Below, piece by piece: positions 1-64,000 of a stretch of DNA of 64,000 bases. The notes beneath the pieces were generated by a model that saw only the letters and a program-made list of their open reading frames with translations, did no database searches and was not told the DNA's origin. Origin of the DNA: Microbacterium sp. T2.11-28 (lineage in GTDB: Bacteria; Actinomycetota; Actinomycetes; Actinomycetales; Microbacteriaceae); the NCBI RefSeq assembly GCF_950097975.1, contig NZ_CATNHF010000023.1, positions 186,001 through 250,000 on the forward strand. Direction: 5' to 3'. How positions within the stretch are numbered: the first letter of the stretch is position 1; each line of letters begins with the position of its first letter. The position numbers were made by a program, and so were the translations under genes.

Positions 1-804
1 ATGAACGCACACAGCACGGCCGCCGCGCCGCACAAGCCCCTCAAGGGCTGGCGTGTGCTCGTTCCGCGCGGCGGGCCCTGGGGAGACTCGGTCGCCGCCA
101 CCCTGCGCGCCCAGGGTGCGACCCCTGTCATCGCGCCGCTCATAAACTTCGCCCCGTCCACCGATCAGGCGACGCTCGAAGAGGCGCTGGCCGACCTGGC
201 GGCGGGCGCGTTCGACTGGGTCACCCTCACCAGTGCCACGACGGTCGACGTGCTGTACGCCTACCGCGCCGCGATCCCCGCGACCACGAAGGTCGCCGCG
301 GTGGGCGAGACGACGGCGGCGGCGCTGACGGCGGTCGGCTACCGGGTCGACCTGGTGCCCGACGACGACAACTCCGCCGCGGGGATGGCCGCCCAGCTCA
401 TCGCCCTCGAACCCGAGCCGCGCCGCATCCTGACTCTCCGCAGCGAGATCGCCAAGCCCGTGCTCACCCGCGAGCTCAGCGCCGCCGGTCACGACGTGCG
501 CAGCGTCGTCGCCTACCGGACGGTCGGTGTACCGGTGACCGAGCGCATCGCCGCCGACGTCCGTTCCGGCCGCATCAACGCGATCCTCGTGACGAGCGGC
601 TCGGTCGCCGAGCAGGTGCACCTCCAGTTCCCCGACATCCCCGCCGAGACGGTGATCGCGGCGATCGGTCCGCGCACGGCGAAGGACGCCAAGCGCGCCG
701 GCCTCGGCGTCAGCGTCGTCGCACGCGAGCAGACCGTCGACGGCCTCATCGCCGCCGTCTCGGGCTTCCCGCTCCCGCACGCCACGGACGAGTTCGCCGT
801 CTGA
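1..804 (+). CDS. hemD: Uroporphyrinogen-III synthase
   Basis: This 267-residue protein looks like uroporphyrinogen-III synthase, which closes hydroxymethylbilane with inversion of ring D in cytoplasmic tetrapyrrole (heme/siroheme) synthesis. The N-terminal 'GWRVLVPRGG' strand, the 'WVTLTSATTV' segment, 'VAAVGETTAAAL' and the late 'VTSGSVAEQV' and 'AIGPRTAKDA' segments follow the two-lobed HemD pattern. The ATG is the first base of the window and the conserved fold begins near residue 15, so the gene is probably complete, although its ribosome binding site lies outside. Sequence identity in this family is low, so the call rests on motif order and length (usual size about 250-270). A 7-bp hairpin lies 16 bases after the stop. 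Confidence 0.88.
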   Translation: MNAHSTAAAPHKPLKGWRVLVPRGGPWGDSVAATLRAQGATPVIAPLINFAPSTDQATLEEALADLAAGAFDWVTLTSATTVDVLYAYRAAIPATTKVAAVGETTAAALTAVGYRVDLVPDDDNSAAGMAAQLIALEPEPRRILTLRSEIAKPVLTRELSAAGHDVRSVVAYRTVGVPVTERIAADVRSGRINAILVTSGSVAEQVHLQFPDIPAETVIAAIGPRTAKDAKRAGLGVSVVAREQTVDGLIAAVSGFPLPHATDEFAV

Positions 805-819
805 CAGCGCGCGCGGGCG

Positions 820-837
820 GCACGGGACGACCCGTGC
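820..837 (+). terminator. Short hairpin after hemD
   Basis: A perfect 7-bp inverted repeat, GCACGGG-acga-CCCGTGC, lies just after the hemD stop. There is no T-run, so it may act as an RNA end-stabilising hairpin or a weak terminator. Confidence 0.4.
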
Positions 838-893
838 GGATCGTTGCCGCTCTGTGAGGAAACGCGCAGCGGAAACCGGGCAGACTGGGAGGC

Positions 894-1370
894 ATGGTGA
901 CTCTGCTGCTCGATTCCGCGCAGCTCGAAGTCGTGCTGTCGCCGCTCGAGCGCGCCCTCTCGTTCCGTCGTTCGAGGCTGCGGATCGAGCGCGCCCACAT
1001 CGTCCGCGTGCAGCTGACCGACGACCCGTGGACGTGGCTGCGCGGAGTGCCCAGTCCGGGCACGCAGGTGCGCGGCGTCGTCGCGATGGGCACGTGGAAG
1101 TCGGCCGGCGGCGACGACTTCATCGTCGTCAAGCGCCGCAAGCCCGCCGTCGTCATCGATCTCGACCCCGGCGCCGGGGCGGGAGCGGCGGCGGAGTTCC
1201 AGCGCGTGGTGCTCACCACGCGTCACGGTCTCGCCCTGGTGCAGGCGCTGCGGCTCGAGACCGACGCCGAGGCCGTCGAGGTCACGGAGATCGTGACGGG
1301 CGCGATCCCGGCGCCGGTGGTCAAGCCGCGGCGCGCGCGCACGCCGAAGATCGTCCCCGCCGCGACCTGA
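894..1370 (+). CDS. Conserved hypothetical protein, possible PH-like fold
   Basis: I do not recognise this 158-residue protein with certainty. It has no signal peptide or membrane helix. The order of short beta-like stretches ('LEVVLSPLERALSFRRSRLRIERAHIV', then 'FIVVKRRKPAVVIDL', then 'RVVLTTRHGLALVQAL') resembles small bacterial PH-domain-like proteins, which is an inference from pattern only. A basic tail (KPRRARTPK) ends the protein. The start is uncertain: GGGAGG sits only one base before ATG 894 and four bases before GTG 897, and a CAGACT box seven bases upstream could give a leaderless message instead. It ends 13 bases before the convergent ABC permease gene. Confidence 0.6.
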   Translation: MVTLLLDSAQLEVVLSPLERALSFRRSRLRIERAHIVRVQLTDDPWTWLRGVPSPGTQVRGVVAMGTWKSAGGDDFIVVKRRKPAVVIDLDPGAGAGAAAEFQRVVLTTRHGLALVQALRLETDAEAVEVTEIVTGAIPAPVVKPRRARTPKIVPAAT

Positions 1371-1383
1371 TCGCGGGATCCCG

Positions 1384-2214
1384 TCAGCTCACGTCGCGTC
1401 GCCAGCTGACCAGGTAGCCGACGACGATCAGCACCAGCGCGTACGCCAGCAGCACCAGACCGCCCGCCCACCACTCGAGCGCGTCGGATCCGCCGCCGGG
1501 GACGCTCAGCGTGGAGTAGAAGCTGGCTCCGACGAGCGCGTCGGAGGTGGCGCCGGGGAGGAACTGCGCGGCGCCCGAGACCCCGTCGACGAAGCCCGCC
1601 ACGGTGCGCAGGATCGGCTCCAGGAACTGGGTGAACGCGATCACGCCGACCACGGCGGCAACCTGATTGCGCACGAGCGTCCCCACCCCGATCCCGATCA
1701 GCACCCACAGCACGAAGGCGAGGACGATGCGGCCGAGCATGGCCCAGGTGTCCGCCTCACCGAGCTGCGTGTCGATGCCCATCAGCGCCAGCACCGTCGC
1801 CCCGAGGCCGACGGTCGCCACGAGCGCGACGACGGCGAAGACGAGCCCCATCAGGACGCCCGCGAGCACCTTGCCGGCCAGGGCCACGCCGCGGCGGGGG
1901 GTCGCGAGGAAGGTCGGTGTGAGGGTCTTGTGACGGAACTCGCCGGTGACCAGCAGGGCGCCGATCAGGAGCGGGAAGATGTAGCCCACCGCCGTCGCCA
2001 GGCTGTAGATGATCGGCGGCAGCGCATCGGCGGGGATCGCAGGTGCATTGGCGCCGCCGGCCGGGAGCGTGCCGTTGGACAGGGCGGCGAACAGTCCGGC
2101 GAGGCCGCCGGCGGTGCTGCCCACGTACACGACGAGGACGAGGGCCAGGACCCACCACATCGACGTGGTGAACTGCTTGGTCAGCTCGGAGCGGGTGGCG
2201 CGGACCAGGGTCAT
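1384..2214 (-). CDS. ABC-2 type transporter permease
   Basis: A 276-residue polytopic membrane protein that forms the channel half of an ABC exporter. About six hydrophobic segments are visible, starting with 'MWWVLALVLVVYVGSTAGGL' style helix near residue 20, then the typical ABC-2 element 'LLVTGEFRHKTLTPTFLATP', in which the cytoplasmic coupling segment EFRHKT precedes helix formation. The start codon overlaps the stop of the upstream ATPase gene (ATGA, 2211-2214) and is preceded by a strong GGGAGGTGA site, so the two are translationally coupled. The substrate cannot be read from sequence; family members export drugs, lantibiotics or lipids. The gene ends convergently, 13 bases from its neighbour. 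Confidence 0.88.
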   Translation of the reverse strand: MTLVRATRSELTKQFTTSMWWVLALVLVVYVGSTAGGLAGLFAALSNGTLPAGGANAPAIPADALPPIIYSLATAVGYIFPLLIGALLVTGEFRHKTLTPTFLATPRRGVALAGKVLAGVLMGLVFAVVALVATVGLGATVLALMGIDTQLGEADTWAMLGRIVLAFVLWVLIGIGVGTLVRNQVAAVVGVIAFTQFLEPILRTVAGFVDGVSGAAQFLPGATSDALVGASFYSTLSVPGGGSDALEWWAGGLVLLAYALVLIVVGYLVSWRRDVS

Positions 2215-3440
2215 CGCGGGTCACCTCCCTGGGTGTCATCGGTGCGGGCGGCGTCGGTGGCCTCGTCGGCGGGTGCCGCAGCCGCGTGGTCTGCCGCAGC
2301 CGCCTCGCCTGCCGCAGCCGCGTCGTAGCGGGCGAAGAAGCGATCCGCCTCGAGGTCGGCGTCGGTCGGGGTGTGCCCCGCGTCCCAGGTCTGGTCGACG
2401 TCCGCGGGCGGCGCGGGCTCGTCCGGAGTGGCCTCCGGCGGTGGTGCGGCGTCGTCCGGAGTGGCCTCCGGCGGTGGTGCGGCCACGTCCGCAGCAGTGT
2501 CGGGGTCCGGGGCGGTGCCGAGGGCGAGGCGCGGAAGGGCGTGCTCCGCGGTCCCGTCGACCAGCGCCAGGAACACCTCCTCGAGCGCCGGACCGCGGCG
2601 CTGCAGTGCGGACAGCGCGACACCGGCTGCTGCGGCGACGGCGCCGATCGCGGCGGTGTCGGCGCCGCGGACCGACAGTCCGCTGCGCAGCACGTCGAAG
2701 CTCATCCCGGCGGCGGTCAGCGCGTCGCCGAGGGCGGCGCGGTCGGGCGCGTCGACGACGGCGACCTGCTCGTCCTGGGCGGTCAGGTCGGCGAGCGCGC
2801 CCTGGAAGACGAGCCGTCCGCGCGCGATGATCAGCAGCGCCTCGGCGGTCTGCTGGATCTCGGTGAGCAGATGCGAGGACACGAGCACCGTGCGGCCCTG
2901 CCGCGCGAGTTCGCGCAGGAAGCCGCGCATCCACCGGATCCCCTCGGGGTCGAGGCCGTTGGAGGGCTCGTCGAGGACGAGCACGCCCGGGTCGCCGAGC
3001 AGGGTGTAGGCGAGGCCCAGCCGCTGGCGCATGCCCAGCGAGAACCCGCCGACCTTGCGCCCCGCGACGTCGGCCAGCCCGACGGTGCCGAGCGCCTCGT
3101 CGACGCGGGTGAGGGGCAGCCCCGCCGCGCGGGCGTAGACGGCCAGGTGGTTCGCGGCGCTGCGACCGGGGTGGAAGCTCGACGCCTCCAGCGCGGCTCC
3201 CACGGTCTGCAGCGGCTGGTCGAGCTGCGAGTAGCGCCGGCCGCCGATCGTCGCGGTGCCCTCGGTCGCGGTGATGAGCCCGAGGAGGATCCGCAGGGAG
3301 GTGGTCTTGCCGGCGCCGTTGGGACCGAGGAAGCCGGTGACGACTCCGGGCTCCACGCGGGCGCTGAAGCGGTCGACGGCGGTCACGGGGCCGAAGCGCT
3401 TGGTGACCCCGGCGAACTCGAGGACATGTCCGTCGGGCAT
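2211..3440 (-). CDS. ABC transporter ATP-binding protein with long disordered tail
   Basis: ATPase partner of the ABC-2 permease, 409 residues. The Walker A 'GPNGAGKTTSLR', signature 'FSLGMRQRLGLA' and Walker B 'VLVLDEPSNGLD' are intact, followed by the C-terminal domain usual for DrrA/CcmA-type exporters. The start ATG at 3440 was preferred over longer openings because GAGAGG lies six bases upstream and the ABC domain begins immediately. After about residue 310 the protein continues as roughly 100 residues of Pro/Ala/Asp-rich tail. The tail contains two copies of an 11-residue unit (PPPEATPDDAA and PPPEATPDEPA) from a 33-bp tandem DNA repeat. Such a tail is not part of the family and its role is unknown. 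A 393-bp divergent intergenic region lies upstream. Confidence 0.9.
   Translation of the reverse strand: MPDGHVLEFAGVTKRFGPVTAVDRFSARVEPGVVTGFLGPNGAGKTTSLRILLGLITATEGTATIGGRRYSQLDQPLQTVGAALEASSFHPGRSAANHLAVYARAAGLPLTRVDEALGTVGLADVAGRKVGGFSLGMRQRLGLAYTLLGDPGVLVLDEPSNGLDPEGIRWMRGFLRELARQGRTVLVSSHLLTEIQQTAEALLIIARGRLVFQGALADLTAQDEQVAVVDAPDRAALGDALTAAGMSFDVLRSGLSVRGADTAAIGAVAAAAGVALSALQRRGPALEEVFLALVDGTAEHALPRLALGTAPDPDTAADVAAPPPEATPDDAAPPPEATPDEPAPPADVDQTWDAGHTPTDADLEADRFFARYDAAAAGEAAAADHAAAAPADEATDAARTDDTQGGDPR
2421..2486. repeat. 33-bp tandem repeat, two copies
   Basis: Two head-to-tail copies of a 33-bp unit beginning GTCCGGAGTGGCCTCCGG (2421-2453 and 2454-2486) differ only at the last bases. 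They encode duplicated 11-residue units in the disordered tail of the ABC ATPase and are a likely site of copy-number slippage. Confidence 0.85.
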
Positions 3441-3833
3441 GGCGAACCTCTCGTCGGTGCGGTGTCCTCCCATCCTGTCGGATCGCACGACGCCGCGCCC
3501 GACGACGGAGGTGATTCCGCGGGCGCGCCTCCGCCCGCTCCCGGTACGGACGCACGGAGGCTCGGCACGGAGGCTCGGCACGGAGGTGCGCGGCTCCGAC
3601 GCGGAACATCGCGACGCGGTGCACGGCTCGACGTCGTCTGCGCACCGGTCCCGGCACGCCCGTGCGCACGATGGGGGTCATGCACCCTGTGGAGAACTCG
3701 CACGGGCGCGCTCGGTCCGCACTACTTTGAGCAGTGTTCATTAATGAGCGCGTGTGAAGGCGCCGGTCTCGAACGGGGCCGGCCGCACCGCTCCCGCGAA
3801 AGCGCCGCGGCGCTGCAGAGGATGGAGTGAGAC
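3441..3833. other. 393-bp divergent intergenic region
   Basis: No gene could be supported here. It holds the upstream region of the minus-strand ABC ATPase and of the plus-strand five-gene operon. Two direct copies of CGGAGGCTCGGCA lie around 3553-3582. Near 3721-3750 the sequence becomes unusually AT-rich and contains a 10-bp palindrome. I see no tRNA, small RNA or terminator signature. Confidence 0.6.
3738..3747. promoter_or_regulatory. TCATTAATGA palindrome, candidate operator
   Basis: A perfect 10-bp palindrome, TCATTAATGA, lies in an AT-rich island 87 bases upstream of the secreted-protein gene, in otherwise very GC-rich DNA. Position and symmetry suggest an operator for a dimeric regulator, but no regulator gene is adjacent, so this is inference. 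Confidence 0.35.
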
Positions 3834-4328
3834 ATGGTCGGGAATCGGTCGTCGAAGTCGACGTCATGGAAGAAGGCGCTCGCCGGGGTGCTGATGGCCG
3901 CCGCGCTGGCCGCGACGACGGCGCTGCCGGCCTCGGCGGTGAGCTCCTCCTCGTCGTCCAAGCTGCCGAACACCGGGGCGGTGATCCAGGCCAACGTCTG
4001 GCTCTGCAACACCTGGACCACGTCGTGCGGCTTCCAGACGTCCGCCAAGGCGCTGAAGTCCGGGTCGGCCTACAAGGTCTCGAAGATCCGCAACACGGCC
4101 GACTTCAACGCCTGGGGGGTCGGCACCGTCACTGTCGGCGGAGTGACGGTCGCCGGCACGAGCGGCACGGCCCGCAACCTCGTGTGGACCAACTACAACA
4201 CCTGGATCTCCGACCACTCCGGTTCCGCGTCCGCCACCTGGTCGATCGTGGCGCTGGGGCTCTGCTCGGGGGCGTACGCCGAGGTGGCCGGGGTGCGGGC
4301 GAGCTCGAGCGCCTGCGTCGGGGTGTGA
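3834..4328 (+). CDS. Secreted four-cysteine protein, unknown function
   Basis: A 164-residue precursor with a clear Sec signal peptide: a basic N-terminus (KSTSWKK), a hydrophobic core at about residues 14-31 and an ASA cleavage site before residue 36. The mature part of about 129 residues is rich in Ser, Thr, Ala and Trp and has four cysteines (C58, C65, C144, C161), suggesting two disulfides. I recognise no family. It heads a five-gene operon with two lipoproteins, an ABC ATPase and an FtsX-type permease. That layout recalls bacteriocin loci of the lactococcin 972 kind, but the mature sequence does not show the lactococcin 972 pattern. A GGAG six bases upstream supports the start. It could be a bacteriocin, a cell-wall effector or the substrate of the transporter; none is proven. 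Confidence 0.75.
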   Translation: MVGNRSSKSTSWKKALAGVLMAAALAATTALPASAVSSSSSSKLPNTGAVIQANVWLCNTWTTSCGFQTSAKALKSGSAYKVSKIRNTADFNAWGVGTVTVGGVTVAGTSGTARNLVWTNYNTWISDHSGSASATWSIVALGLCSGAYAEVAGVRASSSACVGV

Positions 4329-5914
4329 GAGCCCGAGCCGGTGCGCTGTGCGCCGGCCTCGTCGTGATCGCAGGTGCGCTCAGCGCATGCGCGCCCGCGG
4401 CGGGGCCCGCCCGGACAGCCTCTCTGGCGGAGCTCGACGCGTACCGCGGCGGCAACGGACTGCTGTCGAACGTCGCTGTGGCGGCGTTCGACGCGGCGAC
4501 GGTCGCCGACACCGCCTACGCCGTGCGCATCGACCGGCTGACTCCGAGTGACCTCCGGGACCGGCGCCGGACGGACGATGACGACGCGCCCTCGCTCGCT
4601 CGCTGGCGGCAGCTGTGGCGGGACGATGCCGACGACCCGCTGTGGAAGGCGCATGCGGTGTGCTCGGCGCTCGGGCCCGCCGCAGCGCGCGCCGTGATCG
4701 ACGCAGAGGCCGCCGCGATCGTCGCCGACGCGCGGGCGAAGGGCGCCGGACTCGCGCGGATCGACGAGGCGGCCGTCTCACTCGACGTCCTCGCCGCCGT
4801 CCACGTCGCGTGGTGCCTGGCGGACGACGACCTGCTCGACGGCCGGAGGGTGTCCGTCGAGCGGATCCTCGCCGCCGTGTCGTCCAACGCCGCGCTCGCG
4901 CTCCAGTGGGTCGACGTCCTGACGGACATGGACCGGTCGCCGGCCCGCATCGAGGTGGCCAGCGCCTACCTCGCCGGCGGCGCGCCGGAGGAGTGCGACG
5001 ACCGCACCTCCCTCGAGGCCGCCGCCGCGCTCCTCCTCACGCCGTCCGCGGCGATGGGGGCGCTCGAGCGCTGCGCGATCGACGACGCGCTCGACAGCGA
5101 CGACCCCCAGGTGCTCCTCTCCGCGCTGCGCGTGGCGGCGCGCGACGAATCCGGGCGGCGTGCCGATGCGGTCCGGGCGATCACGACGGTCGTCGCCGAG
5201 CGTCGTGCCGCGGACGGCACCCACCGTCGTCCGGCGCAGGTCTCGGGCTCGCTCAACGGCACGCTCGCGGGGCTGCGTCTCCTGACCGCCGGCGAGCGCG
5301 CCCTCGGCGATGCTGAGGCCGCCGAGGTGCTGGACCTCATGACGCGCGAGGCCCGTGCCGCATCCGGAGACGCGCTGCTCGTCCTCGCGGCCTGCGCGAC
5401 GCTGCGCAGCACGTGCGGTGCGCTCGTCGAGCCGGGACTCCGCGCCGGCGAGGCGGTCGCGGCGGGCACCCCTCTCACCGCCACGGCGCTCGACGGCCTG
5501 CTCGCCGCCCTCGCGCTCGCTCGTCCGGCAGGCCCGGAGCGCGTCGATGCGATCGTGGCCTCGCTGTCGGAACGCCCCTTCGACGGGTGCGCGCGCGTCC
5601 AGATCGCGGTGTTCCGCGAGGTCGCGACCATCGGCACCTGGCCGCCGGCGGAGCGGACCGCCGCACGTGCCGCGTTCCGCGAGGCGGCGCGAGCGGCCGA
5701 CCTCACCGGCTACTGCGACCTCTCCTGGGCCGCGCGACTGGCGCCGCGCGACGCCGGCACCGCGAGCGCCGCGCTCGCCGGCGGGCAGCCGGAGGAGCCG
5801 GTCCGGGCCGGCGCCCGCGGCCTCCTGCTGTGGGGCGACGAGCCCGCCCCGCTGTCGGTCGCTGCGGCCGCCGCGGACCTCGACCTGTACGAAGGGAAAC
5901 CCGACGATGACTGA
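4325..5914 (+). CDS. Large lipoprotein of the secreted-protein operon
   Basis: A 529-residue predicted lipoprotein of unknown function. The GTG start overlaps the preceding stop (GTGA, 4325-4328) and yields a short signal sequence ending in the lipobox LSAC, with the lipidated cysteine at residue 22. The rest is an almost all-helical, Ala- and Asp-rich protein with repeated 30-50 residue helical pairs. It also contains many cysteines, including 'HVAWCLADDD', 'AACATLRSTCGAL' and 'GYCDLSWAAR', as expected of an exported disulfide-bearing protein. Its mature N-terminus ('LDAYRGGNGLLSNVAV') matches that of the next gene product, so the two are paralogs. Coupling to the ABC transporter suggests a role in handling or resisting the secreted protein. 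The helical repeats could form a toroid, but this is a guess. Confidence 0.72.
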   Translation: MRARAGALCAGLVVIAGALSACAPAAGPARTASLAELDAYRGGNGLLSNVAVAAFDAATVADTAYAVRIDRLTPSDLRDRRRTDDDDAPSLARWRQLWRDDADDPLWKAHAVCSALGPAAARAVIDAEAAAIVADARAKGAGLARIDEAAVSLDVLAAVHVAWCLADDDLLDGRRVSVERILAAVSSNAALALQWVDVLTDMDRSPARIEVASAYLAGGAPEECDDRTSLEAAAALLLTPSAAMGALERCAIDDALDSDDPQVLLSALRVAARDESGRRADAVRAITTVVAERRAADGTHRRPAQVSGSLNGTLAGLRLLTAGERALGDAEAAEVLDLMTREARAASGDALLVLAACATLRSTCGALVEPGLRAGEAVAAGTPLTATALDGLLAALALARPAGPERVDAIVASLSERPFDGCARVQIAVFREVATIGTWPPAERTAARAAFREAARAADLTGYCDLSWAARLAPRDAGTASAALAGGQPEEPVRAGARGLLLWGDEPAPLSVAAAAADLDLYEGKPDDD

Positions 5915-6818
5915 CCCGACCCGGCGGCCTCGCGCCCTGACCGCCGTGGCCGCCGTGACCGCGCTGTTCGCGACGATCCTCCTGGGCGGCTGCGCTCCCG
6001 CGCCCGCGTTCGACGCGTCGAGCCTCGACCGCTTCCGCAGTGAGGACGGGCTGCTCCACGACCACGACGTGCGCGGCCTCGACGGTGCCGTCCTCGCCGA
6101 GGGCGGTCTCGACGAGGGGCTCTGGACGACGGCGGCGGCGGTGAGGCTCCTGCAGACCCAGGGGATCGAGCCGCGCCTCGACGCGGACACCGCCGCCCGC
6201 ATCGACCACGTCGCCGAGGCCGCCTCCGTCACGACGCACGCACCGCACCGGCTGCTCGGCGCCGCAAGGGTGTGCGCCCTGTCGTCGCGGGACTCGGGCG
6301 GGTGCCGGGCGGCGGTGTCGGCCGCCACCAGGCTGCTGGGGGAACCCGACGCCGACGTCCTCGACACCGCCGACCCGGTGAGCCTCATCGAGACGGCGTC
6401 CGATCTCGGCGTGCTCGACGGCGTCCCGGGCACGCCGCTGCACCGCGCGCTGGCGCGCGAGACCGACGACGACTGCGTCCGCAGCGCGGTGATCCGTCAC
6501 CTCGTCCGGTTCGACCGCCTCGGCGAGCGCCGGACGGTCGCCGACCCGCGCGCGCTCGCCGACGCCGTGCTCGCCGCGCTGAGGCGGGGAGACGTCGACG
6601 AGGCGCTGTGCCGCTCCGGGCTCGCGGCCGCGGCCGCCGGCGCCACCCCCGAGCGCGACGAGGACTGGCTCCAGGAGCCCTTCGACGCCGCGGTCTCCGC
6701 CGGCTTCGTTCGGTCGTCCGGTGGCTGGTACCGCTCGAGAGCGAGCGGCCGCGGCGCCGTCGACGTGACCCGGATGCTGAGCCAGGTGTCCTTCGATCTG
6801 AGTGTGGAGCTGACGTGA
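5907..6818 (+). CDS. Second lipoprotein, paralog of the preceding one
   Basis: A 303-residue predicted lipoprotein. The ATG overlaps the end of the previous gene by eight bases. The lipobox is LLGGC with the modified cysteine at residue 29, followed by CAPAPAF, close to CAPAAGP in the preceding protein. The mature N-terminus 'LDRFRSEDGLLHDHDVRGLD' aligns with 'LDAYRGGNGLLSNVAVAAFD' of its neighbour, which marks them as related. A segment 'GLWTTAAAVRLLQTQGIEP' resembles helical hairpins of alpha/alpha-toroid proteins. Four further cysteines lie in the mature part, two of them in 'VCALSSRDSGGC'. No catalytic motif is evident. A partner role at the outer membrane face with the ABC/FtsX pair is inferred from the operon only. 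Confidence 0.72.
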   Translation: MTDPTRRPRALTAVAAVTALFATILLGGCAPAPAFDASSLDRFRSEDGLLHDHDVRGLDGAVLAEGGLDEGLWTTAAAVRLLQTQGIEPRLDADTAARIDHVAEAASVTTHAPHRLLGAARVCALSSRDSGGCRAAVSAATRLLGEPDADVLDTADPVSLIETASDLGVLDGVPGTPLHRALARETDDDCVRSAVIRHLVRFDRLGERRTVADPRALADAVLAALRRGDVDEALCRSGLAAAAAGATPERDEDWLQEPFDAAVSAGFVRSSGGWYRSRASGRGAVDVTRMLSQVSFDLSVELT

Positions 6819-7435
6819 CGCCATCGTCGTGCCTCGTCCGACTGGACGACGTCCTCTTCGAGTACCCGGGCGGCCCGGGCGCGCCGGTTCTCGGCCCCTT
6901 CACCCTCGCGCTCGGCGCGGGTGAGTTCGTCGGCGTCACCGGCCCCTCCGGAGCGGGGAAGAGCACACTGCTGGGACTGATCGGAGGCCTCCTCCAGCCG
7001 ACCGCGGGCGTGCGGACGTCCCGCGGGTCAGTCGCATCCGCATACGTGCTGCAGACGCACGCCGTCCATCCCTACCTCAGGGTCTGGGAGAACGTCGCGA
7101 CGGCCTGGGGGCTTCCCCGCCGCGCGATGTGGGCGCGCGCCGAGCGCGTCCTCGCCGCGTTCGACCTGGGCGCCCTCGCCGATCGTCGCGGCTACGAGCT
7201 GTCGGGCGGTCAGCGCCAGCGGCTCGCGGTGGCGCGGGCGGTCGCATCGCGTGCCGATGTCATCGTCGCCGACGAGCCGACCGGCAGCCTCGACGCGGTC
7301 AACACCGCCCGCGTGCTCGACGCGCTCGAGGCGGCGACCCGCCGGGGACGCGCCGTCGTGGTCGCCACGCACGACGACCACGTGCGGCTCCGGTGCGACC
7401 GGGTCGTGGAACTCACCCCGGGAGGCACGGCATGA
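6815..7435 (+). CDS. ABC transporter ATP-binding protein (MacB/LolD type)
   Basis: A compact 206-residue ABC ATPase of the size that pairs with FtsX-like permeases. Walker A 'GPSGAGKSTLL', Q-loop region 'VLQTHAVHPYLRVWENV', signature '[15 protein letters not shown]', Walker B 'VIVADEPTGSLD' and the switch histidine in 'VATHDDH' are all present, so it should be active. The GTG start overlaps the preceding stop (GTGA, 6815-6818). Proteins of this group drive conformational change of periplasmic or extracellular domains rather than classic pore transport, and work on lipoproteins, peptides or cell-wall hydrolases. Here the nearby lipoproteins and secreted protein are the obvious partners. Confidence 0.9.
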   Translation: MTPSSCLVRLDDVLFEYPGGPGAPVLGPFTLALGAGEFVGVTGPSGAGKSTLLGLIGGLLQPTAGVRTSRGSVASAYVLQTHAVHPYLRVWENVATAWGLPRRAMWARAERVLAAFDLGALADRRGYELSGGQRQRLAVARAVASRADVIVADEPTGSLDAVNTARVLDALEAATRRGRAVVVATHDDHVRLRCDRVVELTPGGTA

Positions 7436-8640
7436 ACGGGCAGCGACGGAGAAGCGGCGAGATCCTCGCGTGGGCGCTGCTGCGCATCCGGCGGGGCACC
7501 CAGCGCGCCGCACCGATGGTCGCCGCGCTTGCGACGACCCTGCTGGTCGCCGCGCTCGGGGGCCTCGCCTGGAACCTCCAGGCGACGATCGCCAGCGACC
7601 TCGTCGACGGCAGTCTCGCCGTCATCGACGTGGGCGCCGACGCCGCAGACGCGCGCCCGCTGACCGCCACGGCGCTCGGCGCCATCGCCGAGCTCGAGGG
7701 CGTCCGCTCCGTCGAACCGGCACTCGACGGCGCGTCGCTCTACGCGGCCGACGGGGGATGGGTGCTCCCGATCGCGGCGTTCCAGGCGTCCCAGCCGCCA
7801 CCGGGCGTGACGGAGCCGCCGGGGCCGGGTGCCTTCCTGGCACCCGCCCGGGCGCAGGGCGCCGACTTCGCCGCCCGCGTGGGGGAGCAGCTCGACCTCG
7901 AGATCACCACCCGGACCGGAGCGGAGGAGGGGGCCTCGACCCCGATCGCCCTCACGCTGTCCGGCGCGTACGACCCGGCCTGGCAGGTCTACGGACCCGG
8001 AGTGGCCCTCCTGTCGTTCGAGACCGCGCTGGAGATCGTGGCCGCTCGCGAAGGCATGACGCCGGAGGGCTACCTCGAGAGCGCCGGCGTCGTCTCGGCG
8101 CTCGTCGTGGCGCGCAGCCCTGCGCAGGTGGGCCCGCTCACCGCGGAGCTCCGCGCGCTCGGTTTCGCGGCGAGCCCCCTCGCGGACCGGCTGGGGCGAC
8201 TCCCCGCCGTCTTCACGCTCCTGCCCCTCGCGGCCGGCGTCGCCGCCGGGCTGGGCCTCCTCATCCTGCTGGCGTCAACGGCCACCGGCATCGCGACCAT
8301 GGTGCGGGGGCAGGTGCGCGACCTCGCCCTGCTGCGCGTCAACGGCTGGAGCGTCGCCGACATCCGCCGCCTCGTCGTCGCCGAGAGCGTCCTGGCGACA
8401 GTGGGGGGAGCGCTCACCGGAGGGGTCCTCGCGGCCCTCGCGACACCTCTCGTCGCGTCCGCCGCCGCGGAACTCCTCGGCAGCGATCCGGGGATCGCCG
8501 CGCTCGCGTGGCGCCCGGCGGTCGTCTCGGTGGTCGTCGTCCTCCTGAGCGTCGGCGCGAGCGCCGTGGTCGCACGCCTGGCCGCGCGTCGCTCGCTGCG
8601 CACCGACCCGTACCTCGTGATCGGCCGGGACGGAGCGTGA
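7432..8640 (+). CDS. FtsX-like ABC transporter permease
   Basis: A 402-residue permease with the MacB/FtsX topology: one helix near residues 28-48 ('VAALATTLLVAALGGLAW'), a large extracellular domain of about 210 residues, then three helices. The C-terminal part contains the family segment 'VRGQVRDLALLRVNGWSVADIRRLVVAE', which couples to the ATPase. ATG overlaps the ATPase stop (ATGA, 7432-7435). It has a single four-helix unit, so it should dimerise. The extracellular domain has an ordinary 'LEGVRSVEPALDG' start as in MacB periplasmic domains. It closes the operon, and the next gene has its own promoter. Function as exporter, or as mechanotransmission partner for the lipoproteins, is inferred. 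Confidence 0.88.
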   Translation: MNGQRRRSGEILAWALLRIRRGTQRAAPMVAALATTLLVAALGGLAWNLQATIASDLVDGSLAVIDVGADAADARPLTATALGAIAELEGVRSVEPALDGASLYAADGGWVLPIAAFQASQPPPGVTEPPGPGAFLAPARAQGADFAARVGEQLDLEITTRTGAEEGASTPIALTLSGAYDPAWQVYGPGVALLSFETALEIVAAREGMTPEGYLESAGVVSALVVARSPAQVGPLTAELRALGFAASPLADRLGRLPAVFTLLPLAAGVAAGLGLLILLASTATGIATMVRGQVRDLALLRVNGWSVADIRRLVVAESVLATVGGALTGGVLAALATPLVASAAAELLGSDPGIAALAWRPAVVSVVVVLLSVGASAVVARLAARRSLRTDPYLVIGRDGA

Positions 8641-8690
8641 CGACCCCGTTCCCCCGGCGCCGCGGTCGGCCTCCGCCGGGCCGGCTCGGG

Positions 8691-8696
8691 TAGCGT
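8691..8696 (+). promoter_or_regulatory. -10 box TAGCGT, leaderless
   Basis: TAGCGT lies seven bases before GTG 8704, the spacing expected when transcription starts at the start codon. Confidence 0.6.
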
Positions 8697-8703
8697 GAGC
8701 GGA

Positions 8704-9783
8704 GTGAGTGAACCCGCCACGACCGCCGATCCGTCTCCCTCCCGCGTGCGGGCGCACGCCGACGGCAGCGTCGGTCATCTGACCCTCGATCGGCCCGAGG
8801 CGATCAACGCGCTCGATCTCGCGATGATCCACGAGATCGATGCAGCGCTCGACCGGTGGGAGCGCGACCCCGACATCCAGGTGGTACTGCTCGACGGTGC
8901 GGGCGAGCGCGGATTCTGCGCCGGAGGTGACGTGCGCGGCCTGCACGCGCAGATCGTCGCGGGCCGTGCCGACGAGACCGCGACCTTCTTCCGCGCGGAG
9001 TACGCGCTGAACGCACGGCTCGCCGAGTTCCCCCGCCCGATCGTCGCGATCGCGGACGGCATCACGATGGGCGGCGGGATCGGCCTCGCCGGCCACGCCG
9101 CCGTACGAGTGGTGACGGAGCGCTCGAAGCTCGCCATGCCCGAGACCCGGATCGGCTTCACCCCCGATGTCGGCGGATCCTGGCTCCTGGCCCGCGCCCC
9201 GGGCCGGACGGGCGAGTACCTCGCGCTCACGGGTGCGACGATGGACGCCGCCGACGCGATCTACGCGGGCTTCGCCGACCACCTCGTGCCGTCCGAGCGC
9301 CTCGGCGACCTCCACGACGCCCTCGTCACCCGCGCCGACCCGCACACCCCGACCGAGCTGGTGCTGCTGTTCGACGAGACCGCGCCCGCCTCGGCGCTGG
9401 AGGCGGCACGCCCGTGGATCGACGACGCGTTCTCGGCCGCCACGGTGGCGGAGATCATCGACCGGCTGCGCGAACGACCCGAGGCCGACGCGCGGGCGAC
9501 GGCCGACACGCTCTCGGCGCTGGCCCCCGCGGGCTTGGCGGTCACCCTGGCCGCGGTGCGGTCGGCGCGAGGGCTTCCCGGTCTGCGGGCGGCGCTGGCG
9601 CAGGAGTACGGCTTGGTGATGTGGTTCGCGACCAGCCAGCCCGACCTCGTCGAGGGCATCCGCGCCCAGCTGATCGACAAGGACCGGTCGCCGGTGTGGA
9701 ACCCGCCGACCCTCGCCGAGCTGCCGTCCGACATCGGCGCCCAGGCGCTCGCGTACCGGCCCGACGTGGCGCTCTGGAGCTGA
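8704..9783 (+). CDS. 3-hydroxyisobutyryl-CoA hydrolase-type crotonase
   Basis: A 359-residue crotonase-fold enzyme of the longer class whose members hydrolyse 3-hydroxyisobutyryl-CoA in valine breakdown. Visible signatures are 'RGFCAGGDVRGLH' (first oxyanion loop), the stretch 'ALNARLAEFPRPIVAIADG', 'TMGGGIGLAGHA' (second oxyanion loop) and 'PETRIGFTPDVGGSW'. The length of about 350 residues separates it from ordinary 260-residue enoyl-CoA hydratases. I chose GTG 8704 because a TAGCGT -10 box precedes it by seven bases; GTG 8695 is in frame but lies inside that box. The next gene follows after three bases. Other acyl-CoA substrates cannot be excluded. Confidence 0.85.
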   Translation: MSEPATTADPSPSRVRAHADGSVGHLTLDRPEAINALDLAMIHEIDAALDRWERDPDIQVVLLDGAGERGFCAGGDVRGLHAQIVAGRADETATFFRAEYALNARLAEFPRPIVAIADGITMGGGIGLAGHAAVRVVTERSKLAMPETRIGFTPDVGGSWLLARAPGRTGEYLALTGATMDAADAIYAGFADHLVPSERLGDLHDALVTRADPHTPTELVLLFDETAPASALEAARPWIDDAFSAATVAEIIDRLRERPEADARATADTLSALAPAGLAVTLAAVRSARGLPGLRAALAQEYGLVMWFATSQPDLVEGIRAQLIDKDRSPVWNPPTLAELPSDIGAQALAYRPDVALWS

Positions 9784-9786
9784 ACC

Positions 9787-10743
9787 GTGTTCGACAGCCC
9801 CCTGTCCGCCTCGGCGTACGAGGTCCTCGCCGTCGCGCCCGACGTCGATGAGGAAGGGCTCCGGCGCGCCTACCGCCTGCGGCTGCGCCAGACCCATCCC
9901 GACACCGGCGGCGACGCCGCACTATTCGTGCAGGTGCAGCGGGCGTGGGAGCTGATCGGCACGCCGGAGGCGCGGGCCGCCTACGACCGCGGGCACGGGT
10001 TCGGCGACGCGCCGCGGTCGTTCGCCCCGGGAGGTGCCGGCGGCGCGGGCGGCGAGGCCCCCACGTGGCGCCCGCCGTCGGCCGCAGCCGACACGCGCCC
10101 CCGCGCCCGCTCGTTCGGGCAGCCCGGAGGCTGGCGCCGCGAGCGCTACCTCACGCTGATGCGCGAGTGGGTGGGCCGCGGGGTCGCGCTCGAGAACCCC
10201 TACGATCCGGCGCTCGTGCGCACCGCCCCGCGTGAGCTGCGACGCCTCCTCGCGGACGCCCTCGCCGAGGAGGCGACCGCGCGGATCGTCGGCGATCTCG
10301 GCATGGGCTACACGGTGTGGCACGACGTGGCCGCGGACCCCCGCGAGCCCGACGCGAAGCTCGATCACATCGTGCTCGGTCCGAGCGGGCTGTACTCCGT
10401 GCTCTCGGAGGACTTCGGCGGGCCGGTGCGCACCCGTCGTGGCGAGCTGATCGGCGACGCCGTCGGCCGGGGCGCCCCCGTGGCATCCCTCGTGGCCCGC
10501 ACGCGCGCGGTCGGACGCGCCGCGCGCGTGAAGTTCAGCGGTGCGCTCGTGGTGCTGCCCGACGACGACGTCACGACCGCCATCGAGGAGCTCGGCCGGG
10601 TGCGCGGGATCGCCGTCGCGGTGGTGTCGCGCTCGGCGCTGGCGACCGTGCTCCGCCGCGGCGTGCAGGGCGCCCGCGAGATCGGCGGCAACGAGCTCTT
10701 CGACGTGCGCACCCGGCTGCAGCAGACCGTCCGCTTCGTCTAG
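9787..10743 (+). CDS. J-domain protein with NERD-like C-terminal region
   Basis: A 318-residue protein that begins with a complete J domain (residues about 10-75) including the HPD tripeptide in 'RQTHPDTGGD', which stimulates DnaK ATPase. A Gly/Pro/Ala linker follows. The rest (about 110-318) has strands 'LDHIVLGPSGLYSVLSEDFGG' that resemble a NERD (nuclease-related) domain core, but the usual catalytic Gln-x-Lys after that strand is not visible, so it is probably inactive or only distantly related. The GTG start has GGAG eight bases upstream and lies three bases after the crotonase, so both may be on one transcript. It is not a classical DnaJ, because there is no zinc-finger region. Its client is unknown. 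Confidence 0.8.
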   Translation: MFDSPLSASAYEVLAVAPDVDEEGLRRAYRLRLRQTHPDTGGDAALFVQVQRAWELIGTPEARAAYDRGHGFGDAPRSFAPGGAGGAGGEAPTWRPPSAAADTRPRARSFGQPGGWRRERYLTLMREWVGRGVALENPYDPALVRTAPRELRRLLADALAEEATARIVGDLGMGYTVWHDVAADPREPDAKLDHIVLGPSGLYSVLSEDFGGPVRTRRGELIGDAVGRGAPVASLVARTRAVGRAARVKFSGALVVLPDDDVTTAIEELGRVRGIAVAVVSRSALATVLRRGVQGAREIGGNELFDVRTRLQQTVRFV

Positions 10744-10768
10744 CGCCCGCGGCGGCTTCCCCCTCCGC

Positions 10769-10850
10769 GAGCCGACACGCTTTTGCCGAGCCGACACGCT
10801 ACGCACCGCATGGAGCGTGTCGGCTCGGCGAAAACATGTCGGCTCGGCGG
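10769..10850. repeat. Nested inverted repeat, REP-like or terminator
   Basis: A perfect 16-bp inverted repeat (GCCGAGCCGACACGCT at 10785-10800 with its complement at 10814-10829, 13-nt loop) is flanked by TTTT/AAAA and by a second imperfect pair of GAGCCGACA arms (10769-10780 and 10836-10850). The four related arms form a nested cruciform between the J-domain gene and the SLC13 gene. It may terminate transcription or be a mobile palindromic element. Confidence 0.7.
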
Positions 10851-10887
10851 AACGAGGGAGGCACCGGTGGCGGGGTGCCTCAGCGCC

Positions 10888-10893
10888 TAGAGT
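10888..10893 (+). promoter_or_regulatory. -10 box TAGAGT, leaderless
   Basis: TAGAGT lies six bases before ATG 10900 with no ribosome binding site between, which supports a leaderless message. Confidence 0.6.
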
Positions 10894-10899
10894 CGGGGC

Positions 10900-12495
10900 A
10901 TGGACCCGGCAGCCTGGACGTTCGTCATCCTCGGCGCCGCCGTCGTCGCCTTCGTGAGCTCGCGGATCCCGCTGGCGGTCGTCGCGCTGGGGGTCGCCGT
11001 CGCGCTGTGGGCGACCGGGGTGCTCACGCTCCCCGAGGCGCTCGCCGGCTTCGGCGACCCCACGGTGCTGTTCATCGCGAGCCTCTTCGTCGTGAGCGAG
11101 GCGCTGGATGCCACGGGGGTCACCGCATGGCTCGGCCACCAGGTCATCACCCGGGCGGGGACGGGACGTCGCACGCTCACGGTGATCGTGGTGCTGCTGG
11201 CCGCCGCGCTCTCGGCGTTCATCAGCATCAACGGCGCGGTCGCCGCCCTGTTGCCGGTCGTGGTGGTCGTCGCGGTGCGGGCGGGGATCGTGCCGTCGAA
11301 GATGCTCATCCCGCTCGCGTTCGCGGCGAGTGCGGGATCGCTCCTGACGCTCACCGGCACGCCCGTGAACATCGTCGTCTCGGATGCCGCGGCCGCCGCC
11401 GGCGGGCGGGCGTTCGGCTTCTTCGAGTTCGCACTCGTGGGCCTTCCGCTGGTCGTGCTGACCACCGTCGTGGTCGTGCTCCTCGGCGACCGGCTCCTGC
11501 CCGTCCGGGTGGCCGAGCGCCTGCTGTCGGCCGCACCCGACCCGCGCGACCACGCCCGCGTGCTGCGCTCCTCGTACGACGTCGACCTCGACACCGGGAC
11601 GCTCTTCAGCGCGCGGGAGGGCGCCCTCGAAGTGCTCGTGGCTCCGCGGTCGCCGCTGATCGGCCGCACGGTGTGCGCCGGGATGACCACACGCGACGAG
11701 AACCTCGTGATCCTCGCGCTGCGCCGCGGCGAGGAGGATGGCCCCAACGCGTCCCGCGGCACCGCGGTCGCCGGCTCGCTGACCCTGCGCGCCGGAGACG
11801 CGGTGCTCGTGCAGGGACCGTGGGACGCGCTCGAGCGCTATGCCGCCTCGCCCGACGTGATCGCCGTCACGCCGCCCCAGTCGCTGCAGCGCGCGGTCCC
11901 GCTCGGAAGCGGCGCCCGACGCGCCCTCGTCATCCTCGCCCTCATGGTCGTCCTCCTCGCCACCGGAGCCGTCCCGCCGGTCGTGGCCGGGCTCCTGGCG
12001 GCGGGCGCCATCGTGCTCACCCGCGTGCTGACGGTCCCGCAGTCCTACCGCGCGATCTCGTGGACGACCGTCATCCTCATCGCGGGCATGGTGCCGCTGT
12101 CGTCGGCGTTCGTGACGACCGGTGCCGCCGGGATGATCGCGGACCGCGTGCTCGGCGTCATCGGCTCGGCGTCGCCGCATCTGGCCCTGCTCGTGCTGTG
12201 CCTGCTGACCATGGTGCTCGGCCAGTTCATCTCCAACATCGCCACCGTGCTGGTCGTGGCGCCGATCGCGGTGGCCGTGGCCGCCGAGCTGGACGCCAGC
12301 GTGCTGCCGTTCATGATGGCGATCACGGTGGCCGGGGCCGCCGCGTTCCTCACGCCGATCGCGACCCCGGTGAACCTCATGGTCATGCAGCCCGGCGGCT
12401 ACCGGTTCGGCGACTACTGGCGGCTGGGGCTGCCGCTCATGGCCGTGTTCCTGGCGGTCGCGGTGCTCTACGTCCCGCTCGTCTGGCCGTTCTGA
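10900..12495 (+). CDS. SLC13/ArsB-type permease with a TrkA-C domain
   Basis: A 531-residue inner-membrane transporter of the ion transporter superfamily. The two halves each carry a family re-entrant motif: 'ASAGSLLTLTGTPVNIVVSD' in the first and 'TPIATPVNLMVMQPGGY' in the second. The short signatures LTGTPVN and TPIATPVN are typical of SLC13-type sodium/anion symporters. Between the halves, at about residues 240-320, lies a soluble RCK/TrkA-C regulatory domain ('LVAPRSPLIGRTV...LRAGDAVLVQGPWDAL'). The substrate (di/tricarboxylate, sulfate or similar) cannot be decided from the sequence. It is read from its own leaderless promoter and ends 42 bases before the convergent carboxypeptidase gene. 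Confidence 0.85.
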   Translation: MDPAAWTFVILGAAVVAFVSSRIPLAVVALGVAVALWATGVLTLPEALAGFGDPTVLFIASLFVVSEALDATGVTAWLGHQVITRAGTGRRTLTVIVVLLAAALSAFISINGAVAALLPVVVVVAVRAGIVPSKMLIPLAFAASAGSLLTLTGTPVNIVVSDAAAAAGGRAFGFFEFALVGLPLVVLTTVVVVLLGDRLLPVRVAERLLSAAPDPRDHARVLRSSYDVDLDTGTLFSAREGALEVLVAPRSPLIGRTVCAGMTTRDENLVILALRRGEEDGPNASRGTAVAGSLTLRAGDAVLVQGPWDALERYAASPDVIAVTPPQSLQRAVPLGSGARRALVILALMVVLLATGAVPPVVAGLLAAGAIVLTRVLTVPQSYRAISWTTVILIAGMVPLSSAFVTTGAAGMIADRVLGVIGSASPHLALLVLCLLTMVLGQFISNIATVLVVAPIAVAVAAELDASVLPFMMAITVAGAAAFLTPIATPVNLMVMQPGGYRFGDYWRLGLPLMAVFLAVAVLYVPLVWPF

Positions 12496-12537
12496 CGGAC
12501 GACGGCGGTCGCGACGACGACGCGCCGGAGGCGCCGG

Positions 12538-14085
12538 TCAGGACGACGAGCCGGCCAGGCCGAACAGCTCGAGCGGATGGGTGAAGCGCCACCAGGCGTC
12601 GGGCTCGCCGAGAGCGGCGGTGAGGGTCACGTCGGTCGACGCGGAATCGAGCGGGCCGGCGAGGGTCATGGTGCCCACGACGTCTCCCGCAGCGCGCGCG
12701 TCACCCAGCTCGAGCTCGGCCGAGCCGGTCGCGCCCGCGCCGTCCCACAGGAGCACCGACGCGTCGGCCGCCGTGACGATGCCGGCCGTCGTGCCCCAGG
12801 CGGTCGTGACGCTCCCGACGCGCGTCCCGGCGGGGATCGTCTGGCGCACCGACGCCTCGGCGGCGATCTGGTCGAGCAGCGCCGCGGTCTCGTCGGCGCG
12901 CAGCTGCTCGGTCGGCTGCCCGACGACGGCGGCGTAGACCCGCACCGTCGTGTCGCCCGCCGCGACGTCGCGCGCGGCCAGGAGGTTGTAGTGGCCGAAC
13001 AGCCCGCCGGTCTTGATCCCCACGACGGTGTCGTCCGACAGCAGCGGGTTGGTGTTGTCGATCTCCCCGGCGCCCGGCAGCTCCGCGGTGCGGGTGGCGA
13101 CGATCTCGGCCACGACGGGGTCGGCGAGGGCGACCTCGCCGAGGCGGACGAGCGAGGCCGCGTCGGCCGTGTTCCCGCGATCGATGCCGGTGGGCTCGAC
13201 CACGGTGATCCCCTTCAGCCCGTGCGCGTCGAGCCACTCGCGCGCGGCGGCGGCGAACTCCTCGTCGGTGGGCCAGAACTCCCGCACGAGCATGTCGGCG
13301 TAGTTGCCGGCCGAGGCGATGAGCGCCCCCTGCATCAGCTGGTAGCGGGTGAGGGTCTCCCCGACGGGCACATCGATGGCGGACTCGCCCCGTCCGAGGA
13401 AGCTCCAGTAGTCGACACGGTCGGCGTACGCGATCTCGCGCGCGGGACCCTCCTCGCCCTCGGCGATCGGATCCTGGTCCTGCACCATCAGGACGGAGAC
13501 CAGCTTGGTGATGCTCGCCATGGCGTCCACGTCGCCCGACGATGCCTCCACCGTCGTGACGCCGCCGATGCCGACGGCTCCCAGGCCCTCGGCGGGCCAG
13601 GAGATCTCGGTGTCCGGTGCGCGCACCGTGGGAGCCTCGGCGGGGGCGGCCGCCGGGGCCACGTTGTCGAGGGTCCACAGCTGGGTCGCCGCGGTGTAGC
13701 CGCCGACGAGGGCGAGCACGATCGCCAGGACGACGAGCGCGGGCACGACGGAGCGCCGCCGCCGCGCGGGAAGGAGGTCGGGCAGCACGGGGACGTACGG
13801 GCTCGTCGCCGCCGTCAGGTCTCCGGGTGCGCGTCGGAGGCCGACCGCGTCGTCGTCGACCCACGCGAGCGCCACCGGTCGCGCGGGAACGGCACGCTCC
13901 GCCGAGGAGGGTTCTGCCGGAACGGCCCTCGCGGCCGGGACGGGTGCGGCCGGGACGGTTTCGGCCGGAATCGGTTCGGCAGCGGCCGGGACGGCGGGGA
14001 TCGGCGCCGATTCGGTGCGCGCGCGCTCCTGTGCCTGGGCGCGCATCTCGCGCCGCGACGTGGGGGGTGCGTCGGACGAACTCAC
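12538..14085 (-). CDS. D-alanyl-D-alanine carboxypeptidase (peptidase S11)
   Basis: A 515-residue membrane-anchored penicillin-binding protein that trims D-Ala from peptidoglycan pentapeptides. Residues 1-110 are a Pro/Ala/Glu-rich cytoplasmic region, 112-136 a single membrane helix ('VVPALVVLAIVLALVGGY'), and the remainder the extracellular domain. Active-site motifs are SITK (191-194), SAGN (258-261, aligned with SxN) and KTG (358-360) in 'VGIKTGGLFGHYN'. The usual glutamate before the SxxK helix is in a divergent 'MASITKLVSVL' context. The start is GTG 14085, because a TACGTT box sits seven bases upstream. The long cytoplasmic N-terminal segment is unusual for S11 enzymes, which generally carry a cleaved signal peptide, and may bind cell-division or wall-synthesis partners. 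Confidence 0.85.
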   Translation of the reverse strand: MSSSDAPPTSRREMRAQAQERARTESAPIPAVPAAAEPIPAETVPAAPVPAARAVPAEPSSAERAVPARPVALAWVDDDAVGLRRAPGDLTAATSPYVPVLPDLLPARRRRSVVPALVVLAIVLALVGGYTAATQLWTLDNVAPAAAPAEAPTVRAPDTEISWPAEGLGAVGIGGVTTVEASSGDVDAMASITKLVSVLMVQDQDPIAEGEEGPAREIAYADRVDYWSFLGRGESAIDVPVGETLTRYQLMQGALIASAGNYADMLVREFWPTDEEFAAAAREWLDAHGLKGITVVEPTGIDRGNTADAASLVRLGEVALADPVVAEIVATRTAELPGAGEIDNTNPLLSDDTVVGIKTGGLFGHYNLLAARDVAAGDTTVRVYAAVVGQPTEQLRADETAALLDQIAAEASVRQTIPAGTRVGSVTTAWGTTAGIVTAADASVLLWDGAGATGSAELELGDARAAGDVVGTMTLAGPLDSASTDVTLTAALGEPDAWWRFTHPLELFGLAGSSS

Positions 14086-14092
14086 GCACTCC

Positions 14093-14098
14093 AACGTA
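14093..14098 (-). promoter_or_regulatory. -10 box TACGTT, leaderless
   Basis: On the minus strand TACGTT ends seven bases before GTG 14085. Confidence 0.5.
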
Positions 14099-14115
14099 CC
14101 CCGGCGCCGGCTGAC

Positions 14116-14121
14116 TATACT
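14116..14121 (+). promoter_or_regulatory. -10 box TATACT of the thiamine transport operon
   Basis: A consensus-like TATACT lies a few bases before the TPP aptamer, placing the transcript start near 14128. Confidence 0.6.
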
Positions 14122-14132
14122 CATCGACAGAA

Positions 14133-14220
14133 CCACGGGAGTCCGGTGAGCCGGGCTGAGAGGAAGCGATCCACGCTTCGACCGTCGAACCTGATCCGGA
14201 TCATGCCGGCGCAGGGAGGA
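14133..14220 (+). promoter_or_regulatory. TPP riboswitch (THI element)
   Basis: The conserved TPP aptamer blocks appear in order: a CACGGGAGTCC start, GGGCTGAGAGG (14153-14163), then CCTGATCCGGATCATGCCGG (14190-14209) and CGCAGGGAG. The 3' edge of the aptamer runs directly into the GGGAGGAG ribosome binding site of ykoE, so ligand binding probably hides that site (translational control). No terminator hairpin with a T-run is seen between the aptamer and the gene. It regulates uptake of a thiamine-related compound. Confidence 0.93.
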
Positions 14221-14226
14221 GAACAC

Positions 14227-14856
14227 ATGCACGCGTCCGCGTCCACATCCACCGTCCGTCCCGTCGCAGGGAGTCGCTTCCGCTGGCGCGTCGTCGACAT
14301 CGTCGTCGCCAGCGTCCTCGGCGTCGCCTCCGGTCTGATCTTCTGGGCGTGGGGTCTCGGCTACGTCGGCCCCAAGCTGCTGCTGGAGCCGCTCCTGCCG
14401 GGGCTCCAGGGCCTGCTCGACGGGCCCTGGCTGTTCGCCGGCGTGCTCGGCGCGCTGATCATCCGCAAGCCGGGCGCCGCGCTCTACACCGAGACGGTTG
14501 CCGCGGTGCTGTCGGCGCTCGTGGGCAACCAATGGGGCGGCTTCCTCACCATCGAGGCCGGGCTCGTCCAGGGACTGGGCGCGGAGCTCGTCTTCCTGCT
14601 CTTCCTCTACCGGGCGTGGACGCTGCCGGTCGCCGTCCTCGCCGGCGCGGGGGCGGCGCTGGCCGGAGGGATCAACAACCTGCTGCTGTGGTGGCCGGGC
14701 GCCGATCTCACCTTCATCGTCGTCTACCTCATCAGCACGATCGTCTCGGGGGCGGTGATCGCCGGCGCTCTGTCGTGGGTGCTCGCCCGAGGACTCGCGT
14801 CCACCGGCGCGCTCGACCGCTTCGCCGCGGGGCGCGAGCGACGCGAACGCGTCTGA
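14227..14856 (+). CDS. ykoE: ECF transporter S component, thiamine/HMP type
   Basis: A 209-residue membrane protein with about five or six helices that matches the YkoE family, the substrate-binding subunit of an energy-coupling-factor transporter for thiamine or hydroxymethylpyrimidine. Segments such as 'VLGVASGLIFWAWGLGY', 'WLFAGVLGALIIRKPGAAL' and 'GNQWGGFLTIEAGLVQGLGAEL' follow the family. The TPP riboswitch immediately upstream and the following double ATPase and T component confirm the assignment. The ATG at 14227 follows AGGGAGGAG. Precise substrate (thiamine or HMP) is not resolvable. The basic tail 'RERRERV' faces the cytoplasm. Confidence 0.92.
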   Translation: MHASASTSTVRPVAGSRFRWRVVDIVVASVLGVASGLIFWAWGLGYVGPKLLLEPLLPGLQGLLDGPWLFAGVLGALIIRKPGAALYTETVAAVLSALVGNQWGGFLTIEAGLVQGLGAELVFLLFLYRAWTLPVAVLAGAGAALAGGINNLLLWWPGADLTFIVVYLISTIVSGAVIAGALSWVLARGLASTGALDRFAAGRERRERV

Positions 14857-14863
14857 CGCGGCG

Positions 14864-16345
14864 ATGACAGGCGGCGTCGTCGGCGCTCCCGCCGCCGTCG
14901 AGGCGCGCGGCTGGGGCTGGCGGCATGCGTCCCGGCGGGCGTGGGCGCTCTCGGGCGTGGAGTTCCGCATCGGGACGGGCGAGCGGGTGCTGCTGCTCGG
15001 AGCCTCGGGCGCGGGCAAGTCGACCCTCCTCCACGGTCTCGCGGGCGTGCTCGGCGGAGACGAGGAAGGCGAATCGGCGGGCGAACTGCTCGTCGACGGG
15101 AGCCCGGCGACCGCGTCGCGCGGCCGCGCCGGTCTCGTGCTGCAGGATCCCGACTCGCAGGTGATCCTCGCCCGCGTCGGCGACGACGTCGCCTTCGGCT
15201 GCGAGAACCTCGGTGTTCCCCGCGACGAGATCTGGCGACGGGTCGGCGCGGCGCTGGATGCCGTCGGCCTCGACGTGCCACTGGACCGGCCCACCAAGGC
15301 GCTCTCCGGCGGTCAGAAGCAGCGGCTCGCGCTCGCGGGGGCGCTCGCGATGCAGCCCGGGCTCCTGCTGCTGGACGAGCCGACGGCCAATCTCGACCCG
15401 GAGGGCGTCGTCGAGGTGCGGGAAGCGGTCGGTCGCGTGCTCGACAGGACGGGCGCGACGCTCGTCGTGGTCGAGCACCGGGTCGACGTGTGGCTGCCGC
15501 TGGTGGACCGCGTGATCGTCATCGGACCCGCCGGCGTGATCGCCGACGGCGCTCCCGGCGACGTGCTCGGCGACCGGGCCGGCAGTCGCCGGACGCAGCT
15601 CGCGGAGGCGGGCGTGTGGGTCCCCGGCATCCCGCCCGCCTCGCCTCCGCCTCCGGCGCGCGCGGCCGGAGAGATGCTGCTGTCCGCGCACGGGCTGGCC
15701 GTCGAGCGGGTGCGGGGCGTCCGCGTCGCGGACAGCATCGACCTTTCGGTCGCCGCCGGTGAGGCGCTCGCCGTCGTCGGTCCCAACGGGGCGGGCAAGT
15801 CGACGCTCGGGCTCACGATCGCCGGGCTGCTGCCGCCGGCGGCGGGCGAGCTGACCGCGACCGATCCGCTCGCCGCCGGGGCGGGCCCCTCCCCGGTCCG
15901 CTGGCGCTCCCGCGAGCTGCTCACCCGCATCGGGACCGTCTTCCAGGACCCCGAGCACCAGCTCCTGGCCCGCACCGTGCGGGAGGAGCTCGAAGTCGGC
16001 CCGCGCGCGCTCGGCCTCGACGCCGCGGCGACCGCGGCCCGTGTCGACGAGCTGCTCGACCGCCTGCGGCTGGCACCGCTCGCCCGCGCCAACCCGTACA
16101 CGCTGTCGGGCGGCGAGAAGCGGCGGCTCACGGTCGCCGCCGCCCTCGCGACGGCCCCGCGCGTACTGGTGCTCGACGAGCCGACGTTCGGGCAGGACGC
16201 CCGCACGTGGGCCGAGCTCGTGGGCCTGCTCGCACGGCTCCGCGACGACGGTGCGGCGATCGTCGCGATCACCCACGACGAGGCGGTCGTCGCGGCGCTG
16301 CATGCCCGGCGGTTCGCGCTCCCTCGGCGGGAGGAGGCCTCGTGA
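14864..16345 (+). CDS. ykoD: ECF transporter ATPase with two fused ABC domains
   Basis: A 493-residue protein with two ABC ATPase domains in one chain, which energises YkoE together with the T component. Domain one (about 20-235) has Walker A 'GASGAGKSTLL', signature 'LSGGQKQRLAL' and Walker B 'LLLLDEPTANLD'; domain two (about 268-485) has 'GPNGAGKSTLG', 'LSGGEKRRLTV' and 'VLVLDEPTFGQD'. Both switch histidines (VEHR and ITHDE) are present. The start ATG lies seven bases after ykoE. The fused double ATPase is the known YkoD arrangement, in contrast to separate EcfA1/EcfA2. Confidence 0.93.
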   Translation: MTGGVVGAPAAVEARGWGWRHASRRAWALSGVEFRIGTGERVLLLGASGAGKSTLLHGLAGVLGGDEEGESAGELLVDGSPATASRGRAGLVLQDPDSQVILARVGDDVAFGCENLGVPRDEIWRRVGAALDAVGLDVPLDRPTKALSGGQKQRLALAGALAMQPGLLLLDEPTANLDPEGVVEVREAVGRVLDRTGATLVVVEHRVDVWLPLVDRVIVIGPAGVIADGAPGDVLGDRAGSRRTQLAEAGVWVPGIPPASPPPPARAAGEMLLSAHGLAVERVRGVRVADSIDLSVAAGEALAVVGPNGAGKSTLGLTIAGLLPPAAGELTATDPLAAGAGPSPVRWRSRELLTRIGTVFQDPEHQLLARTVREELEVGPRALGLDAAATAARVDELLDRLRLAPLARANPYTLSGGEKRRLTVAAALATAPRVLVLDEPTFGQDARTWAELVGLLARLRDDGAAIVAITHDEAVVAALHARRFALPRREEAS

Positions 16346-17130
16346 CGCTCTTCGAGTCCCGCGCGCGCACCGGTGCGGTCGCCGCGATCAACCCCGTCGC
16401 GAAGCTCGCCGCGAGCGCCCTGATCGCGGTGCCGCTGATCCTCACCCTCGACGTGGTGTCGGCCGCGGTCGCCCTCGCCCTGGAGTGCGTGCTGTTCCTC
16501 TTCGCCGGCCTCGGGTGGCGGGAGTTCTGGCTGCGGACGTGGCCGGTGTGGCTCGCGGCACCGCTGACGGCGGTCACGATCGCCCTCTACGGCGAGGCCG
16601 CCGGCGAGGTCTACGTCGAGTGGTTCGTCGTCCGGATCAGCGAGGGGTCGCTGGCGCTGGCCGGGGCGACCCTCGTCCGGGTACTGGCCGTCGCCCTCCC
16701 GTCGGTGGTGCTGTTCGTGACCGTCGATCCGACCGACCTGGCCGACGGGCTCGCCCAGATCGTCCGTCTGCCGGCCCGCTTCGTCCTCGGCGCCCTCGCG
16801 GGCCTGCGGATGGTCGGGCTCTTCCTCGACGACTGGCGGGCCCTCGAGCTCGCCCGCCGCGCCCGCGGGGTCGCCGATCGAGGACGCGTGCGCCGGTTCG
16901 TCGGCATGGCGTTCGCGCTGCTCGTGCTCTCCATCCGCCGCGGTGCGAAGCTCGCAACGGCGATGGAGGCGCGCGGGTTCGGCGCGCCCGGTGCCCGCAC
17001 CTGGGCCCGCGAGTCGCGGTTCGGGGCACGCGAGTGGGCGCTCATCGCCGTCGGGGCGGCGATCTCGGCGATCGCGATCAGCGCGGCGGTGCTCGCCGGA
17101 ACCTGGAACTTCATCCTCGGCCCGTCCTGA
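16342..17130 (+). CDS. ykoC: ECF transporter T component
   Basis: A 262-residue transmembrane coupling protein of the YkoEDC transporter. About five hydrophobic segments begin with 'NPVAKLAASALIAVPLILTL'. The family coupling motif, Ala-Arg-Gly type, is visible as 'LARRARGVADRGR' and again as 'MEARGFGAPGART', which docks on the ATPases. The GTG start overlaps the ykoD stop (GTGA, 16342-16345). It closes the riboswitch-controlled operon; the next gene is convergent after 43 bases. Confidence 0.92.
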   Translation: MTLFESRARTGAVAAINPVAKLAASALIAVPLILTLDVVSAAVALALECVLFLFAGLGWREFWLRTWPVWLAAPLTAVTIALYGEAAGEVYVEWFVVRISEGSLALAGATLVRVLAVALPSVVLFVTVDPTDLADGLAQIVRLPARFVLGALAGLRMVGLFLDDWRALELARRARGVADRGRVRRFVGMAFALLVLSIRRGAKLATAMEARGFGAPGARTWARESRFGAREWALIAVGAAISAIAISAAVLAGTWNFILGPS

Positions 17131-17173
17131 CCCCGCCCTGACCCGTCCTGATCGCGCACTGTCGGCGGCCGCG

Positions 17174-17581
17174 TCAGCGCTCGTCGAGCAGCCGCACCTG
17201 TCGCGGCGTCGCGGTGACCCGGTACGACGCGTCGAGGAGCTCGGCGACCTCCGTCCAGTCGCTGTGCTCGGCCACGTCGAATCCCAGCCAGCCGGAGGGG
17301 CCGAGGTACGCGGGCACCCAGAAGCGCGGATCCTGTCGGAGCGCGGGCTCGTCGTCGGGGTCGGCCCGGATGATGATCGCCTGGTCGTGACGCCCCCGGT
17401 CGTCGTCGCTGCGTTCCGTCCCGCCGTAGTAGGCGAAGACGCGTCTGGTGAAGAACGCGGGTCGCCCGTGGCTGACCTTGACGTCCGCCTCGGGAAGCGC
17501 GAGGGCGAGCTCGCGCACGCGAGCGAGCACGGGATCGTCGTCGTCGAACATCCTCGGGTGGCTGCTGCCGGTATCACTCAT
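17174..17581 (-). CDS. MmcQ/YjbR-like family protein
   Basis: A 135-residue soluble protein of the MmcQ/YjbR fold. The typical pattern is present: 'LALALPEADVKVSHGRPAFF' near residues 25-44, where the HGRPAFF stretch is characteristic, followed by a beta strand 'RRVFAYYGG', then 'GWLGFDVAEHSDWTEVAELLDASYRVTA' at the end. The family is thought to bind DNA or small ligands, but a firm function is not known. It lies 23 bases downstream of a small-molecule kinase gene on the same strand, so they are probably cotranscribed. ATG 17581 gives the usual length. Confidence 0.8.
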   Translation of the reverse strand: MSDTGSSHPRMFDDDDPVLARVRELALALPEADVKVSHGRPAFFTRRVFAYYGGTERSDDDRGRHDQAIIIRADPDDEPALRQDPRFWVPAYLGPSGWLGFDVAEHSDWTEVAELLDASYRVTATPRQVRLLDER

Positions 17582-17604
17582 GCGCGGTCCGTCCTCCCCG
17601 CTGC

Positions 17605-18330
17605 TCAGGTCGCGTTCCACAGATCGCGGTAGTAGGCGAGGCGCTCCGGGTCGGGCTCGACCCCGTACGCGGCGAGCAGGGCGTCCTCCCAGCCGGGGCC
17701 GTAGTTCCATTCGGTGCTCATCGCGGCGACGGCGATGTCGGCCCAGCGGTCGGCGACCCCGAGTGCGCCGAGGTCGACGTGAGCGAGCGGCGCGCCGCGA
17801 TCGTCGAGCAGGGTGTTGGGGCAGCACGCGTCGCCGTGGCAGACCACGAGCACATCGACGGGCGGGGCTGAGCCGAGCGCGTCGGGAACCCGGATGCCGC
17901 GGGCGGCGGCCTTCGCGAGGCGCGCGGGCACCGTCCAGTCGAACGGGCACGCGTCCACGGGAAGTGCGTCGTGCAGGGCCCGCAGGCCCGCACCGACGGC
18001 GGCGACGGCGACGGCGGGCTCGGCGACCCAGCGCGGGTCGACCGCCGAGAGACCGGGCAGCGCGCGGGTCACGAGCCACTCGGAGGTCGCGTCGTGGCCG
18101 GTCTCGAGCACCTCCGGGACGACGGCGTACGGCCGGGCCCACCGCAGCCGCTCGGCCTCGCCGGCCATCGTCGTCTCGGGGTTCCGGGGTCCGTGCTTGA
18201 TGTAGCGGTCGTCGTCGGAGCGATAGGTGCGCCCGCCCAGGCCATTGCGCCACACCGGCACCAGACCGGCGCCCGCGGCCAGCTCTCGCACGCGATCGGG
18301 GATGGGGACAGCCTCCGTGGGGATCGACAT
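17605..18330 (-). CDS. Aminoglycoside phosphotransferase-family kinase
   Basis: A 241-residue protein with the APH(3')-like kinase fold. Key motifs are 'YIKHGPRN' (nucleotide-binding lysine), the catalytic loop 'VVCHGDACCPNTLLDD' and the metal-binding 'HVDLGALGVADRWADIAVA', all in the order and spacing of aminoglycoside 3'-phosphotransferases. This supports ATP-dependent phosphorylation of a small molecule. Whether it gives antibiotic resistance cannot be decided: many chromosomal homologs act on other sugars or amines. ATG 18330 was chosen because AGGA lies nine bases upstream; ATG 18339 has no such site. The MmcQ-like gene follows after 23 bases. Confidence 0.78.
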   Translation of the reverse strand: MSIPTEAVPIPDRVRELAAGAGLVPVWRNGLGGRTYRSDDDRYIKHGPRNPETTMAGEAERLRWARPYAVVPEVLETGHDATSEWLVTRALPGLSAVDPRWVAEPAVAVAAVGAGLRALHDALPVDACPFDWTVPARLAKAAARGIRVPDALGSAPPVDVLVVCHGDACCPNTLLDDRGAPLAHVDLGALGVADRWADIAVAAMSTEWNYGPGWEDALLAAYGVEPDPERLAYYRDLWNAT

Positions 18331-18397
18331 GGCACCCATCCTGCACTGCCGCACCCGCTCGAGGGGGCTGCTCTCTCGCGCGGGACGCAGTCCCGGC

Positions 18398-18403
18398 TAG
18401 ACT
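18398..18403 (+). promoter_or_regulatory. -10 box TAGACT for the SDR/crotonase operon
   Basis: TAGACT is placed so that transcription would start near 18410, about 27 bases before ATG 18437, which has a GAAGGAG site. Confidence 0.45.
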
Positions 18404-18436
18404 GGGATGCGGTTTCACCCGTTCGAAGGAGAGCGC

Positions 18437-19198
18437 ATGGACATCAGCGGGACCTCCGCCCTCATCACCGGCGGTGCGAGCGGCCTCGGCCTCGCCACGG
18501 CCCGGCGGCTGGCCGCTGCAGGCGCCCACGTCGTGATCGTCGATCTCCCCTCGTCCGCCGGCGGGGCGATCGCCGAAGAGCTCGGCGGCACGTTCGCCCC
18601 CGCCGACGTGACGGACGCCGAGCAGATTGCCGCCGCCGTCGCCGCCGCGTCGGCCGCCGGCCCACTCCGCGTCGTCGTCAACTGCGCCGGCATCGCCCCG
18701 CCGGCGAAGGTCCTCGACCGCGACGGCACGCCGACGCCGCTGGCGGACTTCGAGCGGATCGTCCGCGTCAACCTCGTCGGCACCTACAACGTCGTCGCCC
18801 AGGCGGCAGCCGCGGTCGCGGCCACCGATCCGACGGCGTCCGGCGACCGCGGCGTGATCGTGAACACCGCGTCGGTCGCCGCGTTCGACGGTCAGATCGG
18901 CCAGCCCGCCTACGCGGCCAGCAAGGGCGGGGTGCACGCGATGACGCTGCCGATCGCCCGCGAGCTGGCGCGCCACGGCATCCGCGTCTGCACGATCGCG
19001 CCGGGGATCATGGAGACGCCCATGCTCGCCGGCCTCCCGCAGGCCGCGCAGGACTCCCTGGGCCAGCAGGTGCCCTACCCGGCACGGCTCGGGCGTCCCG
19101 ACGAGTACGCCGCCCTCGTGATGTCGATCGTCGACAACGGCTATCTCAACGGCGAGACCATCCGCCTCGACGGCGCGATCCGCATGGCACCCAAGTGA
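18437..19198 (+). CDS. SDR oxidoreductase, 3-hydroxyacyl-CoA dehydrogenase type 2-like
   Basis: A 253-residue classical short-chain dehydrogenase. It has the cofactor motif 'TGGASGLGLATARRL' (an aspartate follows in 'VIVDLPSS', favouring NAD), 'NCAGIAPP', the catalytic Ser in 'VNTASVAAFDGQIGQ', and the catalytic 'YAASKGG' Tyr/Lys pair. The stretch 'APGIMETPML' and the overall pattern match the HSD17B10-like group, which oxidises 2-methyl-3-hydroxyacyl-CoA or hydroxysteroids. It is first in a tight operon with a crotonase and a second SDR, in line with acyl-CoA or steroid side-chain breakdown. GAAGGAG precedes ATG 18437. Confidence 0.85.
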   Translation: MDISGTSALITGGASGLGLATARRLAAAGAHVVIVDLPSSAGGAIAEELGGTFAPADVTDAEQIAAAVAAASAAGPLRVVVNCAGIAPPAKVLDRDGTPTPLADFERIVRVNLVGTYNVVAQAAAAVAATDPTASGDRGVIVNTASVAAFDGQIGQPAYAASKGGVHAMTLPIARELARHGIRVCTIAPGIMETPMLAGLPQAAQDSLGQQVPYPARLGRPDEYAALVMSIVDNGYLNGETIRLDGAIRMAPK

Positions 19199-19209
19199 GC
19201 GAGGACACC

Positions 19210-19986
19210 GTGAGCGACTCCATCCTGTACACCCGTGACGGGGCGCTCGCGCGCCTCACGTTCAACCGGCCGGCGTCGCTGAACGCCATGGGGTTCGAGA
19301 TGGGGAGGCGCTGGCGCGACCTCGCGCACGAGATCGCCGCGGACCCGTCGGTGGGTGCCGTCCTCCTGGGCGCGAACGGCCCGGCGTTCTGCGCGGGCGG
19401 CGACGTGGTCGAGATGGCGACCTCGGGGGCGACGGGGACCGACGTCACCGATGCCGCCCGCACCATCCACGACGGCATCCGCGCACTGGTCTCCTCCGAC
19501 AAGCCGATCGTCGCCGCCGTCCGCGGCGCCGTCGCCGGCGGCGGGCTCGGCCTCATGCTCACCGCGGACTACATCGTGGCGTCGCCGGACGCCAAGTTCG
19601 TGAGCAAGTACGCGAACATCGGGCTCACGCCCGACCTCGGCGTCTCGACCCTGCTGCCGGCCGCGATCGGACAGCGTCGCGCGCTGCGCCTGCTCCTGCA
19701 GGACCTGACGATCGATGCCGGCACCGCGCAGGAGTGGGGCCTGGTCACCGAGGTGGCAGCCGACCCGGACGCCCGTGCCGAGGAGGTGGCGCGCTTCTGG
19801 CTGTCGGGGGCGACCGCGGCGTTCGGGCAGGCCAAGCGCCTCGTGCGCGCGGGCGCCGGGCGCGACTTCGCCGAGAACCTCGACGACGAGGCGCGTTCGA
19901 TCGGCACCCGTTTCGACACCGACGAGTCCCGGGTGCGCGTGGCGGCGTTCGCCGCGGCATCCCGCACCCCCAAGGAGAACCGATGA
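19210..19986 (+). CDS. Enoyl-CoA hydratase/isomerase family protein
   Basis: A 258-residue crotonase with the two oxyanion-hole loops 'GPAFCAGGDVVEMA' and 'VAGGGLGLMLTADYIVAS', followed by 'KYANIGLTPDLGVSTLLP'. The second acidic residue expected for a standard hydratase in this last loop is an aspartate (TPDLG) rather than glutamate, so isomerase or thioesterase activity is possible. The usual substrate is an enoyl-CoA in beta-oxidation. The start is GTG 19210, which has GAGG five bases upstream; GTG 19195 overlaps the preceding stop (GTGA) and is the alternative. The next SDR gene starts within its stop codon. Confidence 0.82.
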   Translation: MSDSILYTRDGALARLTFNRPASLNAMGFEMGRRWRDLAHEIAADPSVGAVLLGANGPAFCAGGDVVEMATSGATGTDVTDAARTIHDGIRALVSSDKPIVAAVRGAVAGGGLGLMLTADYIVASPDAKFVSKYANIGLTPDLGVSTLLPAAIGQRRALRLLLQDLTIDAGTAQEWGLVTEVAADPDARAEEVARFWLSGATAAFGQAKRLVRAGAGRDFAENLDDEARSIGTRFDTDESRVRVAAFAAASRTPKENR

Positions 19987-20846
19987 GCAGCGGCACCCCG
20001 AGCAGCACCCCGACCGGCGGATCCCTCGCCGGCAAGACGATCCTCATGTCGGGCGGCAGCCGCGGCATCGGCCTGGCGATCGCACTGCGCGCGGCGCGCG
20101 ACGGCGCCAACATCGCCCTGCTGGCCAAGACCGACACGCCTCACCCGAAGCTCGAGGGGACCGTCCACACGGCCGCCGAGCAGATCCGCGCCGCCGGCGG
20201 CCAGGCGCTCCCGATCGTCGGCGACGTCCGCAACGACGACGACATCACCGAGGCGGTGCTGAAGACCCAGGGCGAGTTCGGCGGGATCGACGTCGTCGTC
20301 AACAACGCCTCGGTCATCGATCTGTCCGGCACGCTCGAGCTGGCCGCCAAGAAGTACGACCTCATGCAGGACGTCAACGTGCGGGGCACCTTCCTGCTGT
20401 CGCGCGCGGCGCTGCCGATCCTCAAGGATGCCGAGAACCCCCACATCCTTTCGCTCTCGCCGCCGCTGAACACCACCCCGCGCTGGCTGGGCGCGCACAC
20501 CGGCTATTCGCTCGCGAAGTTCGGGATGACGATGGCGACCCTCGGCATCGCCGCGGAGTTCGCGAAGGACGGCATCGCCGCCAACACGCTGTGGCCCGAG
20601 ACGACGATCGCCACCGCCGCCGTGCAGTTCGCCCTCGGCGGCGACCGGATGATGAAGGTCAGCCGCACCCCTGAGATCTATGCGGACGCCGCCTACGAAG
20701 TGCTGCGCCGGCCGTCGCGCGAGTACACCGGTCAGACGCTGATCGTCGAGGACGTGCTGCGGGATGCCGGTGTCACCGACTTCTCCGGCTACGCCGCGAC
20801 GCCCGGCACCCCCGACTCGGAGCTGTTCCCCGACATCTTCCTCTGA
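19983..20846 (+). CDS. SDR oxidoreductase, HSDL2-like
   Basis: A 287-residue short-chain dehydrogenase with cofactor motif 'MSGGSRGIGLAIALRAA', 'NNASVIDLSG' and an active-site 'YSLAKFGM' Tyr-Lys pair. Sequence elements such as 'LLAKTDTPHPKLEGTVHTAA' and 'PPLNTTPRWLGAHTGYSLAK' match the hydroxysteroid dehydrogenase-like 2 group, whose members act in lipid metabolism without a firmly assigned substrate. The catalytic Ser position reads 'LSLSPPL', still a serine. ATG 19983 overlaps the crotonase stop (ATGA). A repeat-rich intergenic stretch follows. Confidence 0.83.
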   Translation: MSSGTPSSTPTGGSLAGKTILMSGGSRGIGLAIALRAARDGANIALLAKTDTPHPKLEGTVHTAAEQIRAAGGQALPIVGDVRNDDDITEAVLKTQGEFGGIDVVVNNASVIDLSGTLELAAKKYDLMQDVNVRGTFLLSRAALPILKDAENPHILSLSPPLNTTPRWLGAHTGYSLAKFGMTMATLGIAAEFAKDGIAANTLWPETTIATAAVQFALGGDRMMKVSRTPEIYADAAYEVLRRPSREYTGQTLIVEDVLRDAGVTDFSGYAATPGTPDSELFPDIFL

Positions 20847-20873
20847 CCGCGCGGCGACTCGGCTCGAGTGGGT

Positions 20874-20952
20874 GGCACTCGTTGCCGCCTCGACGTGAGG
20901 TGGTGGCAGTCGTTGCCGCCTCGGCGCGCCGGAAGCGACGACGACTGCCACG
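20874..20952. repeat. Two copies of a dispersed palindromic motif
   Basis: GGCACTCGTTGCCGCCTCG (20874-20892) and GGCAGTCGTTGCCGCCTCG (20905-20923) are near-identical direct repeats, and a partial reverse copy ending CGACTGCCA follows at about 20942-20950. The same 18-mer recurs with a full inverted partner at 55686-55730, so this is a dispersed REP-like family located between genes. It sits between convergent genes and may help end both transcripts. Confidence 0.75.
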
Positions 20953-20972
20953 TCGCGGGCTGGCCGGGGTGC

Positions 20973-21863
20973 TCAGATCAGGTCGAGTGCGACGAGCGCG
21001 TTGTGCACCCCGTCGTCGAGCACACCCGTCGTGACGTGGTCGGCGAGTGCCTGCAGCTGCGGATCGGCTCCGGCCATGGCCACCGAGGTGCCGCACACCT
21101 GGAACATCTCGACGTCGTTCCAGCTGTCGCCGATGCCCACCGCGTCGGCGGCGTCGAGGCCGAGCTGATCGAGGATCTCGAGGATGGCCGCGCCCTTGTT
21201 GATGCCGCGCAGCGAGATCTCGCCGTTGGAGCCCCCGGGCATCGGCATGCTCCCCGGGATCACGTGGAAGCGCTCGCCCAGCTCCGCCTGCATGTGGTCG
21301 ACGCTGTCGGAGCGCTCGCTGACGAACACGGCCTTCGCGATCGCGTCCATCGGCGCCTCCGCGAGCGGGCGGTACCGGTCGGAGGCTTCGCGCAGCACCG
21401 CGTCGAGCAGGTCGTCGTCGTCGACGCCGAGGTGCTGCAGGTCCTCCGCTCGGCGCGCGGCGCGCTGACGCAGGAAGCCGGACATCAGGGAGAGGATGCC
21501 CGGGCTGGCGAACACGCCCTCGTGCGACTGCAGGAAGTACTGGATGCCGCCCTCCTCGAAGGTGCGGATCAGTCGCTCCACGTCCTCGCGCGGCATGGTG
21601 TGCTGCAGGACGAGCTCGCCGCCGCGGGTGGCGAACCCGCCGCCGTTGGTGATGGCGCCGTCGAACCCGATCGCGCGCACGTCGGGATGGATGTCGCCGT
21701 CCGAGCGTCCCGTGCACAGGTAGACGAGGTGCCCCCGGGCCCGGGCGGCGCGGATCGCCGACACCGTCGAGGGGGCGATGACCGTCCCGTGCTCGAGGAT
21801 CGTCCCGTCGACGTCGATGAACACGATGCGCGAGGGGGATGCCGGGGAAGTCACATGCTCCAT
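20973..21863 (-). CDS. HAD-superfamily phosphatase, Cof type
   Basis: A 296-residue cytoplasmic hydrolase. Motif I is 'VFIDVDGTIL' with the nucleophilic aspartate, motif II 'YLCTGRSDGD', motif III lysine is in 'LRGINKGAAI', and motif IV is 'GIGDSWNDVEMF'. The large C2-type cap between motifs II and III places it with Cof/YidA-like sugar-phosphate phosphatases of broad specificity. ATG 21863 follows GAGGATGGAG; a GTG 12 bases further on is a less likely alternative. It lies 72 bases downstream of lysE on the same strand, without evident functional linkage. Confidence 0.87.
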   Translation of the reverse strand: MEHVTSPASPSRIVFIDVDGTILEHGTVIAPSTVSAIRAARARGHLVYLCTGRSDGDIHPDVRAIGFDGAITNGGGFATRGGELVLQHTMPREDVERLIRTFEEGGIQYFLQSHEGVFASPGILSLMSGFLRQRAARRAEDLQHLGVDDDDLLDAVLREASDRYRPLAEAPMDAIAKAVFVSERSDSVDHMQAELGERFHVIPGSMPMPGGSNGEISLRGINKGAAILEILDQLGLDAADAVGIGDSWNDVEMFQVCGTSVAMAGADPQLQALADHVTTGVLDDGVHNALVALDLI

Positions 21864-21935
21864 CCTCTCAGCCCCGGATGAACGGCTCCTGCACGCGGGC
21901 GGCTCCCGGCCGCACCCGGCGGAGGGCGAACGGGC

Positions 21936-22574
21936 TCAGTGCCTGGGTCCGGTGACCAGCAGGACGCCGCCGAGACCGATCATCATCCCGCCGCCGGTCG
22001 CCGTCAGGGTCTCGATGCGTCGCGGGGACCGCGCGAACCAGGTGCGCGCCGCTGCGGCCGCGAACACCCAGACGCTGTCGGAGACGAGTGCGAGCACCGC
22101 GAAGACGAGGCCGAGCTCCATCATCTGCCACGGCACGCCGCCCGCGCGGACGTCGACGAACTGCGGCAGCACGGCCACGAAGAACGCGATGGTCTTGGGG
22201 TTGGTGACACCCACGAGGAACCCCTGCCACAGCTGACGGCCGTGGGAACGGGGCAGGCCTGCGATCTCCACCTCGCGGCCGGCGTCCTTGCGGTGACGGA
22301 TCGCCTGCACGCCGAGATACACGAGGTACAGCGCCCCGGCGATCTTCAGCGCGGTGAACAGCTCGACGGAACGGGCCACGATGCCGCCGACCCCGAGGGC
22401 GACCAGCGCGACGATCGGGACGAGCGCGAGGGTCACCCCGGCCACGCTCAGCAGGCCCCCCGTGCGGCCGAGCGCCAGGGTGCGGCCGACCGAGAACAGC
22501 ACCGCCGGGCCGGGGATCACGATCAGCACGATCGCGGCGAGCGTGAAGGCGAGGAGGTTGTCGAGCGGGACCAC
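21936..22574 (-). CDS. LysE-family amino acid exporter
   Basis: A 212-residue membrane protein with about six helices, typical of the LysE/RhtB family that exports amino acids or related metabolites by proton antiport. The family N-terminal pattern 'VLIVIPGPAVLFSVGRTLALGRTGG' is intact, and 'GFLVGVTNPKTIAFFVAVLPQFVD' with its NPK motif follows. GTG 22574 was chosen because a TACGCT box lies seven bases upstream. The gene is divergent from an XRE regulator whose start is 121 bases away, a layout often seen for an exporter and its regulator. Confidence 0.88.
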   Translation of the reverse strand: MVPLDNLLAFTLAAIVLIVIPGPAVLFSVGRTLALGRTGGLLSVAGVTLALVPIVALVALGVGGIVARSVELFTALKIAGALYLVYLGVQAIRHRKDAGREVEIAGLPRSHGRQLWQGFLVGVTNPKTIAFFVAVLPQFVDVRAGGVPWQMMELGLVFAVLALVSDSVWVFAAAAARTWFARSPRRIETLTATGGGMMIGLGGVLLVTGPRH

Positions 22575-22581
22575 AGCGCTC

Positions 22582-22587
22582 AGCGTA
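22582..22587 (-). promoter_or_regulatory. -10 box TACGCT, leaderless
   Basis: On the minus strand TACGCT ends seven bases before GTG 22574 of the exporter gene. Confidence 0.5.
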
Positions 22588-22695
22588 GACCGCACTCCCG
22601 GCGGCGTCATACGTCCGACGGTTCGGAGTCCTTTCAGGTGCGCGCGCGCAGACCGGCACCGCGCGACCGATCCGGACGGGTCGACAGGGGGAGAT

Positions 22696-23562
22696 GTGGA
22701 CGAGACGACGCCGCGCTCGGCGACCGCCGAACGCGCACAGGCCGCGCACGCGATGAGGCGCACGCGGGAGCACCTGGGACTCAGCCAGGAGCGGCTCGCG
22801 CGCCGGGCGGGGGTGAGCGTGCGCACCATCCGCTCGCTCGAGCTGTCGGCGACCGAGAGCCCGCGCGCCGACACGCTGTCGCGCATCGCGTCTGCCCTCG
22901 ACCTCGACGCCGTCAGCCGCGGGCGCGTGATGGCGGCCTGGGGCCACCGGAACGACCCGGGGGTCGAGCCGTTCTCGTTCGGCCGGTCGTCGCTGCTCGA
23001 CGAGGCGCGGCGGTTCTCGTCGGCGGTGACGCTGCTGCATGTCGACCAGACCGTGAGCGTCGGGCCGCTGCGCACGCAGCTCGCGACGACGACGCGGCTG
23101 ACGGGGCGCGTCCGGTGGGGGACGGTCACGCACGCCTACTTCGTGGCGGAGCCCGATCCGCGTCCGGCCGTGTTCGATCTCGCCGACCTCGACGGGTGCG
23201 CCGTCAGCGCCGACGAGACCGCGGGCAACGGCGTGCGGGTGGTGCGTCTGGCGCTGGAGTCGCCGACGCGCGAGCACGACGTCTTCACGCTCTCGTACAC
23301 GCAGCTGCGCCGGCCCTCGCAGGCGGCGGCGCCCGCGGTGGATCACGCGGGGTGCGGATTCCAGACCCCGACGGAGCTGTACACCCTGCGCGTGCGCTTC
23401 GACGTGCACGCCCTCCCGCAGCGCGTGCACCAGTGCACCCAGAACCAGCCCTTCGCCGAGCGTCGCGCGGTGCGGGCGGTCCCGCTGTCGCGCGCGGGCA
23501 GCGCCCTGCTGGCGCTGGAGCGCCCCCGGCGCGGCGCCCACTCGCTGTGGTGGCAGTTCTGA
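22696..23562 (+). CDS. XRE-family transcriptional regulator with unknown C-terminal domain
   Basis: A 288-residue regulator. Residues about 20-75 form a Cro/CI-type helix-turn-helix ('LGLSQERLARRAGVSVRTIRSLE...TLSRIASALDLD'). The remaining 200 residues form a beta-rich domain ('FSFGRSSLLDEARRFSSAV', 'GVRVVRLALESPTREHDVFTLSY', 'TLRVRFDVHALPQRVHQ') that I do not recognise and that probably senses a ligand or partner. GTG 22696 follows GGGGGAG. It is divergent from lysE and may control it, but no clear shared palindrome was found between them. Confidence 0.75.
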   Translation: MDETTPRSATAERAQAAHAMRRTREHLGLSQERLARRAGVSVRTIRSLELSATESPRADTLSRIASALDLDAVSRGRVMAAWGHRNDPGVEPFSFGRSSLLDEARRFSSAVTLLHVDQTVSVGPLRTQLATTTRLTGRVRWGTVTHAYFVAEPDPRPAVFDLADLDGCAVSADETAGNGVRVVRLALESPTREHDVFTLSYTQLRRPSQAAAPAVDHAGCGFQTPTELYTLRVRFDVHALPQRVHQCTQNQPFAERRAVRAVPLSRAGSALLALERPRRGAHSLWWQF

Positions 23563-23599
23563 CCGCTGCGGTCGCCGCCGGCGGCGTCCGGCACAGGGA

Positions 23600-24505
23600 T
23601 CAGACGGACTCCTCGGCCGCCGCGAGGTCGGCCAGCAGGTGGCGCACCCGGTGCTCGGGCACGAGCACCGGCCCGAGGGAGTACTCGAACCCGTCGCAGT
23701 CGAGCACGGTGAGGGCCGATCGCGTGAGACCGGGAGCGGGGAGCTCCTCCGGTGACCTCCCCGTGAAGCGCACGTCGTCGAACACGGCGGCCGTCGTCGG
23801 GCGCCGCGCCCGCGCCGGCGCCGCGCCCGCACGGTAGCGCACGCCGGCCTCGGGCCCGATCTCGGCGTCCACCAGCAGCACCCCGAGGTGGGCGAGGAGT
23901 GCGCCGGCGCACCCGGCCGCGATGACGCAGTGCGGGCAGCCCGACGCGTGCTCCCGCAGGCGCGCCGCGAGCGGACCGCGCGGGGTCAGCAGCTCGTGCC
24001 GGCGGACCCGTGCGCACTCCCCGCGAAGCCCGCGCTCGCGGGCGAGGGTCAGCCAGCGCCGGTAGAGCGCCCGCCGGCTGGCCGCCACCCGGCGGGCGAG
24101 GCGGGACTCGGGGATCCCCAGCAGGACGGCGAGCTCACACGGATCGAGGTGCTCGGCGGCCGTGTACCAGAGGAGCGTGCGCGAGCGGGCGGGCAGGGCG
24201 GCGTAGGCCCGGAGGATCGGCGACCGCCGGTCGAACGTGCCCTGCGCGAGGATCAGTCGGCCGACGATCCGCAGCACGTGCCGGCGGACCGGATCGGCCG
24301 GGTCGGCGCGGCGGCGCAGGGCCGTCGCCGTCGCGGCGCGCACGAGCGCGAGGTCTTCGTCCGGTGCGGCTCCGACGGCATCGATCGCGCGTCGCGCAGC
24401 GCCCTCGTGACGTGCCCAGAGCGCGGCGAAGGCTGCCGCATCGCCGTTCCTGACCAGCCGCGTGAGCTGTGCGTCCGAGTGCGTCGGCGCGTCGCCATCC
24501 GGCAT
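23600..24505 (-). CDS. ECF-like sigma factor with C-terminal zinc-finger region
   Basis: A 301-residue protein. Residues 10-40 ('DAQLTRLVRNGDAAAFAALWARH') are the sigma region 2 start, and 96-155 ('LRAYAALPARSRTLLWYTAAEHLDPCELAVLLGIPESRLARR') a region 4-like helix-turn-helix. Region 2 is poorly conserved in its -10 recognition part. Residues 164-193 hold a C...HxxxCxxC cluster (C164, H186, C190, C193) as in ZAS anti-sigma factors. A hydrophobic stretch (194-212) and an unassigned 90-residue tail follow. A strong GGAAGGGAGG supports ATG 24505. It is divergent from, and clearly related to, the next sigma-fusion gene ('AAFAALWARH' is shared). Confidence 0.75.
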   Translation of the reverse strand: MPDGDAPTHSDAQLTRLVRNGDAAAFAALWARHEGAARRAIDAVGAAPDEDLALVRAATATALRRRADPADPVRRHVLRIVGRLILAQGTFDRRSPILRAYAALPARSRTLLWYTAAEHLDPCELAVLLGIPESRLARRVAASRRALYRRWLTLARERGLRGECARVRRHELLTPRGPLAARLREHASGCPHCVIAAGCAGALLAHLGVLLVDAEIGPEAGVRYRAGAAPARARRPTTAAVFDDVRFTGRSPEELPAPGLTRSALTVLDCDGFEYSLGPVLVPEHRVRHLLADLAAAEESV

Positions 24506-24759
24506 CGAGGGCCTCCCTTCCGGCGGGATCTCGGGTCCGATCCGTCGCCTGGGGGACTCCGCTCCCGTCGCGCTATGACGCGCCGCGGGTCGGTAAGAAG
24601 ATTCTCGCCGCGCCCCGTCATCATCGCGTCCCGGCGGCGTCTCTATCTGTACCGCCCGGATCACAGGGCGATTCCGGCCGGTGCCGGATGTCACGCGCTC
24701 GGATGCGCCTTCTCCCGAACACGGGCGCATCCGCTCCGACCCGAGGAACGACACACGCC

Positions 24760-26733
24760 ATGACGGATGAGCCTTCGCTGCGCAGGGGATGGCGTGCGGC
24801 CGACGTGTCCGATGCCGAGCTCGTGGAGGCGACGCGCGGCGGCGATCGCTCCGCCTTCGCCGCGCTCTGGGCGCGTCATGCCGACGCCGCCCACCGGGTG
24901 GCCCGGGCGGTCGCCTGGACCAGCGAGCCCGACGACCTCGTGTCCGAGGCGTTCACGCGGATCCTGCGCGCGACCTCCGCCGGCGGCGGGCCGACCGAGG
25001 CCTTCCGCCCCTATCTGTTCACCACGATCCGCAACATCGCCACCACGTGGGGCAAGGACCAGCGCACCGTCTCGATCGACACCCTCGACGACAGCGCCGA
25101 CGACAGCATCCCCGATCCCGGATCGCTTATCGCCGAGAGGACCTCGCTGAGTCGTGCGTTCGCGACGCTGCCCGAGCGGTGGCGCACCGTGCTCTGGTAT
25201 CTCGAGGTCGAGGGGCTCTCTCCCCGTGAGATGGCCCCGATGCTCGGCATGAAGCCCAATGCCGTCGCCGCGCTGTCGTACCGCGCGCGCGAGGGATTCC
25301 GCAAGGCCTGGCTGGCGCAGCACGTCGACGACGGCGACCGGCCGGCCGAGTGCCGCTGGGTTACCGGCGAGCTCGGCAGGGCGGAGGGCGAGCCGCTGTC
25401 CCGCTCCACCCGCCGCCGCCTCGACGAGCACCTCGACGACTGCGCGTCGTGCCGTGTGGTCGCGGGCGCGGGGGCGGATGCCCGTCAGAACCTGCGCGCC
25501 GTGCTGCTGGTCGGCGTGCTGGGCGGCGCGGCCGCCGCAGCTTACGCTCAGTTGCATCCTCTGCCCGCCTCGGCCGCCGCAGCTCCGGCGCCTCTGGGTG
25601 GCGGAGCCGGTGTCCTCACGGCGGTGGGGGGAGTCGTCGTGGTGGCAGCGGCCGCTGCGGCGATCGTGTGGAGCGCCTCCGTCGCCGGACCGGGCGCCGG
25701 CCGCCCCGTCGCGGGCGCGGGTGGCCCGGGCCCCATCCCGGCGACCGTCTCCCCGTCCGCCGTCGAGCCCGTCGGAACGCCTGTCCCCGGGCTCACGCCG
25801 AGCATCACCGAGAGCCCGTCCGCGACGCCCGCTCCGCCCTTCCCCGTCGCACCCCTCAGCTCTCCGTCCGCCGAACCGGTTCCGACGGCTGAGCCGGCCG
25901 CGACGCCGACCGCCGAGCCGTCGCCGACTTCGACCGCGACGTCCACGCCGACCGCGACGCCGACGCCGACCGCGTCGCCCACTCCGACTCCGACGCCGAC
26001 GCCCACGCCGACCGCGACGCCGACGCCGACCGCGACGCCCACGCCGACGCCGACCCCGACGCCGACCCCGACGCCGACCCCGACGTCGACGCCGACGCCG
26101 ACTCCGACGCCCACGCCGACACCGACGCCGACACCGACGCCGACTCCGACGCCGACGCCGGTGGTGGCGGTCGCCCTCGGCCCCGTCGACACGGCCGCCG
26201 CAGTGCCCGCTCCGCTGAGCGGAACGGGCGAGCCGGGGGCGGCGGTCGCCGCGGTGTCCTCGAGCGGAGCGCGCGTCGGGGAGTCCGTCGTGGCGGCGGA
26301 CGGTACCTGGGCGATCCCGCTCGACGTCGACCTGCTCGACCGGGAATCGACGGTGCGCGTGAGTCAGCTGGTCGACGGCGCGGAGCACTCGACGGCCGGC
26401 CCGGTCGGCCCGTACGCCCTGCCGGCGCCCGATGTCACCGGACGCGAGGGCCTCACCGTCGCCCGCACGGACGAGGACGGCGACGGCGAGGCCGACGATG
26501 CGGCGGTCGTGCTGTCGGGCGAGTCCGGTCTGTCGGTCGTCATCGCGGTCGACGGGGTGTCGACCGGACGCCGCCATCTGCTCACCGGCGAGCCGCTGAA
26601 CCGCTACATCCCCGACGTCGCCCTGGGCGAGCACACCCTCGGCGTGCGCTACGTCGATCCGGACTCGGGGCGGCTGGGCCGGCTGAGCGAGGTCACGATC
26701 CTCATCGTGGCCGCCGGAGTGGACGGGCCGTGA
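24760..26733 (+). CDS. ECF-like sigma factor fused to zinc finger, membrane segments, Pro-Thr stalk and Ig-like domain
   Basis: A 657-residue fusion. Sigma region 2 is at 17-100 ('DAELVEATRGGDRSAFAALW', 'YLFTTIRNIATTWGKDQR'). Region 4 is at 133-185 ('LPERWRTVLWYLEVEGLSPRE'). A ZAS-type C198/H224/C228/C231 cluster follows, then hydrophobic segments at 244-265 and 284-306. A Pro/Thr/Ala-rich linker culminates in a long PT repeat (about 380-467). Next comes a bacterial Ig-like domain (about 468-550, 'GTGEPGAAVAAV...VVAADGTWAIPL'), and a 100-residue beta-rich end. The protein thus appears to place a promoter-recognition unit inside and a sensor outside the membrane. If both hydrophobic segments cross the membrane, the stalk would be inside, so topology is unsettled. 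GAGG lies 13 bases before the ATG, a weak site. Confidence 0.78.
   Translation: MTDEPSLRRGWRAADVSDAELVEATRGGDRSAFAALWARHADAAHRVARAVAWTSEPDDLVSEAFTRILRATSAGGGPTEAFRPYLFTTIRNIATTWGKDQRTVSIDTLDDSADDSIPDPGSLIAERTSLSRAFATLPERWRTVLWYLEVEGLSPREMAPMLGMKPNAVAALSYRAREGFRKAWLAQHVDDGDRPAECRWVTGELGRAEGEPLSRSTRRRLDEHLDDCASCRVVAGAGADARQNLRAVLLVGVLGGAAAAAYAQLHPLPASAAAAPAPLGGGAGVLTAVGGVVVVAAAAAAIVWSASVAGPGAGRPVAGAGGPGPIPATVSPSAVEPVGTPVPGLTPSITESPSATPAPPFPVAPLSSPSAEPVPTAEPAATPTAEPSPTSTATSTPTATPTPTASPTPTPTPTPTPTATPTPTATPTPTPTPTPTPTPTPTSTPTPTPTPTPTPTPTPTPTPTPTPVVAVALGPVDTAAAVPAPLSGTGEPGAAVAAVSSSGARVGESVVAADGTWAIPLDVDLLDRESTVRVSQLVDGAEHSTAGPVGPYALPAPDVTGREGLTVARTDEDGDGEADDAAVVLSGESGLSVVIAVDGVSTGRRHLLTGEPLNRYIPDVALGEHTLGVRYVDPDSGRLGRLSEVTILIVAAGVDGP
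25900..26160. repeat. Pro-Thr codon repeat (ACGCCG-type hexamers)
   Basis: About 260 bases of near-perfect six-base units (ACGCCG and one-base variants) encode the (PT)n stalk of the sigma fusion protein. A few GCG and TCG variants interrupt the array, giving TA and TS steps. The array stays in frame throughout. Confidence 0.9.
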
Positions 26734-26740
26734 CCTCGCC

Positions 26741-31254
<4,514 letters not shown>

Positions 31255-31261
31255 GCGCAGA

Positions 31262-31267
31262 AGTCTA
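31262..31267 (-). promoter_or_regulatory. -10 box TAGACT, leaderless
   Basis: TAGACT on the minus strand ends seven bases before ATG 31254 of the antiterminator gene. Confidence 0.6.
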
Positions 31268-31368
31268 GGAGGTCGCCGCGTCAGGGGAGCCGGCGCCGCG
31301 ACATCCAGGTCGCGTTTCCGGATTGTAAAGGTTTCATTTCGTACTGAAAGTTCGAAAAGCTCAGCCCC

Positions 31369-31391
31369 TATGGTGAGCGTACGTACTCACC
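31369..31391 (+). promoter_or_regulatory. Candidate promoter and operator of the peptide operon
   Basis: TATGGT (31369-31374) is a plausible -10 box. It overlaps the left arm of an inverted repeat, GGTGAG (31372-31377) with CTCACC (31386-31391) around a TACGTA core. An AT-rich stretch with TTTCA/TGAAA arms lies just upstream (about 31332-31349). The operon encodes its own MarR/GbsR-like regulator, which is a candidate ligand for these sites; this is inference. Confidence 0.4.
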
Positions 31392-31486
31392 CGTACCGTC
31401 GCCAGGCCCGCGCAGCCCGGCCCGTGCTCCAACCCGGCACCCTCTTCCCGCACCATCCGTGTTTCAGCGATTCCTTGTGAGGAAAA

Positions 31487-33073
31487 ATGAAAAAGAGGCT
31501 CCTCGCGGCGGCAGCAGCCGCCTCCGTCACCGCCCTCGCCCTCTCCGCCTGCAGCGCCGGCACCACTCCGACCGAGGGCGACGCCCCCACGGAGATCCGC
31601 GTCGCGGCGACCGATCCGCAGCTCATCATCCCCGGCCGTCAGTCCGTGGCCTACGACGTCAACATGGCGGTGTGGGCCCCGCTGGCGTTCCTGAACTCCG
31701 ACGGGACGCTCGACTACGTCCAGGCCGAGTCGATCGAGTCCGACGACGCGATCACCTGGACCGTCACCCTCCGCGACGGGTGGACGTTCCAGGACGGCAC
31801 GCCCGTGACGGCCGAGGCCTACGTCGACAGCTGGAACGCCGTCGCCTACGGCCCCAACGCGTTCGAGAACTCCGGTCAGCTCGCCAACATCGTGGGCTAC
31901 GCCGACCTGAACCCCGCCGAAGGCGAGCCGTCGACCGAGGAGATGTCGGGTCTCGCGGTCGTCGACGAGCTCTCCTTCACCGTGGAGCTCACGGGCGCCG
32001 ACAGCCAGTTCCCGCTGCAGGTGACCCAGGCCCAGACCGCGATGTTCCCGATGCCGGAGTCCGCGCTCGAGGACTTCGACGCCTACAACACGCATCCGAT
32101 CGGCAACGGGCCGTTCGCCTTCGCCGAGGACTACGTCGAGAACGAGCCGATCGTCCTCGAGGCCTACGACGACTACCAGGGCGAGAAGCCCACGGTGGAC
32201 CGCATCACCTTCGTCCCGTACACCGACAGCGAGACCGCCTACACGGACGTGCTCGCCGGCAATCTCGACGTGGCGGGCGTGCCCGCCTCCAAGCTCACCC
32301 AGGCCGGCGGCGACTTCGGCGACCGGCTGTACTCGTTCGAGGCCCCCGGGATCTCGTTCCTCGGACTCCCGCTGTGGAACGACGCGTACGACGACATCCG
32401 CGTGCGTCAGGCCATCTCGATGGCCATCGACCGCGAGGCGATCATCGACGTGATCTACGGCGGCACCTACGACCCCGCCACGGCATGGACCCCGGCGATC
32501 GAGCCCGGGACGCCGACCGGCATCTGCGGCGAGTACTGCGAGTACGACCCGGAGGCGGCCAAGGCGCTGCTCGACGAGGCCGGCGGCTTCGACGGCTCGC
32601 TCGAGATCTACTTCCCGGGTGGCGGCGGACTCGACCCGCTGTACGAGGCGATCGCCAACCAGCTGCGCCAGAACCTCGGCATCGAGGCCACCGCGAAGCC
32701 GAGCGCCGACTGGGCGGAGTTCCTCCAGAACCGCAACGACGAGAACATCGACGGGCCGTTCTTCTCGCGCTGGGGTGCGCTGTACCCCAGCCAGCAGGCC
32801 ACCCTCCGCGTGTTCTTCATCGAGGGCGGGGGATGCACCAACTGCATCCCCTGGTACAGCGACGAGGTCGCCGATGCGATCGCGGCCGCCGACGCGGATC
32901 TGTCCACCGACGGCTCGGCCTACGCCGAGGTGCAGGAGCTGATCCAGGCGGAGTTCCCGGCCGTGCCGCTGTTCTTCGAGAAGTACTCCTACGTCACGTC
33001 GGAGCGGGTCGCCGATCTGGTCACGTCACCGGTCGGCAACCCCACCTACCGGTCGATCGTCCTCGACGACTGA
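31487..33073 (+). CDS. Peptide ABC transporter substrate-binding lipoprotein
   Basis: A 528-residue extracellular solute-binding protein of family 5. The lipoprotein signal MKKRLLAA... ends in LSAC (Cys 22). The family signature 'VRQAISMAIDREAIIDVIYGG' and 'AFAEDYVENEPIVLEAYDDY' are clear. It captures oligopeptides or similar ligands for the DppBC permease encoded downstream. Internal cysteine pairs ('GICGEYCEYD' and 'GGCTNCIPWYSD') suggest disulfides near the ligand cleft. A strong stem-loop lies directly after the stop. Confidence 0.92.
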   Translation: MKKRLLAAAAAASVTALALSACSAGTTPTEGDAPTEIRVAATDPQLIIPGRQSVAYDVNMAVWAPLAFLNSDGTLDYVQAESIESDDAITWTVTLRDGWTFQDGTPVTAEAYVDSWNAVAYGPNAFENSGQLANIVGYADLNPAEGEPSTEEMSGLAVVDELSFTVELTGADSQFPLQVTQAQTAMFPMPESALEDFDAYNTHPIGNGPFAFAEDYVENEPIVLEAYDDYQGEKPTVDRITFVPYTDSETAYTDVLAGNLDVAGVPASKLTQAGGDFGDRLYSFEAPGISFLGLPLWNDAYDDIRVRQAISMAIDREAIIDVIYGGTYDPATAWTPAIEPGTPTGICGEYCEYDPEAAKALLDEAGGFDGSLEIYFPGGGGLDPLYEAIANQLRQNLGIEATAKPSADWAEFLQNRNDENIDGPFFSRWGALYPSQQATLRVFFIEGGGCTNCIPWYSDEVADAIAAADADLSTDGSAYAEVQELIQAEFPAVPLFFEKYSYVTSERVADLVTSPVGNPTYRSIVLDD

Positions 33074-33080
33074 CACCGCG

Positions 33081-33114
33081 GTGCGGAGCGTCCACCCCCC
33101 GGGGCGCTCCGCAC
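33081..33114 (+). terminator. Stem-loop after the binding-protein gene
   Basis: GTGCGGAGCG (33081-33090) pairs perfectly with CGCTCCGCAC (33105-33114). The inner bases can extend the stem by GC pairs. It has no T-run and lies between the binding-protein gene and the rest of the operon. It probably stabilises or attenuates, giving more binding protein than permease. Confidence 0.65.
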
Positions 33115-33145
33115 CCCCCGTGACCACCCAGCCACGAGAGCTTCC

Positions 33146-34492
33146 ATGACGCACGATCCCCTCCTCTCGCTCGCGCAGCGACTGCCCGCGATCGACGGCT
33201 TCCCCACCGTCGACGAGCTGCGAGCCGATCTGCTCGCCCTCTGCGACGCGCACCCCGATCGGCTGCGCCACGCGGTCATCGGCCGCTCCCGGCTCGGCGG
33301 TCCCATCGACCACGTCGCCGTCGGCGACGGACCCCTGCAGGTCGTCGTCGCCGGGGGCGTCCACCCCAACGAGCCGATCGGCTTCCGCACGGTCCAGCAG
33401 CTCGTCCGGCTGCTGCTCGAGGCCCCCGAGCTGACCGCGCTGAACGCCACCTGGCACATCGTCCCGTGCGTCGACCCCGACGGCGCACGCCTGAACGAGT
33501 CCTGGTTCGCCACAGCCGACCGCCGTGCGTACTTCACGGGCTTCTACCGCCCGGCGCCGGGGGAGCAGGTCGAGTGGTCGTTCCCGTTCGACTACAAGGA
33601 GGCGTGGTTCGACCGTCCGATCCCCGAGACGCGCGCGCTGATGGCGCTGTTCGACCGCGTGCGGCCCGACGTGTTCGTGGGCCTCCACAACGCCGAGTTC
33701 GGCGGCGTGTACTTCTACCTCAACCAGGACGACGCGGTTCTGGCCCGCGAGCTGCGCGATCTGCCCGCCGCCTTCGGGCTGCCGCTGGATGTGGGAGAGC
33801 CGGAGATGGACGGCCTGGCGCGTCTCGACGACGCGGTCTTCCGTGCGCCGCTCGCCCGCGAGCGGTACGACCATCGCGAGGCGCGCGGCCTTCCCCCCGA
33901 GACCCGTTCCGGTGGCGCGGGCACCGCCGACTACCTCGAGCGCTACGGAACGACGACGATGATCGCCGAGCTCCCGTACTGGACGCACCCCGACGCCGCC
34001 GACACGAGCCCGACGTCGCGCAGCTACCGCGACGTCGTCGCCCAGAAGGCGGACGAGCTGGAGGAACTCCACCTGCTGCTGCAGCGGGTGCTCGACGACG
34101 TCCGTCCGGCGCTCACGATCGACACGCCCTTCCGCCGGGCCAGCGAGGCGTTCGTGCCCGGCATGGGCGAGGCCGCGCAGGCCGAGCGGGCGCGGCTGCG
34201 CGATCCGGCTCTCCAGCGCCCCGCGACGGTGGCGGAGGTCTTCGGCAACCGCGAGGTGGCCCGCACCTTCCGGCTGCGCTTCGGCGGCATCCTGCGCCGG
34301 GCGCTCGCCGCCGAGATCGACGCCGGCGTGGCGCGCGAGCCGGTGCGGGCGGCGTGGGCCGAGATCGACACCGCATTCCGGGGATGGCTGGCCGCCGAGG
34401 CCGACACCGAGCTGGTGCCGGCGCCGGTCTCGGCGCTCGTGGGCGTCCAGCTCGCCGCGGTGCTGGCGACCGTGCGACGGAGGAACGGATGA
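33146..34492 (+). CDS. M14-family metallopeptidase
   Basis: A 448-residue zinc carboxypeptidase-like protein with no signal peptide, so it should act on imported peptides in the cytoplasm. The metal-binding set is H73 and E76 in 'GGVHPNEPIG' and H181 in 'VGLHNAEFGG'; the catalytic glutamate is E275 in 'MIAELPYW'. The C-terminal 150 residues are helical and not part of the catalytic fold. It lies between the binding protein and the permease genes, and its last codons overlap the permease start (ATGA). Substrate may be a gamma- or N-modified peptide; this is not decidable here. Confidence 0.85.
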   Translation: MTHDPLLSLAQRLPAIDGFPTVDELRADLLALCDAHPDRLRHAVIGRSRLGGPIDHVAVGDGPLQVVVAGGVHPNEPIGFRTVQQLVRLLLEAPELTALNATWHIVPCVDPDGARLNESWFATADRRAYFTGFYRPAPGEQVEWSFPFDYKEAWFDRPIPETRALMALFDRVRPDVFVGLHNAEFGGVYFYLNQDDAVLARELRDLPAAFGLPLDVGEPEMDGLARLDDAVFRAPLARERYDHREARGLPPETRSGGAGTADYLERYGTTTMIAELPYWTHPDAADTSPTSRSYRDVVAQKADELEELHLLLQRVLDDVRPALTIDTPFRRASEAFVPGMGEAAQAERARLRDPALQRPATVAEVFGNREVARTFRLRFGGILRRALAAEIDAGVAREPVRAAWAEIDTAFRGWLAAEADTELVPAPVSALVGVQLAAVLATVRRRNG

Positions 34493-35421
34493 TCCTCGCG
34501 CGCCGGATCGGCGCACGCGTCGCGGAGTTCCTCCTCGTCTTCCTCGGCGTGACCTTCATCATCTACGCGACGGTCTGGGCGCTGCCCGGCGACCCCATCG
34601 GCGCCCTCGGGGGCGACCGGCCGCTGCCCGAGAACGTCGTGGCACAGCTGCGCGAGCAGTTCCACCTCGACGAGCCGCTGTGGCAGCAGTACCTGCGCTA
34701 CCTCGGCGGACTCCTCACCGGCGACCTCGGCACGACGTTCTCGGGCGTCCCTGTCGCCGACCGGATGGCCTCCCGCTGGCCCGTCACGATCACGCTGGCG
34801 CTCACCGCCTGGGTGATCGAGGTGGCGCTCGGCGTCGCGCTCGGGCTCATCGCCGGCCTGCGCCGCGACAGCGCGATCGATCGCACCGTCCTGTTCGGCA
34901 CCATCCTCGCCACCTCGATCCCGATCTTCGTGGTCGCCGTCTCGGCGCAGCTGCTCTTCGGGCTGCACCTCGGGTGGTTGCCGATCGCGGGCACCGACGC
35001 CGGCTGGCCCGTGGCGTACCTCCTTCCCGCCGCCGTCATCGCACTCTTCGGTCTCGCCTCCATTGCGCGTCTCATGCGCGGGAGCGTCATCGACTCGATG
35101 GATTCCGACTTCGTGCGCACGCTCCGCGCCAAGGGCATGCCGGGCTCGCGCATCGTCGGGCTGCACGTCATGCGCAATTCCGTCGCGCCCGTGCTGACCT
35201 TCGTCGCGATCGACCTCGGCTTCCTCCTCGGCGGCGCCGTGGTCGTCGAGGGGATCTTCAACCTCCCCGGAATCGGGCAGCTTCTCTTCAGCGCGATCCG
35301 CACCCACGAGGGCCCGACCGTCGTCGGTGTGGGCACCACGCTCATCCTGATCTTCCTCGTGCTGAACGTGGTGGTCGATCTCCTCAACTCGCTGCTGGAC
35401 CCCCGGAGCCGTCATGACTGA
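34489..35421 (+). CDS. Peptide ABC transporter permease, DppB type
   Basis: A 310-residue membrane protein with six helices, one of the two channel subunits of the oligopeptide importer. The N-terminal 'LLVFLGVTFIIYATVWALPGDP' and the coupling (EAA) region 'DFVRTLRAKGMPGSRIVGLHVMRNSVAPVLT' are typical. The end 'VVEGIFNLPGIGQLL' is the family signature. ATG overlaps the peptidase stop by four bases, and the next permease begins eight bases before its end, so translation is coupled throughout. Confidence 0.93.
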   Translation: MILARRIGARVAEFLLVFLGVTFIIYATVWALPGDPIGALGGDRPLPENVVAQLREQFHLDEPLWQQYLRYLGGLLTGDLGTTFSGVPVADRMASRWPVTITLALTAWVIEVALGVALGLIAGLRRDSAIDRTVLFGTILATSIPIFVVAVSAQLLFGLHLGWLPIAGTDAGWPVAYLLPAAVIALFGLASIARLMRGSVIDSMDSDFVRTLRAKGMPGSRIVGLHVMRNSVAPVLTFVAIDLGFLLGGAVVVEGIFNLPGIGQLLFSAIRTHEGPTVVGVGTTLILIFLVLNVVVDLLNSLLDPRSRHD

Positions 35422-36304
35422 GACCGCAGCGGCCGCCCTCGAGCACGTCACGGTGAGCCGGGGCGTGTGGACGAGCCTGCGACGCCGCGTCCTGTTCTGG
35501 ATCAGCGCGGCCATCCTGGCCGTCCTCGCGGTGATCTCCCTCCTGCCGGAGGTCGTCGGAGGGCTGTTCGGCCAGCCCGACCCGCGCGCGTGCGAGCTGC
35601 GCGACAGCACGCAGCCGCCGAGCGCCGCGCACGTGTTCGGCACCGACCTGCAGGGGTGCGACATCTACGCGAACGTCATCCACGGTGCGCGCACGTCGCT
35701 GTTCATCGGTGTGACGGCCACGCTGATCGCGCTCGCCATCGCGATCGTCGTCGGCACGATCGCCGCCTACTTCGGCGGCTTCGCCGACGTCCTCGTCTCG
35801 CGACTGACCGACGTGTTCCTCGGGTTCCCCTTCATCCTCGGCGCCATCATCGTGCTCAACAGCGTGGGGGAGCGGACGCCGCTGATGGTGGCGGTCGTGC
35901 TCGCGGCCTTCAGCTGGCCGACCCTGGCCCGTCTCGTGCGCACCTCGGTGCGGACGGTGCGGAACATGGACTACATCAGCGCCGCCCGCGCCATGGGGAT
36001 CTCCCACACCCGCACGCTCCTCACCCACGTGGTGCCGAATGCGATCGGCCCGGTCCTGGCGATCACGGCGACGATGGTCGGCAGCATCATCGTCGCCGAA
36101 TCCACGCTCACCTTCCTCGGAGTGGGGCTGCGCTCGCCGTCGATCTCCTGGGGGCTGCAGATGGCGAACGCCCAGTCGTACTTCGGCTCGTCGCCGCACA
36201 TGCTCGTCTTCCCCGCCCTCTTCCTCAGCGTGACCGTGTTCGCGCTGATCACCCTTGGCGACATCCTGCGGGATGCGCTCGACCCGAAAGGACGCCGACT
36301 GTGA
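35414..36304 (+). CDS. Peptide ABC transporter permease, DppC type
   Basis: A 296-residue second channel subunit. It has a cytoplasmic N-terminal segment, a helix at about 30-50, an extracellular loop with 'HVFGTDLQGCDIYANVIHGART' (the family pattern GTDxxGRD-like), and five further helices. The coupling loop is 'DYISAARAMGISHTRTLLTHVVPNAIGPV'. The end 'GDILRDALDPKGRRL' is canonical. It overlaps both neighbours (8 bases upstream, GTGA downstream). Confidence 0.93.
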   Translation: MTETAAAALEHVTVSRGVWTSLRRRVLFWISAAILAVLAVISLLPEVVGGLFGQPDPRACELRDSTQPPSAAHVFGTDLQGCDIYANVIHGARTSLFIGVTATLIALAIAIVVGTIAAYFGGFADVLVSRLTDVFLGFPFILGAIIVLNSVGERTPLMVAVVLAAFSWPTLARLVRTSVRTVRNMDYISAARAMGISHTRTLLTHVVPNAIGPVLAITATMVGSIIVAESTLTFLGVGLRSPSISWGLQMANAQSYFGSSPHMLVFPALFLSVTVFALITLGDILRDALDPKGRRL

Positions 36305-37725
36305 CCGTGAGCCCTCCCGAGGATGCCCGTCGACGGGACGCCGTGCGCGACGCGGCGCAGTACGCGGAGCGGTGGTTCGCGTTCGCCGGGGAGACCCGCC
36401 AGGTGCCCGGCATCCAGGCGGCGATCCGCTACCGCGGCGAGCTCGTGAGCGAGTTCGCGTGGGGTCGCGCCGACCTCGAGACCGGGGAGGAGCTGACCTC
36501 CCGGAGCCTGTTCCGCATCGCCTCGCACTCCAAGACCTTCACCGCCACCGCGGTCCTCCAGCTTGCCGAGCGGGGAGCGCTGCGGCTCGACGACACGGTC
36601 GCGCAGTGGGTGCCGGAGCTGGCCGAGTCGGAGCTGGCCGCCGTCACGGTGCGGGAGCTGCTCGCCCATCAGGGCGGGATCGTGCGCGACGGCCGAGACG
36701 CCGACTACTGGCAGCGGGGTGCGGCCTTCCCCGACCGGCAGCGCATCGTCGACATCTGTCGCACCGAGGGACGGATCTTCGCGCGCAACGAGCACTTCAA
36801 GTACTCCAACATCGCCTACTCGGTGCTGGGTCTCGTCGTCGAGGCCGCGTCGGGCTCCGACTACGACACGTTCACGCGCGAGAACATCTGCGTGCCGCTG
36901 GGGCTGGAGCGCTCGGGCTCGGAGTGGCAGGCGGCGCGCGCCGACGAGTACGCGTCGGGCCACACGGCGCGCTTCGCCCTCGGCGGCAGGCGGCGGGTGA
37001 TCCCCCACGTCGACACGCGGGCCATGGCGGCGGCCACCGGCTGGTTCTCCACGGCGACCGAGACGAGCGCGTACCTGGCCGCGCACGCGCTGGGCGACGA
37101 CCGGCTCCTGGGCGACGACAGCAAGCGGCAGGCCCAGTACCGCGTCTCGCGCATCGAGATCGGCGGCGCGCACCGGCACTACGGCCTCGGGTTCGAGCTG
37201 TTCGAGCTCGACGGCGCGCTGCTCGTCGGTCACAGCGGCGGATACCCCGGCCACATCACGCGGACCTGGCTCGACCCCGAGAACGACCTCGTGGTCAGCG
37301 TCTTCACCAATGCGATCGACGGGCCCGCCGACCTCCTCGCCACGGGCGCCATCGCGCTCCTGCGTCTGGCCCTCGCCCACGCGGACGACGACGACCGCAT
37401 CGAGGGCGTCGAGGGTCGCTACGCGAGCCTGTGGTCGGTGCTCGATCTCGCCCACCTGGGCGGGGCGACCTTCGCCCTCCACCCGCAGCTCGACGACCCG
37501 GCGCGCCTGGCCGAGAAGGTGGAGACCGCTGCCGACGGAACCCTCCGCCAGCCTTCCCGCGCCAGCTTCGGCGCGGCGGGGGAGCAGGTGGAGGTGGCGC
37601 GCGACGGGTCGGGTGCGGTGGAATCGATCACGTGGAGCGGCATGTCGATGTGGCCGTTCGACGTGTTCACCGAGGCGATGGCTCAGCCGGACCCCGGACG
37701 GATCCTGGAGGGCATGGCACTGTGA
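36301..37725 (+). CDS. Serine hydrolase, beta-lactamase class C/AmpH-like
   Basis: A 474-residue cytoplasmic serine hydrolase of the S12/class C fold, without signal peptide. The catalytic SxxK is S75-H-S-K78, the second motif is Y168-S-N170 in 'FKYSNIAYS', and the third is 'GHSGGYPG'. Such proteins include D-aminopeptidases, esterases and peptidases; location inside a peptide import operon and lack of export signal argue for hydrolysis of imported peptides (perhaps with D-residues), not antibiotic resistance. A 100-residue C-terminal beta domain (about 365-474) is extra. GTG overlaps the permease stop (GTGA). Confidence 0.85.
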   Translation: MTVSPPEDARRRDAVRDAAQYAERWFAFAGETRQVPGIQAAIRYRGELVSEFAWGRADLETGEELTSRSLFRIASHSKTFTATAVLQLAERGALRLDDTVAQWVPELAESELAAVTVRELLAHQGGIVRDGRDADYWQRGAAFPDRQRIVDICRTEGRIFARNEHFKYSNIAYSVLGLVVEAASGSDYDTFTRENICVPLGLERSGSEWQAARADEYASGHTARFALGGRRRVIPHVDTRAMAAATGWFSTATETSAYLAAHALGDDRLLGDDSKRQAQYRVSRIEIGGAHRHYGLGFELFELDGALLVGHSGGYPGHITRTWLDPENDLVVSVFTNAIDGPADLLATGAIALLRLALAHADDDDRIEGVEGRYASLWSVLDLAHLGGATFALHPQLDDPARLAEKVETAADGTLRQPSRASFGAAGEQVEVARDGSGAVESITWSGMSMWPFDVFTEAMAQPDPGRILEGMAL

Positions 37726-38240
37726 CGGACGTGGAGAAGGACGACGCGGCGCTCGACCTCGCCGAGGAGCTGCGCACCTTCGTGGAGGACTTCGCCTTCG
37801 CGTGGGGCGCCGCCGGCAACCCCCGGATGGACGGGCGCGTGCTCGGGCTCCTGCTGATCGTGGACCGGCCGTTCCTCTCGTCGGCCCAGATCGCCGAGAT
37901 GCTCGGCGCGAGCGCCGGTGCGGTCTCCATGTCCACCCGTGCGCTGGTGAGCCTCGGGTTCCTCAAGCCCCACTCGCTCCCCGGAGACCGCAGCCGCTAC
38001 TTCCGCGTGGAGGAGGACGTGTGGGGGAGCTTCCTGGCCGGGGAGCGCGACTACGCCCGCCGGATCACCTCGACGATCGATTACGGTCTGGACGTCGTCT
38101 CGGAGGATGCCGTCGGCCCGCGCACGCGACTGAACAACGCGCGGCGGTACATGATCTGGCTCGTGGGCTATCACCGCAAGATGCTCAGCGACTGGGAGGC
38201 CTACCGGGACTCCGGCGCCGACGAGGACGCGGACGCATGA
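37722..38240 (+). CDS. GbsR/MarR-like transcriptional regulator
   Basis: A 172-residue winged-helix protein with 'RVLGLLLIVDRPFLSSAQIAEMLGASAGAVSMSTRALVSLGFL' (about 40-85), the pattern of GbsR-type MarR relatives, then a dimerising helical C-terminal half. It sits inside the peptide operon between the serine hydrolase and the ATPase, overlapping both (GTGA and ATGA), so it should be made with the transporter and may provide feedback control of it. Palindromes at 31332-31391 are its possible sites. Confidence 0.85.
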   Translation: MTDVEKDDAALDLAEELRTFVEDFAFAWGAAGNPRMDGRVLGLLLIVDRPFLSSAQIAEMLGASAGAVSMSTRALVSLGFLKPHSLPGDRSRYFRVEEDVWGSFLAGERDYARRITSTIDYGLDVVSEDAVGPRTRLNNARRYMIWLVGYHRKMLSDWEAYRDSGADEDADA

Positions 38241-39862
38241 GCACGCCGCTGCTGGAGGTCCGCCGCCTGTCCGTGGACTTCGTCGTCGGCACCGAGACGG
38301 TCGGCGCGGTCCGCGACGTCTCCTTCTCGCTCGATCGCGGCGAGGTGCTGGCTCTGGTGGGCGAGTCGGGCTCGGGCAAGAGCGTCACGGCGCTCTCGCT
38401 CGTCGGCCTCCTGCCGCGGGGCGCGCGCGTGCGCGGCGAGGCGCTGCTGGACGGCGAGGACCTCCTGGCCATGAGCGCACCCGCGCGGGCGCGGATCCGC
38501 GGCACCCGCATCGGCGTCGTCTTCCAGGACCCGGGGAGCGCGCTCGACCCCGTCTTCACGGTCGGCTCGCAGATCGAGGAGATGCTGATCGTCCACCGGC
38601 CGGAGATGACCCGGGCCGAGCGGCGCGCACGGGTGATCGAACTCCTCGAGCAGGTCGAGATCGCCGACCCGGAGCGGCGGATGTCGAGCTATCCGCATCA
38701 GCTGTCGGGAGGTCAGGCCCAGCGGGTCATGATCGCGATCGCGCTCGCGTGCGAGCCGGAGATCCTGATCGCCGACGAGCCCACGACGGCGCTGGACGTC
38801 ACCGTGCAGCGCGAGGTGCTCGACGTGCTCCGCCGGCTGCGCGAGCGCATCGGCACCTCGATCATCATGATCACCCACGACATGGGGGTCGTCGCCGACA
38901 TCGCCGACCGCGTCGTCGTGATGCGGGAGGGCCGTGTCGAGGAGGCGGCGGCGGTGCGCACGCTGTTCGCGGCGCCGCAGGCGGGATACACCCAGCGGCT
39001 CCTGGCCGCCGTCCCCCGGCTGGGGGCTCCCGAGCGACCCGCGCCCATCCCCGCGTCGGCGGTGCTCGACGTCGACGACCTCTCCGTCGTCTACGGGCGC
39101 GGGGCACGCGCGGTCGCCGCCGTGCACGGCGTCAGCCTCCGCGTCGGCGAAGGCGAGATCGTCGCCCTCGCCGGCGAGTCGGGGTCGGGCAAGTCGACGA
39201 TCGGCCGATGCGCCCTCGGCCTCGCGCCGATCTCGGCGGGTGCCGTGCGCATCGACGGCGTCGACCTCGCGCGGGTGCGCGGCCGCCGCGCCGTGGCGGT
39301 GAAGCGGCGCGTGGGCGTCGTCTTCCAGAACTCCACCGCCGCGCTCGACCCGCGCCGCACCGTCGGCGATTCGATCGCCGAACCGCTGCACGTCCACGGC
39401 GGCCTCCGCGGCGCGACGCTCCACGCCCGGGTCGCCGAGCTGCTCGACGCGGTCGGCCTGCCGTCGGGGTGGCACCGTCGCTATCCGCACGAGCTGTCGG
39501 GCGGTCAGCGGCAGCGGGTGGCGATCGCCCGCGCGATCTCGCTGCGGCCGCGTCTGCTGATCGCCGACGAGCCCACGAGCGCCCTCGACGTCTCGGTGCA
39601 GGCGACGGTGCTCGACCTGCTGCGCGACCTCCAGCGCGAGCTGCGCTTCGCCTGCCTGTTCATCAGCCACGACCTCGCCGTCGTCGATGAGCTGTGCGAC
39701 CGCATCGTGGTGCTGCAGGGCGGCCGCATCGTGGAGGAGGGCTCCCGGGGCGACGTGCTGCGGCGCCCGCGGCACCCCTACACGCGTGCCCTCATCGCCG
39801 CAGCGCCGGTGCCCGACCCTGTCGAGCAGGCGCGCCGCCGCGAGGCCGCCCTCGCAGGCTGA
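38237..39862 (+). CDS. Peptide ABC transporter ATP-binding protein, fused DppD-DppF
   Basis: A 541-residue protein with both ATPase subunits of the importer in one chain. The first domain has '[12 protein letters not shown]', '[12 protein letters not shown]' and '[12 protein letters not shown]'; the second has '[12 protein letters not shown]', '[14 protein letters not shown]' and '[12 protein letters not shown]'. The oligopeptide-type C-terminal motif '[13 protein letters not shown]' follows the second domain, and a related '[14 protein letters not shown]' follows the first. Unlike typical Dpp/OppD proteins, no Fe-S cysteine cluster is visible in the C-terminal extension. It ends the operon. 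Confidence 0.93.
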
Positions 39863-39879
39863 TCCTCAGGCGGCTCGTC

Positions 39880-39885
39880 TACCCT
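39880..39885 (+). promoter_or_regulatory. -10 box TACCCT, leaderless
   Basis: TACCCT ends six bases before ATG 39892; no ribosome binding site lies between. Confidence 0.55.
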
Positions 39886-39891
39886 GGATCC

Positions 39892-41115
39892 ATGACCGAA
39901 TCCACGCCCGTGCGCGCCACCGGACCCCGCCAGGTGCGCCCGCGCACCGAGGGGTGGACGCAGCGCACTGACGCCGACGGCAAGCCGCTCCTGCAGTTCG
40001 CGGCCCCCAAGAAGGGGATGCCGCCGGCGCACCTGGCCGACCTGACCCCCGAGCAGCGCGTCGAGCGCCTCAAGGAGCTCGGCATGCCGGGCTTCCGCGC
40101 GGCGCAGCTCGAGAAGCACTACTTCCAGCACTACACGTCCGACCCGGCCGCGATGACCGACCTGCCCGCCTCCGGGCGCGAGGAGTTCGTCGGGGCGATG
40201 CTGCCCCCGCTCCTCACCGAGGTGCGCCGGCTCGAGACCGACAAGGGCGACACGATCAAGTTCCTCTGGAAGCTCCACGACGGCGCACTCGTGGAGTCCG
40301 TCCTCATGCGCTACCCGGGCCGCATCACCCTCTGCGTGTCGAGTCAGGCCGGGTGCGGCATGAACTGCCCCTTCTGCGCGACGGGACAGGCCGGGCTCAC
40401 CCGCAACATGTCGGCGGCCGAGATCGTGGAGCAGATCGTCCGCGCCAACCGCCTCATCGCGGACGGCTCGTTCGGCCCGGCCCACCACGAGGGCGAGCGG
40501 GTGACGAACATCGTCTTCATGGGGATGGGCGAGCCGCTGGCCAACTACAACCGTGTGATGCAGGCGGTGCGGACCATGGTCGACCAGAAGCACGGCCTCG
40601 GCATGAGCGCGCGCGGAGTGACGGTCTCGACGGTCGGCCTGGTGCCGGCGATCAACAAGCTCGCCGCCGAGGACATCCCCGTGACCTTCGCGCTGTCGCT
40701 GCACGCCCCCGACGACGGCCTCCGCGACGAGATGATCCCGATCAACTCGCGCTGGAAGGTCGATGAGGCCCTCGACGCTGCCCGCGGCTACTTCGAGAAG
40801 ACGGGTCGCCGGGTCTCGATCGAGTACGCGCTCATCAAGGACATGAACGACCACGCCTGGCGGGCCGACCTGCTCGCCGAGAAGCTCAACGCACGCGGCC
40901 GCGGTTGGGTGCACGTCAACCCGATCCCGCTGAACCCGACGCCGGGCTCGGTGTGGACGGCGTCCGAGGTGCCGGTGCAGAACGAGTTCGTCCGACGGCT
41001 CAACGACGCCGGGATCCCCACGACCCTGCGCGACACTCGGGGCAAGGAGATCGACGGCGCCTGCGGGCAGCTCGTCGCGACCGAAGAGGATCGCGCGGCG
41101 GCTGCCACGGCCTGA
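39892..41115 (+). CDS. rlmN: 23S rRNA (adenine-2503-C2)-methyltransferase
   Basis: A 407-residue radical SAM methyltransferase that modifies A2503 of 23S rRNA and A37 of some tRNAs. The 4Fe-4S ligands are C155, C159 and C162 in '[13 protein letters not shown]'. The methyl-carrier cysteine is C391 in 'IDGACGQL', and '[15 protein letters not shown]' and '[13 protein letters not shown]' are family signatures. A 40-residue N-terminal basic segment precedes the fold and is common in actinobacterial homologs. The gene has a leaderless promoter and is not part of the peptide operon. Confidence 0.95.
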
Positions 41116-41132
41116 GTGCCCTCCACCGCCAC

Positions 41133-41138
41133 TAGCGT
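41133..41138 (+). promoter_or_regulatory. -10 box TAGCGT, leaderless
   Basis: TAGCGT ends six bases before ATG 41145. GGAG overlaps the spacer, so a short-leader start is also possible. Confidence 0.55.
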
Positions 41139-41144
41139 GGAGAC

Positions 41145-42158
41145 ATGGTCAATTATCGCTATCTCGGCAACAGCGGGTTCAAGGTCTCGGAGATCACCTA
41201 CGGCAACTGGGTGACCCACGCCTCGCAGGTCGGCGACGACGCCGCGATCTCGACGGTGCACAAGGCGCTCGATCTCGGCATCACGTCGTTCGACACGGCC
41301 GACGCGTACGCCAACACCGCCGCGGAGGTCGTGCTGGGCAAGGCGCTCAAGGGGCTCGACCGCCCCGACTTCGAGCTCTTCACGAAGGTCTACTGGCCGA
41401 CGGGCAAGAAGGGCCCCAACGATCAGGGCCTCTCCCGCAAGCATGTCTTCGACAGCATCAACGGGTCGCTGCGTCGCCTCGGAGTGGACTACGTCGACCT
41501 CTACCAGGCCCATCGCTACGACTACGAGACCCCCATCGAGGAGACGATGCAGGCGTTCGCCGACATCGTCCGCCAGGGCAAGGCGCTCTACATCGGGGTC
41601 AGCGAGTGGACGGCCGAGCAGCTGCGCGAGGGGCACGCCCTCGCGACCGAGCTGGGCTTCCAGCTCGTCTCCAACCAGCCGCAGTACTCCGCGCTGTGGC
41701 GCGTGATCGAGGGCAAGGTCATCCCGACCTCCGAGGAGCTCGGCATCTCGCAGATCGTCTGGTCGCCGATGGCGCAGGGCGTGCTGTCGGGCAAGTACCT
41801 GCCCGGCCAGCCGGTGCCGGCGGGGTCGCGCGCGACCGACGAGAAGAGCGGCGCGAACTTCATCCAGCGCTTCCTCGACGACGACGTGCTCACCGCCGTG
41901 CAGAAGCTGAAGCCGATCGCGGAGGAGGCCGGCCTCACCATGCCGCAGCTGGCGATCGCGTGGGTGCTGCACAATCCGAACGTCGCCGCCGCGCTCGTCG
42001 GCGCCTCGCGTCCCGAGCAGCTCGAGGACTCGGTGAAGGCCTCGGGCGTCGTGCTCGACGACGACACCAAGGCCGCGGTCGACGCGGCGCTGGCGCCGGT
42101 CGCCGTGACCGACGTCGAGCAGACCTACACCGTGTCGCCGAAGGGCCGCCCGGCCTGA
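41145..42158 (+). CDS. Aldo/keto reductase, KCNAB-like
   Basis: A 337-residue NADPH-dependent carbonyl reductase of the (beta/alpha)8 fold. The catalytic tetrad is visible as Asp and Tyr in 'SFDTADAYAN', Lys in 'LFTKVYW' and His in 'LYQAHRYD'. The stretch 'VSNQPQYSALWRVIEGKVIP' and the C-terminal 'AWVLHNPNVAAALVGASRPEQL' match the potassium-channel beta-subunit/YghZ subfamily, which reduces methylglyoxal and other aldehydes. It is monocistronic or cotranscribed with the Nudix gene 20 bases downstream. Confidence 0.92.
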   Translation: MVNYRYLGNSGFKVSEITYGNWVTHASQVGDDAAISTVHKALDLGITSFDTADAYANTAAEVVLGKALKGLDRPDFELFTKVYWPTGKKGPNDQGLSRKHVFDSINGSLRRLGVDYVDLYQAHRYDYETPIEETMQAFADIVRQGKALYIGVSEWTAEQLREGHALATELGFQLVSNQPQYSALWRVIEGKVIPTSEELGISQIVWSPMAQGVLSGKYLPGQPVPAGSRATDEKSGANFIQRFLDDDVLTAVQKLKPIAEEAGLTMPQLAIAWVLHNPNVAAALVGASRPEQLEDSVKASGVVLDDDTKAAVDAALAPVAVTDVEQTYTVSPKGRPA

Positions 42159-42178
42159 TCGGCCGGCGCGCAGACGCG

Positions 42179-42658
42179 ATGCCCGCGACGAGCGCCGGCA
42201 TCCTGCTCTATCGCCTCGACGGGGCGAGCGGGGTGTCGGTGCTCGTCGCGCATATGGGCGGTCCGTTCTGGTCCCGGAAGGACGACGGGGCGTGGTCGAT
42301 CCCCAAGGGAGAGGTCGACGGCGACGAGGGGCTGCTCGACGCCGCCCGCCGCGAGTTCCGGGAGGAGCTCGGCATCGACCCGCCCGACGGCGAATATGCC
42401 GAACTCGGCACATTCGCCTACTCCTCCGGCAAGCGGGTCACCGTCTTCGTCACCGACGGCGCTGAGTTCACCGCCACGGAGTTCGAGTTCGGCACGTTCG
42501 AGCTCGAGTGGCCGCCGCGCTCGGGCCGGCGGCAGGAGTTCCCCGAGGTCGACCGCGTCGAGTGGATGTCGATCCCCGACGCACGCGATCGCCTCGTCGC
42601 GGGGCAGCGCCCGGCACTGGACCGCCTCGAAGAGCTGCTGGCGGACGTCGGAGCCTGA
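42179..42658 (+). CDS. Nudix hydrolase
   Basis: A 159-residue Nudix protein. The box begins at G44 ('GEVDGDEGLLDAARREFREELGI' reduced here to its key residues: the G, the E pair, REF and EELG) and binds the divalent metal. The N-terminal 'SAGILLYRL' and 'WSIPKGEV' frame it. Homologs hydrolyse nucleoside diphosphate derivatives such as diadenosine polyphosphates or oxidised nucleotides; 'FWSRKDDGAWSIPKGE' resembles a subgroup of NTP-pyrophosphohydrolase-like proteins. Substrate is unresolved. No strong ribosome site is seen for ATG 42179, 20 bases after the preceding stop. Confidence 0.9.
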   Translation: MPATSAGILLYRLDGASGVSVLVAHMGGPFWSRKDDGAWSIPKGEVDGDEGLLDAARREFREELGIDPPDGEYAELGTFAYSSGKRVTVFVTDGAEFTATEFEFGTFELEWPPRSGRRQEFPEVDRVEWMSIPDARDRLVAGQRPALDRLEELLADVGA

Positions 42659-42695
42659 GGGCACACTGTCGGCACAGGGACGAGAGGACGACGCC

Positions 42696-43058
42696 ATGGC
42701 GCACGGAGACATCACGCACATCGACATCCCGGTCAGCGACCTGACGAAGGGGGCGGCGTTCTACTCCGACCTGTTCGGGTGGCAGATCGCGGAGGTCCCC
42801 GGCTTCGAGGGCTACCCCATGTGGCAGGCCCCGAACCAGATCAGCGGCGGCGGTCTCGCGCCGCGTTCGGAAGGGTTCACCCAGCCGCGCTCCTACGTCG
42901 AGGTGGACTCGATCGACGAGACCATCGCGAAGGCCGAGGCCGCCGGCGGCGGGGTGGTGATGGCGAAGGACAACATCACCGCCACCAGCTGGTGGGCGAT
43001 CATCGTCGACCCGGACGGCAACCACATCGGGCTCTTCGAGGGGTCGACCGGCATCTAG
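42696..43058 (+). CDS. VOC (glyoxalase/bleomycin-resistance) family protein
   Basis: A 120-residue single-domain vicinal oxygen chelate protein. Typical elements are 'HIDIPVSDLTKGAAFYSDLFGWQ' at the N-terminus and 'IIVDPDGNHIGLFEGS' at the C-terminus, each beta-alpha-beta half carrying a potential metal ligand (His in HIDIPV, Glu in LFEG). Function in this large family ranges from isomerases to binding proteins and is not decidable here. It ends 15 bases before the convergent RNase H gene. Confidence 0.88.
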   Translation: MAHGDITHIDIPVSDLTKGAAFYSDLFGWQIAEVPGFEGYPMWQAPNQISGGGLAPRSEGFTQPRSYVEVDSIDETIAKAEAAGGGVVMAKDNITATSWWAIIVDPDGNHIGLFEGSTGI

Positions 43059-43073
43059 CCGGCCTGTGCCCCA

Positions 43074-43607
43074 TCAGCGCTTGCGGGTGGGTGCCGCCGA
43101 CACGTCGAGCTTCTCGTGGTGGCCGCTCAGCGACGACCAGGCGCTCGCCGTGCCCGTCGCCGCGTGCTCGGACGCGCGGACGGCCCGCTCGTCGGCCCAT
43201 TCGTTGAGCACGTGGCCGCGGTGCCCGCGGACGTGCTCGAGGACGACATCGGGGAGGCCCGCGGCGCGGCGGGCGTCGCGCGCCACGATCAGCTGCTCGA
43301 GCAGGTCGCGGTTCTTGGTGGGCGCGCCCGTCGACGTCTTCCAGCCGCGCCGGCGGTGGGCGTCCATCCACGACGAGTAGGTGTCGATCGCGTACTTGGA
43401 GTCGGCCTGCACGACCAGCTCCCGCACGTCGGGGTGGTCCTCGATCGCCTTGAGTAGCCCGAGCAGCTCGCCGATGTTGTTGGTCCCCTCGGGAAGCGAC
43501 CCCGCCGCCCAGTGTCCGTCCTCACCGACCCACGCCCAGCCGGTGGGGCCGGGATTGCCCTTGCAGGCGCCGTCTGTGGCCACGACGTAGCGGGAGGATT
43601 CGGTCAC
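43074..43607 (-). CDS. rnhA: Ribonuclease HI
   Basis: A 177-residue RNase H that degrades RNA in RNA-DNA hybrids. The catalytic acidic residues are D12 in 'ATDGACKGNPGPTGWAW', E47 in 'NNIGELLGLL', D69 in 'VQADSKYAI' and D139 in 'NEWADERA', with histidines in 'VRGHRGH'. A C-terminal extension of about 35 residues ending in TRKR follows the domain. GTG 43607 was chosen because TACCGT lies six bases upstream on the same strand. Confidence 0.93.
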   Translation of the reverse strand: MTESSRYVVATDGACKGNPGPTGWAWVGEDGHWAAGSLPEGTNNIGELLGLLKAIEDHPDVRELVVQADSKYAIDTYSSWMDAHRRRGWKTSTGAPTKNRDLLEQLIVARDARRAAGLPDVVLEHVRGHRGHVLNEWADERAVRASEHAATGTASAWSSLSGHHEKLDVSAAPTRKR

Positions 43608-43613
43608 CCCTCG

Positions 43614-43619
43614 ACGGTA
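43614..43619 (-). promoter_or_regulatory. -10 box TACCGT, leaderless
   Basis: On the minus strand TACCGT ends six bases before GTG 43607 of the RNase H gene. Confidence 0.5.
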
Positions 43620-43702
43620 GTCGATCCGCTCCACGCGAACGTGGCGCGAACGGTGGTCTCCCCGCTGCGGAGTGCGCCGGATGCGCCACATTCTCGCCGG
43701 AT

Positions 43703-43708
43703 GTATAC
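43703..43708. promoter_or_regulatory. GTATAC site 1, candidate GntR operator
   Basis: ATGTATACGC contains the 6-bp palindrome GTATAC, a core often found in operators of FadR-subfamily GntR regulators. It lies 53 bases upstream of an identical core, in the promoter of a GntR gene. Confidence 0.5.
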
Positions 43709-43710
43709 GC

Positions 43711-43750
43711 AGGGGCGAGGGAGGGGAAGGGGGAGGGGGGTGTGGGGGTG
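43711..43750. other. G-rich tract, possible G-quadruplex
   Basis: Forty bases consist almost only of G with single A or T interruptions and at least five runs of three or more G (for example GGGG, GGG, GGGG, GGGGG, GGGGGG). They lie between the two GTATAC sites, just upstream of the prp operon promoter. Confidence 0.55.
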
Positions 43751-43755
43751 TTTGT

Positions 43756-43764
43756 GTATACAAT
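43756..43764 (+). promoter_or_regulatory. GTATAC site 2 overlapping the -10 box TACAAT
   Basis: GTATAC (43756-43761) overlaps TACAAT (43759-43764), a good -10 hexamer. Transcription would start near 43771, giving a short leader with GGGGGAG before ATG 43785. A repressor bound here would block the promoter, consistent with autoregulation by the GntR protein. Confidence 0.6.
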
Positions 43765-43784
43765 GGGCAGGTCGAAGGGGGAGC

Positions 43785-44414
43785 ATGCGAGCGGGTGAGC
43801 GGGCCTATCTGACGCTCCTCGACGAGATCCAGTCCGGCGTCCTGACCGCCGGCACCGTGCTCGGCGAGGTGGAGCAGGCCGCGCGTCTGGGCGTGAGCCG
43901 CACGCCGCTGCGCGAAGCCCTGGGCCGCCTCGCGGCCGACGGCCTGGTCATCCAGGCCTCGCCCCGCGTGACCGTCGTCTCCGAACTCGACGCCGACGAC
44001 ATCCGCGAGCTGTTCGAGCTGCGCCGCGCGCTCGAGGAGAGCGCGGCCCGGCTGGCCGCCCACCGCGGCGGCCGCGAGGTCTTCGCGGCGCTCGCCGCAG
44101 AGTTCTCCGCCATCGACACGGCGGGCGCCCCCGACGACTACTACGCGCTGATCGCACGTTTCGACGCCGCGGTCGACGCCGCCGTCTCGAACGACTATCT
44201 CGCCGGCGCTCTGCGGACCGTCCGCACCCACCTTGTGCGCGTCCGCCGGCTCGCCCGCGACAAGCCGGAGCGCCTGGCGGCCTCGGCGGGCGAGCACCGC
44301 ATGATCGCCGCGGCGATCGCGGCCGCCGACGCCGACCTGGCCGCGCACACCACCCACGTCCACCTGCACAACGCCCTCACCGGCATCCTCGAGTCCCTGG
44401 AGGCCCCCGCATGA
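43785..44414 (+). CDS. GntR-family regulator of the 2-methylcitrate operon
   Basis: A 209-residue FadR-type GntR protein. The winged helix-turn-helix covers about 5-70 ('[21 protein letters not shown]', '[21 protein letters not shown]'). The helical FCD effector domain covers about 75-205, with metal-ligand-like residues in '[14 protein letters not shown]', 'EHRMIAAAI' and '[11 protein letters not shown]'. ATG 43785 follows GGGGGAG. It overlaps prpD by four bases (ATGA) and therefore belongs to the same transcript; the ligand is probably a cycle intermediate such as 2-methylcitrate. Confidence 0.9.
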
Positions 44415-45952
44415 CCGTCACCCATCACGTCCGCGTCCACCGCAGCGACGAGGAGCTGCCGCGCGAGCAGCAGCTCGCCCACGCGATCGCCGAGGTCGCC
44501 GTCGATCCCGTCGCCGTCGAGGCCGACGTGGTCGACATGATCGTCAACCGGCTCATCGACAACGCGGCCGTGGCCGCGGCCTCCCTCACCCGCGCTCCGG
44601 TCAGCGCCGCGCGTCAGCAGGCGCTCGACCACCCCGTCTCGCGAGGCGGCGACGGCGCCACCGTGTTCGGCGTGCCGGCGCAGACCCGGACGAGCCCCGA
44701 GTGGGCGGCCTGGGCCAACGGCGTCGCCGTGCGCGAGCTCGACTACCACGACACGTTCCTCGCCGCGGACTACTCCCACCCGGGCGACAACATCCCGCCG
44801 ATCCTCGCGGTCGCCCAGCACGTCGGCGCCGACGGAGCCGCCCTCGTCCGGGGCATCGCGACGGGGTACGAGATCCAGATCGATCTCGTGCGCGCCATCT
44901 GCCTGCACCGCCACAAGATCGACCACGTCGCCCACCTCGGCCCGTCCGCCGCCGCGGGCATCGGCACCCTCCTCGGCCTCGACGTCGCCACGATCGAGCA
45001 GGCCGTCGCCCAGGCCCTGCACACGACGACGGCCACGCGCCAGTCGCGGAAGGGCGAGATCTCCACCTGGAAGGCGTACGCCCCGGCCTTCGCGGGCAAG
45101 ATGGCCGTCGAGGCGGTGGACCGCGCGATGCGGGGGCAGACGTCGCCGAACCCCATCTACGAAGGCGAGGACGGCGTCATCGCGTGGCTGCTCGACGGCC
45201 CGGACGCGGCGTACGACGTGCCGCTCCCGGCGACCGGCGAGCCCAAGCGCGCCATCCTCGACTCGTACACGAAGGAGCACTCGGCCGAGTACCAGGCGCA
45301 GGCGTGGATCGACCTGGCGCGCAAGCTGCACCACGAGCACCCGTCCCTCCGACAGGCTCAGGGCCCCGGCGGGAGCGAGGTCGCATCGATCGTGCTGCAC
45401 ACGAGCCACCACACGCACTACGTGATCGGCTCGGGAGCGAACGACCCGCAGAAGTACGACCCGACCGCGTCGCGCGAGACGCTGGACCACTCCATCCCGT
45501 ACATCTTCACCGTGGCCCTGCAGGACGGCGGCTGGCACCACGTGGACTCGTACGCGCCCGAGCGCGCGGCCCGCCCCGACACCGTCGCACTGTGGCAGAA
45601 GGTGACGACGGCGGAGGATGCCGAGTGGACGCGCCGCTACCACTCGGACGACCCCGCCGAGAAGGCGTTCGGCGGACGCGTCGTGATCACCTTCGCGGAC
45701 GGGACCACGATCGTCGACGAGATCGCCGTCGCCGACGCCCACCCGCTCGGTGCGCGGCCGTTCGCCCGCGCCGACTACGTGCGCAAGTTCCGGCTGCTGG
45801 CCGAGCCGGTGCTCGAGCCGGCCGAGATCGAGCGCTTCCTGGCCCTCGTCGAGCGGCTCCCCGAGCTGAGCGCCGACGAGGTGCGGCAGCTGGGGTTCGT
45901 CGCCCGCCCGGGCGTCCTCGACGGGGCACCCGCCCCGAAGGGACTCTTCTGA
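44411..45952 (+). CDS. prpD: 2-methylcitrate dehydratase (MmgE/PrpD family)
   Basis: A 513-residue dehydratase that converts 2-methylcitrate to 2-methylaconitate in propionyl-CoA breakdown. The family core '[31 protein letters not shown]', with its catalytic Asp/His cluster, and '[20 protein letters not shown]' are clear. The length fits bacterial PrpD (about 480-510). It is the first enzyme gene, overlapping the regulator stop (ATGA), and is followed by a 130-base gap containing a palindromic repeat before prpB. Confidence 0.94.
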
Positions 45953-45972
45953 TGTCGCGCGCTGCGGTTCGG

Positions 45973-46056
45973 CGTTTCGTCTCGCTCCGCTCGCTCAACG
46001 ACCGGGGGGACCGGTCTCCGGTCGTTGAGCGAGGCGCGCAGCGACGAGACGAAACG
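45973..46056. repeat. Long imperfect palindrome inside the prp operon
   Basis: A left arm starting CGTTTCGTCTCG and ending CTCGCTCAACGACCGG pairs with a right arm from CCGGTCGTTGAGCGAG to CGAGACGAAACG (46018-46056); the right arm carries a six-base insertion. The TTGAGCGAG...GAGACGAAACG motif resembles a palindromic element I recall as common in Microbacteriaceae genomes. It separates prpD from prpB. Confidence 0.7.
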
Positions 46057-46082
46057 TCGCTCCCCGACGGAAAGGTGCTCTG

Positions 46083-47009
46083 ATGCTGTACTCCGCCATC
46101 CCCGCCAGCGAGAAGCGCCGCATGCTCCGAGAGCGGCTCGCGGCCGGTGAGCTCATCCGCTTCCCGGGCGCCTTCAACCCGCTGAGCGCGCGACTCATCG
46201 AGCGCAAGGGCTTCGAGGGCGTCTACATCTCGGGCGCGGTGCTGTCGGCCGATCTCGGCCTCCCCGACATCGGCCTGACGACCCTCACCGAGGTGGCCGC
46301 CCGCGGGCAGCAGATCGCCCGCATGACCGACCTTCCGGCCCTCATCGACGCCGACACCGGATTCGGCGAGCCCATGAACGTGGCCCGGACGATCCAGACC
46401 CTCGAGGACGCCGGTCTTGCGGGAGCCCACATCGAGGACCAGGTCAATCCGAAGCGCTGCGGTCACCTCGACGGCAAGGCCGTCGTGGACGAGAGCACCG
46501 CCCTCAAACGCATCCGCGCCGCCGTCGACGCGCGCCGCGATCCGAACTTCCTCGTCATCGCCCGCACCGACATCCGCGCCGTCGAGGGGCTCGATGCCGC
46601 GATCGACCGCGCGAAGGCGCTCGTGGATGCCGGGGCCGACGCGATCTTCCCCGAGGCGATGCGCGACCTCGCCGAGTTCGAGGCGATGGCGTCGGCGATC
46701 GACGTGCCGATCCTGGCGAACATGACCGAGTTCGGGAAGTCTGATCTCTTCTCGGTGGAGCAGCTGCGCAGCGCCGGGGTGAGCATCGTCATCTGGCCGG
46801 TGTCGCTCCTGCGACTGGCGATGGGCGCGGCGGGCCGTGCACTGGATACGCTGACGGAGGAAGGACACCTCACGTCGCGGCTGGGCGAGATGCAGCATCG
46901 CGCCGACCTGTACGACCTCATCGACTACGAGGGCTACAGCCGGTTCGACTCCGACGTCTTCACCTTCGAGCTCGACGACCGGCAGGCAACGCAAGGGAGC
47001 ACGGCATGA
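46083..47009 (+). CDS. prpB: Methylisocitrate lyase
   Basis: A 308-residue lyase that splits 2-methylisocitrate into pyruvate and succinate. The catalytic 'NPKRCGHLDGK' motif (C126) and 'LIDADTGFGEPMNVARTI' metal-binding segment are intact, and 'GAHIEDQ' precedes the active site. The KRCGH motif together with the short length separates it from isocitrate lyase. It overlaps prpC by four bases (ATGA). A GGAAAGGTG stretch just upstream serves as its ribosome site. Confidence 0.95.
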   Translation: MLYSAIPASEKRRMLRERLAAGELIRFPGAFNPLSARLIERKGFEGVYISGAVLSADLGLPDIGLTTLTEVAARGQQIARMTDLPALIDADTGFGEPMNVARTIQTLEDAGLAGAHIEDQVNPKRCGHLDGKAVVDESTALKRIRAAVDARRDPNFLVIARTDIRAVEGLDAAIDRAKALVDAGADAIFPEAMRDLAEFEAMASAIDVPILANMTEFGKSDLFSVEQLRSAGVSIVIWPVSLLRLAMGAAGRALDTLTEEGHLTSRLGEMQHRADLYDLIDYEGYSRFDSDVFTFELDDRQATQGSTA

Positions 47010-48196
47010 CCGACACCGACATCAAGAAGGGGCTGGCCGGCGTCGTCGCCGACGTCACCGCCATCAGCAAGGTCAACCCCGAGACGAACTCGCTGCTCTA
47101 CCGCGGCTACCCGGTGCACGAGCTGGCGGCCACCCAGCCCGCCGAGGCGGTGGCCTACCTCCTGTGGCACGGGGAGCTCCCCGATGCCGCGCAGCTCGCC
47201 GCGCTCCGCACGGAGGAGCGGTCGCACCGGGCGCTGGCCGACGATGTCCGTGCGGCGATCGACCTGACGCCGCTCGACGCGCACCCCATGGACGAGGTGC
47301 GCACCGCGGTGAGCGTGCTCGGCGCGCGCGACCTCGCCGGCACCGGATCGGTGATGGACGCGAGCGGGACCCCCGAGGACAACCTCGCCCGCAGCGTGCG
47401 CCTGTTCGCGGCGCTGCCGGCCATCGTCGCCTACGGGCAGCGCCGCCGGCGCGGGCAGGAGCCCGTCGCACCGCGGGACGACCTCGACTACGCGGCGAAC
47501 TTCCTCTGGATGACGTTCGGCGAAGAGGCCGATCCCGTCGTCGTGGACGCCTTCAACCGCTCGATGATCCTTTACGCGGAGCACTCGTTCAACGCGTCGA
47601 CCTTCACCGCGCGGGTGATCAGTTCCACGCTCAGCGACCTCTACTCCGCGGTCGTCGGTGCCATCGGCGCCCTCAAGGGTCCGCTCCACGGCGGTGCGAA
47701 CGAGGCCGTCCTGCACGTGTTCGACGAGATCGGCGACGCCGACAACGTCGTGCCGTGGCTCGAGGCCGCCCTCGCCGAGAAGCGCAAGATCATGGGATTC
47801 GGCCACCGGGTGTACAAGCGCGGCGACTCGCGCGTTCCCACCATGAAGGCGGCGCTGGACACCCTCATCGCGCACTACGACCGCCCCGACGTCGAGGCGC
47901 TCTATGCGACGCTCGAGTCGGAGTTCGTCGCCCGCAAGGGCATCTACCCCAACCTCGACTACCCGTCCGGCCCGGCCTACAGCCTCATGGGCTTCGACAC
48001 CCTCACCTTCACGCCGCTGTTCGTCGCGGCGCGCGTGGTCGGGTGGACCGCCCACATCATGGAGCAGACCGCCTCGAACGCGCTCATCCGCCCGCTGTCC
48101 GAGTACGTGGGGCACGACGAGCGCCACATCGACGGCTTCGTCGACGACGTGGGCACCGCGGCGATCTCGCTCCGGCAGGCGGAGGCCGACGGCTGA
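47006..48196 (+). CDS. prpC: 2-methylcitrate synthase
   Basis: A 396-residue citrate synthase-family enzyme that joins propionyl-CoA and oxaloacetate. Active-site regions are 'GPLHGGANEAVL' (first His), 'IMGFGHRVYKRGDSR' (second His) and the aspartate in 'PNLDYPSG' near the end. The length below 400 residues and the prpB/prpD neighbourhood assign it to methylcitrate rather than TCA-cycle citrate synthase, though some type I/II enzymes use both substrates. No further cycle gene (prpE or prpF) follows. Confidence 0.94.
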   Translation: MTDTDIKKGLAGVVADVTAISKVNPETNSLLYRGYPVHELAATQPAEAVAYLLWHGELPDAAQLAALRTEERSHRALADDVRAAIDLTPLDAHPMDEVRTAVSVLGARDLAGTGSVMDASGTPEDNLARSVRLFAALPAIVAYGQRRRRGQEPVAPRDDLDYAANFLWMTFGEEADPVVVDAFNRSMILYAEHSFNASTFTARVISSTLSDLYSAVVGAIGALKGPLHGGANEAVLHVFDEIGDADNVVPWLEAALAEKRKIMGFGHRVYKRGDSRVPTMKAALDTLIAHYDRPDVEALYATLESEFVARKGIYPNLDYPSGPAYSLMGFDTLTFTPLFVAARVVGWTAHIMEQTASNALIRPLSEYVGHDERHIDGFVDDVGTAAISLRQAEADG

Positions 48197-48318
48197 GGCG
48201 TGAGGGCCGCGCGCGAGGGATGGAGCGCCTCACTCGCCGCGCGGCTCTCCCCGCGCACGAGCTGCCGGTTGTGCCGGTGGAGGAGCCGGCGGTCCGGTGC
48301 GGCGGCATGATGGATGCC

Positions 48319-49491
48319 ATGAGTCGCACCGCCGTCATCGTCGACGCCGTCCGCACCCCCTCGGGGAGAGGCAAGCCGGGAGGAGGGCTCTCGGGCATCC
48401 ATCCGGTCGATCTGGCCGCGGGGGTGCTCCGGGCGGTGCTGGAGCGCAACGGGCTCGAGTCCTCGCAGGTCGACGACGTGCTCCTCGGCTGCGTCAGCCA
48501 GGTCGGGGAGCAGTCGGCGAACATCGCGCGTCAGGCCTCTCTGGCGGCGGGATTCGACGAGGCCGTGCCGGCGGCGACGATCGACCGGCAGTGCGGATCG
48601 AGCCAGCAGGCCGCGCACTTCGCGGCGCAGGGGGTCATCAGCGGCCAGTACGACATCGTGATCGCCGGCGGGGTCGAGTCGATGAGCCGGGTGCCGCTCG
48701 GTGCGGCGGGCTCGGTCGCCGGCTCGCCCGGGTCGCCGCTGCTGCGGGACCGCTATCCCGAGGGCCTCGTCGGCCAGGGGATCTCGGCCGAGCTCATCGC
48801 CGAGCGCTGGGGCTTCACGCGGGACGATCTCGACGCGTTCGCCGCGGAGTCGCACGAGCGTGCGTCCGAGGCCACCGCGGCCGGGCTGTTCGACGGCCAG
48901 CTCCTGCCGCAGGGCGATCTCGCCGCCGACGAGACGATCCGCCCGGGTACCACGACCGCGTCGCTCGCCGGTCTGCCGCCCGCGTTCCGCTCGGACGCCG
49001 CCGCCGCGCGATTCCCCGAACTGGACTGGCGGATCACCGCGGGGAACTCCTCGCCGCTCACCGACGGCGCCTCCGCCGTGCTGATCATGGCCGAGGAGAC
49101 GGCGTCGGCCCTGGGCCTCACCCCGCGGGCCCGGTTCCACGCCTTCGCCGTGACCGGCTCCGACCCCCTCCTCATGCTCACGGGCCCGATCCCCGCCACC
49201 CGGCGCATCCTGGCCCGCAGCGGCCTCACGATCGACGACCTCGACGCGTACGAGGTCAACGAGGCGTTCGCCTCCGTCCCCCTCGCGTGGGCGGCCGAGG
49301 TGGGCGCCGACCCGGCTCGCATGAATCCGTGGGGCGGCGCGATCGCGCTCGGCCACGCACTCGGATCCAGCGGCACGCGCCTGCTCGGGACGCTGCTGGC
49401 CCACCTCGAGCACACCCGCGGACGCTGGGGACTGCAGACGATGTGCGAGGGCGGCGGCATGGCCAACGCCACGATCATCGAGCGCCTGTAG
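48319..49491 (+). CDS. Acetyl-CoA C-acyltransferase (thiolase)
   Basis: A 390-residue thiolase. The acyl-binding cysteine is C92 in 'IDRQCGSSQQA', the 'NEAFASVPLAWA' segment provides the Asn-Glu-Ala-Phe motif, H346 lies in 'AIALGHALGSSG' and the second cysteine C376 in 'TMCEGGGMANA'. It catalyses the last step of beta-oxidation or condenses two acyl-CoAs. Start is ATG 48319; ATG 48307 is in frame and possible, and neither has a convincing ribosome site. It is separated by 122 bases from prpC and may be expressed separately. Confidence 0.92.
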   Translation: MSRTAVIVDAVRTPSGRGKPGGGLSGIHPVDLAAGVLRAVLERNGLESSQVDDVLLGCVSQVGEQSANIARQASLAAGFDEAVPAATIDRQCGSSQQAAHFAAQGVISGQYDIVIAGGVESMSRVPLGAAGSVAGSPGSPLLRDRYPEGLVGQGISAELIAERWGFTRDDLDAFAAESHERASEATAAGLFDGQLLPQGDLAADETIRPGTTTASLAGLPPAFRSDAAAARFPELDWRITAGNSSPLTDGASAVLIMAEETASALGLTPRARFHAFAVTGSDPLLMLTGPIPATRRILARSGLTIDDLDAYEVNEAFASVPLAWAAEVGADPARMNPWGGAIALGHALGSSGTRLLGTLLAHLEHTRGRWGLQTMCEGGGMANATIIERL

Positions 49492-49638
49492 CGCTCACCC
49501 TCCGGCCGCAGGGACCGGTCGTCGCGGCGCCGGAGACTCAGATGAGGGCATTCTCACTCGCGACTGTGACCGGTCTGAGTATCGTCGGCAGGACTGACCG
49601 GGCACGATGCCGTGCCCGCGAACGCTCGGGGAGTCACA

Positions 49639-55647
<6,009 letters not shown>

Positions 55648-55685
55648 TCCGCGGCCTGAATCGTCTACCCCCGACCGAGACACAT

Positions 55686-55730
55686 GGCAGTCGTTGCCGC
55701 CTCCGTATCCGTGAGGCGGCAACGACTGCC
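55686..55730. repeat. 18-bp perfect palindromic element (REP-like)
   Basis: GGCAGTCGTTGCCGCCTC (55686-55703) and its exact reverse complement (55713-55730) flank a nine-base loop. The same 18-mer occurs twice near 20874-20923. It follows the amylase/pullulanase gene and may also terminate its transcript. Confidence 0.8.
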
Positions 55731-55757
55731 GTCGTTCCACCTTCCGGCGTGAGATAG

Positions 55758-55798
55758 ATGGACATCCATGTAAAATGATCACTGTGCCCATAAGGCAC
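55758..55798 (+). promoter_or_regulatory. Promoter region of the acyl-CoA dehydrogenase gene
   Basis: TAAAAT (55771-55776) is an unusually AT-rich -10 box for this genome. It is directly preceded by ATGG-ACAT-CCAT arms (55758-55769), a possible operator. A GTGCC-CATAA-GGCAC hairpin (55784-55798) lies at the likely transcript start. The MarR regulator encoded downstream is a candidate binder. Confidence 0.45.
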
Positions 55799-55837
55799 GG
55801 ACGATGCCGTCGATATGCCTCACAAGGACGTGAACAC

Positions 55838-57037
55838 ATGAGCATGACCGTCACCGAATCCCTCTCCGCGGAGGAACGCGAAGCGATCCTGGATGCCGTG
55901 CGCGATTTCGCCCGGACCCACCTCGCCCCGAACGCGCTGGAGTGGGATCAGACCCGCCACTTCCCGCGCGATGTGCTCGCGATCGCGGGGGAGCTCGGCC
56001 TCGGCGGCATCTACGTGCGCGAGGACGTCGGCGGCAGCGGCCTCAGCCGCAGCGACGCGGTCGCGATCGTCGAGGAGCTCGCCGTCGGCGATCCCACCAT
56101 CGCCGCCTACATCACGATCCACAACATGGTCGCGTGGATGATCGACCGCTACGGCACCGACGCCCAGCGTCACGCATGGCTGCCCCGGCTGGTCGCCATG
56201 ACCGAGTTCGGCGCCTACTGCCTGACCGAGCCGGGAGCGGGTTCCGACGCGGCCGCGATCACGACCTCGGCGATCGCGGACGGCGACGACTACGTGCTGA
56301 CCGGCGTGAAGCAGTTCATCTCCGGCGCCGGCGAGGCCGGTGTCTACGTCGTCATGGCGCGCACCGACCCTGCCACCGGTTCCGGGGCGGGAAGCGCCCG
56401 GGGGATCACCGCCTTCCTCGTGCCGGGTGACGCCGACGGCCTGTCGTTCGGACCCCACGAGAAGAAGATGGGATGGAACGCCCAGCCGACCCGGCAGGTG
56501 ATCCTCGACCGGGTGCGCGTGCCGGCATCCGCGATCCTGGGCTCGCTCGGCGGCGGCTTCGCGATCGCCATGAGCGGACTCAACGGCGGGCGCATCAACA
56601 TCGCCGCGTGCTCGCTCGGCGGAGCGCAGTGGGCCCTCGACCGGGCCGTGCGGTACGTGCACGAACGGTTCACGTTCGGCGAGCCGCTGGCCGACAAGCA
56701 GGCGATCGTCTTCCGCCTCGCCGACATGGCCACCGAGCTCCGTGCGGCGCGCGCGCTCGTCCAGGGCGCGGCGCTGGCCCTCGATCAGACGACCCCGGGC
56801 AGCTCCGACTACGCCGAGGTGACCGTGCAGTGCGCGATGGCCAAGCGCTACGCGACCGATGCCGGCTTCACGATCGCCAACGAGGCACTGCAGCTGCACG
56901 GCGGATACGGCTACCTGCAGGACTACGGCATCGAGAAGGTGGTGCGGGACCTCCGCGTCCACCAGATCCTCGAGGGGACCAACGAGATCATGCGGGTCAT
57001 CATCGGCCGGCACGTGCTCGCCGAGGGTGCACGGTGA
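55838..57037 (+). CDS. Acyl-CoA dehydrogenase
   Basis: A 399-residue flavoenzyme that oxidises acyl-CoA to enoyl-CoA and passes electrons to ETF. Family signatures are 'AYCLTEPGAGSDAAAITTSA' and, near the end, 'LQLHGGYGYLQDYGIEKVVRD' and 'HQILEGTNEIMRVIIGRH', in which the glutamate is the usual catalytic base region. The motif pattern is closest to short/branched-chain (isobutyryl-CoA type) enzymes. ATG 55838 follows AAGGACG. Together with the enoyl-CoA hydratase 42 bases downstream and EtfBA further on, it forms an acyl-CoA catabolic cluster. Confidence 0.92.
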   Translation: MSMTVTESLSAEEREAILDAVRDFARTHLAPNALEWDQTRHFPRDVLAIAGELGLGGIYVREDVGGSGLSRSDAVAIVEELAVGDPTIAAYITIHNMVAWMIDRYGTDAQRHAWLPRLVAMTEFGAYCLTEPGAGSDAAAITTSAIADGDDYVLTGVKQFISGAGEAGVYVVMARTDPATGSGAGSARGITAFLVPGDADGLSFGPHEKKMGWNAQPTRQVILDRVRVPASAILGSLGGGFAIAMSGLNGGRINIAACSLGGAQWALDRAVRYVHERFTFGEPLADKQAIVFRLADMATELRAARALVQGAALALDQTTPGSSDYAEVTVQCAMAKRYATDAGFTIANEALQLHGGYGYLQDYGIEKVVRDLRVHQILEGTNEIMRVIIGRHVLAEGAR

Positions 57038-57079
57038 TCGCGTCGTGCGTCCCGCCCCGCGAGATGAAAGCATGACGAC

Positions 57080-57856
57080 ATGACCGACTACGCGACCATC
57101 CTGACCGAGACGCGCGGACGCGTCGGCTGGATCACCCTCAACCGCCCCGAAGCGCTCAATGCGCTGAACTCGACGCTGGTGGCCGAGCTCGCCGCCGCCG
57201 CGGCGGCCTTCGACGCCGACGAGGGCATCGGCTGCATCGTCCTCACCGGGTCGGAGCGGGCGTTCGCCGCCGGCGCCGACATCAAGGAGATGGAGTCGAA
57301 GTCCTCCCGCGACATGGCGATGGACAACCCCTTCGTCGGTCTCGAGGCGTTCAGCCGGGTGCGGACCCCGGTCGTCGCCGCGGTCGCCGGCTACGCCCTC
57401 GGCGGCGGATGCGAGCTGGCCATGACGTGCGACATCATCCTCGCCGCAGACACCGCGAAGTTCGGCCAGCCGGAGATCACCCTCGGGGTCATCCCCGGTC
57501 TCGGCGGCACGCAGCGGCTCCCCCGGGCGATCGGCTACTACAAGGCCGCCGAGCTGGTGCTCACGGGACGCATGATGGACGCCGTCGAGGCCGAGCGCGC
57601 CGGCCTCGTCTCGCGCGTCGTCCCGGCCGCCGAGCTCCTCGACGAGGCCGGCAAGGTCGCCGAGGCGATCGCGTCGAAGTCGCTGCCGGTCGTCTACGCC
57701 GCCAAGGAGGCGCTGCGGGCCTCGCAGGAGACGACGGGGGCGGAGGGGCTGCGCTTCGAGAAGCAGGTGTTCTCGTCGCTGTTCGCCCTCGACGACCAGA
57801 AGGAGGGCATGGCCGCCTTCCGCGAGAAGCGCCCGCCCGAGTTCACGAACCGGTGA
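57080..57856 (+). CDS. Enoyl-CoA hydratase
   Basis: A 258-residue crotonase that hydrates trans-2-enoyl-CoA. Oxyanion loops are 'ERAFAAGADIKEM' and 'YALGGGCELAMTCD' (with the first catalytic Glu in GGGCEL), and the second catalytic glutamate is in 'GQPEITLGVIPGLGGTQRLPR'. Both glutamates are therefore present, in contrast to the crotonase at 19210-19986. It is closest to the EchA8/fatty-acid-oxidation type. Its 3' end overlaps the convergent MarR gene by 14 bases. Confidence 0.93.
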   Translation: MTDYATILTETRGRVGWITLNRPEALNALNSTLVAELAAAAAAFDADEGIGCIVLTGSERAFAAGADIKEMESKSSRDMAMDNPFVGLEAFSRVRTPVVAAVAGYALGGGCELAMTCDIILAADTAKFGQPEITLGVIPGLGGTQRLPRAIGYYKAAELVLTGRMMDAVEAERAGLVSRVVPAAELLDEAGKVAEAIASKSLPVVYAAKEALRASQETTGAEGLRFEKQVFSSLFALDDQKEGMAAFREKRPPEFTNR

Positions 57857-58361
57857 CGGGGTCGCCCGCCGCGGCGCGCAGTCGCGCGATCGCACCGATG
57901 AGCGCGTCGAGGTCCTCGTCGCCCAGCCCCGGCCGCGAGAACACGTCGCGGTTGAGCGCCGTCGTCGCGCGCTCGGCGAGCGACCGCCCGGCGGTGGTGA
58001 GCGCCACGAGCGTCGCCCGGCCGTCGGTCGGATGGGGCTCGCGGCGCACGAGCCCCGCGGCTTCCAGCCGGTCGACGGTGCTGGTCACGCTCGTGGGATG
58101 CACCTGCAGCCGCCGCGCCGCGGAGCCCACCGGCATCCGCCCCTCCCGGGTGAAGCTCAGCAGGGTCAGCAGCTCGTACCGCGCGAAGCTCAGCCCGAGC
58201 GGCTTCAACGTCTCGTCGACACGCGCCAGCAGCAGCTGGTGGGCGCGCATGATCGAGGTCACCGCCGTCATGCCGGCGGCGGCATCGGTCCAGCCGTGCG
58301 CGATCCACTGGCGTCGCGCCTCGGCGATGGGATCGCCTGCCGGGGGTGTCACGCGGGCCAC
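57843..58361 (-). CDS. MarR-family transcriptional regulator
   Basis: A 172-residue winged-helix repressor. The DNA-binding part is 'LSFARYELLTLLSFTREGRMPVGSAARRLQVHPTSVTSTVDRLEAAGLV', followed by the wing 'RREPHPTDGRATLVALT', whose Asp-x-Arg motif is the family hallmark. The flanking helices at both ends form the dimer interface. GTG 58361 has AGGAGG six bases upstream. Genes for an acyl-CoA dehydrogenase, a hydratase and ETF flank it, so an acyl- or aryl-CoA ligand is plausible. It is divergent from etfB, 99 bases away. Confidence 0.9.
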   Translation of the reverse strand: MARVTPPAGDPIAEARRQWIAHGWTDAAAGMTAVTSIMRAHQLLLARVDETLKPLGLSFARYELLTLLSFTREGRMPVGSAARRLQVHPTSVTSTVDRLEAAGLVRREPHPTDGRATLVALTTAGRSLAERATTALNRDVFSRPGLGDEDLDALIGAIARLRAAAGDPVTGS

Positions 58362-58436
58362 AATGCGCCTCCTGCCGTCGGGGATCACGCTAGTCGGTTT
58401 CCTCCTGCGCGCTGGTCGGCGTGCGGGCGCGCTCAA

Positions 58437-58442
58437 TAGACT
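58437..58442 (+). promoter_or_regulatory. -10 box TAGACT of etfBA
   Basis: TAGACT lies 18 bases before ATG 58461, which also has GGAGG at 58451-58455, giving a short conventional leader. Confidence 0.6.
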
Positions 58443-58460
58443 CGAAGGTCGGAGGACGTC

Positions 58461-59237
58461 ATGAGAATCGTGGTGCTGGTCAAGGAAGTCCCGGACACCT
58501 ATGGTGACCGCAAGCTCGACCTCGAGACCGGTCTGTCGCAGCGCGACGCGTCGGAGCGGGTGCTCGACGAGATCGGCGAGCGGTCCCTCGAAGTGGCCCT
58601 CTCTTACGCCGACGCGCACGCCGGAACCGAGGTCGTCGTGGTGTCGATGGCTCCGGAGGCGGCGACCGCGACCATCCGCAAGGGCCTCGCGATGGGCGCG
58701 TCGTCGGCGATCCAGGTGGTCGACGAGGCGCTCGCCGGCGCCGACCTCGGCGTGACGGCGAGGGTGCTCGCCGCGGCCGTCCGCCGGGCGGGCTTCGACC
58801 TCGTCATCACCGGCAACCTGTCCACCGACGGCACCGCCGGCGTGCTCCCCGCGATGCTCGCCGAGCACCTGGGCGTGCCGCACGCGACGGCGCTGTCGGC
58901 GGTGGAGATCTCCGAGACCGCGGTGGCCGGCACCCGTGCGGCCGACGGCGGTGCCGCGCACGTGACGGCGCCGCTGCCCGCGGTGATCTCGATCACCGAG
59001 GCGCTCCCCGACGCGCGGTTCCCGAACTTCAAGGGCATCATGGCGGCCAAGAAGAAGCCGTTCGAGACGCTGTCGCTGGCCGATCTCGGGGTGGACGTCG
59101 ACCCCGGCGTCGCGCCCCAGACCATCATGACGGCGGTCACGGAGAAGCCCCCGCGCGGTGCGGGCGTGAAGCTCGTCGACGAGGGCGACGCCGGCGAGAG
59201 GCTCGCCGCGTACCTCATCGAGAACCGGCTGGTGTGA
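58461..59237 (+). CDS. etfB: Electron transfer flavoprotein subunit beta
   Basis: A 258-residue ETF beta subunit, which binds AMP and helps move electrons from acyl-CoA dehydrogenases to the respiratory chain. 'VVLVKEVPDTYGDRKLDLETG' begins the protein, and the family signature 'VISITEALPDARFPNFKGIMAAKKKPFETL' is near the end, with the recognition loop usual for dehydrogenase docking. It overlaps nothing; etfA follows after ten bases. A TAGACT promoter drives etfBA and the b561-type gene. Confidence 0.94.
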   Translation: MRIVVLVKEVPDTYGDRKLDLETGLSQRDASERVLDEIGERSLEVALSYADAHAGTEVVVVSMAPEAATATIRKGLAMGASSAIQVVDEALAGADLGVTARVLAAAVRRAGFDLVITGNLSTDGTAGVLPAMLAEHLGVPHATALSAVEISETAVAGTRAADGGAAHVTAPLPAVISITEALPDARFPNFKGIMAAKKKPFETLSLADLGVDVDPGVAPQTIMTAVTEKPPRGAGVKLVDEGDAGERLAAYLIENRLV

Positions 59238-59247
59238 GGAGACGACG

Positions 59248-60219
59248 ATGACCGACTTCGCAGATGACTCGATCCTGGTCGTGCTCGACGTGACCCCCGG
59301 CGGCGAGCTCGCCTCGTCGTCCGCCGGCCTGCTGGGCGCCGCCGCCGCGGTGGGCACTCCGGTGGCGCTCGTGGTGGGCGGCGGCGACGGTGCGGCAGCC
59401 TCGGCCGGGCAGCTCGGTGCCGCGGTGGTGCTCACCGCGGCGGGAGACGCGGGCGCGCTGACCACGCCGATCGTGGACGCCGTGGCCGCCGCGTTCGCCC
59501 TCGTGCAGCCCGACGCGGTGCTCGTGTCGAACTCGATCGAGGGCCGCGACGTCGCCGGCCGTTTCGCCGCGCGGCAGTCGCTGGCGCTGTCGGTCGATGC
59601 CGTCGGCGTCGTCCGCGACGACCAGGGCGTGCTGGCGCAGCACTCCGTCTACGGCGGGGCCTACAACGTCACCAGCGCCCCCACCTTCGGCGCCCCGGTG
59701 ATCACCGTGCGCCAGGGCGCGGTCGACGCACGGGCCGAGGCGCAGGAGCCGCGCGTGCAGGCGCTGGAGGTCGCGGCCTCCGGCGCTCCGGCCGCGACGG
59801 TCGACTCGTTCGAGGCCGTCGTGGCGACCTCCTCGCGCCCCGAGCTGCGAGGGGCGACACGGGTCGTCGCCGGCGGCCGCGGGCTCGGATCCCAGGAGAA
59901 GTTCGCGCTCGTGGAGCAGCTCGCCGACGCGCTCGGCGCGGCGGTCGGCGCCTCGCGGGCGGCCGTCGACGCCGGGTACATCCCCTACGCCCACCAGGTC
60001 GGCCAGACCGGCGTCTCGGTCTCGCCGCAGCTGTATGTCGCTCTCGGCATCTCCGGAGCGATCCAGCACAAGGCGGGAATGCAGACCGCGAAGACGATCG
60101 TCGCGATCAATAAAGACGGCGACGCGCCCATCTTCGACATCGCCGACTTCGGCATCGTGGGCGACGTGTTCACCGTCGTCCCGCAGCTGATCGCTGCCCT
60201 CGAAGCCAAGAAGTCCTGA
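59248..60219 (+). CDS. etfA: Electron transfer flavoprotein subunit alpha
   Basis: A 323-residue ETF alpha subunit carrying FAD. The C-terminal FAD-binding signature is complete: 'VAGGRGLGSQEKFALVEQLADALGAAVG', 'AVDAGYIPYAHQVGQTG', 'SPQLYVALGISGAIQHKAGMQ' and 'IVAINKDGDAPIFDIADFGIVGD'. The stop codon shares one base with the ATG of the following membrane protein gene (TGATG), indicating coupling. ETF:ubiquinone oxidoreductase is not encoded in the window. Confidence 0.94.
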   Translation: MTDFADDSILVVLDVTPGGELASSSAGLLGAAAAVGTPVALVVGGGDGAAASAGQLGAAVVLTAAGDAGALTTPIVDAVAAAFALVQPDAVLVSNSIEGRDVAGRFAARQSLALSVDAVGVVRDDQGVLAQHSVYGGAYNVTSAPTFGAPVITVRQGAVDARAEAQEPRVQALEVAASGAPAATVDSFEAVVATSSRPELRGATRVVAGGRGLGSQEKFALVEQLADALGAAVGASRAAVDAGYIPYAHQVGQTGVSVSPQLYVALGISGAIQHKAGMQTAKTIVAINKDGDAPIFDIADFGIVGDVFTVVPQLIAALEAKKS

Positions 60220-61985
60220 TGGCGACACGCGGTCCGGGAGTGCCCTCGATCCGGCGCGGTCTGCCGCGCCGTCCCGGCGGCGAGTCCTGGCCGCCCGCCG
60301 GCGCCGCACCCGAGCCGGACGCGGCCTCGGAGGCGGACGCCGTCCCGGGGCCCGGGCCGGACGCCGTCCCCGCGGCACCGCCGGTTGTGACGCCGGAGCA
60401 GGGGGCCCCGCCGTCGGACGCCGGGCTCACGCACGACGGGGACATCGGCACCGCGGCTCCGGCAGGGTCGCCTGTCGCCCTGCGGCGCGGTCTGCCCCGA
60501 ACGCCCGGCGGCGACGCATGGCCGCCCTCCAGGGACACAGCGGGCCCGGCAGCGACTCCGGCGCCCGCGGTAGGGTCAGCGGCGTCGTCGACGCCCGCGG
60601 CCGCCACGACCGGTCCGACGCCCGCCTCCGCCCCGACCGCCTCCGCCCCGGGACCGTCGACGACGCCCACGGCGCCCACGGCGCCCGCGGCGCCCGACCC
60701 CGTGGCGGCGGATGCCGACGCGGATGCCGCGAACACGGGCGTCCGCCGCGGTCTGCCCCGCGTGGCGGGCGGCGCGCCCTGGCCGGCGCTCGACATCCGC
60801 ATCCACGCCCCGCGCCCCGCAGCCCCCAGCCCTGCAGTCGGCCCGGCCGGTCCGATCCCGGCCGCCGCTCCGGCCGCGCCGTCGCCCACCGTCGACGTCG
60901 CCGCGTCGGAGCCGACGGTCACCGCTGCCGCCCCGGCGACCGTCGCCTCACCCGGCACAGTGGTCATCCCCGCGGCCGAGCGCATGCCGCTCACCGCTCC
61001 TCGCACGGTGTGGCCCGGTCGTGCCGCCTTCCACCGCCCGCCGGCGAAGCCCGAGCCCACGCGCATCGGGCCGTTCACCCGCGGGCAGTGGGCGGGCGCC
61101 CTGCTCGTCGGCGGCGCGGGTCTGCTCGTCGTCGCGGCCATGGCGGTCGCGCTGGTGCGCGTCGTCCTGTCGTTGCCCGCGATGCAGGACTTCCTCGCGG
61201 CCTATCCGGGGGAGTACCACCTGCCCGAGTCGGCGCCCGTCGGCATCCCCGCGTGGATCGGCTGGCAGCACTTCTTCAACGCCTTCTTCATGCTGCTGAT
61301 CATCCGCACGGGGCTGCAGATCCGCACCGAGAAGCGGCCGGCGGTGTTCTGGACGCCCCGGCGCAACAAGAAGGGCAAGACGAGCCTCACGATCTGGTTC
61401 CATCAGGCGCTCGACCTCCTGTGGCTCGTCAACGGCGCCGTCTTCGTCGTGCTGCTGTTCGCCACGGGGCAGTGGATGCGGATCGTCCCCACCAGCTGGG
61501 AGGTGTTCCCCAACGCGCTGTCGGCCGCGCTCCAGTACGTGTCTCTGGACTGGCCCACCGAGAACGGCTGGGTCAACTACAACTCGCTGCAGCAGCTCGC
61601 CTACTTCTCAACGGTGTTCCTCGCGGCACCGCTGGCGGCGATCACCGGCTTCCGCATGAGCGCGGTGTGGCCCAAGAAGAGTGCGCGCCTGAGCGCCGCG
61701 TACCCGATCGAGTGGGCGCGCAAGGTCCACTTCCCGGTGATGCTCTATTTCGTGGCGTTCATCATCGTGCACGTCGCGCTCGTGTTCGCGACGGGGGCGC
61801 TGCGCAACCTCAACCACATGTACGCCGCGCAGGGCTCGGTCGACGGCGTCGCCTACGCCGACAACTGGGCCGGCTTCTGGATCTTCGTGGCTTCCGTCGC
61901 GGTGATGGCCGGGGGCTGGATCGCGGCGCGGCCGCTCGTCATCGCGCCGATCGCCAAGCTCTTCGGCACCGTCAGCGGCCGCTGA
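60219..61985 (+). CDS. Cytochrome b561-type membrane protein with three N-terminal RRGLPR repeats
   Basis: A 588-residue protein. The first 280 residues are a Pro/Ala-rich, probably disordered cytoplasmic region. It contains three copies of RRGLPRxxGGxxWP, at residues 12-25, 89-102 and 176-189. The C-terminal 300 residues form a b561/cytochrome b-like domain of about five helices. Candidate heme histidines lie in 'IGWQHFFNAFFML', 'IWFHQALDLLWLV', 'ARKVHFPVMLYF' and 'FIIVHVALVFATG'. It is coupled to etfA (TGATG), so I infer that it accepts electrons from ETF or relays them to the quinone pool. Such a link is unproven, and RRGLPR repeats have no assigned role that I know. Confidence 0.8.
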   Translation: MATRGPGVPSIRRGLPRRPGGESWPPAGAAPEPDAASEADAVPGPGPDAVPAAPPVVTPEQGAPPSDAGLTHDGDIGTAAPAGSPVALRRGLPRTPGGDAWPPSRDTAGPAATPAPAVGSAASSTPAAATTGPTPASAPTASAPGPSTTPTAPTAPAAPDPVAADADADAANTGVRRGLPRVAGGAPWPALDIRIHAPRPAAPSPAVGPAGPIPAAAPAAPSPTVDVAASEPTVTAAAPATVASPGTVVIPAAERMPLTAPRTVWPGRAAFHRPPAKPEPTRIGPFTRGQWAGALLVGGAGLLVVAAMAVALVRVVLSLPAMQDFLAAYPGEYHLPESAPVGIPAWIGWQHFFNAFFMLLIIRTGLQIRTEKRPAVFWTPRRNKKGKTSLTIWFHQALDLLWLVNGAVFVVLLFATGQWMRIVPTSWEVFPNALSAALQYVSLDWPTENGWVNYNSLQQLAYFSTVFLAAPLAAITGFRMSAVWPKKSARLSAAYPIEWARKVHFPVMLYFVAFIIVHVALVFATGALRNLNHMYAAQGSVDGVAYADNWAGFWIFVASVAVMAGGWIAARPLVIAPIAKLFGTVSGR

Positions 61986-62043
61986 GCAGGACCTCGACCC
62001 GGCTCAGCGGTCGGGCATCCGCTCCGACGGAGCGAGAGCGTAC

Positions 62044-62058
62044 TAGACGACTGGTCTA
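62044..62058. promoter_or_regulatory. TetR operator 1
   Basis: TAGACGACTGGTCTA has TAGAC/GTCTA arms around a five-base centre and lies just before the TetR gene. A nearly identical site precedes the amidase gene, so both are probably bound by this TetR protein. Confidence 0.8.
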
Positions 62059-62066
62059 CTAGATGT

Positions 62067-62072
62067 TAGGGT
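62067..62072 (+). promoter_or_regulatory. -10 box TAGGGT, leaderless
   Basis: TAGGGT ends six bases before ATG 62079, immediately downstream of operator 1, so a bound repressor would block transcription start. Confidence 0.55.
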
Positions 62073-62078
62073 CGGGTC

Positions 62079-62666
62079 ATGGCCGCGACCCCCACCGATA
62101 CCCGGCAGCACATCCTCGACACTGCCGCTCGTCTGATGGCGCGCAAGGGGTACACCGCCGTCGGCCTCTCCGAGGTGCTCGCGGAAGCAGACGTCCCCAA
62201 GGGGTCGTTCTACTACTACTTCTCATCGAAGGAAGACTTCGGCGCCGCGCTGATGGGAAGCTACTTCGCCGACTACCTCGCCACGATGGACCGCATCGCG
62301 CGGGACGTCAGCAAGACGGGTGCTCAGCAGCTGCAGGAGTACTGGCAGCGCTTCTACGAGCTGCAATCGTTCGACGACTGTCAGGGCAAGTGCCTCGTGG
62401 TGAAACTCGCCGCAGAAGTATCGGATCTGTCCGAGTCGATGCGGCTGCAGTTGGCGCAGGGGACCACGGGCATCATCGACCACCTCGAGCAAATGATCTC
62501 GACCGGCGTGCGAGACGGCTCCGTCGAGACCCCCGTCGTCCCGCGGACGCTGGCCCATGAGCTCTACGAATCCTGGCTCGGCGCCAGCATCATCGCAAAG
62601 GTCCAGCGATCGCCGGCGCCTCTGCAGCGCGCCCTCGACCTCACGTCGCACCGTCTCCACGCCTGA
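62079..62666 (+). CDS. TetR/AcrR-family transcriptional regulator
   Basis: A 195-residue repressor. The N-terminal helix-turn-helix is 'LDTAARLMARKGYTAVGLSEVLAEADVPKGSFYYYFSSKEDF' (about 12-55), followed by a helical ligand-binding domain. The segment 'QSFDDCQGKCLVVKLAAEVSDLSESMR' contains the pair of cysteines of the AcuR/NemR-like subgroup, whose members sense electrophiles such as acrylate or maleimides. That ligand class is an inference. Flanking operators indicate control of itself and of the amidase. Codon use is somewhat less GC-biased than in surrounding genes. Confidence 0.9.
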   Translation: MAATPTDTRQHILDTAARLMARKGYTAVGLSEVLAEADVPKGSFYYYFSSKEDFGAALMGSYFADYLATMDRIARDVSKTGAQQLQEYWQRFYELQSFDDCQGKCLVVKLAAEVSDLSESMRLQLAQGTTGIIDHLEQMISTGVRDGSVETPVVPRTLAHELYESWLGASIIAKVQRSPAPLQRALDLTSHRLHA

Positions 62667-62750
62667 GCACACGACCCATACTGCGCGCGTCCTTCCTCAT
62701 CTTCCGCGGTTACCCCATCCTCTTCCTCTCGTACGAACGACTCACTCAAC

Positions 62751-62765
62751 TAGACGACCGGTCTA
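62751..62765. promoter_or_regulatory. TetR operator 2 upstream of the amidase
   Basis: TAGACGACCGGTCTA differs from operator 1 by one central base and ends 19 bases before the amidase start, which has TTGGAG as ribosome site. Confidence 0.8.
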
Positions 62766-62784
62766 CTACCAATTGGAGCTCATC

Positions 62785-64000
62785 ATGTCTGACACCATCT
62801 TCCGCCTGGACGCCACCGCGCTGGCGTCCCATATCCGCAGCGGTCGTCTGACCTCGGTGCAGGTCGTCCAAGCTCATCTGGATCGAATCAGTGCCATCGA
62901 CCCGAAGATCAACGCGGTCGTGACCGTCAATCACAATGCGCTGGACGAGGCGAGGGCGGCGGACGACGCACGTGCCGCGGGTCGGGAGATGGGTCCGCTC
63001 CACGGCGTGCCGTTCACGGTCAAGGATTCCATCGACACCGAGGGCGTCCTGACCCAGCGCGGCTCCCCGATCTTCCGCGGCCGCATCCCTCAGCAGGACG
63101 CGACCAGCGTCGCACGGATGAAGGCTGCCGGTGCCATTCTCCTCGCGAAGACCAACCTGCCGGAGTTCTCGTACTCCACGGAGAGCGTCAACCTGCTGTC
63201 CGGTCGCACGAACAACCCCTATGACCTCGACCGGACGCCGGGCGGATCGAGTGGGGGCGAATCAGCGGCGATCGCCGCGGGGCTCAGCCCCATCGGGCTC
63301 GGTACCGATCTCGCGATCTCCGTGCGCGGCCCGGCGGCCCAGACGGGGATCGTCGCCATCAAGCCCACGCACGGCCGCATCCCGATGACGGGCGTGTGGC
63401 CCCGCGCCCCGCGCCGCGACTGGCACGTGGGCCCGATGGCACGCACGATCCGCGATCTCGAGCTCAGCTACGAGATCTTGCGGGGACCGGATGGGGAGGA
63501 CGGCTTCGCTGTCATCCCCGCGGAGTTCGATGCGGGCAAGCGCGACGCGCCCCCGACGCAACTGCGTGTCGGCTGGTTCACGGACTCCGGCCTGGGCCCC
63601 GTGGATCCGGAAGTCGCGCGTACCGTCCGTGACGCCGCCGACGCGCTGGCCGCCTCGGGGGTGCAGGTCGTGGAGGTCGACATCCCCGCCCTCCGCCGGG
63701 ACAACCCCCTCGCACTCTTCAACAAGCAGCACGTCATGGAACTGAAGCCCGCGATGGCAGAAGCCACAGCGGGCCACGAAGGCGAGCGGTTCACCATGTC
63801 CACGGCCATGCTCGCCACCCCCGACACCTCGATGGCGGACTACGTCGCCGCGGAGCAGGGCGCGGAACGACTTAGCGACGCATATGCGGACTTGCTCACC
63901 CGGTTCGACGCGCTCCTGCTCCCCGTCCTGCCGATCCCCGCGCACGAGCACGACAAAGCGCAGTTCATCATCGATGGGCAGACAGTCGACGCCGTCCACA
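62785..64000 (+). CDS. Amidase signature enzyme, 3' end outside window
   Basis: The first 405 residues of an amidase-signature hydrolase are present; the frame is open to the window edge. The catalytic triad residues are visible: Lys in 'PFTVKDSIDTEG', the cis-Ser in 'LAISVRGPAAQTG' and the nucleophile Ser in 'GGSSGGESAAIAAG'. Instead of the usual Gly-Gly before the cis-Ser the sequence has Ala-Ile, which may affect substrate choice. Family members hydrolyse amides or act as GatA. The absence of gatC/gatB neighbours and control by a TetR protein point to a catabolic or detoxifying amidase. ATG 62785 follows TTGGAG. Confidence 0.88.
   Translation, partial: MSDTIFRLDATALASHIRSGRLTSVQVVQAHLDRISAIDPKINAVVTVNHNALDEARAADDARAAGREMGPLHGVPFTVKDSIDTEGVLTQRGSPIFRGRIPQQDATSVARMKAAGAILLAKTNLPEFSYSTESVNLLSGRTNNPYDLDRTPGGSSGGESAAIAAGLSPIGLGTDLAISVRGPAAQTGIVAIKPTHGRIPMTGVWPRAPRRDWHVGPMARTIRDLELSYEILRGPDGEDGFAVIPAEFDAGKRDAPPTQLRVGWFTDSGLGPVDPEVARTVRDAADALAASGVQVVEVDIPALRRDNPLALFNKQHVMELKPAMAEATAGHEGERFTMSTAMLATPDTSMADYVAAEQGAERLSDAYADLLTRFDALLLPVLPIPAHEHDKAQFIIDGQTVDAVH

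Follow-up and report, generated by a model that had tools for sequence, protein, structure and literature searches.

A secreted protein, a membrane-anchored protein and a MacB-type ABC unit in a recurring gene cassette of Microbacterium and Streptomyces

Known systems and the operon in the window

MacB-type ABC units work outside the membrane, and the substrate is unknown for most of the Gram-positive ones. In the lactococcin 972 and streptococcin B loci (lcn972-orf2-orf3 and scbABC), the gene of a Sec-secreted beta-protein precedes two further genes whose products are presumed to form an ABC-type unit for immunity or transport (PMC11796350, PMC4055356). In nisin immunity, the lipoprotein NisI and the ABC transporter NisFEG act together on a secreted antimicrobial (PMC4828448). 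We analyzed a stretch of 64,000 nucleotides from the soil actinobacterium Microbacterium sp. T2.11-28 (hereafter, the window), which carries the following features:

3483..8673, no strand: inserted cassette, approximate extent, from blastn of the flanks to loci L122, L123 and L044
3738..3747, no strand: palindrome TCATTAATGA, 96 bp upstream of the start codon of A; possible operator
3834..4328, + strand: A, secreted protein of 164 aa, signal peptide ending near residue 35 (by eye), four cysteines in the mature part, predicted all-beta
4325..5914, + strand: B, lipoprotein of 529 aa, GTG start, lipobox LSAC, predicted all-alpha
5907..6818, + strand: C, second lipoprotein, 303 aa, lipobox GGC
6815..7435, + strand: D, ABC ATPase of 206 aa, Pfam ABC_tran (PF00005) at 89.8 bits
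7432..8640, + strand: E, FtsX/MacB-type permease of 402 aa, 4 TM, with TM1 and TM2 separated by some 200 extracytoplasmic residues

The ORF coordinates, all on the + strand, agree with a preliminary description of five genes overlapping by 4-8 bases (4, 8, 4 and 4 bases for A/B, B/C, C/D and D/E), and its 164-residue A precursor with a signal peptide (by eye) and four cysteines likewise stands. So does its reading of D as a 206-residue ABC ATPase and of E as a MacB-like permease: Walker A (GPSGAGKST), LSGGQ and Walker B (ADEPTG) motifs are visible by eye in D, and E has four hydrophobic spans (26-49, 257-292, 314-333 and 353-386), a predicted layout that is the MacB topology. E scored 31.7 bits against PF02687 (FtsX; Pfam cut-off 25.5), its sole Pfam match, and four further proteins of its family also exceeded this cut-off. 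NCBIfam returned FtsX_actino and lolCE for E, both far below cut-off, and FtsE (122 bits) and LolD (108 bits) for D, neither above the equivalog cut-off. With the Type VII systems (MacB, LolCDE, FtsEX, YknYZ) the operon shares the FtsX domain and 4-TM topology of E and a separate FtsE/LolD-like ATPase, D; it differs from them in that a MacA/YknX-like adaptor gene is absent (Pfam and NCBIfam found none among the five window genes), the conserved A-B pair standing in that place.

The order of a gene for a secreted beta-protein (A, as predicted), then genes for an ABC unit, recalls the lactococcin 972 loci, but here an anchored, predicted alpha-helical B is added. The Pfam and NCBIfam models of lactococcin 972 gave no match to A at E<=1, either as a single sequence or with any of 21 family members; the secreted protein falls outside that pattern, as originally noted. 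D reached 119.5 bits against the lactococcin-972 ATPase model TIGR03608 (cut-off 254.85), the AztA and FtsE models scoring higher. The membrane protein type of that family is DUF1430, or bacteriocin-associated integral membrane protein, whereas E matches only FtsX in Pfam. Further traits of the family are that it binds lipid II and inhibits septum formation. Like LanI/LanFEG systems, the operon holds both a lipoprotein and an ABC transporter; NisI, however, is mainly beta-sheet and has 245 aa (PMC4828448), whereas B is predicted to be all-alpha and spans 525-605 aa in the family alignment. Lanthipeptide precursor or modification genes were not found by Pfam or NCBIfam among the five operon genes. 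The permeases of NisFEG are another ABC type.

Distribution of the cassette and its insertion site

Beyond the window, we found related loci in two Microbacterium genomes and, within Streptomyces, in 15 of the 295 genomes sampled (16 loci) and in strain PR69. The order A, B, D, E is kept in 20 of 21 loci, spanning two orders, which argues that the operon arrangement is more than chance; the 21st locus, L050, and a divergent 22nd, L121, have A-B alone, without D-E. B follows A in all 21 A-family loci and in L121, and all 15 A-carrying Streptomyces genomes also have B. Conversely, an orphan immunity locus, with B and no A, was absent from the 16 clear B genomes of the 295 sampled, a count from which G976 and G1173 were set aside (short matches, E near 0.001). 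The distance matrices of A, B, D and E agree closely (r 0.93-0.99; none of 2000 permutations as high), an agreement that is expected anyway for co-inherited genes and was computed without three of the 21 loci: L050, lacking D-E, L067, with a split B, and L074, whose ATPase the motif search missed. Taken together, recurring order and agreeing matrices support a conserved, co-inherited cassette of A, an anchored B and a MacB-type ABC unit, as proposed for this previously undescribed set.

In other respects the proposal needs amending. The conserved unit has four genes rather than five, since C occurs in 2 of the 21 loci, the window and Microbacterium sp. TNHR37B (L044), whose A/B and B/C overlaps (4 and 8 nt) equal those of the window; the gene-order comparison hence bore out a joint occurrence of A-B-D-E but not of all five. 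Nor is it a system of Microbacteriaceae in particular, most known copies being in Streptomyces. It is also rare: A was found in 2 of 98 relatives, and a single-sequence query of 299 family genomes with B returned its own genome only, after a second match (G174) was dropped for five internal stops; G787, a weak match of 54 residues, was likewise dropped. A wide occurrence of the secreted and lipoprotein families apart from the ABC pair, envisaged in the preliminary description as counter-evidence, was not seen, 2 of 22 loci (L050, L121) being of that kind.

The cassette is an insertion into a conserved site. Similarity of the flanks to Microbacterium G008 (blastn) ends at 3482 on the left and restarts at 8674 on the right, and in all nine other Microbacterium genomes read, the two genes that flank the cassette adjoin each other directly. 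The comparison of flanks between loci was limited to ORFs of at least 150 aa with high third-position GC, so that shared flanks may be undercounted. TNHR37B carries TCATTTATGA 55 bp upstream of its A gene; the exact motif CTCATTWATGA occurs once in G000 and once in G429, and is absent from G002, G008 and G013. A MerR-type gene adjoins the G002 copy of the cassette.

A phage, plasmid or defence origin was considered and rejected: A gave no tblastn match in plasmids or phages, no relatives of A were confirmed in IMG/VR, a PHROGs search with A, B, C, E and two A proteins of Streptomyces came back empty, a viral fold search with A gave no match at E<=0.001, and PADLOC returned solely ATPase matches, for D.

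The exported proteins A and B

By sequence, A and B are two protein families without entry in the libraries searched: neither has a match among Pfam, NCBIfam or PDB sequence families. The paralogy of B and C, proposed in the preliminary description, is plausible; both carry CAPA at the lipobox cysteine and LDxxRxxxGLL, but HHalign scored the pair at 20.9 vs 13.8 for the reversed control (E 0.07). C may be related, in shortened form, to the N-terminal half of B.

A is under strong constraint. Its mature part is 93% identical between the window and TNHR37B, with dN/dS of 0.053, whereas B-E have 0.38-0.48 and a flanking gene has 0.21. This is contrary to the variable secreted proteins that had been expected as support. 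For B, identity between the same genomes is 43% and dN/dS 0.48. Mature length is nearly constant (127-139 aa), and the number of cysteines in the mature part is four in 19 of 21 family members, three in another and zero in Microbacterium G002.

The structure model of A (pLDDT 70.3, pTM 0.61) lies nearest to the rim domain of MspA porins (2v9u, Z 10.9, rmsd 3.8 over 109 residues; 1uun, Z 10.7), the next row having Z 8.3; Foldseek against MspA reached E 0.013 only. The predicted hairpin of A (97-101/104-108) is, however, far too short for a membrane barrel as in MspA, and homology to MspA was rejected as a demonstrated relation. Full-length HHalign reached probability 78 solely through the signal peptides, whereas the mature parts gave probability 0.3 and a score of 13.6, compared with a maximum of 12.6 among 40 shuffles and with 12.0 and 10.8 for reversed sequences. 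Nor did hmmsearch separate real from decoy sequences: the top scores were 5.1 (real) and 12.6 (decoy) when the MspA model was run on A, and 8.5 and 5.9 when the A model was run on MspA. PF09203 (MspA) did not match A itself; of 13 genomes searched, 10 have a match, but the cassette genomes G000, G429 and G1078 have none. We keep the MspA rim domain as a lead to the fold.

B is membrane-anchored in all groups. The 20-row alignment of B has only M1 and G308 invariant, and so no invariant catalytic-type residue. In leave-group-out HMM searches all 20 B proteins scored above their own reversed copies (9.3-98.4 bits); HHalign linked Microbacterium, the second Streptomyces group and G859 to the main Streptomyces group (probability 92, 97 and 92) and the third Streptomyces group to the second (99.8), and G002 weakly (probability at most 6; 14.2 bits). 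The fold model of B is poor (pLDDT 59). Its top eight structures are alpha-barrels of drimenyl diphosphate synthase and class II terpene cyclases (Z 9.3-10.1, next 7.9), below the Z of about 13 that the tool asks for helical proteins and with rmsd of 15-18 on long alignments. Homology to terpene cyclases was rejected, HHalign against squalene-hopene cyclases (13.2) falling below the best shuffled control (15.7).

Possible roles of the cassette

The reading that we prefer, and to which we give a little under an even chance, is a horizontally moving bacteriocin-like cassette, by analogy with the immunity systems above. A would leave the cell through Sec, losing its signal peptide, and fold as a compact beta-protein, usually with two disulfides, that may act on the envelope of other bacteria. 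B, held outside the producer membrane by a lipid or a TM helix, would bind A and shield the producer's own target, with C as a putative second copy of the B function in two species; D-E would use ATP to pull A or A-B off the producer membrane, as the MacB family and NisI/NisFEG-type immunity suggest. Because A has its own signal peptide, D-E would not be needed for its export, and the position of D-E after A-B in 20 of 21 loci points to A-B as the core and the ABC unit as a helper. The rarity and patchiness of the cassette, and its position between genes that adjoin in other genomes, fit an accessory trait used in competition; the invariable succession of A by B, the lack of an invariant catalytic-type residue in B, the shared plan with lactococcin 972 loci and the lipoprotein-ABC pairing of nisin immunity also count in favour of this reading. 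Against it count that A resembles no bacteriocin family at the sequence level and that B never occurred without A in the 16 clear B genomes; copies of bacteriocin immunity genes are common in non-producers. Many toxins diversify, and the strong conservation of A fits a bacteriocin only if its target is invariant. If A is antibacterial, Streptomyces and Microbacterium would have a type of bacteriocin with disulfide bonds that goes unseen in genome mining by sequence. The four-gene cassette is compact and movable and keeps a likely substrate, A, and a likely receptor, B, as fixed neighbours of the MacB-type unit, so that what a unit of this sort handles can be tested directly.

A secreted assembly is the main rival, albeit an unlikely one; the strong constraint and near-constant length of A, as expected in self-assembly, speak for it. 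In that case A would be the subunit from which a structure outside the cell or on the envelope is built, such as a ring or coat of MspA-rim-like units, with B as an anchored chaperone and the force of D-E releasing or placing A, as LolCDE does with lipoproteins and FtsEX with outside partners. The nearness of the A model to the MspA rim (Z 10.9 and 10.7 vs 8.3), the fact that A and B were never apart in the loci and genomes examined, and the handling of lipoproteins or outside partners by adaptor-less MacB-family machines (PMC5985334) agree with it. Against it, structural layers do not usually have so scattered and mobile a distribution, no signs of a repeat, a sortase or a pilin were noticed, and the MspA relation fails every sequence test. 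The rim fold could also serve as a weapon, though we consider this quite improbable: A would form rings on a rival's envelope, B would be an enzyme-dead alpha-barrel cap and the MacB-type motor would strip A. A secreted protein of this fold would then be recorded for the first time from bacteria that lack a mycolic-acid outer membrane, and the system, if real, would found a new class of antibacterial protein weapons that come with a mechanical immunity system of their own.

Adaptor-less MacB-like units also serve sensing and detoxification (PMC5985334), and A might accordingly capture a small molecule, peptide or envelope component, with B receiving it and D-E expelling it or signaling in the manner of BceAB. 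The palindromic site before A in two genomes and the MerR-type gene beside the G002 copy would suit such scavenging, sensing or defence; we nevertheless rate it clearly below the secreted assembly, as no two-component system or regulator is common to the loci, one cassette type lacks D-E and no ligand-binding family was matched. Least probable by far, and already disfavoured, is that an ordinary MacB-type exporter merely lies beside a secreted protein and lipoproteins with which it does not cooperate. A gene order shared by 20 of 21 loci from two orders stands against it, as do the agreeing matrices, with the reservation already made. FtsX/MacB units are indeed common, 73 of 247 genus genomes matching E at E<=0.001, where the loci read were the cassettes and seven other ABC loci with weaker permease matches (L037-L043), the latter without A, B or C by phmmer at E<=0.01; yet only 3 of the 73 exceed 100 bits to E, and these are exactly the cassette carriers.

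Gene order and the conserved unit

The preliminary description had reported five overlapping genes, and these are indeed present in the window, with overlaps of 4 (A/B), 8 (B/C), 4 (C/D) and 4 (D/E) bases:

3834-4328, plus strand: A, secreted protein (open reading frame in the window)
4325-5914, plus strand: B, lipoprotein (open reading frame in the window)
5907-6818, plus strand: C, lipoprotein (open reading frame in the window)
6815-7435, plus strand: D, ABC ATPase (Pfam)
7432-8640, plus strand: E, FtsX-type permease (Pfam)

In Pfam and NCBIfam at E<=1, A and B have no match, and C gives a single NCBIfam row that we judged meaningless. The source assembly comprises 33 contigs.

We compared gene order in 21 distinct loci with an alignable A, and found B directly after A in every one and D, then E, downstream in 20. 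The single exception, in genome G859, carries A and B with no D-E within the 18 kb read. A divergent 22nd locus, in Streptomyces genome G1099, encodes B and an A to which the A model gives 52.5 bits (-8.1 for the reversed control), again with no D-E within the 14 kb read. Given that A-B occurs in all loci, D-E in most and C in two, A-B is the conserved core, and D-E usually accompany it. The five-gene unit proposed earlier thus stands for A, B, D and E, which recur in 20 of the 21 loci, but not for C, which is restricted to the window and Microbacterium sp. TNHR37B.

Several loci show further peculiarities. The divergent A-B pair of G1099 (5481-8328 of its locus, without ABC genes) exists as two identical-scoring copies near both chromosome ends, with an extra secreted-protein gene upstream (7798-8328) and a transposase-like ORF nearby (4431-4919). 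The A of G859 (10417-11340) has a long Pro/Ser-rich N-terminal extension ahead of the A domain and three of the four cysteines, and the B of S. spinoverrucosus (8476-10091) is split in two overlapping frames, through either sequencing error or decay.

Occurrence and insertion site

Among 98 relatives, A is present in two, the window's own genome and another Microbacterium, G002; as a single-sequence query against 299 family genomes, B found its own genome alone, besides one spurious match. E has matches in 73 of 247 Microbacterium genomes, exceeding 100 bits solely in the window (800), TNHR37B (434) and G002 (144), the remainder reaching at most 38 bits. Searching public genomes with a three-sequence A profile retrieved TNHR37B, Streptomyces sp. 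PR69 and S. spinoverrucosus. With a five-sequence profile, 16 A loci emerged in Streptomyces, spread over 15 of 295 genomes; A was further detected in 1 of 59 genomes of the genus of G859, and in 3 of 346 across the phylum, one of these weak and partial. The B profile matched 18 of the 295 Streptomyces genomes, namely the 15 A carriers, G1099 and two weak partial matches, and 2 of 306 across the phylum.

The window's cassette is flanked on one side by a minus-strand gene for an ABC-2 transporter ATPase and on the other by a gene for an enoyl-CoA hydratase. These flanking genes are adjacent, without the cassette, in all nine other Microbacterium loci read, drawn from 14 other Microbacterium genomes with the hydratase. 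The cassette also occupies this site in TNHR37B; in G002 the site is empty and the cassette lies at another place. Outside the window, a flanking gene is common to 9 of the 190 pairs among 20 loci (ORFs of at least 150 aa with high third-position GC). The adjacent flanks elsewhere, together with the differing sites, show that the cassette was acquired, at more than one place. The conserved left flank in the window (1384-3581, minus strand) is an ABC-2 type ATPase/permease pair; the ATPase has a C-terminal repeat tail rich in Pro, Ala and Glu, PPPEATPDDAAPPPEATPDEPAPPA.

A palindrome, TCATTAATGA, lies at 3738-3747 of the window, 96 bp before A; its TNHR37B counterpart, TCATTTATGA, lies 55 bp before A. 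Exact CTCATTWATGA occurs solely upstream of A in these two genomes, with no exact copy in three other Microbacterium genomes, and one-mismatch copies exist elsewhere. In the Streptomyces groups no common upstream element is visible. A MerR-type regulator gene is divergent from the G002 cassette (10212-11009 of that locus).

Conservation and predicted structures of A and B

Between the window and TNHR37B, identity is 93% for mature A, 43% for B, 60% for D and 57% for E. The corresponding dN/dS values (Nei-Gojobori) are 0.053 for mature A, 0.48 for B, 0.47 for C, 0.46 for D, 0.38 for E and 0.21 for the flanking hydratase, from one pair only and with dS near saturation (0.74-1.15). Over 18 loci, mean identity is 45.1% for A, 29.2% for B, 48.6% for D and 39.0% for E; the conservation of A is thus close to that of the ATPase and far above that of B. 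Distance matrices are concordant (r 0.93-0.99; 0 of 2000 permutations equally high), which is expected anyway for co-inherited genes. Mature A measures 127-139 residues and has four cysteines in 19 of 21 proteins.

The A model (AlphaFold2, four sequences; pLDDT 70.3, pTM 0.61) contains ten strands. Neither PDB entries nor viral models matched it in Foldseek at E<=0.001, and VIA-align ranked the rim domain of the porin MspA first (2v9u, Z 10.9 over 109 residues at 3.8 A; 1uun, Z 10.7; next, 8.3). Despite this ranking, sequence tests do not support kinship of A with the MspA family.

The B proteins of Microbacterium, of G859 and of one group in Streptomyces are lipoproteins, and others have a plain transmembrane anchor. 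Leave-group-out models, used to check that B is a single family, give all 20 B proteins scores of 9.3 to 98.4 bits, each above that of its own reversed copy, the G002 protein being the weakest family link. As the invariant columns of twenty B proteins are limited to M1 and G308, a role as binding scaffold is likelier for B than one as enzyme. Its model (three sequences, pLDDT 59.2) has about 23 helices and comes closest to terpene cyclase, at Z 9.3-10.1, under the level that the tool trusts for helical proteins; HHalign gave no support for this relationship.

Possible role and known systems

A would leave the cell by its own predicted signal peptide, and D-E would therefore be needless for its export. 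We tentatively suggest, by analogy, that A may be an antibacterial protein, with B and C as membrane-bound immunity and D-E as a clearing motor. The strong conservation of A implies that the target of such a protein would be nearly invariant, for example a wall precursor. The same conservation also suits the main alternative, a self-assembling secreted protein, which we consider rather unlikely.

The antibacterial reading has parallels in published accounts: adaptor-free MacB-type units act beyond the membrane (PMC5985334), immunity in nisin producers relies on a binding lipoprotein together with an ABC transporter, either alone being partial (PMC4828448), and lactococcin 972 loci place a secreted beta-protein beside what is presumed to be an ABC-type unit, of as yet unproven role (PMC11796350, PMC4055356). 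Among the papers listed by searches of the open-licence literature, we saw no description of the cassette, nor any paper on a Streptomyces bacteriocin with an FtsX-like permease and a lipoprotein. A secreted protein with a MacB-type unit is a known plan, here built from two undescribed families. Sequence tests separate the cassette from the lactococcin 972 family and from MspA, and assign it a type VII ABC unit.
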